Source: Acinetobacter sp. XS-4 | Lineage (GTDB): Bacteria > Pseudomonadota > Gammaproteobacteria > Pseudomonadales > Moraxellaceae | Assembly (NCBI RefSeq): GCF_023920705.1 | Contig: NZ_CP094657.1 | Location: forward strand, 2,852,001 to 2,916,000 | Direction of reading: 5' to 3' | DNA: 64,000 nucleotides | In this document: piece after piece, positions 1 to 64,000 of the stretch | Numbering within the stretch: the first letter of the stretch is position 1 | Layout of the letters: each line of letters begins with the position of its first letter | The notes under the pieces: model-generated | Databases searched by the model: none | The model's input: the letters and a program-made list of their open reading frames with translations, nothing else | Told to the model about the DNA's origin: nothing | Translations under genes and position numbers: made by a program

Positions 1-795
1 TACAGTACTGCTATTTGGAATATAAACAAAAATCGCATTGCTGACATTTGCACGTGCTTTCGTGTCTGGTGTCTGAACATAAAAACCAGAGAAACCATTG
101 GTATAACGATAGTCAGCTGTAATCACACCACGGACAGTATAAGTCTGCTCTTGAGTTGCTGTCGCCAAGTCAGCAATAGCTGTATCTGAGCTTGAGCAAC
201 TTACGGTTTCAACAGGAGGCTGAGTTGTAGAACCTGATAAATTTGAAAAGTCATTTCGGTTTGCCCATGCCGACCATGAATGGTCCAAATCAAATGCTGC
301 GGTTGCATCAACACTTAAAGCTGGGTTTTCTGTTTCAATACGCTTAAAACTATTTCCCAAGCTTGAAACTGCCGTCCCCCATCCCACTGCTGGACGCTCA
401 CCAATGCGGCCAAAACGGTCTACAGGCGTTCCTTTATAAACAAGTACAACCGCATCATCTCCATTAAAAGATAAAGCAGCGACTTGATTTACTTTACTTC
501 CAAGCTCAGTTTGTAACTCTGAGCGCCCCACTAAAAACTTCTGCTTACTCGCGAGCGTGCCTTGTAAACGAAAAGCCACAGTCTTTGCTGTACCACCATT
601 ATTAAATTGTTGAATCTCATAATCGGCTAAATTAACTGTAGCGCCATCTGGATTATAAATTTCCAAGCCTTTTTTATTGCTGCTGCCGTCAACATATTGA
701 CTAAACATGAGCTGCGCTTGAGCAACTGAGCTATATGAAAATGCACCTAATGCACTTAAAAAGACCGAAAGTGTTCTTAATTGAAAAGTTTTCAT
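1..795 (-). CDS. ExeM/NucH-type secreted nuclease, 5' part only
   Basis: This is the N-terminal part (265 codons) of a gene that leaves the window at base 1; it was found by direct reverse-strand translation with no stop. It starts MKTFQLRTLSVFLSALG, a typical signal peptide with probable cleavage after SVAQA (about residue 27). Residues about 28-150 (QLMFSQYVDGSSNKKGLEIYN, then a GDDAVVL segment) look like a lamin-tail domain. After about residue 200 (VSCSSSDTAIADL, YTVRGVITADY) comes an OB-fold-like region. That order is typical of ExeM/NucH extracellular nucleases, whose endonuclease/exonuclease/phosphatase domain would lie outside the window. Family knowledge: exported DNases of this type degrade extracellular DNA. 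It is divergent from trmB. The family call is from the N-terminal architecture only; the catalytic residues are not visible. Confidence 0.72.
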   Translation of the reverse strand, partial: MKTFQLRTLSVFLSALGAFSYSSVAQAQLMFSQYVDGSSNKKGLEIYNPDGATVNLADYEIQQFNNGGTAKTVAFRLQGTLASKQKFLVGRSELQTELGSKVNQVAALSFNGDDAVVLVYKGTPVDRFGRIGERPAVGWGTAVSSLGNSFKRIETENPALSVDATAAFDLDHSWSAWANRNDFSNLSGSTTQPPVETVSCSSSDTAIADLATATQEQTYTVRGVITADYRYTNGFSGFYVQTPDTKARANVSNAIFVYIPNSSTV

Positions 796-940
796 GAGTA
801 AAAGTGTTCATATGAGTTTTAATTAGTCTCTTAGAGTAAATATTGATCATGACATCTACATGAAGAAAAACACCGAAACATTTGACTTGATCACCTGAAG
901 ACTTAAAATACCGCTTTTGAATTTCAATATTGCCAAGGTT

Positions 941-1657
941 ATGTCGATCGATCAGTTAGAAACGCAAATTGCAGACTTAGACAATTTGCCTGAACACCGT
1001 GAAATTGTGACGTTTATGCGTCGCTCAGCACCACTTAATACGTCTCAACGCACGGCATTAGAACAACATCTCGATTTAATTTTGGAATATCCTGTTGGCG
1101 ACTTACGTCAACACTTCGAACACCCAGAGCGTCCATTAACTGTTGAAATCGGTTTTGGTATGGGGCGTTCGTTAGTACTTATGGCAAAAGCAAACCCTGA
1201 ACGCAACTATGTGGGTATTGAAGTCCATGTACCTGGTATTGCTCAATGCCTATATGAAGCAGGTATAGCAGAAGTTAAAAACTTACGTGTACTTGATGCA
1301 GATGCAATTCAGGTTTTACGTGAAATGCCAGACAACAGTATTAACTGCGTTCAGCTTTACTTCCCAGACCCTTGGCAAAAGAAACGTCATTTTAAACGCC
1401 GTTTTGTTGCTCATGAGCGTATGCCATTGGTTGAACAAAAACTTGAGCTTGGCGGTACGTTCCATGCTGCAACAGATTGGGAACCGTATGCAGAATGGAT
1501 ACTAGATGTATTAGATAACCGTCCAGATCTTGAAAACTTGGCAGGTAAAGGTAATAGCTATCCTCGCCCAGACTGGCGCCCAGTCACTAAGTTCGAACGC
1601 CGTGGTATTGAGTCAGGTCATAAGATTAATGACTTTATCTTTAAAAAGATTAAGTAA
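941..1657 (+). CDS. trmB: tRNA (guanine-N7-)-methyltransferase TrmB
   Basis: Methylates the N7 of G46 in the variable loop of tRNAs, using SAM, in the cytoplasm. The SAM-binding loop EIGFGMGRS lies near residue 70, and the TrmB signature FPDPWQKKRHFKRR and the C-terminal TKFERRG segment are present. The frame is open from a TTG at 917, but the ATG at 941 is preceded by AAGG at close spacing and gives 238 residues, the usual family length, so I start there. It is divergent from the nuclease gene and convergent with the RTX gene, and ends in a strong hairpin at 1687-1714. Confidence 0.95.
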   Translation: MSIDQLETQIADLDNLPEHREIVTFMRRSAPLNTSQRTALEQHLDLILEYPVGDLRQHFEHPERPLTVEIGFGMGRSLVLMAKANPERNYVGIEVHVPGIAQCLYEAGIAEVKNLRVLDADAIQVLREMPDNSINCVQLYFPDPWQKKRHFKRRFVAHERMPLVEQKLELGGTFHAATDWEPYAEWILDVLDNRPDLENLAGKGNSYPRPDWRPVTKFERRGIESGHKINDFIFKKIK

Positions 1658-1686
1658 AATTTGACTACCAGATAGCGAAAAAATGA

Positions 1687-1714
1687 GGGCATTAAATATT
1701 AGTATTTAATGCCC
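1687..1714 (+). terminator. Intrinsic terminator after trmB
   Basis: Perfect 12-bp inverted repeat (gggcattaaata / tatttaatgccc) with a 4-base loop, 29 bases after the trmB stop, followed by T-rich sequence. Confidence 0.8.
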
Positions 1715-1744
1715 TTAATGTTTTGAAATTATTTAAAAAGTTAA

Positions 1745-1773
1745 GATAAAACCAAAATACTTTTGGTCTTATC
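1745..1773 (-). terminator. Terminator of the RTX gene
   Basis: Inverted repeat gataaaaccaaaa / ttttggtcttatc with one mismatch and a 3-base loop, just past the RTX stop codon on the reverse strand. A T-run follows in the RTX transcript direction. Confidence 0.6.
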
Positions 1774-1783
1774 ACCCTAATTT

Positions 1784-4700
1784 TTAAATAATAATTTGTT
1801 GGTTATTGATTAGATCATTTAAACTAGCGTTTGTATTATTCAGTGTTAACAACAATGAACTGCTATACGTCGTTCCTACTCCATCCCTATCAATATACAA
1901 CTGTGTATTTGAACCACTCACAATCGTTTTGATAAATGGTTCTAAACTAGTAAAATTATAAGTGCCTGAATAACCAATCAATAAATCGCCAATATCAATT
2001 TTGTCTGCGTTTGTATTTGAAGTCGTATTACCCATAGTGAAATCAGACCAGGCATCTGTACCATTTCCACCAAGAGCATCAGATTGAACTAATAATTGAT
2101 ATAAGGCGGTATCAGCCCCCGTTCCGCCGGTAAGTTGATCATTTCCTCCTTGTCCATCCAAAATGTCATTACCAGCTCCACCATTTAAAGCATTTACTCC
2201 ACTATTACCTGTAAGTGTATTATTTAATGTATTACCTGTTGCATTGATGGCTGTTGAACCAGTTAAAGTTAAATTTTCCAAATTACTACCTAATGTATAA
2301 GTAATAGAACTCAGAACCGTATCTATACCTTCACTAGCATTTTCTGTAACAGTATCACCTGAATTATCAATTACATAAGTATCATTACCTATACCGCCCA
2401 GTAATTTATCAGCACCAACTCCTCCATCCAGATAATCATCACCTGCACCTGCTGTTAAAGTGTTAATTGCACTATTACCAGTCAGTACATTATTAAGTGT
2501 ATTACCCTTAGCGTTAATAGCACTTGTTCCTGTCAGGATTAAATTTTCCACATTATTACTTAATGTTAGAGACACTGAACTTCGTATAGTATCAGTACCT
2601 TCATTAACATTTTCAGTAATTACATCACTTATATTATCAACAATATAGGTATCATTGCCTAGTCCACCTAGTAATTTATCTGCACCTACACCACCATCCA
2701 GATAGTCATCACCAGCGCCTCCTGTTAGAGTATTGATAGCACTATTTCCTGTTATGGTGTTATTCAGTGTATTTCCTGTTCCGTTGATTGCAGTTGTGCC
2801 AATTAATGTGAGATTTTCCACATTATTTGCTAATGTATAAGTAACACTACTTTGAACAGTATCTGTACCTTCATTAAGGCTTTCACTAACAATGTCGGTT
2901 GCATTATCTATAATATAGATATCATCACCTTTTCCGCCGTACATTGTGTCGTTACCAGCCCCACCATTTAGAGTATCATTGCCAGATTGTCCATAAAGAA
3001 TATCATTACCAGCTTGTCCTGTTATTGTGTCATTACCAGATGCCCCATATAAGGTATCAGCATTACTTGTTCCATTTATGGTCTGGTTCTGCACCATAAA
3101 TGTTAACTTAAACACATCAGAAACCAATTGGTTAGCAATATCTTTTACTGTGATTTTAATATTTAACGGTACTGTATTATCAGGTGAAGTACCACTCAAC
3201 ACTCTTGTAGTTGGGTTGAAACTAAGCCACGATGGTAATGGAGAGCCATCTTCTAAGGTAGCCGAATACGTTAATGTATCGCCATCTGGATCTTTAAATG
3301 TTGTTGTTGGGATTGTATAACTAAATGCTTTAGCATCCGTCACGCTTTGATCTGCAATTGCATTTAACAATGTTGGGGCTTGGTTCGGCAGACTAACTTT
3401 TAAATTAAATGAAGTTGCGGTCCCGTAACCATACATATCTGTTCCCCAATAAAAGAACGATAAGTTGCCAGTCACATTTGTAGGTGGTTTTCCAGATAAA
3501 GTTTGTGTTGCGGCATCAAAACTTAACCATGATGGGATAGCTTGATATTGCCCACTACCATCTTTAGTCGTTAAGGTAATTTTGTAACTCAAAGAATCCC
3601 AGCTATCCTGATCAACAATAATATTATTAGCAAATTTATAGCTAAATTCAGTTCCCTGATTACTTGTAATTAAAGGTATAGCTGCATTCACAGTTGGAGC
3701 ATGGTTTGTTAAAGCTCTATTAACCAATGCATCAATATCATTGGTACCCCAAACGTCTCCAGAGTCAAAAATAATCTGGTCCATTTTATATGTTGTATCT
3801 TCGGTATCTACAGCATAATAATTTGAAAGCCAAATATGATCATTTGTACCTTTAAAACTAAGATATACACTATCGCCATATTTTTGAGCAGATATATCAT
3901 TAGCTGAATAACCTTGAATTTTTAATATATTTAAGGCATCAATGCTATCTGCAAAACTATAGATATCTGTGCCTCCACCTTTAACGAAAATATAGGTATC
4001 ATTCCCTGCTAACCCATCAATATAATTATCCTGTTCATTTCCAATAATGATATTATCAAGATCATTACCAAATCCTGTTTTAGCATTACCTTTTAAAATT
4101 AGATTTTCTATATTATTTTCTAATATTTTATAACTATCTGTTAATACAGGATTTCCATTTTCATCCTGACCAATAAAACGAGCATCTTGCCAACGCTCAA
4201 TAGTATCTATTCCACCATCAACATCCTCAACAACTTGATCTCCGTCTATAATGTAAGTATTACCATTCCCATCAGTTTCAATAGTTTCGGTTGTATCAGC
4301 AACATAATAATCATTACCTGAGCCACCCTGCATAAAGTCACTACCAGCACGGCCATCGATAAAGTTGTCACCGGCATTACCAATAAGCTTGTTATCAGAA
4401 GTATTCCCATAAATACTTAAATTTTGATTACCTAACAATGTCACAGCTTCTAAGTAACCTAAACTTAGATCTATATTTTGTGAAATATGAATTATGTCAT
4501 AACCGCCATTCGGGTCATTTTCTTCATAAGTATCTTGCTCATCAACAATAAAAGTATCATCACCCGAGCCACCGACAAGATGATCTGTCCCAGTTCCACC
4601 ATCTAAATAAGCTCCAGCATTTCCAGCCTTCAATATGTCATTTCCATCTCCTCCATATAATTCACCACTACCTGTTAACAAATCACTTCCATCTCCACCA

Positions 4701-7700
4701 TAGACTTGAGCATTCTGATATCTAACATTAATAATATCATTACCATCTCCTCCATACAGCCTATCTCTTTGATAAAAATTACTATTATTGGTTAAATTTA
4801 AATTATTAATATCATAATTATAAATTGTATCATTACCTATACCACCGTAAACTTCGTCTAAAGCATTAATATCAGTTGCAATGATATAATCATCTCCATA
4901 TTCGCCATAAACAAGACTTTCTCCAAGTCCTGTATAGATATAGTCATCACCTCCATTTGCATAAATAGTATCTTTACCTAATTGAGTTAAACCATAAATT
5001 TTATTATCGGTTTGATCATATTTTGATACAACTTTACCCTGCTCCATAAAATCAGAAAATGATAACTTTGTTTCGATAAATTCCTTATAGTTAAAAGCAG
5101 TTACTGCACGATAAGAAACTGTTCCAGAAATAAAAACATCCATATTATTTTTAATTTTATCTATTTCATCCATTCCAAAAATATTTTGAATTTTAAAATA
5201 AATATCATTATCTTTTAATAGAGAAATTTCTCCCTTTATTGCATCATATTCTATATCTGCTAAACGGTTACTAAATTTAGTATATTGATATTGACTTAAA
5301 CTTGAATTTGATGAGTACTCTGTATATGAAGTTAAATTAGCAGTATTTTCATTAGGCTGGCTAACAAGCCACTTAGTAATTCCGCTTTCACTTTGAGACC
5401 ACTTAAAATACATTTGATTTGCATCAACTATAATTTTACCAGCATAATCTAAATCAATAATATTTCCACCACTAGTTACATAGGTGTCGTAACCATAGCC
5501 ACCACTCAATACTACTCCACTACCATTTCCTTTTAATAAATCATCCCCCTCACCTCCATAAGCAACATTATTCAAACCACCATTAATATTAATAGAGTCA
5601 TTTCCATTACCACCATATATTGAAGAATTTACAACATTATCAATATAAACTTTATCATCCCCATTACCAGAATCAACAATATAACTTCCATTAACAACAT
5701 TAACTACATCATTTCCATCCGCAGAATTTATATAGTAATTATATTCATCTCTTATATAAATTGAATCATTATAATCACTACCTTTTTTAACTTCCTCAAC
5801 AATATATTTAAAATCAAAACTCTTATCCACCACCTCAATACTTTCATAGTAATTTTCACCTTTACTATAAGAGTATGGGTCATTTGTAAAAAATGATCTA
5901 ATAGTAAGCGAATCACTAGAACCTTTTATTTGCAAAACAAGATCTTTTAAATCAAACCCACCTCTAATAAAAACGACCTCATCAGCATAAATATTATTTA
6001 GTAAAACTTTATTTAGATTATCAATACTATTAGTATCAATTATTATATCTTTTCCAAAACCTCTATCAAAAATATACGTATCACTTCCATCTCCTCCATA
6101 TAATTCATCATTTCCAGCTCCACCCTTTAAATAATCATTTCCATTTCCGCCATATAGTAAATCACTATCATCTCCACCATCTAAATCATCATTATTCTCC
6201 CCCCCATAAAGTATATCTTTTCCAATACCGCCATAAAGGGAATCCAAACCAGTATTACCATAGATAGTATCATCACCCCCTTTACCAAAAAGAGTCGCCC
6301 CATCTTTAAAAGCCCTTAAAGTATCAGCACTTTCTGTACCTAATAAGGTTAATTTTTTTATATCATTAATGTCTAATATTGTATTGTCAGAGAATTTAAT
6401 CTTATCAATTCGATAACTTCCAAGAGCTTCTTTTTCAAAATAGTTCCTAACAGTAATACTATTTTTAATATCAATAGTCTGAATGATTAAATCATTATCA
6501 TTTCTATGAAACTCAAAATCTTTTTGTGTTAATCCATCTATAAAAGAAATAATATCTTGACGATTTTGCTCATAATCATAGTTATAGATTATATCATGAC
6601 CAAAATTTAAGCCAAAAATATAACTATCATTACCAAAACCACCATCCAGATAGTCATTACCAGAACCACCTGTTAATACGTCGTTCCCAGCATAGCCATA
6701 CAATGTATCGTTCCCTGCTAACCCTTCAAGATGGTCTGCACTATTATATCCCTGCAGAATATCGTTTTCTGCCGTTGCTGCCAGCACCTTTGCCTTAATC
6801 GTGGCAACATCCCAGATCGTGCCATCTATAAAGACAATCTGGTCGATTCGACCTCCAGATTCAAAGTCATTATTAAAATGATCTCGAACAATGATCTGAT
6901 CTTCCTCTGAGTATTTAATAATCAGATTATTGTCATTACGTTTAACACTTACTGACGAGGCTTGAATACCTTCATTGAAAATGATCTGGTCTATCTTGAG
7001 ATTATTATTTTCATAACTGTTGATCGTATCCTGGCCGTCACCCAGATTGAATACATAACTGTCATTGCCAGCTCCACCATACAGATAATCATTACCAGAA
7101 CCACCTGTTAATACATCGTTCCCAGCATAACCATACAATGTATCATTCCCCGCCAACCCTTCAAGATGGTCTGCACTGTTATATCCCTGCAGAATATCGT
7201 TCCCGGCAGTCGCTGCCAGAACCTTTGCCTTGATCGTGGCAACATCCCAGATCGTGCCGTCTATAAAGACAATCTGGTCGATTCGACCCGCTGCCTCTCC
7301 ATTACTATCGAAATAGCCACGGACAGTAATCTGGTCTTGCTCTGAGTATTTAACAATCAAATCATTAGCATCACGGTTAACACTTACAGACGAGGCTTCA
7401 ATTCCCTCATTAAAGATAATCCGGTCTATCTTGAGATTATTATTTTCATAACTGTTGATCGTATCCTGGCCGTCGCCCAGATTGAATACATAACTGTCAT
7501 TGCCAGCTCCGCCATCCAGATAGTCATTACCAGAACCACCTGTTAATACGTCGTTCCCAGCATAACCATACAATGTATCGTTCCCTGCTAATCCTTCAAG
7601 ACGGTCTGCACTATTATATCCCTGCAGAATATCGTTTTCTGCCGTTGCTGCCAGCACCTTTGCCTTAATCGTAGCAACATCCCAGATCGTGCCATCTATA

Positions 7701-10700
7701 AAGACAATCTGGTCGATTCGACCTCCAGATTCAAAGTCATTATTAAAATGATCTCGAACAATGATCTGATCTTCCTCTGAGTATTTAATAATCAGATTAT
7801 TGTCATTACGTTTAACACTTACAGACGAGGCTTGAATACCTTCATTGAAAATGATCTGGTCTATCTTAATGTTATTATATTCATAACTGTTGATCGTATC
7901 CTGGCCGTCACCCAGATTGAATATATAACTGTCATTGCCAGCTCCACCATACAGATAATCATTACCGGAACCACCTGTTAATACATCGTTCCCAGCATAG
8001 CCATACAATGTATCGTTCCCTGCTAATCCTTCAAGACGGTCTGCACTATTATATCCCTGCAGAATATCGTTCCCGGCAGTCGCTACCAGCACCTTTGCCT
8101 TGATCGTAGCAACATCCCAGATCGTGCCGTCTATAAAGACAATCTGGTCGATTCGACCCGCTGCCTCTCCATTACTATCGAAATAGCCACGGACAGTAAT
8201 CTGGTCTTGCTCTGAGTATTTAACAATCAGATCATTAGCATCACGGTTAACACTTACAGATGAGGCTTGAATACCTTCATTGAAAATGATCTGGTCTATC
8301 TTGAGATTATTATTTTCATAACTGTTGATCGTATCCTGGCCGTCGCCCAGATTGAATACATAACTGTCATTACCAGTTCCACCATCCAGATAGTCATTAC
8401 CAGAACCACCTGTTAATACGTCGTTCCCAGCATAGCCATACAATGTATCGTTCCCTGCTAATCCTTCAAGACGGTCTGCACTATTATATCCCTGCAGAAT
8501 ATCGTTTTCTGCCGTTGCTGCCAGCACCTTTGCCTTAATCGTGGCAACATCCCAGATCGTGCCGTCTATAAAGACAATCTGGTCGATTCGACCCGCTGCC
8601 TCTCCATTACTATCGAAATAGCCACGGACAGTAATCTGGTCTTGCTCTGAGTATTTAACAATCAGATCATTAGCATCACGGTTAACACTTACTGACGAGG
8701 CTTCAATTCCCTCATTAAAGATAATCCGGTCTATCTTGAGATTATTATATTCATAACTGTTGATCGTATCCTGGCCGTCACCCACATTGAATACATAACT
8801 GTCATTGCCAGCTCCACCATCCAGATAGTCATTCCCGAAACCACCTGTTAATAAGTCATTGCCAGCATAGCCATACAATGTATCGTTCCCTGCTAATCCT
8901 CCAAGACGGTCTGCACTATTATATCCCTGCAGAATATCGTTCCCGGCAGTCGCTACCAGCACCTTTGCCTTGATCGTAGCAACATCCCAGATCGTGCCGT
9001 CTATAAAGACAATCTGGTCGATTCGACCCGCTGCCTCTCCATTACTATCGAAATAGCCACGGACAGTAATCTGGTCTTGCTCTGAGTATTTAACAATCAA
9101 ATCATTAGCATCACGGTTAACACTTACAGACGAGGCTTCAATTCCCTCATTAAAGATAATCCGGTCTATCTTGAGATTATTATATTCATAACTGTTGATC
9201 GTATCCTGGCCGTCGCCCAGATTGAATACATAACTGTCATTGCCAGCTCCGCCATCCAGATAGTCATTACCAGAACCACCTGTTAATACATCGTTGCCGA
9301 CATCGCCATAAAGTCTATCATCATGCTGATTACCTTCTAAGTAATCATTGCCAATGCCACCATAAATCGTATCATTACCAATACCACCATAAACTGTATC
9401 ATCTCCACCTAAAGCAGTAATATTGTCATTACCACCAAAAGACCTCATTACATCATTTTGTTCCGTACCAGTTAGATTATCATCTAAGACGTAAATTGAT
9501 TCTAATAATAAGCCTCTTAAATTTTCGTCAGTAATTTCTTGAGCTTTTAGAGAAAATTGTTCAAATAACTCTTTATATAGAACATCATGATTAGGATCTA
9601 AACCATGTACAATTAACTGGAATTGCTCAATTTCAATCTTTCCTAATTGATTATTCTGCAAAAATAATTCTGTTAACCTTTCAATTGCTAAATTAAAATC
9701 TCCATGCCAAATTGTATCTACATGCTTCCAAGCCGCATTTAATACAATTGATTCAGGATGAGGTGTTGGTGCTTTCCCATCCCAACTGCTTTGTTGGATG
9801 GTTGCATATGGGTTTGAACCTATCACAGGTAATCTTATCGTTGTTTCATAGATTCTTTCCTCTTGAAATAAGATTAGATCTATGAAATCTTTTTTTGTTG
9901 TTTGACTCAACAATTGACTATATGCATTTTTTAAAACTTTTTGATAAAAAGCTTCTAACTCTCTTGCTGCTGAATGATGTGGAGGCCATCCACTCCACTC
10001 AGTACTTTTGCCCAATAATACTTTTAAAATTTCAAATTGCTGTTTACTCATTCCTTCTTGAGAATAAGTTGTGGCTGTGTCAGATATATTTTGATTATTA
10101 GTCCAATATAATAAAATTTGATGAGTAAGAGATAATTGTTCATCAACCGCTGCTGTCGCAAACTTACTCACCAATGACTTTAATATTCCTGTTGTATCAT
10201 TTGCTATTACTGTATGTAATGAAGCGACAGAACCATAACCTGGTAAATCAGGTAATACTAAAATATCTAGAGGTATACCTGTTTCACTACTCATTTTACC
10301 TTGCCAAACTGTATTTGAGGTATTTACTTCAAATAGCAAAGTTTCAGCGAGTCCTATTTTTTTAATTAACTCTCCATTTACCAATATTTCTTGTTCAAAA
10401 GTAGCTTTATTAGTATGAACAACTTTATTTTCATCTGTAACATCTATATTTTTATTATTAACTGAAATTGATTTAACACCTAACTCAGATAAACTAGAGA
10501 GCTCATTTGTCTGAGAGATGCCATCCTGATTTAAATCTTTCCAAATTTTTAACTGACTATAAACCTCATCTTTCTCATTTATTATTTTATCTTTATTTTC
10601 ATCATATTGAGCTAATGCTTGAAATCCATCAATAGCCTTATTACCATTCGCTAATAAAGTATCAGTACCAAAAAGTTCTCCACCATTATCAATCTCATTA

Positions 10701-12589
10701 TTTTTATTTAAATCCAGTACAACAAACCCATCCTGTGGACTAATCCAAGATGTTTTTTCTGCAAATTTATTACCATCCAAATCAAAATTGACACCTTGTG
10801 TTAATTCAACTGTATTAATTTTACCATCAAAGTTTAGATCTAAAGTCAAGGGGTCTGAACGTGTAGGTGGATTATGAGGTGGTTTAAAAGGTGGTGGTGG
10901 TGGTGGTATATCTTTATAAACTGTCACATAAAACTTAATTCCCAAGTCAGTATCATTTTTACTTCTTGTATCTAAAGCTTCTGTAGTTAAATCTTTATAT
11001 TTAAAATTAATATCACCAGTAACAATATATCTTACATACTTATCTGTTCTAGCAATCTCAACCAATCTTCCAGTTGTTTTATCATTAATATCATAACCAT
11101 TTTTGCTAAAATCTAAAGTTGGAGGTGGCGATAAGCTATCAGATTGATAACGCATTTCGGCGCCGAGCAAATTTTTATTATCATAATATAAGATACCTTT
11201 ACCGTCACTATCATTTACAATAACCGTACCACCCACCTTATATGTATCAAATCCTTCATTACCCTCTAAATGCCCTATTCCACCAAAAAGAAAGCTTTTA
11301 TTGTAGTGAAGAATATCATTACCTTTTCCACCATAAAGAAAATCACTCTCCCCACCACGAGCAGTTAAATCATTTTCTTTATCTCCAGCATATAGAATAT
11401 CATTCCCAGCACCACCATATATTTTGTCATCTCCTCCATTTCCAACCAAGATATCGCTTTCTGATCCACCATATAAGTAATCATTTCCTACCCCTCCATA
11501 TAAAGCATTAGACCCGGTGTCATTAGAGTCATCTTTTGAATTTGCATATAGATAGTCATTTCCATGTCCACCATATAATGTATCTGTTCCACTTCCTCCA
11601 AATAAATAATCATCTCCGAATTCACCTTTCAGAGTATCTACACCACTAAATCCGTAGATATAATTATCACCACTTTGCCCTTCTAAAATATTGTTAGAAT
11701 CATTACCGACTAATACTAAATCGCCAAGAATGTTATTTAAAATTTTAAAATCTAAACTTTTATTAATATCCACATAATAAATATCATTACCATTTATATC
11801 TTTAGGTGTAGTTATTCCGCTATCTAAAATATATTTCATCACCCCTTCAAACATTGCTATTTGGCTAAGATCAATATTACCTATTCCAAAATTATCTTTG
11901 ACCCGCTCGTTATAAGTTTCTCTAATATTTTCATTACTATTTTTTTGAGCATAAAATTCTGCAGAGGTTAAGCTACTAATTACTGGTGCTTCACCTGTAA
12001 AAACTAATTTGACAGTTCTACCAAGACCTGAGCGGTCCAACAACTCCTCAGTCATATTATTTGTAATATCTGCTACTGCTGTAGTACTTTCATAATTAAA
12101 GTCATCATTTACAGCACTTATTTGTAAATTTTTTATTTGTTTTGAGCCATCTGAATTAACGATAAAACTCATCGATTCCCAATTGAAAGAAAACTTAGTA
12201 CTCCCATGTACATAAGATCTCTGAGCATAATCAGCAGAATGAATATCCATCTGATATTGATAAATATCAAATTTTGAATTAATAGTTGGTCTTTCAGATT
12301 CTGGCTTAGATGCATATAAAATATCTACCAAGCTTTTAAAGCTATAAGTTCCAGCGGGTAAATTTGCTAATTTTGAGTCAAAAAATTTGTTAAATAAAGG
12401 CACCATATCGACTGTAGCATATCTACCCGCACCCACGGTCATATATTCATATTGATCAATTTCCTTTTCAAAGACATCATCATTTTCTCTAATCCATTTT
12501 GGATCAACTAACTCAGTTGATGAAGGCATAGTTTCCTGCCCCCAAAGGTATTGAGTTAGGATTTGTTTAACACTTGGAATTGTACTCAT
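1784..12589 (-). CDS. Giant RTX-repeat protein, type I secretion substrate
   Basis: A 3601-residue protein. Order: unique N-terminus (about 1-300); a first block of GGxGxD calcium-binding nonapeptides (about 300-450); a segment with EF-hand-like motifs (DLNFDGKIN, DLNKNNEID, DENKDKIINE; about 575-700) resembling the central part of FrpC-like RTX proteins; a helical region (about 720-1040); six near-identical 145-residue units, each an RTX block plus a haemolysin-related (PF06594-like) module (about 1110-1980); more divergent RTX blocks; two putative Ig modules (about 2970-3170); RTX repeats with VENLTLTG modules; and a C-terminal domain ending LNDLINNQQIII, like the T1SS VC_A0849-type secretion target. 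There is no signal peptide, as expected for type I export. No hlyB/hlyD/tolC homologue lies nearby. Role is inferred: adhesin, biofilm protein or toxin. No catalytic domain was recognised. Confidence 0.9.
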   Translation of the reverse strand: MSTIPSVKQILTQYLWGQETMPSSTELVDPKWIRENDDVFEKEIDQYEYMTVGAGRYATVDMVPLFNKFFDSKLANLPAGTYSFKSLVDILYASKPESERPTINSKFDIYQYQMDIHSADYAQRSYVHGSTKFSFNWESMSFIVNSDGSKQIKNLQISAVNDDFNYESTTAVADITNNMTEELLDRSGLGRTVKLVFTGEAPVISSLTSAEFYAQKNSNENIRETYNERVKDNFGIGNIDLSQIAMFEGVMKYILDSGITTPKDINGNDIYYVDINKSLDFKILNNILGDLVLVGNDSNNILEGQSGDNYIYGFSGVDTLKGEFGDDYLFGGSGTDTLYGGHGNDYLYANSKDDSNDTGSNALYGGVGNDYLYGGSESDILVGNGGDDKIYGGAGNDILYAGDKENDLTARGGESDFLYGGKGNDILHYNKSFLFGGIGHLEGNEGFDTYKVGGTVIVNDSDGKGILYYDNKNLLGAEMRYQSDSLSPPPTLDFSKNGYDINDKTTGRLVEIARTDKYVRYIVTGDINFKYKDLTTEALDTRSKNDTDLGIKFYVTVYKDIPPPPPPFKPPHNPPTRSDPLTLDLNFDGKINTVELTQGVNFDLDGNKFAEKTSWISPQDGFVVLDLNKNNEIDNGGELFGTDTLLANGNKAIDGFQALAQYDENKDKIINEKDEVYSQLKIWKDLNQDGISQTNELSSLSELGVKSISVNNKNIDVTDENKVVHTNKATFEQEILVNGELIKKIGLAETLLFEVNTSNTVWQGKMSSETGIPLDILVLPDLPGYGSVASLHTVIANDTTGILKSLVSKFATAAVDEQLSLTHQILLYWTNNQNISDTATTYSQEGMSKQQFEILKVLLGKSTEWSGWPPHHSAARELEAFYQKVLKNAYSQLLSQTTKKDFIDLILFQEERIYETTIRLPVIGSNPYATIQQSSWDGKAPTPHPESIVLNAAWKHVDTIWHGDFNLAIERLTELFLQNNQLGKIEIEQFQLIVHGLDPNHDVLYKELFEQFSLKAQEITDENLRGLLLESIYVLDDNLTGTEQNDVMRSFGGNDNITALGGDDTVYGGIGNDTIYGGIGNDYLEGNQHDDRLYGDVGNDVLTGGSGNDYLDGGAGNDSYVFNLGDGQDTINSYEYNNLKIDRIIFNEGIEASSVSVNRDANDLIVKYSEQDQITVRGYFDSNGEAAGRIDQIVFIDGTIWDVATIKAKVLVATAGNDILQGYNSADRLGGLAGNDTLYGYAGNDLLTGGFGNDYLDGGAGNDSYVFNVGDGQDTINSYEYNNLKIDRIIFNEGIEASSVSVNRDANDLIVKYSEQDQITVRGYFDSNGEAAGRIDQIVFIDGTIWDVATIKAKVLAATAENDILQGYNSADRLEGLAGNDTLYGYAGNDVLTGGSGNDYLDGGTGNDSYVFNLGDGQDTINSYENNNLKIDQIIFNEGIQASSVSVNRDANDLIVKYSEQDQITVRGYFDSNGEAAGRIDQIVFIDGTIWDVATIKAKVLVATAGNDILQGYNSADRLEGLAGNDTLYGYAGNDVLTGGSGNDYLYGGAGNDSYIFNLGDGQDTINSYEYNNIKIDQIIFNEGIQASSVSVKRNDNNLIIKYSEEDQIIVRDHFNNDFESGGRIDQIVFIDGTIWDVATIKAKVLAATAENDILQGYNSADRLEGLAGNDTLYGYAGNDVLTGGSGNDYLDGGAGNDSYVFNLGDGQDTINSYENNNLKIDRIIFNEGIEASSVSVNRDANDLIVKYSEQDQITVRGYFDSNGEAAGRIDQIVFIDGTIWDVATIKAKVLAATAGNDILQGYNSADHLEGLAGNDTLYGYAGNDVLTGGSGNDYLYGGAGNDSYVFNLGDGQDTINSYENNNLKIDQIIFNEGIQASSVSVKRNDNNLIIKYSEEDQIIVRDHFNNDFESGGRIDQIVFIDGTIWDVATIKAKVLAATAENDILQGYNSADHLEGLAGNDTLYGYAGNDVLTGGSGNDYLDGGFGNDSYIFGLNFGHDIIYNYDYEQNRQDIISFIDGLTQKDFEFHRNDNDLIIQTIDIKNSITVRNYFEKEALGSYRIDKIKFSDNTILDINDIKKLTLLGTESADTLRAFKDGATLFGKGGDDTIYGNTGLDSLYGGIGKDILYGGENNDDLDGGDDSDLLYGGNGNDYLKGGAGNDELYGGDGSDTYIFDRGFGKDIIIDTNSIDNLNKVLLNNIYADEVVFIRGGFDLKDLVLQIKGSSDSLTIRSFFTNDPYSYSKGENYYESIEVVDKSFDFKYIVEEVKKGSDYNDSIYIRDEYNYYINSADGNDVVNVVNGSYIVDSGNGDDKVYIDNVVNSSIYGGNGNDSININGGLNNVAYGGEGDDLLKGNGSGVVLSGGYGYDTYVTSGGNIIDLDYAGKIIVDANQMYFKWSQSESGITKWLVSQPNENTANLTSYTEYSSNSSLSQYQYTKFSNRLADIEYDAIKGEISLLKDNDIYFKIQNIFGMDEIDKIKNNMDVFISGTVSYRAVTAFNYKEFIETKLSFSDFMEQGKVVSKYDQTDNKIYGLTQLGKDTIYANGGDDYIYTGLGESLVYGEYGDDYIIATDINALDEVYGGIGNDTIYNYDINNLNLTNNSNFYQRDRLYGGDGNDIINVRYQNAQVYGGDGSDLLTGSGELYGGDGNDILKAGNAGAYLDGGTGTDHLVGGSGDDTFIVDEQDTYEENDPNGGYDIIHISQNIDLSLGYLEAVTLLGNQNLSIYGNTSDNKLIGNAGDNFIDGRAGSDFMQGGSGNDYYVADTTETIETDGNGNTYIIDGDQVVEDVDGGIDTIERWQDARFIGQDENGNPVLTDSYKILENNIENLILKGNAKTGFGNDLDNIIIGNEQDNYIDGLAGNDTYIFVKGGGTDIYSFADSIDALNILKIQGYSANDISAQKYGDSVYLSFKGTNDHIWLSNYYAVDTEDTTYKMDQIIFDSGDVWGTNDIDALVNRALTNHAPTVNAAIPLITSNQGTEFSYKFANNIIVDQDSWDSLSYKITLTTKDGSGQYQAIPSWLSFDAATQTLSGKPPTNVTGNLSFFYWGTDMYGYGTATSFNLKVSLPNQAPTLLNAIADQSVTDAKAFSYTIPTTTFKDPDGDTLTYSATLEDGSPLPSWLSFNPTTRVLSGTSPDNTVPLNIKITVKDIANQLVSDVFKLTFMVQNQTINGTSNADTLYGASGNDTITGQAGNDILYGQSGNDTLNGGAGNDTMYGGKGDDIYIIDNATDIVSESLNEGTDTVQSSVTYTLANNVENLTLIGTTAINGTGNTLNNTITGNSAINTLTGGAGDDYLDGGVGADKLLGGLGNDTYIVDNISDVITENVNEGTDTIRSSVSLTLSNNVENLILTGTSAINAKGNTLNNVLTGNSAINTLTAGAGDDYLDGGVGADKLLGGIGNDTYVIDNSGDTVTENASEGIDTVLSSITYTLGSNLENLTLTGSTAINATGNTLNNTLTGNSGVNALNGGAGNDILDGQGGNDQLTGGTGADTALYQLLVQSDALGGNGTDAWSDFTMGNTTSNTNADKIDIGDLLIGYSGTYNFTSLEPFIKTIVSGSNTQLYIDRDGVGTTYSSSLLLTLNNTNASLNDLINNQQIII
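6646..9292 (-). repeat. Six tandem 435-bp repeats inside the RTX gene
   Basis: The string cctgcagaatatcg recurs at 6751, 7186, 7621, 8056, 8491 and 8926, an exact 435-bp (145-codon) period with near-identical sequence between units. Two unit types are present, differing in the EQDQITVRGYF versus EEDQIIVRDHF segment. In translation order they run A-A-A-B-A-B, which suggests segment duplication or gene conversion. Confidence 0.95.
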
Positions 12590-12609
12590 TTTTAACCCCT
12601 TAAAAAATT

Positions 12610-13512
12610 TTAATTACCACTAAAATAATTGTTAAAATAAACCCTCCCACATTCATCAATAGGATATATTTGGGTTTCAATATTATTTTTTTCAATTGGT
12701 ATATACTTCCCATCCTCAATAAATGTATTAATTTTATAATCATAATGCGAAATAACTAAATAATACTTAGTTATCTTTTGATTGGAAATATGATTAATTT
12801 TCTTATTCTTAATTACACTCTTATAATTAATAACACTACAACAGTTATATGGATAAAATTTTTGCTTATTCTTATCCCCATCTGAAGAAAGCGTCAACAA
12901 AAAACTATTTCTATTATTAAACTGCTGATAAAGATTTTTATTATTTACATCAATATTATCTCGTATTTTCGAAAACCCTGTTAAAACCACAACACTACCA
13001 TAAGAAATACCATCCAATACCAAATCCTCATCAAGTATTTTATTTCCCATTTTCTTTACATGAACTTTTGAATTAATTGTATTATATGGATTTTCAATTT
13101 GTTTTTTTAAAGCATTTTGCAAGTCATCAAGATTACGAATATTCTCCTTTAAAACAAAAAGATTGTAAGTTGCATTATCACTTTTTTCATTATTATCTAA
13201 TTTATCTTTAGTTTTTTTAAAGATAATATCATCTTTATAACTTTGAAAATAACTTGCCATCGCTCTCCCATACAATTGATCTGTATTAAAATTTTCAACC
13301 TGCAAACAAAAATTTCTTTCCATTCTTCTTTGCTCATAATTTTTTACAATAAAATAGCCACCCCAAATTAAAAATAAAATCAAGGACAATATTAAAAAAA
13401 TATACTTTGCGTAGATATTCTTAACAACAAAAATAATAAATTTAAAAATTAGCCATAAGATTAAAAAAAAACCAAAAATAATTAAAAGCCCCATTAATAA
13501 TAAATTAAACAC
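12610..13512 (-). CDS. Unrecognised membrane-anchored protein next to the RTX gene
   Basis: I do not recognise this protein. It has two strongly hydrophobic N-terminal segments (about residues 3-30 and 36-58), then a basic stretch (NYEQRRMERN) and a soluble Lys/Asn-rich part of about 230 residues with a YPYNCCSVINYK segment. The open frame begins at a TTG at 13527; I prefer the GTG at 13512, which has a purine-rich ggtggggg just upstream, but an ATG at 13494 is also possible. Only 20 bases separate its stop from the RTX start, so co-transcription is likely. Base composition is markedly AT-rich, like the RTX gene 5' end, and unlike the housekeeping genes. An accessory or transport-linked role for the RTX protein is speculation from position only. 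Confidence 0.7.
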   Translation of the reverse strand: MFNLLLMGLLIIFGFFLILWLIFKFIIFVVKNIYAKYIFLILSLILFLIWGGYFIVKNYEQRRMERNFCLQVENFNTDQLYGRAMASYFQSYKDDIIFKKTKDKLDNNEKSDNATYNLFVLKENIRNLDDLQNALKKQIENPYNTINSKVHVKKMGNKILDEDLVLDGISYGSVVVLTGFSKIRDNIDVNNKNLYQQFNNRNSFLLTLSSDGDKNKQKFYPYNCCSVINYKSVIKNKKINHISNQKITKYYLVISHYDYKINTFIEDGKYIPIEKNNIETQIYPIDECGRVYFNNYFSGN

Positions 13513-13614
13513 ACAACCCCCACCCAATACTATTTTAAAAACTCAATAAAATATATTGTGACTCAATCTCAATTCACAATAAATATTACACTTAAATTAA
13601 TCACAATTTTTCAT

Positions 13615-14373
13615 TTATTTTTTTAACAAAAACCTTGGTCTTATTTTCTCTACTTCATTAAACAAACTAAATGTCTGATTCATATAATTGACAACACTAG
13701 ATATTTGTTCAATATAATGCATAAGCTCAGGTGTTTTTTCTGCTTGAATTAACTTAACAGTTCGTGATGGGTCAAAGCCGTCAAACTGGCAGTAAAATAA
13801 AGGATCACCACGTTTTAAAATTAAATCCTTTGATGTATCGTGCCATTCAAAAGCCCACATTAATGGTCTAGGCCAAATATGAATTGGGAAACGCCCACCA
13901 AAAATAGTTCCAGGTAAGGGACTTTTACGGTAATGTCCAAACGCATCGAGTTGAGTTAAATACACAACCTCATCAGCTATAAAACAATAGGATAATTTAA
14001 GTTGGAGAATTGGCACTTGGGGTCTACGCCATTCATTTTCATTTACCAACGTTAGCAACTCACGTAATTTATTGGCTCGAACAGGTGACTGGTCGCCTAA
14101 TACATTAACTAATGTCGGTTTTCCATTTGCATCTCGCGCAAATCTTAAATGAAAATCAAAAGGACAATTCACTACGAAGTAGCGACTTTCGAGTTGTAAT
14201 ACCGCAGGACAACGACTTGCTGACTTTGCATGCTTAGTTTCAGACTTTGAGCGCATTCTGTAAGGTGGTTCATAAAGCAAGGTAGATTTATCATCTACCA
14301 GAAACCAACCTACTTGAATTACGCCATCCCCAATGATCTTCTCTTGATCATCAATTGTAAAATTAATATACAT
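13615..14373 (-). CDS. Conserved hypothetical protein, 252 aa
   Basis: A soluble protein of 252 residues with no signal peptide or membrane segment and no function that I recognise. It is aromatic-rich in the middle (HIWPRPLMWAFEWHD, then KRGDPLFYCQFDGFD), which faintly recalls DUF6065-like proteins; this is a weak resemblance, not an assignment. Codon use is closer to the chromosome average than the two AT-rich genes downstream. It lies 5' of the membrane-protein and RTX genes in the same orientation with a gap of about 100 bases, so it may head the same transcript or stand alone. Confidence 0.75.
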   Translation of the reverse strand: MYINFTIDDQEKIIGDGVIQVGWFLVDDKSTLLYEPPYRMRSKSETKHAKSASRCPAVLQLESRYFVVNCPFDFHLRFARDANGKPTLVNVLGDQSPVRANKLRELLTLVNENEWRRPQVPILQLKLSYCFIADEVVYLTQLDAFGHYRKSPLPGTIFGGRFPIHIWPRPLMWAFEWHDTSKDLILKRGDPLFYCQFDGFDPSRTVKLIQAEKTPELMHYIEQISSVVNYMNQTFSLFNEVEKIRPRFLLKK

Positions 14374-14587
14374 TAAGAATTTATATTTTCATTTTCAATA
14401 CATTATTTTAACACCAACTATACAAAACTGTCTGTACATATTCCATCTTAACGAAACAGAAAATACGAAAATTTATGTTTTCATAACCAGTATTTTTCTC
14501 TGATCTTTTTTATTATTAAATCTTAAATAACTAAAGAATTTGTATTACATTCAATTTACTTAAACTCACGAAAAGTCAGAAAACAAT

Positions 14588-15214
14588 ATGTTAAAAATTT
14601 TAGGGCGCGATAACTCCATTAATGTTCGCAAAGTCTTATGGTTGTGTGAAGAGTTAAATCTTGAATATGAAAGAGAAGATTGGGGACGAGGCTTTCGCTC
14701 TGCTCAATCACCTGAATATTTACAATTAAACCCAAATGGGCAAATTCCTGTTGTTTTAGATGGCGATTTAGTCCTTTGGCAGTCCAACAGTATTATCCGT
14801 TATTTAGCAAATACTTACGATAAAGAACATCAACTTTACCCTACTCAAGCAAAAGAAAGATTCTTTGTTGACCAGTGGATTGATTGGCAAGCAATAGAGC
14901 TGAATAACAGCTGGACTTATACGATTATGTCTCTGCTTCGACATTCTCCAGATCATCAAGATCCAAACTTATTACAACAAGGTATTGATGACTGGAATCA
15001 TCATATGCAGATTCTTGATCAACAACTCGCAAAAACTCAGGCCTATGTTGCAGGTACTGAGTTCACCCTAGCCGATATTCCAGTCGGTTTGTCTGTACAG
15101 CGCTGGAAAGCTACTCCTTTTGACCATCCAACGCTTAAGCATGTCGACCAATATTTTGAACTGTTAAATCAGCGTGCTGGCTTCTTAAAATGGGGCAATA
15201 ACGGCGAACCTTAA
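14588..15214 (+). CDS. Glutathione S-transferase family protein
   Basis: A 208-residue protein with an N-terminal thioredoxin-fold half (MLKILGRDNSINVRKVLWLC, a cis-Pro region NPNGQIPVV, then a glutathione gamma-glutamyl contact WQSNSIIRYL) and an all-helical C-terminal half with the conserved FTLADIPVG N-capping motif. Ser10 in the NSINVRK turn is the likely thiol-activating residue, as in theta/zeta-like bacterial GSTs. The substrate is unknown; detoxification or stress roles are family knowledge only. It is convergent with the DUF2520 gene, 14 bases apart. Confidence 0.9.
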   Translation: MLKILGRDNSINVRKVLWLCEELNLEYEREDWGRGFRSAQSPEYLQLNPNGQIPVVLDGDLVLWQSNSIIRYLANTYDKEHQLYPTQAKERFFVDQWIDWQAIELNNSWTYTIMSLLRHSPDHQDPNLLQQGIDDWNHHMQILDQQLAKTQAYVAGTEFTLADIPVGLSVQRWKATPFDHPTLKHVDQYFELLNQRAGFLKWGNNGEP

Positions 15215-15228
15215 TTTTAAAATAAGCT

Positions 15229-16008
15229 TTAAGCTGAGTGATGGCGCTTCAAAATGCCATCACTTAAAAGTTGATACACCTGTTTTAAATCATCTCGATT
15301 TGCTTTAGCCAATAAGTCTTGATGCATTGCCAAGATATTCTGATCTCCCCTTACCGCAGGCCCTGTTTGCATTTGCTTTGGATCATTTTCAGTGGCTTTT
15401 TTTGCTGTTTCTATAATTAAAGGATAGAGCAAGCTAAAGTCGACCTGCTCTTTATCTACAACCTGTTTTGCCATATCAAAGCAATAGTTACTAAAATTAC
15501 AGGCAAATACGGCAGCTAAATGCAAAGTTAAACGCTGCTTCGAGGTGTATTGATATACTCGATTGCTTAGGCTATTTGCTAAATCGGAAAGTAATTCCTG
15601 ATCAACCTCTGTTATTGCTTCAACAAATAACGGCGTTGCAGACCAATCAACATCTCTTTCAAAGCTAAATGTTTGTAATGGATAAAACACTCCTGCTTTT
15701 TCATGCATATGACTGATGACTTCAATATTAGTACTACCTGAAGTATGAACAATAAGTGTGTCAGGAAAAAATTCATGAACCTGTTTTACAAGCTCTACGA
15801 TTGCACTGTCTGAAACTGCAAGAATGATCAGATCGGTCGGCTGGAATTGTTGAAGAGACTGACATGCTTTTGCTTGAATTTTCTCTGCAAATTTTTGGGT
15901 TTTATCAAAATCACGCGCATAGACTTGTACGATGTTATGACCTTGGCCCAATAAAGCCTTTGCCAAATGAAAGGCAACTCGCCCACTTCCAACCAAACTG
16001 ATTTTCAT
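15229..16008 (-). CDS. Rossmann-like and DUF2520 domain oxidoreductase-like protein
   Basis: 259 residues. The N-terminus ISLVGSGRVAFHLAKALLGQG is a dinucleotide-binding Rossmann loop, and a ProC-like second half follows (TLIVHTSGSTN, VFYPLQTFS, LAAVFACNFSNYC), the layout of DUF2520 proteins related to pyrroline-5-carboxylate reductase and ketopantoate reductase. The substrate is not known for the family. It is separated from the upstream OmpA-like gene by a strong terminator, so it is probably transcribed from its own promoter. Confidence 0.88.
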   Translation of the reverse strand: MKISLVGSGRVAFHLAKALLGQGHNIVQVYARDFDKTQKFAEKIQAKACQSLQQFQPTDLIILAVSDSAIVELVKQVHEFFPDTLIVHTSGSTNIEVISHMHEKAGVFYPLQTFSFERDVDWSATPLFVEAITEVDQELLSDLANSLSNRVYQYTSKQRLTLHLAAVFACNFSNYCFDMAKQVVDKEQVDFSLLYPLIIETAKKATENDPKQMQTGPAVRGDQNILAMHQDLLAKANRDDLKQVYQLLSDGILKRHHSA

Positions 16009-16034
16009 ATCAATCCAATATTATTTGTCTCAAC

Positions 16035-16065
16035 AAAAAAGCTTCTCAAAATGAGAAGCTTTTTT
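16035..16065 (-). terminator. Terminator of the OmpA-like gene
   Basis: 14-bp perfect inverted repeat aaaaaagcttctca / tgagaagctttttt with a 3-base loop, between the OmpA-like stop and the DUF2520 start. The T-run fits reverse-strand transcription. Confidence 0.85.
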
Positions 16066-16101
16066 CAAATTAAAATAACTAATTTTTCATAAATAAGTCG
16101 A

Positions 16102-17517
16102 TTATTGGGCTACTGAAAACTCAATACGACGGTTTTTAAAGCGACCTTCTTCTGTTGTGTTTTCTGCAACTGGCTGATCAGAACCATGGCCTTCTGCAAC
16201 TAATTTAGAAGCATCCACACCTTTAGATTTTAAATAATCTACAACTGCTTGAGCACGGCGTTGAGACAAAGCTTTATTTGCAGCAGCGTTACCTGTTGAG
16301 TCGGTATGACCACCCACATTTAATTTGACGCTAGTCACTTTATTTAAAAGTGTTGCAGCTTGGTCAAGAATGGCTTTGTTATCTGCTGGGATTTCACTTG
16401 AACCACTCGCAAAATTAATAATTTGCAAGTTAAGTGCTTTCACCAAAGCATTTACATCGACATTGTTCGGGTCAATTGAGCCTAGAGCAGTTTGTGAAGC
16501 AGTTAAGCTATTGCTTACAGATTGCTCAGCTGTTACTGGTGCTGTACCGACAACTTCTGTATGTGGCACCAATGCTTTTACTTTTGCAGTTAAAGCTTCT
16601 AATGCTGCCGCATCACCCGCTTTCAAAGTAATTTTGTCGCCTATCCATTCTAAAGATGCATTTGGCACACCTTTTAATGCCCCTAACACACCTGCAAGTG
16701 CATCTTTGTCTGTAAATGAAGCTGCATAAGTTTGGCTTGTATCCACCTTACAATCTTGAGTTGTTGAAAAAACCCTTTTAACGTTGGTTTGTAGCGTTGC
16801 CAAGAAGCCTTGATCGCCAATTCCAGCCTGACACTGGCTCACTGTACCTTTGTCATCGGTACTTAAAGTTAAGCTAGCGGGTGCTGCAGCAGCTTCAACA
16901 CCACTTGCAGCCGTCGGTTCTGGTGCTGGTACAGCTTCTTTATGCTGACAAGAACGCCATAACCAAGCAATAATCAGACCCAAAATAATGAGGGCAATAA
17001 TGGGTAAGAACCCACGAGACTTACCTGTATTTTCAGTTGCTGCTGCAAGCGGAGGAGCAGTTGATGGTGTAACAGAAGATAAACCTGCACCAAGTCCTAG
17101 CGGAGCTAATAGACCTACTGCCCATGCTGGTAAATATGAACGAATAGTATCTGCATGCTGGCGCAAGTAATTCACGATACTTTGCTGGTCATTTCCTGCA
17201 ACATCTGAAATTGCATTAAGGCTGGGTTTAATCGCACTATTGAGCGTGCTTTCTATTTCATTATTTGGTGCTGTACCACTTAAATGGGTAAGCACAGTAT
17301 TTTTGATTTGGTCATTATGAGAAAAAAGTTCTGATAATGAAGGAGCCAAACTGTTTTTTAATTGTCCGATAAGATCAGGTTTAGCAGCTAATAATGAAAG
17401 TAAAATTGGATAAAACTTAGATAAAGCATTCGATTTTTCGCCTAGGTATCCATCCTGTTCATCTAATAATATTGAAGATACTTTTTCTTTGAGCAATTCT
17501 ATAGGGTTTATCGACAT
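16102..17517 (-). CDS. OmpA-family protein with DUF937-like N-terminus
   Basis: 471 residues. About 1-130 is a helical DUF937/YidB-like region; a single membrane segment (FLPIIALIILGLIIAWLW) lies near residues 170-187; a Pro/Ala linker and a BON-like alpha/beta region (about 220-320) follow; the C-terminal 120 residues are an OmpA peptidoglycan-binding domain (NFASGSSEIP, GHTDSTGN, LSQRRAQAVVDYL, NRRIEF). The absence of a cleavable signal peptide and the mid-protein anchor place it in the inner membrane with the OmpA domain in the periplasm, an arrangement like mycobacterial ArfA rather than a barrel porin. The peptidoglycan-contacting Asp and Arg appear conserved. It is probably monocistronic. 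Function is inferred to be envelope maintenance. Confidence 0.87.
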   Translation of the reverse strand: MSINPIELLKEKVSSILLDEQDGYLGEKSNALSKFYPILLSLLAAKPDLIGQLKNSLAPSLSELFSHNDQIKNTVLTHLSGTAPNNEIESTLNSAIKPSLNAISDVAGNDQQSIVNYLRQHADTIRSYLPAWAVGLLAPLGLGAGLSSVTPSTAPPLAAATENTGKSRGFLPIIALIILGLIIAWLWRSCQHKEAVPAPEPTAASGVEAAAAPASLTLSTDDKGTVSQCQAGIGDQGFLATLQTNVKRVFSTTQDCKVDTSQTYAASFTDKDALAGVLGALKGVPNASLEWIGDKITLKAGDAAALEALTAKVKALVPHTEVVGTAPVTAEQSVSNSLTASQTALGSIDPNNVDVNALVKALNLQIINFASGSSEIPADNKAILDQAATLLNKVTSVKLNVGGHTDSTGNAAANKALSQRRAQAVVDYLKSKGVDASKLVAEGHGSDQPVAENTTEEGRFKNRRIEFSVAQ

Positions 17518-17667
17518 TGGTTATTCTCCCGAATCTTATACGTCGTAACCAGCAACTTTTGATTATTCAAATACTTCTCTTTGCTGATAGTTTTTTATTC
17601 TAATCTTCCTTCAATCTTTTATTGTTTTTTATATAATTTATATACAATTTTCCATCTAGTACTTACA

Positions 17668-17698
17668 AAACAGGTAGATCTTATTGATCTACCTGTTT
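17668..17698 (-). terminator. Terminator of the pyrB-pyrX operon
   Basis: 13-bp perfect inverted repeat aaacaggtagatc / gatctacctgttt with a 5-base loop, about 32 bases past the pyrX stop, with a short T-run on the reverse strand. Confidence 0.8.
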
Positions 17699-17730
17699 AT
17701 ATTTTAAATTTACTTTAATTAAATACTTTA

Positions 17731-18966
17731 TCAGTTAGCAAAAGTTTGAAGCACTTTACCCGTCAAGGTTTGACCCAACAATGGGGTATTTTTTCCTTGC
17801 GATAAAATTGTGTCTTTGCCTACCGTCCAACTTAAAGCAGGATCTACTAATACCCATCCAGCTTCACCTTCCCAACGCGAGGTCATATTCGCAACCTGTG
17901 CTGGCACACTAGTAACTTTAGCAACCCACTCTAGAGGTTCGAATAAACCCTCATTAATGAGTTGAATGCCTAAAGATACATAGGTATCAAAAGCGGTAAT
18001 GCCTGGCTGAGTTTCAGCAAAAGGTGCCATTTTTGCTGAACTGCTTAAAGGCTCATGGTGCGTACAAATTGCATCAATTACGCCTTCTTTTAAACCTTGA
18101 CGTAAAAGTTCTTTATCTTGCTCAGAACGCAATGGTGGACGAACGTGTGCAAGTGAATTGAAACCGTCAGTTAAATGTTCAGTTAAATGCAACTGATGCA
18201 TTGCAACATCGGCAGTCACAGGTAAGCCTTTTGCTTTTGCTGCACGGATTAATTCAACCGATGCACCACAAGACAACAAACCAAAGTGAGCTTTTACGCC
18301 AGTTGCTTCAATCATAAGCAAATATTTTGCAATCGCTACAGTTTCAGCAAGCGCCGGAATCATTGGCAGACCTTGGCGAGAAGCAATAAAACCTTCGTGT
18401 GTACATCCATCTTTAGCAATTTGTGGTTCTTCGGCATAGAACACAACCGTTAAGCCAAGACCCGCTGCATATTCCAAAGTACGAATAACCACATCATCAT
18501 TTTCAAAAGCAGCATTGGCATTTGAAACAGCAGTACAACCACCCTTTTTAAGACCAGCCATATTTGCAGGTTGCTTACCATTCAGACCTTGAGTTTGAGC
18601 ACCAATAATATGCATATGAATGCCGCCATCAAGCCATGCCTTTTCAATCAAGCCATGAATAAGCGCGCCGTTGTCTTGTACAATCGGCTTTGAATCTGGT
18701 GGCGTAATTACATGCAAAATACCATTAGCACGTGCTGCCTTACCTTCAGATTTAAGTGTACCGTGTTGCTGTTGACCAGGTTCACGCAAACGCGCGCACA
18801 AATCAACCATGGTTGGCATTAACCATTTGCCTTGACCATCAATGGTTTGTTCAACTTGCTCTGCTGGCGCAACTAGCTTGCCATTTTGAATATATACAGT
18901 TTGTACGTTGTCTGTTTTTTGGATTGGGTCTAACACACGTACATTTTCAATTTTTACAATACTCAT
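17731..18966 (-). CDS. pyrX: Non-catalytic dihydroorotase-like subunit (PyrX / PyrC')
   Basis: 411 residues from MSIVKIENVRVLD; the frame is open 9 bases further up, but that start almost abuts the pyrB stop. The fold is dihydroorotase (WLMPTMVDL near 50, AHVRPPLRSEQD, GITAFDTYVSLG). The zinc-binding His-x-His of active enzymes, normally DxHxHLREPG, reads DLCARLREPG: both histidines are replaced, by Cys and Arg. The catalytic ATDHAP-type motif reads CTHHEP, so its Asp is lost too. This matches the inactive PyrC' of Pseudomonas-type aspartate transcarbamoylases, which assembles with PyrB as a structural subunit. The gene follows pyrB by 12 bases. A functional pyrC must lie elsewhere. Confidence 0.92.
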   Translation of the reverse strand: MSIVKIENVRVLDPIQKTDNVQTVYIQNGKLVAPAEQVEQTIDGQGKWLMPTMVDLCARLREPGQQQHGTLKSEGKAARANGILHVITPPDSKPIVQDNGALIHGLIEKAWLDGGIHMHIIGAQTQGLNGKQPANMAGLKKGGCTAVSNANAAFENDDVVIRTLEYAAGLGLTVVFYAEEPQIAKDGCTHEGFIASRQGLPMIPALAETVAIAKYLLMIEATGVKAHFGLLSCGASVELIRAAKAKGLPVTADVAMHQLHLTEHLTDGFNSLAHVRPPLRSEQDKELLRQGLKEGVIDAICTHHEPLSSSAKMAPFAETQPGITAFDTYVSLGIQLINEGLFEPLEWVAKVTSVPAQVANMTSRWEGEAGWVLVDPALSWTVGKDTILSQGKNTPLLGQTLTGKVLQTFAN

Positions 18967-18978
18967 GTGATCCATTCC

Positions 18979-19995
18979 TTACAACGTAATCGCTTCAATT
19001 AAACCTTGCTCTTGAAGTTGGCCTTGCATTGACAGTGCCAACACAGCCATACGAACAGCAATACCATTGGTTACTTGTTTTAAAATAACCGACTGGTCCC
19101 CATCCGCAACACTTGAGTCAATTTCTACACCACGATTCATTGGTCCCGGATGCATGACAATACAGTCCGGTTTAGCTAAACCAAGACGCTCTTTGTTTAA
19201 ACCATACATTCGGTAAAATTCAGACTGTGAAGATAACGCTGGAGAGTCAATACGTTCATTTTGAATACGTAGAGCAATAATCACATCACAATCTGCTATC
19301 CCTGCATCCATATTGTTGAACAAACGAACATGCTCGCCATATTCCGAAAAGCCCACTGGCAATAATGTATTCGGTGCAATCACGCGAATATCTTTACATC
19401 CGAGGGTTTGTAATGCTGCTACATCCGAACGCGCTACTCGAGAGTGTTTGATGTCTCCAATAATGGCAACACTCAACTCTTCAAAAGGTTTCTTTGTTTC
19501 ACGGCGAATAGTAAGCATATCAAGCATCGCTTGCGTTGGATGAGCATGACGTCCATCTCCAGCATTAATAATTGCGACCTTTGGACATACATCTTTAGCA
19601 ATGAAATGTGCAGCGCCCGAAGATGAATGGCGGACAACAAAAATATCGGCAGCCATTGCTTCAAGGTTCCAGAGCGTATCTCGTAGCGTTTCACCTTTTG
19701 AAGTACTTGAACGTGCAATATCAATATTCAATACATTGGCAGACAAGCGTTTTGCTGCTGCTTCAAAAGTAGTACGAGTACGGGTGGAGTTTTCAAAGAA
19801 AAGATTCATAACCGTCAATCCCTCTAAGAGCGGACGGTTAATTAAATTATTATTATCATCTAAAAAGCTTTGTGCGGTATCTAAAATCTTCGTGAGGTTT
19901 TCTTTTGAAAGTCCCTCAATCGTTAAAAAATGTTTTAAATTTCCGTCCTGATTGAGCTGAACCTGGCTCGGCTGATGCAACGCTGCAATATGCAT
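18979..19995 (-). CDS. pyrB: Aspartate carbamoyltransferase catalytic subunit
   Basis: 338 residues. Condenses carbamoyl phosphate and aspartate to carbamoyl aspartate, the committed pyrimidine step. The carbamoyl-phosphate loop STRTRTTFE (residues 70-78), the HPTQAMLDM motif and the [12 protein letters not shown] segment are intact. The N-terminal extension of about 25 residues before the usual start resembles Pseudomonas PyrB, which uses such an extension for nucleotide binding in its complex with PyrX. It is first in the pyrB-pyrX operon; I saw no clear attenuator in the short leader. Confidence 0.96.
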
Positions 19996-20073
19996 AATGG
20001 ATTCCTATGGGTCGAATCGCGAAAACGTGCATAGTGTAGCTGAATTCCGCTCTTTTCGCAGAAGAACTTTACA

Positions 20074-20114
20074 GAATAAGGCCCTAAATTGACCAAAAAT
20101 TTAGAGCCTTATTC
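20074..20114 (-). terminator. Hairpin after the 114-aa gene
   Basis: 17-bp inverted repeat (gaataaggc... / ...gccttattc) with one mismatch and a 7-base loop, five bases past the stop of the 20119-20463 gene. It has no long T-run, so termination strength is uncertain. Confidence 0.5.
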
Positions 20115-20118
20115 GAGA

Positions 20119-20463
20119 TTACCTTAATGCACCAATATAATGATGTGGAACTTGTGCCCGATAAATGTCTTCGGCTGTTATTTCTGGCTCTTCATCGACC
20201 TTCACAACAGCAAGCGTTTCTTTTTGAGAAGGCTCCGGTAGTGTGTCAACTAACGATCTTAATCTCTCAACACATCGCTTTAATTCATCATCCTCTGTTT
20301 CTAACGCCACCGTAATTACATATTTGGCATAATCTTTATTTTGAATAACGTACATTGCATCTATTACCCGCCCTGTCACACGACGCATACGCACATATAT
20401 TTGTGTGGCCACAGAGAAAGCATCTGCATTAGCAATAAAACCATTCCCCAACATATCTTTCAT
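20119..20463 (-). CDS. Conserved hypothetical protein, 114 aa
   Basis: Not recognised. It is a soluble, acidic protein of 114 residues with no signal or membrane segment: an N-terminal region (GNGFIANADAFSVATQIYVRMRRVTGR), a central probable helix (LETEDDELKRCVERLRSLVDTL), and an acidic tail ending HHYIGALR. The composition and codon use look like a real gene. It is upstream of pyrB in the same orientation but separated by about 120 bases and a hairpin, and divergent from rlmKL. Confidence 0.65.
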   Translation of the reverse strand: MKDMLGNGFIANADAFSVATQIYVRMRRVTGRVIDAMYVIQNKDYAKYVITVALETEDDELKRCVERLRSLVDTLPEPSQKETLAVVKVDEEPEITAEDIYRAQVPHHYIGALR

Positions 20464-20701
20464 TTATAGTATCCCCATCCATTAAAATTATAAAAATGGT
20501 TAAAAACTGACTTTGTCTATTAAATAAATAACCATCAATAATCTGATCTAGCAAAATACATACCAATTTCAATGTATTACTCTTTAAAAATCAGTTTTTT
20601 GGTTGCTAAATGATAGGTTGCAATAATTTAAAAACCTTTAGACATCAAAATACGTTAAACTTTGCATCGTTAATATTTATATGTTTTGGTCAATCGAGTT
20701 T

Positions 20702-22912
20702 ATGAATACCTCTTTACGTTTAAACCACTATTGGATTACTTGTGCTGATGGTTTAGAACCCCTCTTACAAGAAGAAATAGAACAACTTGGCACCAAAGTG
20801 ACAGAACGTAAAGCAGGACGTTTAATCATTGAAGGGACGCTTGAAGAAGCTTACCGCATTTGTATGTGGTCGCGTCTCGCATCTCGTGTTTTACTTCCTA
20901 TTCATACTTATGAACTTGATTTTACTCATGATGCACGTGATGTTGCAGAAGAACTCTACGAAGGTGCAATGAGCTTTGACTGGTCACTTATTTTTGCACC
21001 ACAAAGTACCTTCGCAATTCGCTTGCATGCCGAACGTGAAATCATGGTCAATTCGCAATTTGCGACGCTTCGTGTAAAAGATGGCGTTGTTGATTCATTT
21101 ATGGAAGCTGTAGGTCGCCGTCCTAGCATTGACACCAAACAACCAGAAATTACGATCTATGCTTTGGCAGGTAAAACTGAACATACTTATTGTCTAGATT
21201 TATCAGGTGATTCACTCCATAAGCGTGGTTACCGCCGTTACATGACGGATGCACCAATTAAAGAAAACCTTGCTGCGGCAATTTTACAAAAAGCTCAGCT
21301 CAAACAGCGTAATCCAGAGATTGTGCTTGACCCAATGTGTGGTTCGGGCACATTCATCATTGAAGCATTAATGATTTTAACTGACCGTGCACCAGGACTT
21401 GTTCGCCGTTTTGGATTTAATGGCTGGCATGGTCATGACCGCGACCTTTGGCTTTCACTTAAAGCAGAAGCAGCAGAACGTCACGAAAAAGCACTTCAAT
21501 TACCTTTACCTAAATTTTATGCCTACGATGCAGACTGGGAAGCGATTAAAGCAACTCGTGAAAATATTATTGCGGCAGGCTTTGAAGATTTGTTAGGTCA
21601 GATTCAAATCGAAGAGCGTACTTTAGCTGATTGGCCAGATTTTGCTGCTGAAGGCAAAACTGCATTTATTGTAACGAACCCGCCTTATGGTGAACGTTTA
21701 GGTGAAAAAGCTTCAAACCGTTCTCTATACCTAGGATTATCAGCACTTTTACAAAAGCATTTCCCAAATCAATATGCAGCAGTTATTGCAGCTCAAATTG
21801 AACAATCTGATGTTTTAGCATTTGAAGCGCCTGAAACCTTACGCTTAATGAATGGTAAATTACCAATTTATATTCGTTTCGGTGTAATCAAACCTGAAAA
21901 AGTAACTCAACCATTTTTAGCAAATTGGCAAGCTCAGCCTATTGAAATGGAAGAGGCACAAGACTTCACTAATCGTTTGCAAAAAAATATGACTGCCTTG
22001 AAAAAATGGGCAACGAAAGAAAATGTTTATTGCTTACGTTTGTATGATGCAGACTTACCTGACTTTAATGTCGCTGTTGACTTATATGGTGATCGTTTAC
22101 ATGTTCAGGAATACGCACCACCAAAAACTATCGATCCAGAAAAAGCTAAAAAGCGTTTTAATTTAGCGCTTGCTGCAATTCGTGCTGTTACTGGCTTAAA
22201 CCGTGATGCCATCTTTATTAAGACACGTGCCCGCCAAACTGGTACAACGCAATATACAAAGCAAAGTACAGCTTCAAAACGTTTTATCGTTCAAGAAGGT
22301 AAAGCTAAAATTTTAGTTAACCTGACAGATTACCTAGACACAGGTTTATTCCTTGACCACCGTCAAATGCGTTTACGTATTGCTCAAGAAGCACGTGGTA
22401 AACACTTCTTGAACTTATATAGTTATACGTCTACTGCAAGCTTGCATGCTGCACTTGGCGGTGCTGCAAGTACAACAAGTGTGGATTTATCTAACACTTA
22501 CTTGAACTGGTCAAAAGAAAACTTCGTTTTAAATGGCTTAACTGTAGATCATGCAGATGAACAACACATGTTCTTTGCCAGTGACTGTTTTGAGTGGTTA
22601 AAAGAAGGTCATGAACAATACGATCTTATTTTTATTGACCCACCGACATTCTCAAACTCGAAAAAGTTCTATGGTACATTCGATGTACAACGTGACCATA
22701 TCTCACTTATTAAACGTGCAATGAACCGTTTGCACAGTGAAGGTACGCTCTATTTCTCGAATAACTATCGCGGTTTTGAAATGGACGAAGAGATCGAAGC
22801 TATTTTTCAGGTTGAAGAAATCACGTCTGAAACCATTGGCTTTGATTTTAAACGTAATCAAAAAATCCACCGTGCATGGAAAATTCAGCACCCTGCTCTA
22901 GATCAATATTAA
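20702..22912 (+). CDS. rlmKL: Bifunctional 23S rRNA methyltransferase RlmKL
   Basis: A fused enzyme: the N-terminal half (RlmL) makes m2G2445 and the C-terminal half (RlmK) makes m7G2069 in 23S rRNA. It contains a THUMP region (about 45-155), a first SAM domain with DPMCGSGTFIIEA and the catalytic TNPPYGERLGE, and a second SAM domain with LNLYSYTSTASLHAA and FIDPPTFSNS. I start at the second ATG (20702, MNTSLRLNHYW, 736 residues) because the extra seven residues from 20681 are unlike the family start. The stop is followed by a 14-bp hairpin that reaches into the convergent gene. Confidence 0.95.
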   Translation: MNTSLRLNHYWITCADGLEPLLQEEIEQLGTKVTERKAGRLIIEGTLEEAYRICMWSRLASRVLLPIHTYELDFTHDARDVAEELYEGAMSFDWSLIFAPQSTFAIRLHAEREIMVNSQFATLRVKDGVVDSFMEAVGRRPSIDTKQPEITIYALAGKTEHTYCLDLSGDSLHKRGYRRYMTDAPIKENLAAAILQKAQLKQRNPEIVLDPMCGSGTFIIEALMILTDRAPGLVRRFGFNGWHGHDRDLWLSLKAEAAERHEKALQLPLPKFYAYDADWEAIKATRENIIAAGFEDLLGQIQIEERTLADWPDFAAEGKTAFIVTNPPYGERLGEKASNRSLYLGLSALLQKHFPNQYAAVIAAQIEQSDVLAFEAPETLRLMNGKLPIYIRFGVIKPEKVTQPFLANWQAQPIEMEEAQDFTNRLQKNMTALKKWATKENVYCLRLYDADLPDFNVAVDLYGDRLHVQEYAPPKTIDPEKAKKRFNLALAAIRAVTGLNRDAIFIKTRARQTGTTQYTKQSTASKRFIVQEGKAKILVNLTDYLDTGLFLDHRQMRLRIAQEARGKHFLNLYSYTSTASLHAALGGAASTTSVDLSNTYLNWSKENFVLNGLTVDHADEQHMFFASDCFEWLKEGHEQYDLIFIDPPTFSNSKKFYGTFDVQRDHISLIKRAMNRLHSEGTLYFSNNYRGFEMDEEIEAIFQVEEITSETIGFDFKRNQKIHRAWKIQHPALDQY

Positions 22913-22920
22913 TAAAACTA

Positions 22921-22954
22921 GAGGTTATTATTACTTCACGGTAATAATAACCTC
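22921..22954. terminator. Hairpin shared by rlmKL and the convergent gene
   Basis: Perfect 14-bp inverted repeat gaggttattattac / gtaataataacctc with a 6-base loop. It starts 8 bases after the rlmKL stop and covers the last codons and stop of the reverse-strand gene. A T-rich tail (tagttttatt) is present only in the reverse-strand direction. Confidence 0.7.
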
Positions 22955-23347
22955 GCCATGAACATTTTTTGATTCAAAATCATAACGTGTAAATCGATCT
23001 GCTCTTTCTGGTAAAGCAATCATTTCTAATTTCTTCTTTTCTTTACTATCAATAACATGATTTTGTTTTTGTTCTTGATAAGGAGAAAGTACGCCAGTTT
23101 TAAGCGCATTCCATCGAACCTGCTGTAAATAATTATCTCCTAATGCCTGACGTACTTGTTGTTGTTCTATTGCAGGCTTTTTGGCATCGTCCTGAGCTTT
23201 GGCAATAATCACAGGTAAAGACGCGGTTATCGCTCCTGTTTGAGTGGCAAGTGCACTTTCCGACATTGGCTGTGCTGCCCATGTGTTTGATAATAATACA
23301 GATACACCGCTCAAAATTCCCAGCATATACCCTTGTTTATTGTTCAT
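22931..23347 (-). CDS. Small exported protein of unknown function
   Basis: 138 residues from the ATG at 23347, chosen because AGGA and AAGGAA sit just upstream and because the product then begins with a clean signal peptide (MNNKQGYMLGILSGVSVLLS, cleavage probably at NTWA-AQ). The mature part is small and charged, with a QQQVRQALGDNYLQQVRW helix and a C-terminus rich in charged residues that ends HGEVIITVK. No family recognised; a periplasmic location is inferred. The stop codon lies inside the terminator hairpin. Confidence 0.7.
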   Translation of the reverse strand: MNNKQGYMLGILSGVSVLLSNTWAAQPMSESALATQTGAITASLPVIIAKAQDDAKKPAIEQQQVRQALGDNYLQQVRWNALKTGVLSPYQEQKQNHVIDSKEKKKLEMIALPERADRFTRYDFESKNVHGEVIITVK

Positions 23348-23613
23348 TTCCTTCATCCTAAAATTGTTATTGTTTGTTATATCGAACAAAATTAACAATT
23401 TTTTAAGCATGTCGCAATGTTATAAACAAACTTCCCGACAATTAACATTGATCATTTTAAAACCTGAATTTTTCACAGCTATTTTATGAATATTCAACTA
23501 GTTTTATAGATTCTTATCTCAGACTTGAACGGCACCCTTAAATCACTTACTGTAATTTTATAATTTATCTGTAAATTAATTTTTTTTATAAAAACGCCAT
23601 TCGAGGTGAAATA

Positions 23614-24108
23614 ATGCTTCAGCACTGCTGTCAACTATTAGAAAATCTTCAACTCAAAATTGCCTTTATTGAAAGTGCCAGTTCTGGTTATTTAACCAGT
23701 CAATTTTCCATCCATAAAAACAGTGGTGCAGACATTTTACTTGGTGGTTTAGTGAGTTATGACCCCAGCATTAAAATTAGTATTTTAAACGTTAATCCAA
23801 AGTTAATAGAGACTTACACAGCAGAGTCAACACAAGTCACAGAAGAAATGTGTAGGCTGGGAAAAACATTATTTCCAGAAGCCAATATTATTGTAAGTTG
23901 TACTGGGCTATTAAAATCTGGGGGAAGTGAAACCTCAGAAAAACCTGTAGGTACCTTTTTTATCTGCATTTCTTATCAAGAACGTATTTATCATTACCAT
24001 TATTTTTTATCTGGCCATCCCGAACAAAAATTAAAGACATTAACTCAGAAAGTTTCAGACACCTTAATTGCTTTACTCACATCAAAAACTCAAATAACCT
24101 CACCATAA
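23614..24108 (+). CDS. CinA C-terminal-domain protein (nicotinamide-nucleotide amidase-like)
   Basis: 164 residues covering only the CinA/PncC C-terminal domain. Family members deamidate NMN to nicotinic acid mononucleotide in the pyridine nucleotide cycle. The conserved AESCTGG loop reads IESASSGY and the TGIAGP-like loop reads SCTGLLKSGG; the KPVGTFF segment is kept. Because the first loop is altered at Cys-Thr-Gly, activity is less certain than the fold. It is convergent with clpB, sharing a strong bidirectional terminator. Confidence 0.8.
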   Translation: MLQHCCQLLENLQLKIAFIESASSGYLTSQFSIHKNSGADILLGGLVSYDPSIKISILNVNPKLIETYTAESTQVTEEMCRLGKTLFPEANIIVSCTGLLKSGGSETSEKPVGTFFICISYQERIYHYHYFLSGHPEQKLKTLTQKVSDTLIALLTSKTQITSP

Positions 24109-24140
24109 AAAAAGAGAATATGTTTCCATATTCTCTTTTT
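24109..24140. terminator. Bidirectional terminator between the cinA-like gene and clpB
   Basis: Perfect 14-bp inverted repeat aaaaagagaatatg / catattctcttttt with a 4-base loop, between two convergent genes; A- and T-runs on both flanks. Confidence 0.9.
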
Positions 24141-24159
24141 CGGTTTTAGCAGAAAAAAC

Positions 24160-26739
24160 TTAACTGAGTTTCATTTTATCGAAGACTAAATGACCATTTT
24201 CACCTTTAACCAAAATGGTATCACCAGCGACAAAATCACCTGACAAGATTTTTTGAGCTAATGTGTTTTCAATCTGTTGTTGAATCGCACGTTTTAATGG
24301 ACGCGCGCCATAGACAGGATCGAAACCAGCATCAATCAATAAATCAAAAGCAGTGTCATCTACAGTTAAACTCATATCACGATCAACAAGACGTGAACGT
24401 AATCGATCCAACTGAATATCGGCAATGCCACGAATCTGTGCTTTTTTGAGTGAATGGAAAATCACAAGCTCATCAATCCGGTTAATAAATTCCGGACGGA
24501 AATGCTGACTTACCGCATTCATTACAATGGTACGCACTTCATCGTCTGTTGCACCCTCACCTAGCTCACGTACATCTTGTGAACCTAAGTTTGAAGTCAT
24601 CACAATCACAGTATTTTTAAAGTCCACTACTCGGCCTTGTGAGTCTGTTAAGCGACCGTCATCCAACACTTGTAGCAAGATATTGAATACATCTGGATGC
24701 GCTTTTTCAACCTCATCAAACAACACCACACTATATGGTTTACGGCGAACAGCTTCAGTTAAAACACCACCTTCTTCATAACCTACATAACCCGGAGGTG
24801 CACCCACCAAACGGCTAACCGAATGTTTCTCCATGAATTCACTCATATCGATACGAATCATGGCGTCATCACTGTCAAACAAAAAGTTCGCCAGTGCTTT
24901 GGTCAACTCAGTTTTACCAACACCTGTTGGACCTAAGAACAAGAATGAACCACTTGGACGATTCGGATCAGATAAGCCTGCACGCGAACGACGAACAGCA
25001 TTGGAAACAGCAACAACAGCTTCATCTTGCCCTACAACACGGTCATGTAAAAAACCTTCCATATTGAGGAGCTTTTCACGCTCGCCTTGCAGCATTTTCG
25101 CAACCGGAATTCCTGTTGCGGCACTCACAACTTCGGCAATTTCATTTTCAGTCACTTTAGTACGAATAAGTTTTGGCTCTTCGTTCTCTTCTGCAACTTC
25201 ATCTTGCTCGAGTTGTTTTTGAAGCTCTGGAATTACACCATACTGTAAACGCGCTGCCTCAGCTAAATCACCCTCACGCTGAGCTTTCTCAAAAGCAATA
25301 CGTGCTTTATCAAGTTCAACTTGAGCTTGTTTAGTACCTTCAACAAGAGTCTTCTCAGATTTCCAGATTTCTTCAAGATCGTTGTATTCTTTCTCGACTT
25401 CAGCAATCTGTTTTTCAAGATGAGTAACTTCAGCTTTGCTGCCGACATCTTCATCTTTTTTCACAGCTTCTAATTGCATTTTCAACTGGATTAAACGGCG
25501 ATCAAGCTTATCAAGCGCTTCTGGTTTAGAGTCAATTTCCATCTTAATCCGAGACGCAGCCTCATCAATCAAGTCAATTGCTTTGTCTGGTAATTGACGA
25601 TCGGTGATGTAACGATGAGACATTTTAGCCGCTGCAATAATCGCTGAGTCTAAAATCTGCACCCCATGGTGAGTGGCATATTTCTCTTTTAGACCACGTA
25701 AAATCGCAATGGTATCTTCAACACTAGGCTCATCAACCAACACTTTTTGGAAACGACGCTCTAATGCAGCATCTTTTTCAATGTATTGGCGGTATTCATC
25801 TAGGGTTGTTGCACCCACACAGCGTAATTCACCACGCGCTAATGCAGGTTTTAACATGTTCCCTGCATCCATCGCGCCATCACCTTTACCTGCGCCTACA
25901 AGCGTGTGTAGCTCGTCAATAAACAGGATGATTTCGCCTTCGTGTTTTGCCAAATCTTTTAAAACAGCTTTTAAGCGTTCTTCAAACTCACCGCGATATT
26001 TAGCACCAGCCAGTAATGAACCTAAATCCAATGATAAAACACGTTTGCTTTTTAAGCCTTCTGGTACTTCGCCATTAACAATACGCTGTGCCAAACCTTC
26101 AACAATAGCGGTTTTACCAACACCCGGTTCACCAATGAGTACAGGGTTGTTTTTTGTACGACGTGATAAAACCTGAATCGTACGGCGGATTTCATCATCA
26201 CGCCCAATCACTGGGTCAAGTTTTCCAGATAAAGCACGCTCAGTTAAATCAATCGTATATTTATTAAGTGAGTCACGTTGATCTTCGTGATTATTACTCA
26301 TGACTTTGTCACTACCTCGAATATGTTCAATTACTTTGCGTAGGCTATCGGGAGTTACACCTACAGCACTTAAAATATTTTTAGTTTCGCCTGTCTCTGC
26401 TAAGCCTAATAGCACCCAATCAGTTGACAGAAATTCATCACCCGCTTTTTGCGCATATCGATCTGCCAGATTAAGCGCTTTAACGGCTTCAGGGTTTAAA
26501 TTGACATCCCCAGTCGGATTCGCAATGGTCGGAGCATCTTTTATAGCTTGCTCAAGCTTTTGTTTAAGCTCAGGTAACCGTGCACCTGCTTGTTGCAACA
26601 AACTAATATTTGATGGCTCTTCTAAAAGGGTACTCAAAATATGAATACCTGCGATCGCGGTATGGTCTTTACCCATCGCTAAAGATTGAGCATCTGAAAG
26701 GGCTTGCTGCAAGCGGTTTGTAAATTTTTCAAAACGCAT
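24160..26739 (-). CDS. clpB: Disaggregase ClpB
   Basis: 859 residues, full family length. This AAA+ hexamer resolubilises aggregated protein together with DnaK in the cytoplasm. It has an N-terminal ClpN double repeat (1-145), AAA-1 with Walker [14 protein letters not shown] (about 205), a coiled-coil M domain (about 410-530, [20 protein letters not shown]), and AAA-2 with Walker [14 protein letters not shown] (about 605) and the GYVGYEEGG pore loop. It is monocistronic with a sigma-32-type promoter upstream. An internal ATG (residue 147, base 26301) may give the shorter ClpB form known in other bacteria. Confidence 0.98.
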
Positions 26740-26779
26740 TCTTGTTATTCCTCACAACAAATTTGTACTTGTCTAATAG

Positions 26780-26804
26780 ATGGGAACATTTCTTCGGATT
26801 TCAA
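26780..26804 (-). promoter_or_regulatory. Sigma-32 heat-shock promoter of clpB
   Basis: On the reverse strand, TTGAAA (26804-26799) is followed after 14 bases by CCCAT (26784-26780), about 40 bases upstream of the clpB ATG. This fits the RpoH consensus (CTTGAAA, 12-15 bases, CCCCAT) and the known heat-shock control of clpB. Confidence 0.75.
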
Positions 26805-26827
26805 ATAAATTTTTATATATTTTTCAT

Positions 26828-26847
26828 ATTGTTATTAAAATAACAAT
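26828..26847. promoter_or_regulatory. Perfect AT-rich palindrome upstream of clpB
   Basis: ATTGTTATT, a 2-base AA spacer, then AATAACAAT: a perfect 9-bp inverted repeat about 25 bases upstream of the heat-shock -35 box. Half-site-like AATAACAA also occurs at 31063 and 31215, upstream of the Dyp-glycyl radical gene. Binding by a regulator is inferred only. Confidence 0.35.
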
Positions 26848-27019
26848 GAGTAAAACTCCATTATAATATGGGTTTATGAATGATCTATTTCAAGTATATT
26901 TTGTATAATTTTTAAGAGAAAACAAAAAGGCCAAGTTTTTATCTGAATTTCTGCAAAAAATGGCAATTTTAAAACTACCATTTTTTAATAATTATCACTG
27001 TTAAATTTTAAAATAATTA

Positions 27020-27049
27020 AAGGCAGCCCTTCATTTGAAAGACTACCTT
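27020..27049 (-). terminator. Terminator of the Dyp-GRE gene
   Basis: On the reverse strand aaggtag pairs with ctgcctt (one G-U), with an inner ttTCA/TGA pairing, followed by a T-rich tract, 14 bases past the stop. Confidence 0.55.
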
Positions 27050-27062
27050 ACAAAACAGCTAA

Positions 27063-30000
27063 TCAGTTATGCCATTGGTGGAACGGACATTTAGCTTGCT
27101 CTGTTTTTTCTTCTGGAAGATCCGGCATAGAAATTGGACGACGCTGATGTTGATCTTGAATAATAGGGAACACAGATGTAAAGAAGTTTGACCAACCACC
27201 AGTACGTACTCGCAACAGATTATATTGCTCAGGTGATGTTACAGCTTGAGCAAATGTTTCTGGGTCAGCGACCGTTATTGTTAAAATATTGGATGATCCA
27301 CCTTGGCTAAATTGCTTTAAGATGGCTACAAGTTCTTTAACGCCAAAGTCTTCACCAATATTAAAATCTGTAGGTGCGCCATCCGCCATTAAATCTGTTC
27401 CGACACCAGCAAAACCTTGTAAAGCACGACTGAATTCAACTGTTTGATGATCAATTGCTAAATCTGCTGGACTTGGTGACGGACTTAAATCAGATGCGAC
27501 AGTTGTACCTAAACGGCGACCGTCAGCACTTGCCCCATTCCAAGCCCCCATCTCTACATGATTTTCAAAAGTTCCTACGCCAGGTTGAATTTGAATACCA
27601 AAAGGATGCTCTTCTGAACCATAACGCTCAGCCAAACTTTTAAGGCTTTGTGCAAATTGGGGCCATGGATTGGTAAATGTTTTAACTGATATTTCAGCAA
27701 TCATTTTAACAATCTCATCGCCTAATTTATCGACTTCAGAATTCCCTCGCCCATAACGTGGTTGTGCCAAAGCAATCTCACGTAAGCGCTTATAACGATC
27801 AGCTTGTGCAGCAATACGAGCATGACCAGCTAAATTACTAATAAATGGCTCGGTCATTTTATATCCCCAGTCACAACACAAGCACTCTAACAACTCAGGC
27901 AAAGTGGTTACTGCGGTTAATGGATCAAATACCATTGCCTTAATGGCATATAGTGAATTGATCGTATTACTTAAAGAGATATAGCACGGTCCATAAATAT
28001 TATATTTAGCCCCACCACTATAAAAATCTTGCCCTTTAGCCAAACAATCATCCATCAATACATTTAAAATTGGAGATGGGCAAATATCTGTATTGGCACC
28101 ATAACCTAGAATTTGGCCATTAAAAGCTTTGCGGTTAAGTAATTCAAAATGTTGCTCATAGAGCTTTAAGAGTTCTTCAAAACTATCAATCTGATCGGCA
28201 GGTTTCGTATTTAATGAAACAGTTTGTCCAAACAAATAGCTTTGTCCCGCACTTGAAATTGTTCTACCCTGATTTAATGCACATTCCAAAGGCTGTAATG
28301 TCGAGAAGCCACCTAAAGAAAACCAGTTTTCGCCCGGAAATTGTGGTTCATAACAGCCATCACAAGCGTAATTCTGCGCTGAACGAATATCGACTTTAGA
28401 GTTCCAAGTTGGGAGTTTACTTAGTTCATCGCCTCCTACACCATTTCCACTCTGGTGAAGACTAGGAATAAGCTTTTCATCATTTAGTAAAATCGGGTGA
28501 GCACCACCAGATAAAATCGCATGTGCAGCTTCTTCTAAAATATCTTCTGGAATATCTTTGCGAGTTCTTAAAGACAAACACGGAGCATTTAATGGTAAAC
28601 GGCCTGATGCACGAATGAATAATCGTGTCACATCATTGTAAGCAGATTCAGTTTTAGAAAAATCTGCTTCACCGTCAACTTTTGTACCACCGACTGTAAT
28701 CTGCTGAATCCATTGCCCCAAAGATGCTCCTTGAGGATAAGGGCCGGAGCTACCACCCATCGCAAGATTACCGAAAGGTTGATGGTCTTCCATAAACATT
28801 CGGTTTTGTTGTACTTTTTCATCTAGCTTAATATAAAACGCATCAATAATTTCCTGAGCTTCTTCAAGCGGGATCGCATCTTGTTCAAAGAAAGGTTGCA
28901 ACAGTTGGTCCATACGTCCAAATGCCGTTGGCTCACCATTTAAATGCAAACAACTATGCAATGTGAAAATAAATTGAACTGCTTCAATAAATGTGTCCGG
29001 TTTATCTTTCGATAACTTTTCCATGCGTCGACCAATCGCAGTTAAGTTATCTTTTTCGAATTGCTGTCCTTCTTGCATCTGGTCTGCAATTTTAAATGCA
29101 AGTTTTGAGTAGTTTAAGAAATATTCAGAAATACCAATCAATGCCAATGCAGAGGCTTCATAGAAATCTTTCTTTTCTTGAGTCTGTGCATTATTTGCAT
29201 GTTTAGCAATTTCTTGTTGTAGACCAGCCAAACCTAAATCTAATGCTTTTTTATAATTTGGGATAACATGCCCCACACCCGATGCTTCACTTAAGTTACG
29301 CAGAAAACCCTGAAGGCGCTCTTCTTCAGATAAATATTTCATGACATAGCGACCTTCACCCAAGGTCAAGTTTGGCATGGCTCCTACAATAATTTCATCA
29401 GGCATGATGCGATAAGTGTCCGATCCATAAACGACCTTACCTTGACATTCAAGTCTGCTCGAATATGGAACCATTTCACCCGTTTCTTTTAATAATATTT
29501 TCCGTCCACGGAAACCATAATTTTCTGATGAGAATAATTGCAGACTTAATCGAATAGCCCAGCCTTTTCGTAGCATAATTGATAAACCCATAATATTTTC
29601 AGGCTTATCAAGGATATCGAACTGGTTAATGTAATAATCTATCCCGTGCTCAATCTCTTCTTGTTTACGGTTGAAATACCAGTTGTCTTGCCATAAAGAA
29701 AATGTATTCTCAAGTAGACTTAAAATACGATTTGATGGTGGTTTAAAAAATTCACTATGAGGGTTTAGCCCAGTCGCCATATTAAAAAGGTAATTACTAT
29801 GGTTGTAATACATCAAACCATTATCAGAACTGTTCGTATAATGGCGATCAAATCGGGTCCAATCCATCCCTGGGAAAAAGTTCCAGTTATCATTATCCAG
29901 CCGACTAAAATCATTTAAATATTCTGGAGCATCATCTAATGCCAAATCTTTTAAACTTGGAACATAAAATATACCGCCTAAGTCTGAGTGAAGATTATTG

Positions 30001-30974
30001 AATAATCTGTCATTCATGAAACCTTTTATTGCTCCAACCTGACTTGCCATTACTTCTTCTAAAATGGCAGCAGTTTTTGCAAAGCCAGCAAAATAAATTC
30101 CGGCTTCATCTGCTTTAGTGACCGATTTTGGCACTCTAAAACTTGAATTTGATTCAGCACGGCCGAACGGTAAGCCCAGACGCAGAACAGGTGTTGTATT
30201 TCCATTTTCATCTTGCACACGAGACGCTTTAATGTGCGAACGGCTATCACGATCGGGAATAATTGTGTCGTCAGTTTTACGTCCAATCAAATCTTCAATT
30301 TGATCTTCTGACATCATATTGATTTGATCCCAGTTAATCATAAACCGTTGAGATAAAACGTATGAACCACCAAAGTGCTCAATATCTTCAGCACCAATTA
30401 AAGTATGCTTTGCCAGTGAAATAGGATCAGATGGATTATTTAAATTTTCAGAGAAACGACATCCTAAAACCTTACCATTACGACCGTTTTTAGATTGTGA
30501 AGCAGTCACCTGACTCACTATTTCTTTAATATCTAACGCTAAAAATTTCTCAATATATTCTTGTAATACTGTACATGCATTAGCATCATCACTTTTTACA
30601 TGCAACCAAATATCACCTTCCGAGTTTTTAAAACTCCCATTAGAATCAGCAAAAACTTTAGAGATATTTGGATGATGGCGCTTTGGATAATGTAATTGCA
30701 TTCCTTTTGGTCGTGATAAACCATCTTTTTCACAAATCAGATCCCAGTTATCAAAAGATACACCGACAGCCAAAGTCGTATTTTTACTAGAAAGTGCAGG
30801 ATTTTTATTAATCTCTTGACGCACAGCGATCATTAATTGACGAATTTTTTCACGTGTAATTTCTGTATTAAGCCAAACCGTACTAAAAGTTGCATGGGGG
30901 GCTGGATAAACCAACCCTCGTTGCATATATTTCCATATTTCAGTAAAACGATCTTCATAAAAGATATCTAACAT
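27063..30974 (-). CDS. Fused Dyp-type peroxidase and glycyl radical enzyme (PFL-like)
   Basis: 1303 residues. About 1-340 is a Dyp-type haem peroxidase: GGSYVLSQRF (202-211), IGRK (230-233), probable proximal haem ligand His247 in SHIKASR, distal Arg265 in LRLGLPFG, and GIYFAGF (292-298). The GFxDGxxNP motif reads RFSENLNNP (173-181), with Glu176 in place of the usual Asp. About 400-1303 is a glycyl radical enzyme of full length: HVIPNYKKALDLGL (569-582), the cysteine motif DGCYEP with Cys874 and Glu876, and the C-terminal glycine-loop RTGGWSNFF with Gly1260 at the radical position. The frame is continuous with no frameshift. Reaction and substrate are unknown. No radical-SAM activase lies in the window. 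The gene is alone on its strand, flanked by clpB upstream promoter DNA and an AT-rich region. Confidence 0.88.
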   Translation of the reverse strand: MLDIFYEDRFTEIWKYMQRGLVYPAPHATFSTVWLNTEITREKIRQLMIAVRQEINKNPALSSKNTTLAVGVSFDNWDLICEKDGLSRPKGMQLHYPKRHHPNISKVFADSNGSFKNSEGDIWLHVKSDDANACTVLQEYIEKFLALDIKEIVSQVTASQSKNGRNGKVLGCRFSENLNNPSDPISLAKHTLIGAEDIEHFGGSYVLSQRFMINWDQINMMSEDQIEDLIGRKTDDTIIPDRDSRSHIKASRVQDENGNTTPVLRLGLPFGRAESNSSFRVPKSVTKADEAGIYFAGFAKTAAILEEVMASQVGAIKGFMNDRLFNNLHSDLGGIFYVPSLKDLALDDAPEYLNDFSRLDNDNWNFFPGMDWTRFDRHYTNSSDNGLMYYNHSNYLFNMATGLNPHSEFFKPPSNRILSLLENTFSLWQDNWYFNRKQEEIEHGIDYYINQFDILDKPENIMGLSIMLRKGWAIRLSLQLFSSENYGFRGRKILLKETGEMVPYSSRLECQGKVVYGSDTYRIMPDEIIVGAMPNLTLGEGRYVMKYLSEEERLQGFLRNLSEASGVGHVIPNYKKALDLGLAGLQQEIAKHANNAQTQEKKDFYEASALALIGISEYFLNYSKLAFKIADQMQEGQQFEKDNLTAIGRRMEKLSKDKPDTFIEAVQFIFTLHSCLHLNGEPTAFGRMDQLLQPFFEQDAIPLEEAQEIIDAFYIKLDEKVQQNRMFMEDHQPFGNLAMGGSSGPYPQGASLGQWIQQITVGGTKVDGEADFSKTESAYNDVTRLFIRASGRLPLNAPCLSLRTRKDIPEDILEEAAHAILSGGAHPILLNDEKLIPSLHQSGNGVGGDELSKLPTWNSKVDIRSAQNYACDGCYEPQFPGENWFSLGGFSTLQPLECALNQGRTISSAGQSYLFGQTVSLNTKPADQIDSFEELLKLYEQHFELLNRKAFNGQILGYGANTDICPSPILNVLMDDCLAKGQDFYSGGAKYNIYGPCYISLSNTINSLYAIKAMVFDPLTAVTTLPELLECLCCDWGYKMTEPFISNLAGHARIAAQADRYKRLREIALAQPRYGRGNSEVDKLGDEIVKMIAEISVKTFTNPWPQFAQSLKSLAERYGSEEHPFGIQIQPGVGTFENHVEMGAWNGASADGRRLGTTVASDLSPSPSPADLAIDHQTVEFSRALQGFAGVGTDLMADGAPTDFNIGEDFGVKELVAILKQFSQGGSSNILTITVADPETFAQAVTSPEQYNLLRVRTGGWSNFFTSVFPIIQDQHQRRPISMPDLPEEKTEQAKCPFHQWHN

Positions 30975-31314
30975 TATATTAAGTCCTTTAAAATATTTAT
31001 ATAATAATTAAAATTTTGATTATAAATTCAACCAACAAATCATTATTAACAATAAAAATTAAAATAACAAGATCTTTAAAAACCAAAGAAAATAGTAGGA
31101 ATTAAAATATAAAAAACCATAAAAAATAAAATTTAGAAAAATTAAAATAAAAAATAAGTAAGCCCAACAAAATAAAGATTAATATACAATTTCAACAATC
31201 AACTGTTAAAATAAAATAACAAATAAACCTTTTCTTTAAAAAAATTAAAATAACTTTTAATTAAAACTTATTGATATAATCTTCATTATTCTTTGCATAA
31301 AAACTAAGGTTGCC
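30975..31314. other. AT-rich intergenic region, divergent promoters
   Basis: 340 bases, extremely AT-rich, between the divergent Dyp-GRE and M23 peptidase genes. A recurring ATTAAAATAA-type motif appears five or more times, including AATAACAA at 31063-31070 and 31215-31222 and AATAAC at 31249-31254. No open frame. It probably contains both promoters and could bind a nucleoid protein. Confidence 0.55.
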
Positions 31315-32124
31315 ATGTTTATAAAAAAGCTCATCTCCTCGTTACTTTTTACATCCATACCTTTTTATTGCTTTGCCGAGCTTCCACAAGACTCCAGAAG
31401 AGCTGGTGGGATTGCAGTTATTCCCCTAACTAGCGATATTACTCACGTTACCTTTCAACAAAAGCCAGTTTTAATTAGTCAGGAAGGTCAACAACGTTAT
31501 GCTGTTGTGGGTATTCCGTTATCTACTCCACTTGGTCGTGTTCAGCTCGACACGAATAAAGCCCCTATTCAAATAGAAGTTAAGTCCTATCCTTATGCGG
31601 AGCAACGGATTAAAGTCACTAACCAAGATTATGTGAACCCGAACCAAAGCCAGTTAGACCGCTATGCTCAAGAAGCTAAAGAACAAAATGAGGTGTATAA
31701 CTCATTTACACAGAGTTCATGGCAAACCCTACCAGCATTTATACGTCCAACATCAGGGAAATTTACCAACTCTTTCGGAAGAAAACGTTTCTTTAATGGT
31801 GAAGAACGCGCCCCCCACTCAGGTTTAGATATCCCTGCTCCAGTAGGACAAAAAGTTGTTGCACCCGCAGATGGTGTCGTTATCCAAACCGGATCTTATT
31901 TTTTTAATGGTCAAACTGTATTGATTGATCATGGCCAAGGCCTAGTCAGCATGTTCTGCCATTTAAGCGCCATTAAAGTAGAGAAAGGCCAACATATCCA
32001 TCAAGGAGAAACGCTAGGTTTAGTGGGCAAAACTGGACGTGTAACAGGCCCACATTTGCATTGGGGGATGAGCCTTAATAATGCTCGGGTAGATCCACAG
32101 CTTTTTCTAAATACAGCTCGTTAA
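31315..32124 (+). CDS. Exported M23-family peptidoglycan endopeptidase
   Basis: 269 residues with a signal peptide (MFIKKLISSLLFTSIPFYCF, cleavage after Ala21). The N-terminal part is a beta-rich domain that resembles other LytM-associated pro-regions; the C-terminal M23 domain has zinc ligands His168 and Asp172 (HSGLD), His216 and the HLH motif His247-Leu-His249 (GPHLHWG). All catalytic residues expected of an active metallo-endopeptidase are present, unlike degenerate EnvC/NlpD activators. It acts on peptide cross-links in the periplasm. It overlaps the convergent GNAT gene by 4 bases at its 3' end. Confidence 0.92.
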   Translation: MFIKKLISSLLFTSIPFYCFAELPQDSRRAGGIAVIPLTSDITHVTFQQKPVLISQEGQQRYAVVGIPLSTPLGRVQLDTNKAPIQIEVKSYPYAEQRIKVTNQDYVNPNQSQLDRYAQEAKEQNEVYNSFTQSSWQTLPAFIRPTSGKFTNSFGRKRFFNGEERAPHSGLDIPAPVGQKVVAPADGVVIQTGSYFFNGQTVLIDHGQGLVSMFCHLSAIKVEKGQHIHQGETLGLVGKTGRVTGPHLHWGMSLNNARVDPQLFLNTAR

Positions 32125-32552
32125 TTTAAAACTTTACGAAAATACTTTGGTGCTTCGATATAACCTTCTCTTAGGTAAAATTGATGTGCCAAAGGTCTTT
32201 GCATTCCAGAATGAAGTTCCATTCGATCACATCCCCGCTGCCTTGCTAACCTTTCTGCTTCTTGCACAAGCAAATGTCCTACTCCTTTGCTACGCACATG
32301 CTCATCAACACATAGATAGCATATTTTGGCAAAGTCACCTTGTAAGGCAATTTGCGGAATAAAATAAAGAGATAAAAAACCACAAATCGTACCTTTTTCT
32401 TCAGCAACCAAAACTTGTGAGTTAGCGTCATTATGTAATATTTCAAATTTTTCTTGAATAAGAGTGAGTGGCTGTGGATAGCCCATCTGTTTCAGTAAAT
32501 CGCATATTGCTTGAGTATCTTCCAATTTAGCAGCACGAATCTTCACTTCCAC
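32121..32552 (-). CDS. GNAT-family N-acetyltransferase
   Basis: 143 residues, a single GNAT domain. The acetyl-CoA pyrophosphate loop RSKGVGHLLVQEAERLA (about 90-105) follows the beta-4 strand ICYLCVDEHV, and the C-terminal HQFYLREGY motif is typical. The acceptor substrate cannot be told from sequence. Its last codons overlap the end of the convergent M23 gene. Confidence 0.9.
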   Translation of the reverse strand: MEVKIRAAKLEDTQAICDLLKQMGYPQPLTLIQEKFEILHNDANSQVLVAEEKGTICGFLSLYFIPQIALQGDFAKICYLCVDEHVRSKGVGHLLVQEAERLARQRGCDRMELHSGMQRPLAHQFYLREGYIEAPKYFRKVLN

Positions 32553-32638
32553 CCTTCCTCTTATTTTTTAGTTATTTTTGACAATAAAAAAGCCAACTCT
32601 AATGTCAGCTTTTTGTTTATACCTTTCAAAAAAGTGGC

Positions 32639-33061
32639 TTATTCCGCTTCAATAATTTCGAAGTCATGGGTAATTTCAACACCACCATCAGAAAGCATTT
32701 TACTCGCTGAACAATATTTTTCGGCAGACAATTCAACTGCTTTTGCAACCTGTTTTTCTTTCACAGCTTTACCTGTTACCACAAAGTGTAAGTGGATTTT
32801 AGTAAAAACAGCTGGAATTGTGTCAGCACGCTCAGCTTTTAAATTACATACAACATTCGTCACATCTTGGCGTGATTTCTTTAAAATGGTCACAATATCA
32901 AACGAAGCACACCCACCAAGTCCCATTAATAGCAACTCCATAGGACGTGGACCACGGTTTTCACCACCATACTCAGGTGAGCCGTCCATGATGACACTAT
33001 GCCCACTATCTGATTTTGCTTCAAAAGCAACATTCTCTAGCCAATGTACACTTGTTTGCAT
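32639..33061 (-). CDS. OsmC-family peroxiredoxin-like protein
   Basis: 140 residues, OsmC/YhfA-like. The paired cysteines are Cys51 (MGLGGCASFD) and Cys117 (KYCSASKML), with the RPMELLL segment that contributes the activating Arg/Glu. Family members reduce organic hydroperoxides in the cytoplasm; the YhfA-type subgroup has less certain activity. A weak hairpin with a T-run lies downstream (about 32585-32615). The MITE-like element begins 34 bases upstream of its start codon. Confidence 0.9.
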   Translation of the reverse strand: MQTSVHWLENVAFEAKSDSGHSVIMDGSPEYGGENRGPRPMELLLMGLGGCASFDIVTILKKSRQDVTNVVCNLKAERADTIPAVFTKIHLHFVVTGKAVKEKQVAKAVELSAEKYCSASKMLSDGGVEITHDFEIIEAE

Positions 33062-33503
33062 TGCAACTACCTAAAAAAAATTATAAATTTAAGCAGGGTC
33101 TGTTGACATTTCATCTATGGATTGCGTTAGAGCTAAAAATTAATCTAAATAGCACGCAAAACCCAGACAATGGCAATCCTTTGTCCAGTTTTGTTACATA
33201 GTTTGTGAAATTTCAGCCATAATCTGAGTTGCCATTTAAGCAGCGCAGGCACAGCGCAAGACCATGTTATTTTGTACGTTCCATTGTTAAGATCTATTTA
33301 TTTAGAATGGTTAAATTTCATAGCTCTTGCTTGGTAACGTCTAAAAGAATTGTCTTATGTCGCAACCATCTGTGAAATGTCAACAGACCCTTGTTTTGTA
33401 CACTAACATAAAATGAGTTGATAAGGAATTTCATCTCTTCTGTGTAATAATAGCTCATCTCGGGCTTGTGTGAATTGTTTACCCTATTCGGAACATATTA
33501 AGC
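33062..33503. other. Intergenic region osmC-vfr
   Basis: 442 bases taken up mainly by the 297-bp inverted-repeat element. The remaining 112 bases before the regulator gene (33392-33503) presumably carry its promoter; no clear operator was recognised. Confidence 0.6.
33095..33391. mobile_element. 297-bp MITE-like element with 19-bp terminal inverted repeats
   Basis: Exact terminal inverted repeats agggtctgttgacatttca (33095-33113) and its complement (33373-33391). The similarity continues imperfectly inward (ctatggattgcg versus the complement of cgcaaccatctg). No transposase frame survives inside. The GGGTCTGTTGACA-type end resembles those of IS5-family elements, so it is probably a non-autonomous derivative (inference). 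No convincing target-site duplication was seen at the boundaries. Confidence 0.85.
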
Positions 33504-34211
33504 ATGACTTCAAATTTTTCACAACTCAGCACAGATGCTTTATCTCCGGGGCAACTACCTGAATCCGTTAAAGCATTGTTAAAACGTGCTCACATCAACA
33601 GATATCCAAAACGAACCACAATTGTTGATGCCGGAACAGAGTCGAAATCTTTATATTTAATTTTAAAAGGCTCAGTTTCAATTATTTTACGTGAAGATGA
33701 CGAACGTGAAATTGTTGTTGCATATTTGAATCCGGGCGACTTTTTTGGGGAAATGGGGCTTTTCGAACCGAACCCTCAACGTACAGCTGAAGTTCGTACT
33801 CGTGATGTCTGTGAAATTGCAGAAATTTCCTATGACAACTTCCACGAACTTAGCAAACAATATCCAGACTTAAGCTATGCTGTTTTTGCACAACTTGTTC
33901 GTCGTCTAAAAAATACAACTCGTAAAATGACAGATCTTGCATTTATTGATGTGTCTGGACGTATTGCACGTTGTTTAATCGACCTATCTTCACAGCCAGA
34001 AGCAATGATTTTGCCAAACGGTCGTCAAATTCGTATTACTCGTCAAGAAATTGGCCGCATTGTGGGATGTTCACGTGAGATGGTTGGCCGTGTACTCAAG
34101 ACATTAGAAGATCAAGGCATGATCCAGACAGATGGTAAAGCTATTCTTATTTTTGATGTTTCATTAGAAGAGGCACCTTCTTCTGATGAAGACTATGATG
34201 ATGAAGAATAA
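33504..34211 (+). CDS. vfr: Crp/Vfr-type cyclic-AMP receptor-like transcription factor
   Basis: 235 residues. A cyclic nucleotide-binding domain (about 20-130; LILKGSVSI, NPGDFFGEMGLFEPNPQRTAEVR, in which the phosphate-binding GEMGL and RTA signature is intact) is followed by the dimer helix and a winged helix-turn-helix (RQEIGRIVGCSREMVGRVLKTL). It is the Acinetobacter counterpart of Vfr/CRP, a global regulator. An acidic tail (EEAPSSDEDYDDEE) is unusual. The start is ATG at 33504. A UUCG-capped terminator follows. The transposon-like element lies about 110 bases upstream. Confidence 0.9.
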   Translation: MTSNFSQLSTDALSPGQLPESVKALLKRAHINRYPKRTTIVDAGTESKSLYLILKGSVSIILREDDEREIVVAYLNPGDFFGEMGLFEPNPQRTAEVRTRDVCEIAEISYDNFHELSKQYPDLSYAVFAQLVRRLKNTTRKMTDLAFIDVSGRIARCLIDLSSQPEAMILPNGRQIRITRQEIGRIVGCSREMVGRVLKTLEDQGMIQTDGKAILIFDVSLEEAPSSDEDYDDEE

Positions 34212-34230
34212 TATTTATTAAATTTTTAAT

Positions 34231-34256
34231 AAAAAGCAAACTTCGGTTTGCTTTTT
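34231..34256 (+). terminator. Terminator of the vfr-like gene
   Basis: aaaaagcaaac / gtttgcttttt around a TTCG tetraloop, followed by a T-run, 20 bases after the stop: a textbook intrinsic terminator. Confidence 0.92.
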
Positions 34257-34370
34257 TTATATGCAACAATGAGTTAATACACAAAACTTACAAACTATTC
34301 TCATTTTATGATTTAAGTTGAATACATATTCTCCGTTAGGCTAACTCAAAATTTCCAAGGATTCCGCTGT

Positions 34371-35420
34371 ATGCAATTTAACCCACTTAGTCGCACAGGC
34401 CTCAAACTTCCAGAAATTTGTTTAGGCACCATGACATTTGGTGAGCAAAACTCCCAGCAAGAAGCATTTGAACAACTCAATTATGCTTTGGCACACGGTT
34501 TATATTTTTGGGATACGGCAGAGATGTATTCGGTTCCGCCAAAACCTGAAACCTATGGTGCAACTGAGACCATTATTGGCAATTGGTTTGCCCAAAATGG
34601 TCAACGTGACAAAGTCTTTCTCGCCTCTAAAATTGCAGGGCCTGGCTTTGGAGGAACACACATCAGAGAAGGCCATACGCGCTTCAACAGCGATCATATT
34701 GCCAAAGCCCTAGATGGTTCACTAAAACGTCTCCAAACCGACTATATCGACCTTTACCAGCTTCATTGGCCTGAACGTCATACTAACTTTTTCGGTACGC
34801 TAGCTTATGGCAATCCGCAAGCACAAAATGATTACGACACAACGCCTTTAGAAGAAACATTACTTGCTCTACAAGAAGAGATTAACCGAGGACGCATTCG
34901 CTATATTGGTTTATCGAATGAAACGCCTTGGGGCACTATGAAGTTTTTACATTTGGCTGAAAAGTTAGGTGTCAGTAAGTTTGTAAGTGTTCAAAATCCA
35001 TATAGCCTACTCAACCGTACTTATGAAATAGGTCTGTCTGAAATTGCTAAATATGAAGATGTCGGCCTATTAGCTTACTCTCCTCTTGCATTTGGCTACC
35101 TCTCTGGCAAGTTTAGAAATGGTGCTCGTCCCGCTAATGCTCGTGTTACATTATTTCCACGTTTTAGCCGCTACAGTAACCCTCAAAGCGAGTGGGCAAC
35201 TGAACAATATGCGCAACTAGCAGAAAAACATGGGCTAAGCTTAACCCAAATGGCATTAGCATTTATCAAACAACAATTCTTTGTGACCAGTACAATTATT
35301 GGTGCTACTAATCTGGACCAACTTAAAGAGAATATTCAGGCATTTGAAATTGAACTGCCTGCTGAAGTCTTACAAGGCATTGAAGCCATTCATATCCAAC
35401 AGCCCAACCCTGCCCCTTAA
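34371..35420 (+). CDS. tas: NADP(H)-dependent aldo-keto reductase, Tas-like
   Basis: 349 residues with a TIM-barrel aldo-keto reductase pattern: LGTMTFGEQNS near the N-terminus, WDTAEMYSVPPKPET containing the catalytic Asp and Tyr, SLKRLQTDYIDLYQLHWP with the catalytic His, and IGLSNETPWG. The MTFGEQNS and AEMYxVPPxPET signatures agree with E. coli Tas from memory, whose physiological substrate remains unclear. Single gene; a bidirectional terminator follows. Confidence 0.92.
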   Translation: MQFNPLSRTGLKLPEICLGTMTFGEQNSQQEAFEQLNYALAHGLYFWDTAEMYSVPPKPETYGATETIIGNWFAQNGQRDKVFLASKIAGPGFGGTHIREGHTRFNSDHIAKALDGSLKRLQTDYIDLYQLHWPERHTNFFGTLAYGNPQAQNDYDTTPLEETLLALQEEINRGRIRYIGLSNETPWGTMKFLHLAEKLGVSKFVSVQNPYSLLNRTYEIGLSEIAKYEDVGLLAYSPLAFGYLSGKFRNGARPANARVTLFPRFSRYSNPQSEWATEQYAQLAEKHGLSLTQMALAFIKQQFFVTSTIIGATNLDQLKENIQAFEIELPAEVLQGIEAIHIQQPNPAP

Positions 35421-35424
35421 ATAA

Positions 35425-35450
35425 AAAACGGATGCTTAAGCATCCGTTTT
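35425..35450. terminator. Bidirectional terminator, tas-like / M48
   Basis: aaaacggatgc / gcatccgtttt with a 4-base loop between the convergent aldo-keto reductase and M48 genes. Confidence 0.85.
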
Positions 35451-35475
35451 CTTTACCTATAAAAAAATTTATATC

Positions 35476-36255
35476 TTATTTACGGCTATTATAAACGGCC
35501 ATTGCAGCAGGCAAGTTTTGACGCATATCGCTAATACGCTGAGAGTTAGATGGGTGAGTAGACAAGAATGATGATCCACCACCACCTTCAAGCTTATTCA
35601 TTTTTTCCCAAAGTGTAATCGCTGCATTTGGATTATAACCTGCACGTGCCATTAGCATTAAGCCACCTTGGTCAGCACGGCTTTCCAAGCTACGAGAATA
35701 TGGTAAACCAACACCTACTTGTGAACCTAGCTGAGCCGCTGCAGTACCAAGTTGGCCGACATTATTGCCTGCATAGCTTAAACCAATACCTAGAGCTAAA
35801 TCAGTTAAAGCTTGAGCGCCGATTTTACTTTTTGCATGCTCTTCTAAAGCATGCGTCATTTCATGCCCCATAACAGCTGCAATTTCAGCATCTGTCAGGT
35901 TCAATTTATTTACAATACCTGTGTAGAACACCACTTTACCACCAGGTGCTACATAAGCATTAATGGTATCTGATTTCAGTACAGCCAACTGCCAGCTAAA
36001 AGGCTGACCAGTCTGGTTCATCTGGTTCGCATAAGGCTTTAAACGGTTAAAAACAGCATTAATACGACTATAGGTACTCGAACTTGTATCCAAAGTTCCT
36101 TTACCACGCGCTTCCTGCACCATTTTACTAAAACCTTGAGCAGATTGAGCATTTAAAGTCGCGGTATCTGCGCCAGCCATATCCGCTACGGTTGCGCAGC
36201 CAGAAATGGTCATTACACTTGCTGCACACAAGCTTAAAAAGAGTTTTTTATTCAT
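35476..36255 (-). CDS. M48-family metalloprotease lipoprotein (LoiP-like)
   Basis: 259 residues from the ATG at 36255; a longer frame from a GTG (36267) lacks the lipoprotein start. Signal peptide MNKKLFLSLCAASVMTISGC ends in a lipobox with Cys20 for acylation. The protease domain has the zinc motif HEMTHALEEH and a distal Glu in SRSLESRADQGG. It also has the SRSLESRAD and YNPNAAITLWEKM segments seen in LoiP/YggG-type proteins. It is expected to be anchored to the outer membrane with periplasmic proteolysis of misfolded envelope proteins. Confidence 0.92.
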   Translation of the reverse strand: MNKKLFLSLCAASVMTISGCATVADMAGADTATLNAQSAQGFSKMVQEARGKGTLDTSSSTYSRINAVFNRLKPYANQMNQTGQPFSWQLAVLKSDTINAYVAPGGKVVFYTGIVNKLNLTDAEIAAVMGHEMTHALEEHAKSKIGAQALTDLALGIGLSYAGNNVGQLGTAAAQLGSQVGVGLPYSRSLESRADQGGLMLMARAGYNPNAAITLWEKMNKLEGGGGSSFLSTHPSNSQRISDMRQNLPAAMAVYNSRK

Positions 36256-36370
36256 AACAAGGATCACCTAAATCGATAAAAAGCTGTTTATTCTTTTGCA
36301 CTTATTATAAGAAATCCCGCTTACTCTTTGAATGTCTCATTTCTTCATGATCATAGTATTTATGTAACGA

Positions 36371-36688
36371 TCAAGTCGATAAAGTCATCAAATAAATCCA
36401 GAAAATCAAACATATTACATTTAAGCCAAGATAGACATAACTTAAAGCCTTAACTTTCTCTTCAAGATTAGGACTTTCTCTTTTCCAGAGTAAATAACTA
36501 TTTTGTATGAGTACCACAGGAATTAACACACATGCGAACAATACCGACAGACTCATAAAAGCAGTCATGAAGAAATCTTCATGATATTCTTGTCCATAAA
36601 TCACTAACATCGCCAGTGTAGGTGAACCACCAATAGCGAATAAAAAAGAATAAAAAATTGTTTTCGAAATAGTTGGTTGTAGCTTCAT
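36371..36688 (-). CDS. Small three-helix membrane protein
   Basis: Not recognised. 105 residues with three clear hydrophobic segments (about 10-30, 40-64, 80-102) joined by short loops, a conserved-looking acidic/charged loop (KRESPNLEEKVKAL) between the second and third. Inner membrane location is inferred. It lies between the M48 lipoprotein and purA on the same strand but with about 100-base gaps, so it is probably its own unit. Confidence 0.65.
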   Translation of the reverse strand: MKLQPTISKTIFYSFLFAIGGSPTLAMLVIYGQEYHEDFFMTAFMSLSVLFACVLIPVVLIQNSYLLWKRESPNLEEKVKALSYVYLGLNVICLIFWIYLMTLST

Positions 36689-36767
36689 CCTGAGCCCATC
36701 ATTCCTTATCTATATAGTGTTTTAATCTGAATTGAATAAAACGAAAACTGCACTTTAGTCGGGTATA

Positions 36768-36795
36768 AAAAAGCCCCCTTTCAGGAGGCCTTTTT
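36768..36795 (-). terminator. Terminator of the hisZ-purA operon
   Basis: Imperfect GC-rich hairpin (aaaaagccccc / ggaggccttttt) with flanking A- and T-runs, 13 bases past the purA stop on the reverse strand. Confidence 0.65.
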
Positions 36796-36807
36796 AATCT
36801 TTGCTAA

Positions 36808-38142
<1,335 letters not shown>

Positions 38143-38189
38143 TCATGCTGTTAAAATTGGAAACCACCAGTAAAAATTACCGTTGGCAT

Positions 38190-39356
38190 TTAAATCTTTT
38201 CAATATTCCATTGACCATTTTGCGCCACAAGTTGATGGGTCGCGTATGGAATAGAACTTAAATCATCATTACCTAACAATTGAACGACACGTAAACCTTG
38301 AGCGCGTGCATTCGAAATTGCTGAGAGTAAATCTTGTTCTGAGCCTTTTGGAGCAACAACAGTTTCGATCTCTGCGAACTGATTTGCACCTAAGGCATAT
38401 AGATCACAACTGAAGCCAGTAGCAGGACGTGCACGACCGAAGTGCTCACCAATACCATCATAACGGCCACCCTGCGCTAATGGCGCAGCACGGTTTGGTG
38501 CATATACCGCATACATTAAGCCAGTGTGATAGTGATAACTACGTAGCTCTACAACATCAATACCGATATTGAGATTTGGCCAACGACCTTTAATTTGCTC
38601 AAGTGTCGTTTTAAGTGCATCTAATGCTGACTTAAATTCCGCATCTTGCAAGATACTGGCACTTAAATTTGTCTGTAATGCTTCTAGATCACTAGAATAA
38701 CGGCCAAGCGCATAGAAATCAGAACCCATATTTAGGTTTTGAGTAAATTCTGCTAACTCTGGTAACGCTTTTCTTTGATAAAGATCAGACAGCTCATGTT
38801 CTTCATTTTTTGACAGGCCAGCATACTTTACTAGACTACGGAACAACCCTACATGGCCCAAATCTAAATGAGCGCCTTGTAGAGTATAAATGTTCTCAAT
38901 CAATCCCAGCATGACATCGACCATTTCGACATCAGCTTCAATGCTGTCATGGCCATATAACTCTGCACCTAATTGCAAAGGTGCACGTGTGGCATTGAAA
39001 TTTTGTGGTTTAGTATGTAATACAGTCCCTGAATAACAGTAACGTGCAATGCCTTCAACTGGTCTTACATGTGCATCGATACGAGCAACTTGTGGTGTCA
39101 TATCAGCACGAACACCGAGTAAACGGCCTGAGAGCTGATCAATAACCTTAAAAGTTACTAAATCTAAGTCTTGATTTGATTCTGATAATGAAGACAACGA
39201 TTCGATGTATTCGATAAATGGTGTATATACCAATTGATAACCTCGCACCGCGAGGAAATCTAAAGCTTCACGGCGAAGTTTTTCAATGACTTGTGCCTGT
39301 TCCGGCAATACATCTGCTACCCCGTCAGGCAGCAACCATGTCTCTGAAATGGTCAT
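38190..39356 (-). CDS. hisZ: ATP phosphoribosyltransferase regulatory subunit HisZ
   Basis: 388 residues. A histidyl-tRNA synthetase-like paralogue that has lost aminoacylation and partners with the short form of HisG for the first step of histidine synthesis. Class II synthetase-like motifs remain (TPFIEYIESL, VRADMTPQVARI, RYCYSGTVL, ARPATGFSCDLYALG) but the protein lacks the anticodon-binding domain. It is the first gene of a pair with purA and is preceded by a terminator for the upstream epd-like gene. Confidence 0.95.
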   Translation of the reverse strand: MTISETWLLPDGVADVLPEQAQVIEKLRREALDFLAVRGYQLVYTPFIEYIESLSSLSESNQDLDLVTFKVIDQLSGRLLGVRADMTPQVARIDAHVRPVEGIARYCYSGTVLHTKPQNFNATRAPLQLGAELYGHDSIEADVEMVDVMLGLIENIYTLQGAHLDLGHVGLFRSLVKYAGLSKNEEHELSDLYQRKALPELAEFTQNLNMGSDFYALGRYSSDLEALQTNLSASILQDAEFKSALDALKTTLEQIKGRWPNLNIGIDVVELRSYHYHTGLMYAVYAPNRAAPLAQGGRYDGIGEHFGRARPATGFSCDLYALGANQFAEIETVVAPKGSEQDLLSAISNARAQGLRVVQLLGNDDLSSIPYATHQLVAQNGQWNIEKI

Positions 39357-39667
39357 ATTTCAAGCCTAAAATCTGATCAACGTGGAACGACCCCACATAA
39401 AAAAATCGGGAACACACCCGATTTCTCTTAGTGTAGCATGATACTTTCTGCCATGCACCTGACAATTTGCATAAATCTTTCTTAATAAACTCTAAAGTCA
39501 AAAAGAAGATTTAAACAATTAATAATAATATTCAAGATCTTACTCTGCTTTACTTATATCATAGTCAAAAGTTCTTCGACCAAAGAATGGGCCAATATCT
39601 GAACTATCGCCTTGTTTGCAATTAACCGACCTTGACTGTTGAATAGCTTTCTTAAGTTATTTTAAAT
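39357..39667. other. Intergenic region hisZ / epd-like
   Basis: 311 bases. It contains the terminator at 39403-39424 and the probable hisZ promoter. About 37 codons on the reverse strand near 39545-39660 read like protein but have no start codon, so no gene is called. Confidence 0.6.
39403..39424 (-). terminator. Terminator between the epd-like gene and hisZ
   Basis: On the reverse strand aaatcggg, a 6-base loop, cccgattt, then a run of seven Ts. It ends 46 bases before the hisZ start. Confidence 0.8.
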
Positions 39668-40687
39668 TTAGAAAGAATCACACAAATCTAATAATCTATT
39701 TGCATAGCCCCATTCATTATCGTACCAAGCGAATACTTTCGCTTGATGCCCAACGACCATAGTCTGAGTTAAATCAACAATGAGTGAATAAGGTGAATGG
39801 TTAAAATCACTAGAAACTAATGGCTCATCTGTTACTGCCATAATTTCTGCATAGTCTGTTTGAGATGCTTTAATCAATAATTCATTAATATGATGCACAG
39901 TAATTGGAGATTGCGCGATAAAAGTTAAGTCAATTGCAGCTACATTTATGGTAGGTACGCGAATTGAATAACCATCAATGCGGTCTTCCATTTTAGGCAT
40001 AACACGTTTTAATGCACCGAGTGCGCTAGACGTGGTTGGGATAATATTTTGTCCAGATGCTCTAGCACGACGTAAATCACGATGCGCATGATCCAGCACA
40101 GATTGATCTGCCGTTACTGCATGAATTTCGGTCATAAGCGCTGTTTCAATACCAAAAGCATCATCAATGATTTTTACCAATGGAACCAAAGCCTGCGTAG
40201 TACATGAAACGCTTGATATAATCTGATCTGTTACTTTGACTTCATGATGATTAACACCATAAACAATGGCTGCATCGACATGGTCAAAAGGCGCTGCCCC
40301 AATGATGACCCGCTTCGCCCCTGCTTGTAGATGACGCGTTGCATCAGCGTGAGAACGAAACAGTCCTGTACACTCAAGCACCACATCAATATCTAAACTA
40401 GACCATGGTAAAAGTTCAGGTTGTTTCTGCTTTAAAACCTCAACTTTTAGCTTTCGTTGATTTGACTGAATATTCAAAAAAACTTTTTCATTTTCAATAA
40501 ATATTTCAACATTTCCATTGAAGCGGCCATGTGTTGAGTCATATTTAAATAAATGCACTAATGTCTGGACATCTGCTATGTCGTTAATCGCCACGATTTC
40601 AAATTGAAATTGTTTTGGGCTCTCAAACCAAGCACGTAAAACATTACGTCCAATTCGGCCAAACCCATTAATGGCGATACGTTGCAT
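39668..40687 (-). CDS. epd: Erythrose-4-phosphate / glyceraldehyde-3-phosphate dehydrogenase family protein
   Basis: 339 residues, GAPDH fold: NAD-binding INGFGRIGRNVLRAW, catalytic Cys162 and general-base His189. The catalytic context is SVSCTTQ instead of the near-universal SNASCTTN, so two cofactor-site Asn positions are changed. IRVPTINVAAIDL and WYDNEWGYANR match the family. The LxxVDFNH-like segment (VSSDFNHSPYSLIVD) is closer to E. coli Epd than to Gap. Epd would supply the erythronate branch of DXP-dependent pyridoxal phosphate synthesis. A good RBS (AAGGATAGG) precedes the ATG. The symbol is given with reservation. Confidence 0.7.
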   Translation of the reverse strand: MQRIAINGFGRIGRNVLRAWFESPKQFQFEIVAINDIADVQTLVHLFKYDSTHGRFNGNVEIFIENEKVFLNIQSNQRKLKVEVLKQKQPELLPWSSLDIDVVLECTGLFRSHADATRHLQAGAKRVIIGAAPFDHVDAAIVYGVNHHEVKVTDQIISSVSCTTQALVPLVKIIDDAFGIETALMTEIHAVTADQSVLDHAHRDLRRARASGQNIIPTTSSALGALKRVMPKMEDRIDGYSIRVPTINVAAIDLTFIAQSPITVHHINELLIKASQTDYAEIMAVTDEPLVSSDFNHSPYSLIVDLTQTMVVGHQAKVFAWYDNEWGYANRLLDLCDSF

Positions 40688-40960
40688 GACCTATCCTTAT
40701 CTACAAAACTACAGGCTAAAGAAGGCATATAGTAAAGCACGTCACGCCCAGTTGAATATAGATTTTTAGCCAAATCACAGTTTTGTAAGATATTCCTTTT
40801 AAAATCGTTGGTTCGGTGGGGTTTTTCCGCTACAATTTAGCGTTTTTAAAAAATAAGCCCCGTATCACATGCTAAGGTTTGGCATAAAACAAACGAGCAT
40901 TGATGATACATTTAGCCAAATTCGAAAATATGGAGTGACTTGGTTGTGAGTACTCGTTTA

Positions 40961-43597
40961 ATGACATCTGCTGAAATTCGTGAAGCATTTTTGCGCTATT
41001 TTGAGACGCAAGGGCATACACGTGTCGCGTCGAGTTCTCTTGTTCCTGCCAACGACCCAACTTTATTATTTACAAATGCTGGGATGAACCAGTTTAAAGA
41101 CTGCTTCTTAGGTCTTGAAAAACGTGACTATATACGTGCAACTTCATCACAAAAATGTGTACGTGCTGGTGGTAAACATAACGACTTAGACAATGTTGGT
41201 TATACTGCTCGTCACCATACGTTCTTTGAAATGTTAGGTAATTTCTCATTTGGTGATTATTTCAAACGTGATGCACTTAAATTCGCTTGGGAATTTTTGA
41301 CTAGCGATGAATGGCTAGCTCTCCCTAAAGACCGTTTATATGCGACCGTTTATCACACCGATGATGAAGCTTATGACATCTGGAATAAAGAAATCGGTTT
41401 AGCGCCTGAACGTATTATCCGTATTGGTGATAATAAAGGCGAAAAATACGCATCTGATAACTTCTGGGCAATGGGTGACACAGGTCCATGTGGTCCATGT
41501 TCTGAAATTTTCTTTGACCATGGCGATCACATTTGGGGTGGCTTACCGGGCACACCTGAAGAAGATGGCGACCGTTTCATTGAAATCTGGAACAACGTTT
41601 TCATGCAGTTCAACCGTACTGCTGATGGCGTACTTCACCCTCTCCCTGCTCCATCTGTTGATACAGGTATGGGCTTAGAGCGTATCTCTGCTGTATTGCA
41701 ACATGTTAATTCAAACTATGACATTGACCTGTTCCAACACTTATTAAAAGCTGCTGCAAACATTATTGGTATCGAAGATGAAGGCCAACCTTCTTTACGT
41801 GTTGTTGCCGACCATGCTCGTTCATGCTGTTTCCTAATTGCTGATGGTGTAAATCCAAGCAATGAAGGACGTGGTTATGTACTACGCCGTATTATCCGCC
41901 GCGCTGTGCGTCATGGTAATAAGCTTGGTGCAACTGGTACGTTCTTCTACAAAATGTTGCAACCTTTAATCGAAGTTATGGGTGAGGCTTATCCTGAGCT
42001 CGCAGCTCGTAAAGATGTGATTGAAGCAACTTTAGTTCGTGAAGAAGAACAGTTTGCTAAAACACTTGAGCAAGGTTTAAAACTACTTGAAGGTGAACTT
42101 GCTCAATTAAAAGATAAGACTATTCCTGGTGCGACAGTCTTCAAACTTTACGACACTTACGGCTTCCCAACAGACTTAACTGCTGATATTGCACGTGAAC
42201 GTGACTTTATTATTGACGAAGCTGGTTTTGAAGTAGAAATGGCTGCTCAGCGTCAACGTGCTCGTGATGCTGGTAAATTCGCTATTGACTATAACAGCAT
42301 TGTACAAGTTGAAGGCGAAACCCAGTTTGACGGTTACATCAACACCACTGGTCAAGGCCAAATTGTAGCAATCTATAAAGATGGCGTACAAGTTGATGAA
42401 GTTTCTGAAGGTGATGAAGCACTTATCGTTTTAAACCAAACTCCTTTCTATGCAGAAAGTGGTGGTCAGATTGGTGACACAGGTATCTTCAAAAACGAAA
42501 CTGGTATTTTTGAAGTTCAAGATACCAAAAAGTCAGGCGGTGCCTTTGTCCATCAAGGTATTGTGACTGTTGGTAACCTTAAAGCTGATCAAAACGTTGA
42601 AGCGATTGTTAAAGCAGATATCCGTGATGCAACAGCTCGCAACCACTCGGCAACTCACCTATTACATGCTGCTCTACGTCAAATCTTAGGTTCACACGTA
42701 CAACAAAAAGGCTCTTTAGTTGCAAGTGATATCTTACGTTTTGACTTTGCTAATGACCAACCTGTAACTTTTGAACAGTTACAACAGGTTGAGCGTTTAG
42801 TGAATGCAGAAATTATTGCAAATACTGCAGTAACGACTGAACTCCTTGACATCGAAGCGGCAAAAGCTAAAGGTGCCATGATGCTGTTCGGTGAAAAATA
42901 CGGTAACGAAGTTCGTGTTCTCGCTATGGGTTCAGTGATTGATGAGAAAAACTTCTCGATTGAACTTTGTGGTGGTATTCACGTTAAGCGTACAGGTGAT
43001 ATTGGTTTATTTAAAATCACTTCTGAAGGCGGTGTAGCTGCTGGCGTACGTCGTATTGAAGCAGTTACGGGTACTAAAGCATTAGATGTAGTACAAAAAA
43101 CTGATTCAGATATCCAGCACATTAATGGCTTATTAAAAGCACAGAAAGACCAAACTGTTGAGCGTGTACAGGCTAATGTAGAACTTGTTTCTACATTACA
43201 AAAGCAGATTGAACAGCTCAATCAGAAATTGGCAAACTTCCAAGCGTCAGAATTGATTGATCAGGTACAAACGATTTCTGGTCGTCAAACGCTTATTACC
43301 ACTGTTCAAGGTGTAGACGCGAAATCACTTCGCAACTTACATGACAGTGTTAAATCAAAATTAGAGAATGCAGTTATTGTGTTAGCTGGCGTAGAGGGTG
43401 ACAAAGTTAGCCTACTTGCTTCAGTTGCATCACAATACACTGCAAATCTAAAAGCAGGTGACATCATCAAGCATCTAGCAACTGAGTTAGGTGGTAAAGG
43501 TGGTGGTAAACCTGACTTAGCACAAGGTGGCGCGCCACTTAACGAGAAGTTTGGACAAGTTATTGCTGCATTACCTGCATGGCTTGAACAAAAATAA
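40961..43597 (+). CDS. alaS: Alanyl-tRNA synthetase
   Basis: 878 residues. Attaches alanine to tRNA-Ala. It has a class II catalytic core ([28 protein letters not shown]), an editing domain with zinc ligands in HSATHLLH and [10 protein letters not shown], and a C-terminal C-Ala domain ([14 protein letters not shown]). The frame is open to a TTG at 40940 with GTG at 40946, but the family start [10 protein letters not shown] corresponds to the ATG at 40961. A hairpin without a T-run sits between it and lysC 65 bases downstream. Confidence 0.96.
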
Positions 43598-43617
43598 GAC
43601 TTCACTTTTTGTGTAAC

Positions 43618-43643
43618 TGACCCTGAAAAGCCTCTCAGGGTCA
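43618..43643 (+). other. Hairpin between alaS and lysC
   Basis: Perfect 9-bp inverted repeat tgaccctga / tcagggtca with an 8-base loop and no T-run, ending 20 bases before the lysC start. It could be an mRNA-processing or translational element, or a weak terminator. Confidence 0.45.
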
Positions 43644-43662
43644 TGGCTTATATGGAAAAACT

Positions 43663-44943
43663 ATGGCATTAATCGTTCAAAAATATGGCGGTACTTCTAT
43701 GGGTACCCCCGAGCGCATTTTAAATGTTGCTCGTCGTGTTAAGCGTTGGCATGATCACGGTCACAAGGTTGTTGTGGTCGTATCTGCAATGAGTGGTGAA
43801 ACAAACCGCTTACTTGCTCTCGCTAAAGCCATTACCGAAACACCTGACCCACGCGAGTTAGACCAAATGGTTTCAACCGGTGAACAGGTGACGATTTCCA
43901 TGTTAGCTATGGCACTTAATTCGATTGGTGTGGAAGCTAAATCCTATACCGGACGTCAAGTCGGTATTAAAACTGACAGTGCATTTACCAAGGCGCGTAT
44001 CGAGTCTATTGATACAGATGTCATGACCAATGACCTAGATGCAGGCCGTGTTATTGTTGTTGCAGGTTTCCAAGGCTTTGACGCTAACGGAAATATCACA
44101 ACGCTAGGCCGCGGTGGTTCAGATACTTCTGGTGTTGCTCTTGCTGCTGCTCTAAAAGCAGATGAATGCCAAATTTACACTGATGTAGATGGCGTTTACA
44201 CCACTGACCCGCGTGTTGCTCCTAAAGCCAAAAAAATCGACCGTATTTCTTTTGAAGAAATGCTAGAAATGGCTTCACTAGGTTCAAAAGTTTTACAAAT
44301 TCGCTCAGTAGAATTTGCCGGAAAATATCAAGTTCCTTTACGTGTATTATCAAGTTTTGATAATGATAATGACGGCGTGTTTGACGAAGAATTTAAAGAA
44401 AATGTAGGTACACTCATTACGACTGAGGCGGAAGATACTATGGAACAGCCAATTATTGCAGGTATTGCTTTTAACCGTGACGAAGCAAAATTAACGATTT
44501 TAGGTGTACCTGATGAACCAGGTATTGCTTCTAAAATTTTATCACCAGTAAGTGATGCTAATATCGAAGTCGACATGATAGTGCAAAATGTTGAAGAAGA
44601 TGGCACAACAGATTTCACTTTCACTGTAAACCGTGTTGATTTAGCAAAAGCTGAAAAAATCTTAAATGAAACTGCCAAAAATATTGGTGCACGTGAAGTT
44701 TCAACACGTGATGACATCGTTAAAGTGTCTATCGTAGGTGTAGGTATGCGTTCACATGCAGGGGTCGCGAGCAAGATGTTCACTGCCCTAGCTGACGAAG
44801 GCATCAACATTCTTATGATTTCAACTTCTGAAATTAAAGTTTCTGTCATTATTGATGAGAAATATCTTGAACTTGCTGTTCGTTGTCTACATACCGCTTT
44901 TGGTTTAGATCGTGAACATGGTGAAAGCAGCGCCCGCGCTTAA
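43663..44943 (+). CDS. lysC: Aspartokinase
   Basis: 426 residues. Phosphorylates aspartate, the first step to lysine, methionine, threonine and diaminopimelate. It has the KYGGTSMG kinase loop (residues 7-14), GRGGSDTSGVALAAAL, and two C-terminal ACT domains (from about 265, including GIASKILSPVSDANIEVDMI) that are likely to bind lysine/threonine for feedback control. An in-frame ATG at 44440 with gcggaag upstream could start a separate regulatory (beta) subunit, as in alpha2-beta2 aspartokinases. A strong terminator separates it from csrA. Confidence 0.96.
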   Translation: MALIVQKYGGTSMGTPERILNVARRVKRWHDHGHKVVVVVSAMSGETNRLLALAKAITETPDPRELDQMVSTGEQVTISMLAMALNSIGVEAKSYTGRQVGIKTDSAFTKARIESIDTDVMTNDLDAGRVIVVAGFQGFDANGNITTLGRGGSDTSGVALAAALKADECQIYTDVDGVYTTDPRVAPKAKKIDRISFEEMLEMASLGSKVLQIRSVEFAGKYQVPLRVLSSFDNDNDGVFDEEFKENVGTLITTEAEDTMEQPIIAGIAFNRDEAKLTILGVPDEPGIASKILSPVSDANIEVDMIVQNVEEDGTTDFTFTVNRVDLAKAEKILNETAKNIGAREVSTRDDIVKVSIVGVGMRSHAGVASKMFTALADEGINILMISTSEIKVSVIIDEKYLELAVRCLHTAFGLDREHGESSARA

Positions 44944-45008
44944 TTTTACCAAACGGTCAATAATTCATTAAAAAATGTTTACTTGTCCGACAATAATCAA
45001 AGAAAACA

Positions 45009-45042
45009 CAGAGCCGCTATAGTTTTTTTTATAGCGGCTCTG
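45009..45042 (+). terminator. Terminator of lysC
   Basis: 12-bp perfect inverted repeat cagagccgctat / atagcggctctg around an AG-T8 loop, 65 bases past the lysC stop. Confidence 0.8.
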
Positions 45043-45188
45043 TTATATTAAACGGAAAGTTTTTTGGCAGTGATTATCAAAATATGACTTTGTTCTCATA
45101 TTTCTGTTAGAATCTGACTGAAAACTGAGGTTGAGCTTTTATTTGGGTACCAATATTGCAGTTTTAAGCGTTTAGCAAGGAGATAAAC

Positions 45189-45443
45189 ATGCTGATTCTG
45201 ACCCGCCGTGTCGGGGAAACATTAATGATTGGGGATCAAGTCAGTGTTACTGTGCTTGGCGTCAAAGGAAACCAGGTTCGTATTGGTGTGAATGCACCAA
45301 AAGAGGTTTCTGTTCATCGCGAAGAAATTTATCAACGTATTCAACATGAACGTGCAATGCATGAACATCTTCAGCATCTTGATCAAGATTATCAAGTTTC
45401 TTTTGAAGATGATAATTATGCACAGAAAAACTTCAATCGTTAA
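45189..45443 (+). CDS. csrA: Carbon storage regulator CsrA, extended
   Basis: 84 residues. Residues 1-60 are the canonical CsrA dimer ([46 protein letters not shown]) that binds GGA motifs in 5' leaders. Arg44-type RNA contacts are kept. The remaining ~24 residues ([20 protein letters not shown]) have no counterpart in E. coli CsrA (61 residues) and are acidic; related Acinetobacter proteins are known to be longer. An AAGGAG RBS precedes the start. It has its own promoter region and a strong terminator. Confidence 0.95.
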
Positions 45444-45465
45444 TATGAAGTTATTCTCTCCCTAA

Positions 45466-45491
45466 TTAAAGCGACTTTCTAGTCGCTTTAA
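45466..45491. terminator. Terminator csrA / rnhB
   Basis: 11-bp perfect inverted repeat ttaaagcgact / agtcgctttaa with a 4-base loop and a T-run, between convergent csrA and rnhB. Confidence 0.9.
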
Positions 45492-45510
45492 ATTTTTTAG
45501 GACTTTGTAT

Positions 45511-46077
45511 TTATAGGCCTAGAGCACGTTTAACAGGAGCATAGCTGCGACGGTGCTGATCGATTACCCCATGCGCTGCAATCGCTTCAAAATGCGCTTT
45601 AGTTGGATATCCTTTATGTTTGGCAAAACCAAATAATGGATATTGCTGATCTAATTCTGCCATTTGTCGGTCACGCGTAACCTTTGCCAGAATACTCGCT
45701 GCACTGATCTCAGGGTGACTCGCATCTCCACCAACAATAGCTTCACAAGGAATAATGATTCCTTTTGGAATTTGATTACCATCTACAATCACTTTTTGTG
45801 GTTGAGCTTTTAAACCATCAACTGCGCGCTGCATGGCCAAAAAAGTCGCTTGTAAAATATTTAATTCATCAATTTCAGCGTGCGTTGCTTCTGCAATTGA
45901 CCAAGCTAAGGCTTTTTCTTGTATTTCAATAAACAACTTTTCACGTTTCTTTTCAGTTAATTTTTTAGAATCATTTAATCCCTCAATTGGATTATTCGGA
46001 TCTAAAATAACAGCCGCTGCCACAACGGAACCTACTAATGGGCCACGTCCCGCCTCATCTACACCAGCAATAAACAT
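45511..46077 (-). CDS. rnhB: Ribonuclease HII
   Basis: 188 residues. Cleaves RNA of RNA-DNA hybrids and initiates ribonucleotide excision. The catalytic motif [14 protein letters not shown] (Asp and Glu of DEAGRG), [11 protein letters not shown] (third carboxylate) and [12 protein letters not shown] are all intact. Starts ATG at 46077. The lipoprotein gene upstream on the same strand is separated by a terminator, so it is probably not in the same operon. Confidence 0.96.
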
Positions 46078-46102
46078 TTACTCTTCACCTTTAAACAAAA
46101 GA

Positions 46103-46124
46103 GGCTGATCAATAGTAATCAGCC
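46103..46124 (-). terminator. Terminator of the small lipoprotein gene
   Basis: ggctgat / atcagcc with an 8-base loop on the reverse strand, followed by a cttttgttt tail, 24 bases past the lipoprotein stop. Confidence 0.65.
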
Positions 46125-46147
46125 TTCTTTAATACAAAAAACATTAA

Positions 46148-46540
46148 TTACTTTTGTAAAGCTTCTGCCACACACTCATTTACAGTTTTTGAAACTACTT
46201 GGTTTACAATTGTAGCACGTGCATTTACATCAAATGCAGCCGCTGCCAATTCTACTGCCGTTACACTATTTGGTGCTTTTTCGCTCACACAACCACAAAC
46301 ATTAGTTTGAATGCTATCACGTTGCTCAGCAGTCATAAGCTTTGTTGCTGTTTTCCAAGCGGCAACATTATTAATTTCTGTAATACATTTCGCATTTACA
46401 GCAACTTTTAATGCAGCAACACCCAACTGCTGAGTTGTTGTTTGTGCAGAAGTAGCGCCTGTACCCGTACCTGTAGTCGTTGCACACGCTGTTAAAGCTA
46501 AAACAACTGGCGCTAGAGCGAGCATCAATTTTTTCATCAT
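46148..46540 (-). CDS. Small lipoprotein of unknown function
   Basis: 130 residues from the ATG at 46540, where aaaggaaaaa sits just upstream. The frame is open to a GTG at 46690, but those 50 residues have no signal and no RBS. The mature start is marked by a lipobox (MMKKLMLALAPVVLALTAC), then an Ala/Thr/Gly-rich linker and a soluble domain with paired cysteines (NAKCITEIN, SIQTNVCGCVSEKAP, KTVNECVAEALQK). Probably an outer-membrane lipoprotein; the four cysteines suggest disulfides. Family unknown to me. Confidence 0.8.
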   Translation of the reverse strand: MMKKLMLALAPVVLALTACATTTGTGTGATSAQTTTQQLGVAALKVAVNAKCITEINNVAAWKTATKLMTAEQRDSIQTNVCGCVSEKAPNSVTAVELAAAAFDVNARATIVNQVVSKTVNECVAEALQK

Positions 46541-46773
46541 TTTTTCCTTTGATTGAACGTTGGCAGCGCGTATTGTGCCTAAACTCGACTTTAGAAGAAA
46601 CAAATAATTTGATGCATTTATGCAATCTTTTTCCCCAACAAAATCCAGCTCATCAAATGCATTTTTCCTTAAACGTTCTGTTTTTAGCACGCTCTGTTAC
46701 ATTTAAAACATTTCTCAAAATCAGTGCTTTCCCATAAAATTGAAAATCAAAGCGACAAAAAAATAGGTTTTTT

Positions 46774-47331
46774 ATGCCTGCTGTTTCATCTCAGTATTAC
46801 ACCCGTACCGCACAAATCCTGCATTGGGTGATGGCAATCATTTTCATCGCAGCATGGGCTATTGGTTTCTATAGTGGAAATTTTTTAAGTTATGACGTTG
46901 ATGGCCCCTTTAAAGGCGATGTCATTACGCTGCACAAAAATATTGCAACCACCATTATCTTTTTGGTGATTATCCGGATTTTATGGCGCTATACACATCC
47001 AGCTCCAAAATTACCTGACACCATGTCTCCAATGATGAAAACTTTGGCACACGTTGGTCATCTATTGCTTTATGTGATTTTGGTGGCTTTACCTGTCACG
47101 GGTTGTTTATTTAGCTGGAGCGCTGGTCACCCTGCCCCTGTTTTATATTTATTTGAAATTCCGCGTTTAGTACAAGATAACCCAGAGCTTTTAGCTGTTG
47201 TTAAACCTTTGCATGTTTATATTTCTTGGTTTGCTGGCTTGCTGATTGTTGGGCATGTACTAGCAGCTTTAAAACATCACTTTGTTGATAAAGACAACAT
47301 TTTAAATAGCATGACTAAACAGCCTAAATAA
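46774..47331 (+). CDS. Cytochrome b561 family protein
   Basis: 185 residues with four predicted membrane helices and the conserved haem-ligand histidines: HWVMAIIFIAAW (helix 1), HKNIATTIIFLV (helix 2), and HVYISWFAGLLIVGHVLAALKHHF (helix 4). This is the bacterial CybB-like family, which moves electrons between quinone and periplasmic acceptors; in E. coli it is a superoxide:ubiquinone oxidoreductase. It is convergent with the adenine deaminase gene. Confidence 0.92.
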   Translation: MPAVSSQYYTRTAQILHWVMAIIFIAAWAIGFYSGNFLSYDVDGPFKGDVITLHKNIATTIIFLVIIRILWRYTHPAPKLPDTMSPMMKTLAHVGHLLLYVILVALPVTGCLFSWSAGHPAPVLYLFEIPRLVQDNPELLAVVKPLHVYISWFAGLLIVGHVLAALKHHFVDKDNILNSMTKQPK

Positions 47332-47342
47332 AACGTATGTAT

Positions 47343-47373
47343 AAAAAAACCGCCTGAGATAGGCGGTTTTTTT
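47343..47373. terminator. Bidirectional terminator, cytochrome b561 / adenine deaminase
   Basis: aaaaaaaccgcct / aggcggttttttt, 13-bp perfect inverted repeat with a 5-base loop between the convergent genes. Confidence 0.92.
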
Positions 47374-47375
47374 AT

Positions 47376-48423
<1,048 letters not shown>

Positions 48424-48490
48424 CTATAATTTTCTTCTTACTAGAAACTATGACTAAGATAGCTCAAGAAGAAAATTATAAAAAATCATA

Positions 48491-49810
48491 TTAACCGCCA
48501 AACGCGATAAATTTAAATACCCAAAGTGCAGCAATAATCCATACCATATACGGTACAGTTTTTGCCTTACCCGTGAATAATTTAACTAATGCATAGCTAA
48601 TAAAGCCCATTGCAATACCATCAGCAATTGAATAGGTAAATGGCATAAATACAATAGTTAAAAAGGCTGGAACAGCTTCCGTAATATCATCCCAATCGAT
48701 ATGAGTGATACCTTGAATCATCAACACACCAATGAACAATAAAGCTGGCGCCGTTGCAAAACCTGGTACAGATTGAGCAAGAGGTGCTAAAAATAAACAG
48801 CAGATAAATAGGACAGCAACTACAACAGCAGTTAAACCAGTACGTCCACCCGCTGCTACACCTGAAGCTGATTCAATATATGGTGTAGTTGAAGATGTAC
48901 CTAATGCAGCACCAGCAACAATTGCAGTAGAGTCTGCAAATAATGCTTTCTTCAAACGAGGTAATTTACCGTCTTTTAAAAGACCGGCACGGTGTGAAAC
49001 ACCAACCAAAGTACCTGTACTATCAAACAAGTCGACAATAAAGAATACGAAGATGACACCGACCATACTTGCAGTAAATAGACCTTTAAAGTCCATTTGC
49101 ATGAACGTTGGCGCAATTGAAGGGATTTGACCCACTACACCTTTAAATTCATTTAGACCTAAAGCAGTAGCAATTGCAGTAACCACCAAAATACTAATAA
49201 TGATTGCACCACGAATTTTTAATTGGTGTAAAACCACAATCATTAAAAATCCAAATAATGCTAATAGTACTGTAGGTTGTTTGATATCCCCTAAGCCAAC
49301 TAATGTCGCTTGATTATCAACAATGATGCCTGCATTTTTTAGTGCAATCAGTGCTAGGAATAAACCAATACCGCCACCAATCGCAAACTTAAGTGACATC
49401 GGAATCGCATTTACAATCGCTTCACGAATTTTAAAGAAGCTAATTGCAAGGAAGACAAGACCTGAAACAAAAACAGCTGCTAAAGCTGTTTGCCATGGCA
49501 CGCCCATACCCATACAAACTGAATAGGTAAAATAAGCATTTAAACCCATACCAGGGGCCAGTGCGATTGGATAATTAGCAATGATCCCCATCACTAAACA
49601 GCCGATTGCTGCTGCCAAACAGGTCGCAACAAATACGGCGCCATGATCCATGCCGGTTTCAGATAAAATGAGTGGATTGACAATAATGATGTAACACATC
49701 GTTAGAAATGTAGTTACACCAGCAAGAACTTCAGTTCGGAAAGTGGTTTTATTGTCGCTTAACTTAAATAAACGCTCTAACCAGCCTGCCGAAGAATTGG
49801 GCGCCGCCAT
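48491..49810 (-). CDS. NCS2-family purine permease (AzgA/PbuG-like)
   Basis: 439 residues with about 12-14 hydrophobic segments. The pattern GVTTFLTMCYIIIVNP, GMGLNAYFTY (substrate-binding helix), and GTSSTTPYIESASGVAAGGRTG are characteristic of the AzgA-like subgroup, which carries adenine, hypoxanthine or guanine with protons, rather than uracil or xanthine. It is an inner-membrane importer, and its pairing with the deaminase suggests adenine uptake. The exact substrate is inferred. Confidence 0.9.
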   Translation of the reverse strand: MAAPNSSAGWLERLFKLSDNKTTFRTEVLAGVTTFLTMCYIIIVNPLILSETGMDHGAVFVATCLAAAIGCLVMGIIANYPIALAPGMGLNAYFTYSVCMGMGVPWQTALAAVFVSGLVFLAISFFKIREAIVNAIPMSLKFAIGGGIGLFLALIALKNAGIIVDNQATLVGLGDIKQPTVLLALFGFLMIVVLHQLKIRGAIIISILVVTAIATALGLNEFKGVVGQIPSIAPTFMQMDFKGLFTASMVGVIFVFFIVDLFDSTGTLVGVSHRAGLLKDGKLPRLKKALFADSTAIVAGAALGTSSTTPYIESASGVAAGGRTGLTAVVVAVLFICCLFLAPLAQSVPGFATAPALLFIGVLMIQGITHIDWDDITEAVPAFLTIVFMPFTYSIADGIAMGFISYALVKLFTGKAKTVPYMVWIIAALWVFKFIAFGG

Positions 49811-50130
49811 AAGTAGCCTCTATGCAAAATCTGAACTGTGGAATATTTACGTCTATGTAGGTCGCTGAACAATATTGTTTTTCTGTTCAGCCCTATAAAC
49901 AAGAATCTCAAACTTATGAAGCAACAAATATGCCACTCATTTGGTTTCTAGTTCGTACATAGGAAATAGTCACAGCCCCTCTTGAAACACAAAAAAGCTG
50001 CATAACCCCTATGCAGCTTTTTTACTATACGTTCAATAAGTTTAACAGATTCAACAGAAACATGATCAAAATTTATGAAAAGATATGACCAATGGCAAAG
50101 GAAAATTTAGAAATTTATCATTCAATATTT
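49811..50130. other. Intergenic region upstream of the purine permease
   Basis: 320 bases. It holds a strong terminator for the upstream small gene (49991-50023) and presumably the permease promoter. A purine riboswitch was looked for in the leader and not seen. Confidence 0.55.
49991..50023 (-). terminator. Terminator of the 75-aa gene
   Basis: 14-bp perfect inverted repeat aaaaaagctgcata / tatgcagctttttt with a 5-base loop, 108 bases past the stop on the reverse strand. Confidence 0.8.
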
Positions 50131-50358
50131 TTAGAAAATAATTTTTTTCTCACCGATATATTCTTGCATATTATAGGAAGCTAAATTGCTGTGATGAGCA
50201 TGATTTGGATTGCGTTCGATACTTTGTAGATTTCTTTCTGCTTCTTGAATGATCCGCATGAGCTCTTGATGTCTTTTATTTTGAGTATCTAAATAGGCCC
50301 AATATCCTAATACAAAGACGATACCCACACACAACACTATTAATACTTTATTGATCAT
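50131..50358 (-). CDS. Small membrane-anchored protein
   Basis: 75 residues from the ATG at 50358 (MINKVLIVLCVGIVFVLGYW); a longer frame from a GTG at 50427 adds 23 implausible residues. One N-terminal membrane segment (about 4-22) followed by a charged, probably helical tail (QNKRHQELMRIIQEAERNLQSIER). No family recognised. The hydrophobic N-terminus plus coiled-coil-like tail is common in small inner-membrane proteins. Not near any obvious partner. Confidence 0.55.
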   Translation of the reverse strand: MINKVLIVLCVGIVFVLGYWAYLDTQNKRHQELMRIIQEAERNLQSIERNPNHAHHSNLASYNMQEYIGEKKIIF

Positions 50359-50929
50359 TATTATTATCTCTATGTTTTTAATGTTAACGATCTTAACAAA
50401 AAAATACAGCTTTGTGAATATTTTCACATTTATTTACAATAACACCCTCTTACTCAAATTATTGAAAAAAAAGGTGATTTTAAAACTTTTATTAGAACCA
50501 GTGATAAATACAAAACATTTCCATTGAAAAGTAACTTTATTTCAAAACAGCTCATGTTTAGTTATTTTTAATATTAGCTTTTTATTCATTTTCATTATTA
50601 AGTTCATTTAAATACACAGTGTAGACTAATGTGTATATCGCTTGAAATATCTCTCAATTTTTTACCTATTAAATAGGATAAAAAGATCTATTTTTCTTTC
50701 AACTGTTTTATCTAGATGTGTTTGCCTATCTAGCCATTTCTTATATTTGTTCTTTAGCTTTAAAGGTAAAATTTCAATTTTAACTAAAAGATCCCTTCTC
50801 TTAGTTAACTAATAATTTTCATTTAATCGTTCTAAAAATCGCACCAAGCTTTCCATTTTCAGTGCTTTATTACGATAAACGCTACGATAAACTACGCTCA
50901 GATAGAAAATTAAATCAGGAGAATACATC
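50359..50929. other. Long AT-rich intergenic region before the pirin gene
   Basis: 571 bases with no gene of credible composition. The right end carries a 10-base direct repeat (tacgataaac at 50871-50880 and 50883-50892), likely part of the pirin promoter or operator. Confidence 0.5.
50871..50892 (+). promoter_or_regulatory. Direct repeat upstream of the pirin gene
   Basis: tacgataaac is repeated exactly with a 12-base step, 38 bases upstream of the pirin start. One helical turn spacing is suggestive of a regulator site, without other evidence. Confidence 0.35.
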
Positions 50930-51652
50930 ATGTTTGATATGCGTTTATCTCACGAGCGTGGTGCAGCACATCATGGTTGGTTACAATCAAAACATAGCTT
51001 TTCATTTGCTAACTATTGGGATCCTAAACAAGTTGGTTTTTCTGATCTACTTGTAATTAACGATGATAACGTTGCTCCATCTAAAGGCTTTGGTACTCAC
51101 CCTCACCGCAATATGGAAATTATTTCCTATGTGCTTGAAGGTGCATTAGAGCATAAAGACTCGATGGGCACAGGTTCTGTGATTGTGCCGGGTGACATTC
51201 AGCTCATGAGTGCAGGTCGTGGTGTTGCTCATAGTGAATTTAACCATTCAGCTCAAGAAGGCGTTCATTTCTTGCAAATCTGGGTTGTCCCAAATGAAGT
51301 GAATACAGATCCAGGTTATCAACAAGTTCATATTGATGAAGCAGACAAACGCGGTAAATTGCATTTGATTATTTCACCAAAAGGTGGCGAGAAAACTTTG
51401 TCGATCAAACAAGACATTAATATTTACTCAGGTCTTTTTGATGGTGAAGAAACTGCTGAATTTGTGATTCCTGAGGGTCGATATGTGTACCTACACGTTG
51501 CCAAAGGTCGTGTTGATGTAAATGGTAAAACCTTTAACACTGGTGATGCTGCACGTATTCGTGATAGCGAAAGCTTATCGTTTACCAATGGTGATAATGC
51601 CGAAATTTTGATTTTCGATATGCGTCCAGAAGAAGTTCCAACCATGCCATAA
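50930..51652 (+). CDS. Pirin-family bicupin protein
   Basis: 240 residues. The pirin cupin signature (GFGTHPHRNMEIISYVLEG with the metal-binding HPH and the downstream His and Glu) and the VHFLQIWVVPNE segment are intact, and a second cupin forms the C-terminal half. E. coli YhaK/YhhW relatives show quercetinase-like dioxygenase activity; the native substrate is unknown. An AGGAG RBS precedes the start. Single gene with a strong terminator. Confidence 0.92.
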   Translation: MFDMRLSHERGAAHHGWLQSKHSFSFANYWDPKQVGFSDLLVINDDNVAPSKGFGTHPHRNMEIISYVLEGALEHKDSMGTGSVIVPGDIQLMSAGRGVAHSEFNHSAQEGVHFLQIWVVPNEVNTDPGYQQVHIDEADKRGKLHLIISPKGGEKTLSIKQDINIYSGLFDGEETAEFVIPEGRYVYLHVAKGRVDVNGKTFNTGDAARIRDSESLSFTNGDNAEILIFDMRPEEVPTMP

Positions 51653-51660
51653 TGTAATTT

Positions 51661-51690
51661 AGCCCTCACATAAAACTTTATGTGAGGGCT
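51661..51690. terminator. Terminator pirin / TetR
   Basis: agccctcacata / tatgtgagggct, 12-bp perfect inverted repeat with a 6-base loop and a T-run for the pirin transcript; convergent tetR follows. Confidence 0.9.
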
Positions 51691-51730
51691 TTTTATATGA
51701 TTTATTTGAATGGAAAAACCCTAATTGTGA

Positions 51731-52351
51731 TCAATGCTCTTCTGAGCGCGCTATCTCTGTATTGATATAACTCATAATCATCGTGGTTAGCCCTTGTACC
51801 ATCTCATCAAAACTAATGTAAGGATTTGGCAAGATCAGGTGCCGAGCGACATTAAAAATTCCACTATTAATACAAATATAGGTAATTACAGCCAAATTAT
51901 TAATTTTTAGGTATTTTGGATTATGCATCATATATTTCATGATGACTTCCATTAAAGCCTGTTCAATTTTTGGAATGTATTTGTCGTACTGTAACTCGCC
52001 TGCATAGCGCAAAACAGTCAAATAGCGGTCGTTATTTTTCTTTAATAAATCACTAAAAGTATAAAAAATCATTTCGATCACAGGCTCTAACTCCAACTGC
52101 AAAATAGTTGGGGTAAGCTCTGTAATCATGTCCAGAATTTCCCGAACAAAGTAGTGATTCATCGCATCATAAATTTCTTCTTTATTTTTAAAATATTCAT
52201 AGAGAGAGCCAACACTCACTCCAGCAATTTCTGCAATGTGACGTGTCGTGGTTCCACTTGGCCCATGCAGCGCCACCCCAATAAAACCAGCTTCAATAAT
52301 AGTATCAACGGTGACTTTGGCTCGAGTTTGACGAGGTTTACGCGTGGTCAT
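51731..52351 (-). CDS. TetR/AcrR-family regulator of the adjacent oxidation cluster
   Basis: 206 residues. The N-terminal helix-turn-helix is TTRHIAEIAGVSVGSLYEYFKNKEEIYDAM (about 37-66; recognition helix around VSVGSLYEYF); the rest is an all-helical ligand domain of this family. It is divergent from the PF10118 hydrolase gene. A 23-base sequence with dyad symmetry lies 15 bases upstream of its start and recurs 267 bases away (52633-52655) in the same gap, which suggests autorepression and control of the hydrolase-SDR-BVMO genes. The ligand is unknown; ketone- or acid-type substrates are an inference from the target genes. Confidence 0.9.
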   Translation of the reverse strand: MTTRKPRQTRAKVTVDTIIEAGFIGVALHGPSGTTTRHIAEIAGVSVGSLYEYFKNKEEIYDAMNHYFVREILDMITELTPTILQLELEPVIEMIFYTFSDLLKKNNDRYLTVLRYAGELQYDKYIPKIEQALMEVIMKYMMHNPKYLKINNLAVITYICINSGIFNVARHLILPNPYISFDEMVQGLTTMIMSYINTEIARSEEH

Positions 52352-52365
52352 ACGATCTAATCAAT

Positions 52366-52388
52366 AATCCGAACATAAAGTCAGATTA
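52366..52388. promoter_or_regulatory. Probable TetR operator, copy 1
   Basis: A 23-base sequence beginning AATCCGAAC and ending GTCAGATTA; half-sites AATCCGA and the complement of TCAGATT agree at 6 of 7 positions. It begins 15 bases upstream of the tetR start codon. An exact copy is at 52633-52655. A degenerate related sequence is at about 52424-52446. Confidence 0.65.
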
Positions 52389-52632
52389 GCATGTAATCTG
52401 GTGCTGTAGAAATAAAAAAACAAAATCCGAATAGTTGTCAAACTTAATGAAAAAAATCGAGATTAACACAGCTTAACTTATAGATTTCAACAGTCATTTA
52501 CGGATTAAAAATCCACTCAACAATTTAAATTATTTGTTATTTTTCAAATATATAAAATAAATTAACTTAAAAATTTTATATCGAAATTTATTTATAAAAT
52601 AGTTTTATATATTTAAAAATTTACCCGAATTG

Positions 52633-52655
52633 AATCCGAACATAAAGTCAGATTA
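52633..52655. promoter_or_regulatory. Probable TetR operator, copy 2
   Basis: Identical in all 23 bases to copy 1, about 218 bases upstream of the PF10118 gene start, so it would cover the outward promoter. Confidence 0.65.
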
Positions 52656-52872
52656 ATATGAAAAAATTAAAGAAGAGTCACTAATAGCTTTGTCTATCTT
52701 TACTCTTCTTTCCGTTATTCAGCCAAATAATCAAACAAATAACGGAGCAACAACACCGTAGTCAATGCAGAGAATATTCTGCTTTTGAAAATGGAATTTA
52801 CAGTGCTTTGTTGAGCATCAATTTTATTGATTTTCATCAAAATGCACCACTACTTTGTCTCAGGGTATCGCC

Positions 52873-53832
52873 ATGATCTCGACCACAGTAAAAAAATCAT
52901 TAAACAAACTTAAATTTCACCGTGAAATCGAGTTACCGGACTTTGCTAGCAAAAGCTCAATCCCAATCCGACATTTAAATATTGGTTTTGATGGTAAGGA
53001 AATTGATGTCAGATTCTATATGGACAACCAGTTTGCTACTTTATTTTTTGCCACACTTTCGGTGTTTTTAACCTATGGTGAAGATCTGGTTATTGAAACC
53101 GCTCGTCACCACCGCGAATTTATTAAAGATCCAATCTTAAAACAGCGAGTAACTTCGTTGATTGGCCAAGAAGCAATCCACTCAAAATTGCACAACGAAT
53201 ATAACGATGCACTGCAAGAGGCTGAATATCCTGTTGCGCTATATCGCTTTCTTGGTTCGAACTTCTTTAAATATGTATTTTTGAAATTTCCACAACCACT
53301 GAAATTGTCAATGATGGCGGGTATTGAGCATTTTACTGCGGTACTTGCTGAATACATGATGAAGCATGAAAAGAATTTCTATTATTCAGATGATGTAAAG
53401 AGTCGTGCATTGTGGATGTGGCATATGCTTGAAGAGTCTGAGCATAAAGACATTGCTTATGATGTCTATCAAATCTTAAATGGCAGCTATCCACTGCGCG
53501 CTTCTGGCTTCTTCCTCGCTTTATTTACGATTTTAGGCCTTATCCCTGCAACTACTTTAGTTGTCCCTGTTTTAAGAAAACCGCAAGAGATGCTGACTTT
53601 AAAATTCTGGAAAGATGCTCGTCGCGGAGTAGGCTTAATTTTTGGTCCCAAAGATGGCGTTTTTGGCAGTACGATAGGTCAAATTCTTGACTATTTACGT
53701 CCAGACTTTCATCCAAATGATCATGATACGACTGAATATCTTGAGTATTACAAAAAGAAATTACTAAACGAAGGCGGCGCGATTGCTCCTTTCTTTGTTA
53801 AAGAATTTACCCCACCTGTACGCGTTTCTTAA
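52873..53832 (+). CDS. PF10118-type metal-dependent hydrolase
   Basis: 319 residues from the ATG at 52873, chosen because AGGG lies eight bases upstream; the frame is open to a TTG at 52855. The protein has the PF10118 pattern: DVRFYMDNQFATLFFATLSVFLTYGE, QEAIHSKLHNEYN, GIEHFTAVLAEYM and WMWHMLEESEHKDIAYDVY, with many His and Glu that could form a di-metal site. The biochemical activity of the family is not established. It heads the TetR-controlled cluster with SDR, BVMO and methyltransferase genes. Confidence 0.85.
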   Translation: MISTTVKKSLNKLKFHREIELPDFASKSSIPIRHLNIGFDGKEIDVRFYMDNQFATLFFATLSVFLTYGEDLVIETARHHREFIKDPILKQRVTSLIGQEAIHSKLHNEYNDALQEAEYPVALYRFLGSNFFKYVFLKFPQPLKLSMMAGIEHFTAVLAEYMMKHEKNFYYSDDVKSRALWMWHMLEESEHKDIAYDVYQILNGSYPLRASGFFLALFTILGLIPATTLVVPVLRKPQEMLTLKFWKDARRGVGLIFGPKDGVFGSTIGQILDYLRPDFHPNDHDTTEYLEYYKKKLLNEGGAIAPFFVKEFTPPVRVS

Positions 53833-53898
53833 TCGTCCTTTATAACCAGCTATTGAGGTTAATAGCTGGTATCTCTTCAAGCTATTTATGGATGAATC

Positions 53899-54732
53899 AT
53901 GATTTTATTTGGCAAAAAGAAAGTTAAACCAAGCCAAAAAGCTTATGCCGTAGTGACGGGTGCAGGCAGTGGGATTGGTCGAAGTTTTGCAATTGAACTG
54001 GCAAAACGTGGTGGCAGTGTGGTTTGTGCAGACATTAATCTAGAAGCTGCTGAAGAAACTGTAAAACTTCTTGAACAAGAGGGTGCAAAAGCTTTTGCTC
54101 TGCAATGTGATGTGAGCAATGCCGAACATGTGGCAAATCTCGCTGAAACTGCGGAAATCTTACTGCAACACCCTGTAACCCTTCTCATTAATAATGCAGG
54201 TGTAGGTTTAGGCGGTAAGTTTGACGAGCTAAGCCTAGAAGACTGGAACTGGGTCATGAATATTAACCTTTGGGGGGTTATTCATGGGTGTCATGCATTT
54301 GTTCCAAAGTTTAAAAAGTTAGGTTATGGCGCGATTATTAATGTTGCTTCTGCGGCATCGTATACAGCTGCACCAGAAATGACCGCCTACAACGTAACTA
54401 AAGCGGGTGTACGCGCACTTTCAGAAACGCTTTCTGCCGAACTACACAAGTTCAATATTAAAGTTAATGTGCTCTGCCCTACTTTGGTTCCAACTAATAT
54501 CATTAAAAATGGTCGAATTCCGGGACGTTATTCTAAGCTTGCAGACCATGCACTCATGAACTATGCCCTCACTACAAGTGATGATGTCGCAAGATTAACC
54601 CTTAATCGTCTTGATCAGGATGAGCTTTATACCATTCCTCAAATTGATGCGAAGTTATTCTGGCTCATGAAACGTGCATCACCAAGCTTGTATACCAAGT
54701 TCCTTGGCACATCGTACAAATTATTTAAATAA
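53899..54732 (+). CDS. Short-chain dehydrogenase/reductase
   Basis: 277 residues, classical SDR. TGAGSGIG cofactor loop (about 21-28), an acidic residue (CADIN) that suggests NAD preference, NNAGVG, catalytic Ser in NVASAASY and the YNVTK motif with Tyr and Lys. A C-terminal extension contributes the substrate cap. It follows the hydrolase gene by 66 bases and precedes the BVMO gene by 22 bases, so alcohol/ketone interconversion coupled to Baeyer-Villiger oxidation is a reasonable inference. Confidence 0.92.
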   Translation: MILFGKKKVKPSQKAYAVVTGAGSGIGRSFAIELAKRGGSVVCADINLEAAEETVKLLEQEGAKAFALQCDVSNAEHVANLAETAEILLQHPVTLLINNAGVGLGGKFDELSLEDWNWVMNINLWGVIHGCHAFVPKFKKLGYGAIINVASAASYTAAPEMTAYNVTKAGVRALSETLSAELHKFNIKVNVLCPTLVPTNIIKNGRIPGRYSKLADHALMNYALTTSDDVARLTLNRLDQDELYTIPQIDAKLFWLMKRASPSLYTKFLGTSYKLFK

Positions 54733-54754
54733 GAAATTTATAGGTAGTACACAT

Positions 54755-56278
54755 ATGACTGCTCAAATGAAAACAAATGCATCAGCAAAAAAAGCTGTCA
54801 AATCACCAAGCCATATTTTCGATACTTTTATTGTGGGTGCTGGCATTTCAGGTATCGCTGCTGCCATTCGTCTAGATCAAGTTGGTTATACCAATTATAA
54901 AATTATTGAAAAAGCTGGCCGTGTTGGTGGAACATGGCGTGAAAACACCTATCCAGGTTGTGGTTGTGATGTGCCATCTGCGCTTTATTCTTACTCGTTT
55001 GCACCAAGTGCAAAATGGAGCCATTTATTTGCGCGCCAACCAGAAATCTTAAGTTATCTTGAAGATGTGAGTAACGAGTTTAATGTTGCATCTAAAATCG
55101 AGTTTAATAGCGAACTGCTGAATGCCGCATGGGATGACTCACGTCATGTGTGGGTACTTGATACGACTACAGGCCAGTATTTATCTAAAACCGTTATTTT
55201 TGCCACAGGCCCAATTACTGAAGCTCAAATCCCACGTCTTGAAGGTTTAGATACGTTTAAAGGCGAGATGTTCCATTCAGCTAAATGGAACCATGATTAT
55301 GATTTAACGGGTAAACGTATTGCCGTGATTGGTACAGGTGCATCTGCCATTCAGTTTGTGCCACAAATTCAACCAAAAGCAAAAGAGCTTTTTGTGTTCC
55401 AACGTACAGCCCCTTGGGTACTACCAAAACCAGATACGGACTTAGGCGAGTTTAGTAAATCAGTGATTGCTAAATATCCCTCTATTCAGGCGAGCTGGCG
55501 TAAAAGTGTAGCGTTAACGCTTAATGCAATTAACTTTGGTTTACGTAACCCACTTGCACTAAAACCAGTCAACGTACTGGGTAAGCAATTACTTAAATTG
55601 CAAATTAATGACCCTGTGCTACGTAAAAATGTAACACCAAACTTTGATATTGGCTGTAAACGCATTTTGTTTGCCAACAATTATTATCCTGCTTTAGAAG
55701 CATCAAACACATCTCTTATTCCCCATGGTTTAGTTAAAGTTGAGGGCAATACTGTTGTTGCTGCTAACGGTGAACGCCATGAAGTTGATGTAATTATTTG
55801 GGGTACAGGTTTTGAGGTCTCTCATCCACCAATTGGTAAACGTGTCCACAATGAAAAAGGTCAATGTTTACAGGATATATGGAAAAGTAGTTCTCCAGAG
55901 GCTTACTTAGGCACCAACATTGAAAATGTACCAAATGCATTTTTAATTTTAGGACCGAATGTACTGGTTTATGACTCTTTTATTGGTCTAGCAGAAGCGC
56001 AGCTAGACTACATCGTAGATGGCTTGTTGAAAATTAAAAACCAAGGGATTAGTAAGTTAAACGTTAAACCTGATGTGCTGAAAAAGCATAATGACTTGGT
56101 GCAAAAACACTTACAAACAACTGTATTTAATAGTGGTGGCTGTAAGAGCTATTATCTTGATGCAAACGGACGTAATTTTGCTGCATGGCCTTGGTCATTG
56201 AAAAAGCTAAAACAACGTTTGAAGAAGGTAGATTTGAAAGATTATGAAGTGACGTATCAAACGACAAAAACTCATTAA
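54755..56278 (+). CDS. Flavin-dependent Baeyer-Villiger-type monooxygenase
   Basis: 507 residues from the ATG at 54755, where aggtag is just upstream; the frame extends up into the SDR gene. FAD loop VGAGISGIAAAIRL (about 27-40), GGTWRENTYPGCGCDVPS, the BVMO fingerprint FKGEMFHSAKWNH (FxGxxxHxxxW), and the NADPH loop GTGASAIQFVP are all present. It oxidises ketones or aldehydes to esters; the substrate is unknown. Third gene of the TetR cluster; a second, different BVMO gene begins at 62534. Confidence 0.92.
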   Translation: MTAQMKTNASAKKAVKSPSHIFDTFIVGAGISGIAAAIRLDQVGYTNYKIIEKAGRVGGTWRENTYPGCGCDVPSALYSYSFAPSAKWSHLFARQPEILSYLEDVSNEFNVASKIEFNSELLNAAWDDSRHVWVLDTTTGQYLSKTVIFATGPITEAQIPRLEGLDTFKGEMFHSAKWNHDYDLTGKRIAVIGTGASAIQFVPQIQPKAKELFVFQRTAPWVLPKPDTDLGEFSKSVIAKYPSIQASWRKSVALTLNAINFGLRNPLALKPVNVLGKQLLKLQINDPVLRKNVTPNFDIGCKRILFANNYYPALEASNTSLIPHGLVKVEGNTVVAANGERHEVDVIIWGTGFEVSHPPIGKRVHNEKGQCLQDIWKSSSPEAYLGTNIENVPNAFLILGPNVLVYDSFIGLAEAQLDYIVDGLLKIKNQGISKLNVKPDVLKKHNDLVQKHLQTTVFNSGGCKSYYLDANGRNFAAWPWSLKKLKQRLKKVDLKDYEVTYQTTKTH

Positions 56279-56311
56279 TTTGTAATTTCGATCAAATCAC
56301 TTGTAAGAAAT

Positions 56312-56349
56312 AGGCAGTGTATTTTAGGTTTTCATGAAATACACTGCCT
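56312..56349 (+). terminator. Hairpin between BVMO and methyltransferase genes
   Basis: aggcagtgtattt / aaatacactgcct, 13-bp perfect inverted repeat with a 12-base loop. No strong T-run, so readthrough is possible. Confidence 0.55.
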
Positions 56350-56391
56350 TCTTCGTTGAATATCTTCAAGAAATAAAAAAACAGGATAAAG

Positions 56392-57270
56392 ATGAAAGAA
56401 GGTCAATCAAGCCGTACCGCCGAAGCTGCTGCTGCATTACGGGCCAATCATTTTCAAAATACAAAGAACCCTGTATTTTCAGATCCTTATGCTTTTGAGC
56501 TGACCAGTAAAAGCTGGAAAAAACTTCTCTCCAACTCATTTATTGTTAAAGTGATGAATTCTGCAGTTTTAAACCGCACTTTAGGTTTACTTACTGGACA
56601 AGTGGTTGGACGCTCCCGTTATGCCGAAGATTTACTTGATCAGGCAGTTCAGCAAAATACTCAACAATATGTATTAGTGGGTGCAGGTCTAGACTCTTTT
56701 GTACTACGCGAATCGCACCATTATCCTACTTTGAAAATTTTTGAAGTGGATCATCCTGATACTCAAGCTGCTAAACAAGCCAAGCTAAAAAAGCTAGGAA
56801 ATATTCCTGCTACCGTTGAGTTTGTCGCGATTAACTTTGAAAAAGAGTCTATTTCGGAAGCCTTGACCAGAAGTGTCTATGAACCTTCCACTCCAGCTTT
56901 TTTTTCATGGTTAGGAACAACCCACTATTTAAACCCTCAAACGACCTTACAGACGCTAAAAAGTATTGCTGAATTTGCTGCAAGCGGTAGTGAAGTGGTA
57001 CTCGACTATTCGACCGATTTTCAGGAATTGAATGGTATTGAGCGACTTGGAAGTATGGGCGTTGCACAGTTTACCCATTTGCTGAAAGAACCTTTATTAG
57101 GTCAATTTAAACCAGCAGATTTGCATCATGCCGTGGAGCAAATGGGATTTAAAGTCGTCGAAGATCTTTCAGGTGAAGCCATTACTGAGCGATATTTTAA
57201 TGCACGAATCGATGAAATTCGCCACACTTCAGCAACGCGTTTATTGCATTTACGTTTAAACAAAAACTAA
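56392..57270 (+). CDS. SAM-dependent methyltransferase, LCMT/TIGR00027-like
   Basis: 292 residues. SAM-binding region YVLVGAGLDSFVLRE (about 100-114) and EVDHPDTQAAKQAKL (acidic ribose contact) are in the order of the leucine carboxyl methyltransferase-related family, and SRTAEAAAALRANHF near the N-terminus is its typical start. The acceptor is unknown; a carboxylic acid would fit the family and the cluster (inference). AGGAT RBS precedes the ATG. It follows the BVMO by 113 bases and a hairpin, and may be expressed with it or alone. Confidence 0.85.
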   Translation: MKEGQSSRTAEAAAALRANHFQNTKNPVFSDPYAFELTSKSWKKLLSNSFIVKVMNSAVLNRTLGLLTGQVVGRSRYAEDLLDQAVQQNTQQYVLVGAGLDSFVLRESHHYPTLKIFEVDHPDTQAAKQAKLKKLGNIPATVEFVAINFEKESISEALTRSVYEPSTPAFFSWLGTTHYLNPQTTLQTLKSIAEFAASGSEVVLDYSTDFQELNGIERLGSMGVAQFTHLLKEPLLGQFKPADLHHAVEQMGFKVVEDLSGEAITERYFNARIDEIRHTSATRLLHLRLNKN

Positions 57271-57274
57271 TATT

Positions 57275-57305
57275 GAAAGCCAACTTAGGCATTAAGTTGG
57301 CTTTC
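57275..57305. terminator. Bidirectional terminator, methyltransferase / LysR
   Basis: gaaagccaactta / taagttggctttc, 13-bp perfect inverted repeat with a 5-base loop between convergent genes. Confidence 0.85.
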
Positions 57306-57327
57306 TTAATCAAGGTTAATACCATCA

Positions 57328-58248
57328 TTACCAGCTTGAACGCGGCTCTGGTCCATCAACATGCTGATTTAAAAATTGACGTAAATGATCTAAAAAGTGC
57401 GCGACTTTAGGTGACAAATTTAGTCTCTCTAAATACACCGCATAGACATCTGCTGGTAGTGTTTCATAGTCCTCTAGCACTTGAACCAATCTGCCACTTC
57501 TTAAATATTTTGCTACGTCCCACTCTGCTCGCATCAAAATACCGTAGCCTTGTAAAGCCCAATTTAATGCAACTGCCCCATCATTCGTACTCAGTTGTCC
57601 ATGAACTTTAACAGTTTCAACTTGTTTGCCATGACTTAACCGCCAATTACCATAAGCAGAATCATTTTGCCGAATCACAATACACTGATGCTGCGTTAAA
57701 TCATGGGGAGTGAGCGGTTGCCCTGCCATTTTTAAATAGCTAGGTGAGGCGCATAACAAACGGCGGTTGGCTGCCAACTTCTTGGCAATTAGACGTGAAT
57801 CGGGTATTTCACCAAATCGAATTGAGACATCAATTGCTTCATCTGGCAGATTAATAGGGCGATCAGTTAAATGTAGTTGAACCTCGACATCAGGATAAAT
57901 TTTAGCAAATGTAGAAATGGCTGGCGCAATATATGAGCGGCCAAATCCTAAAGGAGCATTCACACGCAATACACCTTTGGGAGCTGCCCGACTACTTGAA
58001 ACCAAACGCTCCATTTCATCGATCTCTTTTAAAATACGAACCGCATTTTCAAAGTAAACCTCACCCTCACTGGTTAAGCTAATTCGGCGTGTTGTTCTAT
58101 TTAAGAGCCTTACTCCTAAACGCTCTTCAAGTTGAGTTAAACGTCTAGAAACCGCAGGCGGAGTCAAGTTTAACTCTCGTGCCGTCGCGACAAGACTTCC
58201 TTGTTTTACCAATAAACAAAAGAAAGCTAATTCCGTATCTGCATTCAT
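57328..58248 (-). CDS. LysR-family regulator of the tartrate genes
   Basis: 306 residues. N-terminal winged helix-turn-helix (residues about 3-60; GSLVATARELNLTPPAVSRRLTQLEERLG) and a type 2 periplasmic-binding-like effector domain. In E. coli the tartrate operon is controlled by TtdR of this family; this protein has the same divergent position relative to the MFS-ttdAB genes, so I infer activation by tartrate or a related hydroxy acid. DmlR-like regulators of malate genes are the alternative. Confidence 0.88.
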   Translation of the reverse strand: MNADTELAFFCLLVKQGSLVATARELNLTPPAVSRRLTQLEERLGVRLLNRTTRRISLTSEGEVYFENAVRILKEIDEMERLVSSSRAAPKGVLRVNAPLGFGRSYIAPAISTFAKIYPDVEVQLHLTDRPINLPDEAIDVSIRFGEIPDSRLIAKKLAANRRLLCASPSYLKMAGQPLTPHDLTQHQCIVIRQNDSAYGNWRLSHGKQVETVKVHGQLSTNDGAVALNWALQGYGILMRAEWDVAKYLRSGRLVQVLEDYETLPADVYAVYLERLNLSPKVAHFLDHLRQFLNQHVDGPEPRSSW

Positions 58249-58444
58249 GATTATTAAGTTTTTTGCAATAGTGATTTAACTTTATATCGATTCATCAGTT
58301 TTTTAAAGGGTTTAACATCCATTTCATTGTTTCCCGACATAAGTCGCCTCTTATTTAAGAGCATAAAAACGTCCGCAGAAGGAATGCTGTGGATGAACGG
58401 GAAAAAGCCATCTAGCCGAATGAATAGCGGTAAAGAAAGCGAAA

Positions 58445-58466
58445 ACTACCAATCAGGATTGGTAGT
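58445..58466. promoter_or_regulatory. Palindrome upstream of the tartrate MFS gene
   Basis: actaccaatc, AG, gattggtagt: a perfect 10-bp inverted repeat, 20 bases before the MFS start. With gtcatg/catgac (58465-58486) just downstream it may be an operator or a leader hairpin. Confidence 0.45.
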
Positions 58467-58486
58467 CATGAATATGGAGTCATGAC

Positions 58487-59785
58487 ATGGAAATGGATAT
58501 TGAAAAGCGAACGTTACGTCGAATCACATGGAGAATCGTACCGTTTATTATGTTGTTATACCTTGTAGCCTATATCGATCGCGTCAATATTGGTTTTGCC
58601 GCACTCACCATGAAAGAAGACCTAGGCTTTACTGCCTCAGTTCTCGGGTTTGGTGCCGGAATTTTCTTTTTGGGTTATTTCTTATTTGAAGTCCCATCCA
58701 ACATTATTTTGCATAAAGTCGGTGCCCGTATCTGGATTGCTCGAGTCATGGTGACTTGGGGCTTGATTGCAGCTGGTATGGCATTTGTAGAAAGCTCAAC
58801 CAGCTTTTACGTTATGCGATTTTTACTCGGTGTTGCCGAAGCGGGTTTCTTTCCGGGCATTATTTTGTACTTAACTTACTGGTTTCCTGCACGCCATCGC
58901 GCTGGTGTGATTGCTTTGTTTATGGCAGCCGCTCCTATTGCCACGGCAGTTGGCTCACCAATCTCTGCCGCATTACTTGAAATGCATGGAATTGGGGGAC
59001 TCGCTGGCTGGCAGTGGATGTTCATTATTGAAGCAATACCAGCACTCATCTTAGGCGTTGTCGTTTTTAAATATATGACTGACCGCCCTGAACAAGCTAC
59101 TTGGTTAAAACAGGATGAACGCGAATGGCTTATAAAAACCATGAAGGAAGAAGATGTCGGAAAAAATACTCATCAGCATCACAGCATTCTTCGCGGTCTT
59201 GCTAACCCACGGGTACTCGCCCTTGCGTTGATTTATTTTGGAACATCGGCTGGGCTTTATACCCTCGGCATCTGGGCACCGCAAATTATTAAACAGCTTG
59301 GCGTAACGTCTATGACTGTCGGGCTTTTAAATGCTATTCCACCAATTGTTTCTGTGATTGCCATGGTTTTATGGTCTCGACACTCTGACCGCACCAATGA
59401 ACGTACATGGCATGTTGCTCTCGCGTGTTTAACTGCAGCGGTTGGTCTCGCAATTGCGGCTGGAACACATAATGTCATTGGATTAATTGCAGCACTTACC
59501 ATTGTCAATGTCGGTATTAGCTGTGCCAAGCCACCGCTATGGAGCATGCCAACTATGTTTTTGTCAGGATCAGCCGCAGCGGCAGGCATTGCCACTATCA
59601 ACTCAATCGGAAATTTAGGTGGGTTTGCAGGCCCTGCCATGATCGGCTGGATTAAAGATCAAACTGGAGACTTCACAGGTGGACTCTATTTTGTGGCAGG
59701 CCTACTCATTATTTCGACCTTACTAACACTGGTGCTGAGCTTCTCCCAAAAAGTGAAAGTAAACACTGCGAAAGCAACTCAATAA
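58487..59785 (+). CDS. MFS transporter, tartrate/dicarboxylate-like
   Basis: 432 residues with 12 predicted membrane segments in the anion:cation symporter subfamily. YIDRVNIGFAALTM after the first helix, FFLGYFLFEVPSN in helix 2, and GVAEAGFFPGIILYLTYWFP in helix 4 are the signatures of the TtuB/ExuT-like group. Preceding ttdAB, with GGAG RBS eight bases before the ATG, it is most simply a tartrate importer. Other hydroxy acids such as galactonate or malate are possible. Confidence 0.85.
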   Translation: MEMDIEKRTLRRITWRIVPFIMLLYLVAYIDRVNIGFAALTMKEDLGFTASVLGFGAGIFFLGYFLFEVPSNIILHKVGARIWIARVMVTWGLIAAGMAFVESSTSFYVMRFLLGVAEAGFFPGIILYLTYWFPARHRAGVIALFMAAAPIATAVGSPISAALLEMHGIGGLAGWQWMFIIEAIPALILGVVVFKYMTDRPEQATWLKQDEREWLIKTMKEEDVGKNTHQHHSILRGLANPRVLALALIYFGTSAGLYTLGIWAPQIIKQLGVTSMTVGLLNAIPPIVSVIAMVLWSRHSDRTNERTWHVALACLTAAVGLAIAAGTHNVIGLIAALTIVNVGISCAKPPLWSMPTMFLSGSAAAAGIATINSIGNLGGFAGPAMIGWIKDQTGDFTGGLYFVAGLLIISTLLTLVLSFSQKVKVNTAKATQ

Positions 59786-59834
59786 CCCTATTTACATCAA
59801 TTAGATCTGAACAAGTTTCTTCAAGGAGCACAAC

Positions 59835-60734
59835 ATGGACAAAGATATTGCAGTCCAGTCCCTTACGGACACCATGGCTAAATTTACGGCTTATATTGGA
59901 AAACGCCTACCCAAAGATGTGAAAAGCAAGTTAATTGAACTGCGTACTTTAGAAACCAATCCATTGGCTAAATCAGTTTATGACTCGATGGAAGAAAATC
60001 AGCAAGCTGCGGATAAACTCAACCGCCCAAGCTGCCAAGACACGGGTGTCATTCAATATTTCGTTGAAGCAGGTGCGAACTTCCCTTTGCTTGGTGAACT
60101 TCAAGATATTTTGAGCGAAGCAACTGCTGAAGCAACTCGTATAGGTCCTTTACGCCACAACGCTGTTGAAACCTTTGATGAAAAAAATACGGGCACCAAT
60201 ACTGGTACTCAAATTCCATGGTTAGACTGGCGTATTGTGCCTGAACTCGACACTTGTACCATTGATGTCTATATGGCAGGTGGCGGTTGTACCCTACCGG
60301 GTGCGGCAAAAGTTTTAATGCCAGGTCAAGGCTATGAAGGTGTTGCTGAATTTGTGATGGATGTTATTACCGAACGCGGCGTAAATGCCTGTCCACCGTT
60401 ACTGGTTGGTGTTGGCGTATCAACTTCGGTTGAAACCGCAGCTCGTCTTTCTAAACTCGCGATTATGCGTCCAGTTGACTCAACCAGTGATAATCCACGC
60501 GCTGCCTTAATGGAACAACTGTTAGAACAAGGTCTTAATGAAATTGGCATTGGCCCGCAGGGACTCACAGGGAATAACAGTGTGATGGGAGTCAATATTG
60601 AATCTTCTGCACGCCACCCATCAACCATTGGGGTTGCCGTAAATACAGGTTGCTGGGCACATCGCCGTGGCAAAATTAAGATTAACCCAGATATGTCGTA
60701 TGAAATCTTGTCTCATGAAGGAGTTGTACTATGA
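59835..60734 (+). CDS. ttdA: L(+)-tartrate dehydratase, alpha subunit
   Basis: 299 residues. With TtdB it dehydrates L(+)-tartrate to oxaloacetate through a 4Fe-4S cluster. Cys67 in [12 protein letters not shown], the NACPPLLVG and TGCWAHRRG cysteines are the cluster ligands of the class I fumarase fold, all present. The phrase-level match to E. coli TtdA ([16 protein letters not shown], [34 protein letters not shown]) is from memory and clear. Plain fumarase is the alternative, but two-subunit TtdAB with a tartrate-type carrier favours this call. Its TGA overlaps the ttdB ATG. Confidence 0.93.
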
Positions 60735-61339
60735 AAAAAATTCTCACAACTCCTATTAAAGATGAAGACCTTTTAGACCTTAAAGTCGGTGATGTCGTTT
60801 ATTTGACTGGCCGTTTGGTAACTTGTCGTGACGTTGCCCATCGCAGACTAATCGAACAAGGTCGAGAACTACCAGTTAACCTTGAAGGAGGAGCGATTTT
60901 TCACGCCGGCCCTATTGTACGTAAGAAAGGTGAAAACGACTTCGAAATGGTTTCGATTGGGCCAACAACCAGTATGCGAATGGAAAAATTCGAACGGGAA
61001 TTTATCAAGCAAACTGGCGTTAAGCTCATTGTAGGTAAAGGTGGCATGGGGCCAGAAACGGCTGCTGGATGTCAGGAAAATATTGCCGTTCATGCGATTT
61101 TCCCAGGTGGGTGCGCAGTGCTCGCAGCAACCTTAGTTGAAGAGATTGAAGGTGCTGAATGGCAAGATTTAGGTATGCCAGAAACGCTTTGGATAAATCG
61201 AGTGAGAGAATTTGGTCCCCTCATTATTTCTATCGATACTAAAGGCAATAACCTGATTCAACAAAACAAAGTTGAGTTTCAGGCCAAGAAAGGCCCGATT
61301 TTAGAAAAAATCAGCAAGCAGCTGAGCTTTATTAAATAA
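60731..61339 (+). CDS. ttdB: L(+)-tartrate dehydratase, beta subunit
   Basis: 202 residues, partner of TtdA. Starts [20 protein letters not shown] and continues with [45 protein letters not shown] and VGKGGMG, the conserved order of this subunit. The ATGA overlap with ttdA implies translational coupling, and the subunits are expected to assemble as alpha2-beta2. Last gene of the operon; a bidirectional hairpin follows at 61350. Confidence 0.94.
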
Positions 61340-61349
61340 ACCACTCTTT

Positions 61350-61381
61350 AGATGAAGGGAAAACAAAAGCACCCTTCATCT
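61350..61381. terminator. Bidirectional terminator, ttdB / AraC
   Basis: agatgaaggg / cccttcatct with a 12-base loop, then a T-run, between the convergent ttdB and AraC genes. Confidence 0.8.
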
Positions 61382-61384
61382 TTC

Positions 61385-62410
61385 TTATTTTTGTACTAAA
61401 CGCATCGCATGAGGTGTTTTCCCATGCCATCTTTTATAGGCATGTATAAAACTGGCAGGCTCGGCATAACCTAACCACTCGGCAATCTGTTCGATAGATA
61501 CTTTAGGCAAAGCTAGATATTGTTCTGCCAAAACTTGCCTGACTTCTTCACGTATTTGAATGAAGGTCATCCCTTCTGAAGCCAAATGACGGCGTAAAGT
61601 ACGAGCATTTAAATGCAAACGATTGGCAACCATTTCCATAGAAGGCATTTCGCCTCGTAGATTCATTAATTGCTGTTGTACCAAATTAATAAATTTCTTT
61701 TGTGATTGGCGCTTATCTAAAATTTGCCGACATTGTTCTTCAGCTGTATGTAGCACCAGCTCATTTGCCATTTGCAGCTTTTGATTAATTTTTTGTGCAT
61801 CAAGCAAAACAAAACTTTTACTCGAACCAAATTCAGGCATGACCCCAAATAATTTTTCATAAGCTTCTAAATTACCTGTAGGCTCAAAAGAAAAAGCCAA
61901 ATATTGGCAAAAATCATCTTGTGTTAAATCACGCTGCACGGTGATGAGTGCTGCAACATCCCGTTCAATAATAAACTGTCGAACTGATACTGGAATACCG
62001 TCATCTTCAATATCGACACGTGTTCCAGCATCAGTATCTGAAACGACAAATCGGGTAAAAGCAAAAGTAAGTGAAAAATAAGTGAGAGCTAAATCTAGTG
62101 CTTCACGAATGCTGGCACTACTCATCAGCGCCATACCTAATGGCCCAAATGTTGTGAAATGATAGCGTGTACCTACTTCTAAGCCCAACACTGGTCGGTC
62201 TGGAAACTGTGCAACCAAATTATGAATGAGCTGTAATTCCTGTTGCCCTGACACCACCATATTCGGGTCGAGCAACTGCTGTTGACTTAAGCCTGTTCTA
62301 TCTAAAATGGTCTGATAAGAAGCGCCTGCTTGTACTGCAAAATCAGCCATTAACCGAACACTATGTATGCTGCGTTCAAATGCCCAAGCGTACGTCACTG
62401 TACTTCCCAA
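61385..62410 (-). CDS. AraC-family regulator
   Basis: 341 residues. N-terminal arabinose-binding-like domain of the OruR/ArgR group (TFGPLGMALMSSASIREALDLAL) and a C-terminal pair of helix-turn-helices (MEMVANRLHLNARTLRRHL and VSIEQIAEWLGYAEPASFIHAYKRWHGKTP). It is divergent from the BVMO gene starting at 62534 with a gap of about 120 bases, so it is probably the activator of that gene. The inducer is unknown. Confidence 0.9.
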   Translation of the reverse strand: MGSTVTYAWAFERSIHSVRLMADFAVQAGASYQTILDRTGLSQQQLLDPNMVVSGQQELQLIHNLVAQFPDRPVLGLEVGTRYHFTTFGPLGMALMSSASIREALDLALTYFSLTFAFTRFVVSDTDAGTRVDIEDDGIPVSVRQFIIERDVAALITVQRDLTQDDFCQYLAFSFEPTGNLEAYEKLFGVMPEFGSSKSFVLLDAQKINQKLQMANELVLHTAEEQCRQILDKRQSQKKFINLVQQQLMNLRGEMPSMEMVANRLHLNARTLRRHLASEGMTFIQIREEVRQVLAEQYLALPKVSIEQIAEWLGYAEPASFIHAYKRWHGKTPHAMRLVQK

Positions 62411-62533
62411 AATGTCCTCGAATCACAATATTTTGTCCTCATCCATCCTCTAAATCAAGCAAATAAACGTCTATTCTGCATACAGAAAATTGCGATTCTT
62501 TCGCCCACTGTTTTTAAGGATTTAGAGCAGCCT

Positions 62534-64000
62534 ATGTTTAATTCGTCGACTAATTCAAATAAAAATATACGTATCGCCATCATTGGAACTGGCTTTGGAG
62601 GTTTAGGTCTTGCAATCCGGCTGAAACAGGCAGGATTCAACCAGTTTACCTTGTTTGAAAAAGCTGCCGATGTCGGTGGTGTCTGGCGTGACAATACTTA
62701 TCCGGGTGCTGCATGTGACGTGCCATCACATCTGTACTCTTTTTCTTTTGAACAAGAGCTAGGATGGAAAAAGCGCTACGGAACTTCTCAGGAAATTTAT
62801 CAATATTTACGCCACTGTGCTGATAAATATGAAATTCGCCCGCACATTCAATTTAATACTGAAATAGCCAGCGCCGAATTCGATGTATTACAAGGTGTAT
62901 GGCACATCCAAAGTACGACTGGTGAACGTTTTGAAGCCGAGTTTTTAGTCGGTGCTGTAGGTCAGCTCAACCGCCCTGCTTATCCAAAACTCAAAGGTAT
63001 TGAAAACTTCAAAGGTAAGGCATTTCACTCAGCGCGTTGGGATCATGACTATGACTTAACTGACAAACGTGTTGCAGTGATTGGTACGGGTGCAAGTGCA
63101 ATTCAATTCGTACCTGAAATTGAAAAACAAGTAGCGCATCTCGATGTTTATCAACGCTCTGCACCTTACGTGATTCCTAAACCTGATCGGGTTTACCAGC
63201 CTTTAGAGAAAAAAGCGTTCCGTAAACTTCCAATTTTGCAAAGTCTGGATCGTGTATTGCAATACGGAAACCATGAAATTCGTTTGCTGGCTTTCACAAC
63301 GTCACTCAATGAAATGCCTTTGGTCGAATATTTATTCCAGCGCCACATTCGTAAAGTCGTCAAAGATGGGAAGTTACGCCACCGTTTAATGCCGGATTAT
63401 CCAATTGGTTGTAAACGTATTTTGATTTCGAATCAGTGGTATGAAGCGCTCACTCAACTTCATGTCGATGTGATTAATACTGGCATTCAAGAAATTACCG
63501 AAAACGGCATTTTAGATACGGAAGGAAATCTGCGTGAAGTCGATACCATTATTTATGGTACAGGCTTTGCCGCAACAGAGTTTATGGCACCAATGCAGAT
63601 TACAGGTCTTGATGGCCGCACCTTAAAAGACACATGGAAAAACGGTGCAGAAGCTTATCTCGGTTTAACTGTTAGCGGCTTTCCAAACTTCTTTATGCTC
63701 TATGGTCCAAACACTAATCTTGGACACAACTCAATTGTTTATATGATTGAAAGCCAAGTGAATTATATTTTAGATGCCCTCCAGACAACCCTACAAAACA
63801 AACTTCTGTTCACCAATGTTCGTGCAGAAGTTCAACATGAGTTTAATCAAAGCATTCAAGAAAAAATGAAAAAAACCGTATGGGCTCAAGGTTGTACCAG
63901 TTGGTATCAGACTGCTGATGGCAAAAATACCAATAACTGGCCAGGTTTTACTCTTGAGTATCGTCAACGTACTCGTCGCTTTGATGTTGAAAACTACACT
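62534..64000 (+). CDS. Second Baeyer-Villiger-type monooxygenase, 3' end missing
   Basis: Found by direct translation; 489 codons read to the window end with no stop. Begins MFNSSTNSNKNIRIAIIGTGF, with the FAD loop IGTGFGGLGLAIRL near residue 17, GGVWRDNTYPGAACDVPSH, the BVMO fingerprint FKGKAFHSARWDHD and the NADPH loop GTGASAIQFVP. The C-terminal part shows GPNTNLGHNSIVYMIE. It differs clearly from the first BVMO (54755-56278), sharing the motifs but not the surrounding sequence. ATG at 62534 has gagcag about seven bases upstream, a weak RBS. Probably under the divergent AraC regulator. Confidence 0.92.
   Translation, partial: MFNSSTNSNKNIRIAIIGTGFGGLGLAIRLKQAGFNQFTLFEKAADVGGVWRDNTYPGAACDVPSHLYSFSFEQELGWKKRYGTSQEIYQYLRHCADKYEIRPHIQFNTEIASAEFDVLQGVWHIQSTTGERFEAEFLVGAVGQLNRPAYPKLKGIENFKGKAFHSARWDHDYDLTDKRVAVIGTGASAIQFVPEIEKQVAHLDVYQRSAPYVIPKPDRVYQPLEKKAFRKLPILQSLDRVLQYGNHEIRLLAFTTSLNEMPLVEYLFQRHIRKVVKDGKLRHRLMPDYPIGCKRILISNQWYEALTQLHVDVINTGIQEITENGILDTEGNLREVDTIIYGTGFAATEFMAPMQITGLDGRTLKDTWKNGAEAYLGLTVSGFPNFFMLYGPNTNLGHNSIVYMIESQVNYILDALQTTLQNKLLFTNVRAEVQHEFNQSIQEKMKKTVWAQGCTSWYQTADGKNTNNWPGFTLEYRQRTRRFDVENYT

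Follow-up and report, generated by a model that had tools for sequence, protein, structure and literature searches.

A haem peroxidase joined to a glycyl radical enzyme in Acinetobacter sp. XS-4, and the possibility that it starts its own radical

Why does an aerobe encode a glycyl radical enzyme (GRE), and why in one chain with a haem peroxidase? To our knowledge, every GRE characterised so far owes its activation to a radical-SAM enzyme that acts in the absence of oxygen. Acinetobacter, Pedobacter, Burkholderia and animals, all among the named hosts of the fusion studied here, are aerobes, and a preliminary description of this locus was right to raise the puzzle. The fusion gene occupies 27063..30974 (stop included) on the minus strand of a 64,000-nucleotide stretch of Acinetobacter sp. 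XS-4 DNA, hereafter the window. It reads from an ATG at 30974 to a stop at 27063 with no internal stops, and its 1,303-amino-acid product is a single open frame with Pfam and NCBIfam matches; the uninterrupted 1303-codon frame described earlier, for which no strand had been given, is thus intact. A ribosome-binding site recognised by eye (AAAGGA, 30984..30989, minus strand) precedes the ATG and a terminator-like stem of 13 pairs (27020..27049, minus strand) lies just past the stop. From these two elements the gene looks like its own transcription unit, although the scan for terminator-like sites gave six against 3.4 in shuffled sequences, a count that alone is no proof.

The flanking genes, both named by eye, are clpB (24160..26739, minus strand) and an M23-type peptidase gene (31315..32124, plus strand). 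These two genes directly adjoin each other in 22 of 30 Acinetobacter loci, enclose the fusion in four and show neither arrangement in the remaining four. Within the genus, the fusion was present in 4 of the 60 genomes searched, XS-4 included; full-length relatives in three further Acinetobacter genomes share 92-93% identity with the window protein, and the copy of A. calcoaceticus ANC 3811 shares 96%. Compared with four Acinetobacter copies, dN/dS was 0.10-0.15 for the peroxidase half, 0.05-0.07 for the GRE half and 0.04-0.09 for residues 346-555, which include the linker. These low values indicate purifying selection on both halves. An assembly error joining two genes, or a chance frame, is ruled out by the homologous chains (211 were compared), the other Acinetobacter copies and the selection on the frame. 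The frame of one fusion (G047), listed with a single TAG, proved open as far as its normal end when read.

The N-terminal half is a full dye-decolorizing (DyP) peroxidase, as had been proposed for roughly residues 1-340. It spans residues 12-348 (29931..30941, minus strand) and belongs to the DyP superfamily by profile and fold, with 121 bits to the Dyp family model TIGR01413 (cut-off 100.5) and a match to Dyp_perox_C (PF20628, E 3.8e-15); PF04261, the family under which the domain had been expected, was absent from the five Pfam families listed. Both the proximal His and the distal Arg of DyPs are present. From family knowledge, we take H247 (30234..30236, minus strand; 211 of 211 fusions) to be the proximal haem ligand, R265 (30180..30182, minus strand; 202 of 211) the distal Arg and E176 (30447..30449, minus strand) the distal haem acid. 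Ordinary DyPs have a catalytic Asp at this last position within a GxxDG motif, as do DypB, YfeX and DtpB, which we presume to be of class P/B, whereas the window protein has Glu in FSENLNNP and is joined to a GRE. Across the 211 fusions, position 176 is Glu in 135, Asp in 66, His in nine and a gap in one, and the nine with His are without the distal Arg.

The C-terminal half, residues 408-1303 (27066..29753, minus strand), contains the PFL-like barrel (PF02901, E 1.1e-100), and the full-length GRE domain claimed from about residue 400 was recovered, starting near 408. The companion family Gly_radical (PF01228) scored 20.7 bits, under its cut-off of 22.2, though the radical glycine loop itself is there: RTGGW (27192..27206, minus strand), with G1260, aligns to the RVAGY loop of GREs. 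The motif YACDGCYEP (28344..28370, minus strand) carries the thiyl Cys C874 and the base E876, whose counterparts in the alignment with glycerol dehydratase are C433 and E435, plus C871. In the 211 fusions, C874 is kept in 209, E876 in 210, C871 in 196 and H569 in all, and position 1260 is Gly in 208 with a gap in the other three; D/E176, H247, R265, C874, E876 and G1260 occur together in 197. This retention of the whole radical set, down to about 35-40% identity, argues against a barrel that has given up radical chemistry to serve the peroxidase as a thiol or binding domain, with G1260 retained for structure. The sub-threshold Gly_radical score, the replaced substrate residues and the lack of an activase described below would fit such a domain, which we nevertheless consider quite improbable.

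None of the named GRE models of NCBIfam reached its cut-off on the window protein. Pyruvate formate-lyase has an adjacent Cys-Cys pair as its hallmark. Here, C874 is followed by Y875 and E876, so that no such pair exists, and TIGR01255 scored 20.3 bits against a cut-off of 994.2. The glycerol/propanediol dehydratase model TIGR01774 gave 236.6 of the 678.2 bits needed, and the models for CutC, HypD, sulfopropanediol and arylacetate enzymes were all far below cut-off. In the alignment, glycerol dehydratase H281, S282 and D447, presumably its substrate residues, are replaced by E681, P682 and S886. The fusion also differs from the B12-independent glycerol/propanediol dehydratases (1r8w, 5i2a, 9rcp) and CutC in carrying a DyP and in having no partner activase that we could find. 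It would probably act on a substrate other than those established for GREs.

What activates the barrel? In the XS-4 genome, the best scores with the two activase models were 21.7 bits (cut-off 174) and 41.2 bits (cut-off 232). The genome has 15 radical-SAM matches, of which 14 attain the threshold of a different named family and one (L067, SPASM type) attains none. TIGR02494 exceeded its cut-off in only one of 28 distinct fusion genomes, and TIGR02493 in the same single genome (G110) among the 23 of these searched. In G110, an ordinary PFL gene lies next to the activase; of the 23 genomes searched with PF02901, the remaining 22 have the fusion as their sole PFL-like gene. A cognate radical-SAM activase, usual for GREs without defining them by sequence, was thus found over cut-off neither in XS-4 nor in 27 of the 28 fusion genomes. 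By comparison, all four genomes with unfused GREs (G117, G347, G463, G090) have an activase over cut-off, and on an A. towneri plasmid the annotated activase adjoins its GRE. A rough Fisher test of fusion against activase absence gave 5e-6, and 3e-4 after collapsing by genus, with G110 counted among the unfused and both the table and the collapse made by hand; the 28 genomes, mostly Pedobacter and Acinetobacter, are not 28 independent cases. Most fusion genomes have weak matches to the activase models, as a rule of about 20-45 bits, and a divergent radical-SAM activase beyond the reach of TIGR02493 and TIGR02494 may exist in them. A PFLA-like stretch of 116 bits in Trinickia (G098) is a two-frame remnant without the N-terminal cluster motif and below cut-off, and this genome was scored as having no activase. 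Since nearly all checked fusion genomes are without the usual activase, the haem half may serve as an internal starter that tolerates oxygen. A conventional GRE that operates only where oxygen is absent, with an activating partner overlooked by the models, would agree with the ordinary fold and residues of the barrel, but the aerobic hosts and the missing activase make this highly improbable.

The fusion is scarce and scattered in its distribution, with 2 carriers among 369 genomes of the class and 2 among 395 Bacteroidota as drawn, and it also occurs among listed animal proteins (sea star, amphioxus). In 21 fusion loci (frames of at least 70 amino acids, flanks up to 8 kb), no neighbour recurred at a like position between distant genera. 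A conserved operon partner was rejected, as the three small clusters that recur between genera each do so at unlike positions: an aldo-keto-reductase-like gene (by eye) in Acinetobacter, one Pedobacter and Flavobacterium; one Trinickia-Flavobacterium pair; and a regulator-like Pedobacter-Flavobacterium pair (by eye). Rheinheimera and a gammaproteobacterial MAG, being near relatives, share a whole stretch at the fusion locus. An FGE-sulfatase-like gene is a repeated neighbour, in two cases, and does not adjoin the window gene. Pedobacter-type unfused cousins (P0236) were sought in overlapping sets of 119, 395 and 399 genomes; none could be located, and the searches returned fusions and the more distant GREs of G347 and G463. 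The 119-genome search also gave a piece at a contig end (G150), for which fused and unfused forms are indistinguishable, and short scraps in G216 and G136.

The pairing of DyPs with GREs is repeated outside this family. In genome G502, a DyP of a different kind (nearest structure 5c2i, 1.4e-74), which we take to be class V, is joined to another GRE lineage. In a tree with a drawn root that is a midpoint only, this GRE groups (100/99) with the activase-linked G347 and G463; one row (L054, the longest frame of its locus) has a very long branch and is apparently a wrong frame, and nothing rests on it. Both of these nearest unfused relatives have an activase gene next door, whereas the best activase score in the G502 genome was 26.1 bits, below cut-off. 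The G502 fusion is independent in origin from the window type. On a Hymenobacter plasmid, a separate DyP gene, belonging to a third kind, lies 11 nt downstream of an unfused cousin GRE; this split pair comes from a single plasmid record in which both genes are fragmented. DyPs of three different kinds are therefore paired with GREs, which suggests a shared peroxide chemistry and not a single substrate. This weighs against a cascade in which two ordinary enzymes act in sequence, in either order, on one substrate, with activation by an unrecognised protein. Fusions often join pathway steps, and catalytic sites are conserved and purifying selection acts in both halves, as such a cascade would have it, yet no activase was found by profile, and we regard the cascade as improbable.

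How the halves are disposed also bears on the question. A conserved linker, residues 349-407 (29754..29930, minus strand), lies between the two matched folds. AlphaFold2 gave pTM values of 0.91 for residues 1-1200 of the window protein and 0.94 for a full 1,173-aa relative from Massilia, and the two halves are predicted to form one rigid unit. Beyond the linker, the opening helix of the GRE half (415-433 in the model) carries W428-x3-W432 (29679..29693, minus strand), a candidate electron relay. Both residues are present in 211 of 211 fusions; nine longer unfused cousins have W428 in all nine and W432 in one. As a general relay the pair is weakened, since the independent G502 fusion has R and W at these positions and hence no pair. 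The distances of the DyP and GRE halves correlate (r 0.89, 160 chains), and at this level of comparison the co-divergence shows shared history and not mechanism.

The layout, which had been thought possibly uncatalogued, has been in print since 2016 as 'DyP-PFL'. According to the part of that paper available to us, it was described in the fungus Chaetomium and noted in bacteria with no function given, and is itself credited to a 2014 encyclopaedia entry (Zamocky 2016, PMC5041501). The Chaetomium and distant bacterial chains, with an N-terminal type B DyP and a C-terminal PFL-like domain, have by that description the architecture of the window protein. The second independent fusion and the split pair go beyond the DyP-PFL of that portion of the paper, and the literature searched held no report of them, of the activase absence or of animal members. 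The fused Chaetomium gene is reported to rise 3-fold with H2O2 and 18.5-fold with peracetic acid, and a putative radical-SAM PFL activase is placed elsewhere in the fusion-bearing fungal genomes (PMC5041501, in the same part), whereas here 27 of 28 bacterial genomes had none over cut-off. Both fungal observations are consistent with a guarding role, where the DyP clears peroxide, or oxidants derived from O2, beside an oxygen-sensitive glycyl radical made by an unrecognised activase. DyP peroxidases as a family use peroxide, and the predicted fixed arrangement would suit a guard. However, other unfused GREs do without an attached peroxidase, and guarding leaves unexplained, in two separate lineages, the coupling of DyP presence to activase absence; we hold it unlikely, if credible. 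The activase absence, the two independent fusions and the split pair fit the earlier suggestion of a peroxide-linked route by which a radical is formed or protected, and no result directly separates forming from protecting.

Our best reading, to which we give close to an even chance, is a self-starting GRE in which the haem of the DyP half takes over the activase's role once peroxide has oxidised it. H2O2 or a peracid would convert the haem to a high-valent ferryl species, which would draw an electron (with a proton) across the interface of the docked halves, possibly by way of conserved Trp residues, leaving a Gly/Cys radical (G1260/C874) in the attached barrel. This haem route would stand in for the oxygen-sensitive radical-SAM activase, and the barrel would then carry out C-x-E-type radical chemistry, with abstraction by C874 and E876 as base. 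Were the radical generated anew at each turnover, as happens in class I ribonucleotide reductase, the enzyme would have no need of a persistent glycyl radical sensitive to oxygen. Haem loading, the reaction with peroxide, the electron path, radical formation and the reaction of the fusion we infer; the computed basis consists of two complete folds in a fixed predicted arrangement, the conservation of the catalytic residues, profile searches that found no activase and a repeated pairing with DyPs. Besides these, the G502 fusion and the split pair in particular, the correlated halves, the lack of a recurrent neighbour and the Chaetomium induction favour a starter. So does a Streptomyces precedent, in which, by the part of the report available, the radical enzyme GlxA depends for its maturation on the DyP DtpA (PMC4736821). 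The likeness is that a DyP is required for maturation of a protein-radical enzyme; unlike the fusion, DtpA and GlxA are separate proteins, DtpA is secreted and GlxA is a copper-tyrosyl radical oxidase, not a GRE (PMC4736821, same part). Against a starter stand the putative fungal activases, the chance of a divergent activase that the two models do not reach, the scarcity and patchiness of the fusion, the missing Trp pair in G502, the nine fusions with His and no distal Arg, a Gly/Cys pair conserved as in stable-radical GREs, and the fact that most GREs work without a DyP.

GREs carry out some of biology's hardest bond cleavages. In ribonucleotide reductases, one barrel family is served either by an oxygen-made radical in a partner (class I) or by a glycyl radical made by a radical-SAM enzyme (class III). 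The fusion would follow the same logic, differing in that the radical generator proposed here, a haem peroxidase, belongs to the barrel's own chain, and the starter reading, if true, would provide a concrete evolutionary parallel of different radical generators for one barrel family. More tentatively, we see a possible new class of GREs, started by a haem peroxidase and peroxide in place of radical SAM and working in air, that arose at least twice from different DyP kinds and GRE lineages, with the split, two-gene form counting as a third instance, and that reached animals as well; its standing among GREs would match that of class I relative to class III among ribonucleotide reductases. An activase-free, peroxide-started and oxygen-compatible GRE, if true, would change how GRE chemistry can be used and would widen the search for such chemistry to aerobic soil bacteria, fungi, sea star and amphioxus.

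The DyP-GRE fusion gene occupies positions 27063-30974 of the window on the minus strand and, as first described, is one uninterrupted open frame of 1303 codons, with a ribosome-binding site 5' of its ATG (assigned by eye) and a terminator-like stem 3' of its stop codon. Pfam searches confirmed that a dye-decolorising-type haem peroxidase (DyP) and a PFL-like glycyl radical enzyme (GRE) share a single chain, which matched Dyp_perox_C PF20628 at 3.8e-15 and PFL-like PF02901 at 1.1e-100. The preliminary description had also pointed to Gly_radical PF01228, which scored slightly below its cut-off. The NCBIfam Dyp family model exceeded its cut-off, and none of the named GRE models of NCBIfam did so. 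Upstream of the ATG, the intergenic region (window 30975-31314) has a G+C content of only 15.6%, versus 38% across the window. The possibility that this layout was uncatalogued did not hold, as the architecture is already in print: PMC5041501 describes a fused DyP-PFL in Chaetomium and notes it in distant prokaryotes and eukaryotes. According to the same paper, the Chaetomium gene is induced by peroxide and peracetic acid, a putative activase is reported there, and the meaning of the fusion is called elusive by its authors (PMC5041501). Among the matches listed in full-text searches of open-licence papers, we found no further title or abstract start naming such a fusion and met no report of a missing activase, a second fusion or a split pair.

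The family set comprised 250 proteins from the protein database (the best 120 of 452, the best 120 of 211 with two duplicates, and 12 of 12), and conservation was counted in the 211 of 251 chains, query included, of at least 1050 residues. The proximal H247 was kept in all 211 fusions, R265 in 202, C874 in 209, E876 in 210 and G1260 in 208 (a gap in the other three), and the distal acid was Glu in 135, Asp in 66, His in nine and a gap in one. All six of these catalytic positions were intact in 197/211 fusions. The nine His-type fusions (P0142, P0143, P0146, P0149, P0155, P0156, P0166, P0181, P0184), which also have no distal Arg, may carry a different or dead haem pocket in a chain that is otherwise mostly kept. 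DyP and GRE divergence was correlated (r = 0.89; 160 thinned chains; 0/500 permutations). A C-terminal CP[FMY] tail was present in 57/211 fusions, as KCPFH in the window protein (window 27066-27095). Seven unfused cousins (P0214, P0230, P0233-P0236, P0239) have their own start, MHxNILxxWQxLE, and CDGCYE in common, with RMGGW where checked.

The fusion is the single PFL-like gene of its own genome. Among the 15 radical-SAM matches of that genome, 14 reached the cut-off of a named family (MoaA, HemW, PqqE, BioB, QueE, EpmB, a UDG-linked protein, a PoyD-like epimerase, RlmN, MiaB, RimO, two LipA and YgiQ); the fifteenth, of SPASM type, reached none. Outside the window, at G000:C1:2995744-2998209 of the same genome, a PoyD-type peptide epimerase and a radical-SAM protein of SPASM type are encoded side by side and may form a cluster for peptide modification. 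Across 28 distinct fusion genomes (G008 and G054 share coordinates with G097 and G106, each pair counted once; G212, G143 and G798 were called from frame length and match alone), the activase profile TIGR02494 stayed below cut-off in 27, the exception being G110, and TIGR02493, run on 23 of the 28, exceeded its cut-off in G110 only. In G110, an ordinary PFL adjoins the activase, and weaker profile matches occur in addition; a PF02901 search of 23 fusion genomes showed the fusion as the sole PFL-like gene in all 22 besides G110. Weak activase-profile scores, as a rule of about 20-45 bits, were seen in most genomes, with one of 54 bits in G100, and a 116-bit activase-like stretch in Trinickia was decayed (remnant of a PFL-activase-like gene, L072:1501-1990, Trinickia terrae). 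All four genomes with unfused GREs (G117, G347, G463, G090) had an activase above the TIGR02494 cut-off. With G110 counted among the unfused, activase presence in 0/27 versus 5/5 genomes gave a one-sided Fisher value of 5e-6, or 3e-4 when collapsed by genus by hand, both figures being rough because the genomes are related. On an Acinetobacter towneri plasmid (L143:7524-10899), an ordinary GRE with 23% identity to the window GRE accompanies its own annotated activase.

Genome G502 carries a second, independent fusion. Its DyP was nearest to the solved chains Alr1585 5c2i (1.4e-74) and DyP2 4g2c, unlike the window DyP, which matched DypB, encapsulin-linked and YfeX-like chains. When 27 rows were placed in a maximum-likelihood tree, the G502 GRE clustered with those of G347 and G463 (support 100/99), outside 14 other fusions (100/99) and outside the clade of these fusions and their unfused cousins (93/91). 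Since an activase directly adjoins the GRE in G347 and G463, and none in the G502 genome exceeded the cut-off (best score, 26.1 bits), this lineage also pairs DyP presence with activase absence. A Hymenobacter plasmid carries a cousin GRE (34.6% identity over the matched part) and, 11 nt downstream, a separate DyP gene, the N-terminal part of which is nearest EfeB deferrochelatases and the C-terminal part nearest DyP2; the incomplete gene table for 22.5 kb of this plasmid contains no activase. In this record, each of the two genes is spread over two frames with overlapping stop/start codons (L141:10010-14281), through either sequencing errors or a real split, and the pair is thus a single imperfect case. 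Across 21 loci, no neighbouring gene recurred in a comparable position in distant genera. FGE-sulfatase (SUMF1/EgtB-like) genes lie close upstream of the fusion at L146:4862-5824 and L142:6885-7889, in two different fusion lineages (G502 and an Asticcacaulis plasmid).

Judging from the retained radical-chemistry residues C874, E876, H569 and G1260, thiyl radical formation has most likely been preserved in the fusion barrel. E681, P682 and S886 of the window protein align with H281, S282 and D447 of glycerol dehydratase, which have substrate roles in that enzyme. Because activases are absent and a DyP recurs, the haem is pointed to as the radical source, and a peroxidase-started GRE is our leading idea, at close to an even chance. 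A DyP that shields the glycyl radical ranks behind it as an unlikely arrangement, and two halves acting in sequence would be less probable again. The idea of a peroxidase start builds on predicted folds, conservation, activase absence by profile and repeated pairing; its haem, peroxide, electron path, radical and reaction are putative. Peroxide would oxidise the DyP haem, which would then start the radical of the attached barrel through an electron path, in place of an activase. The oxidising power of ferryl DyP is about that needed for Trp and Cys radicals. According to PMC8197335, DyPs are thought to use aromatic residues as radical sites for long-range electron transfer. Trp 428 and Trp 432, in the first GRE helix, were both present in 211/211 fusions, and Trp 432 was missing in eight of nine longer unfused cousins; the one cousin that has it is probably a truncated fusion. 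The pair is absent from the G502 fusion, so that a Trp path, if any, is not general. A precedent is the DyP DtpA, required to mature the radical copper oxidase GlxA (PMC4736821).

Within Acinetobacter, 4/60 genomes searched had the full-length fusion, flanked by clpB and an M23-type peptidase gene (both named by eye). Peptidase-gene loci were matched in 41/99 genomes, and the best 30 loci comprised four with the fusion, 22 with clpB directly adjoining and four with neither; the simplest reading is a gain in a few Acinetobacter species. The dN/dS values among Acinetobacter copies were 0.04-0.15 in the DyP, linker and GRE parts. The fusion was found in 2/369 genomes drawn from its own class and 2/395 from Bacteroidota, and 119 genomes around Pedobacter yielded 11 full-length fusions and one piece at a contig end. 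Bacterial names among the matches listed include Pedobacter, Flavobacterium, Burkholderia, Shewanella, Xenorhabdus and Archangium, together with a cyanobacterium and a Chloroflexota bacterium. The architecture is real and widespread, though patchy. Animal names among the matches listed are Patiria miniata (bat star), Branchiostoma belcheri and B. floridae (amphioxus), Halocaridina rubra (shrimp) and Amphiura filiformis (brittle star), in rows P0163, P0188, P0213, P0203 and P0121. The shrimp contig is just 31.5 kb; those of Amphiura and B. floridae, at 64.7 and 29.6 Mb, argue against bacterial contamination in these two. An enzyme of GRE type would not have been expected in animals.
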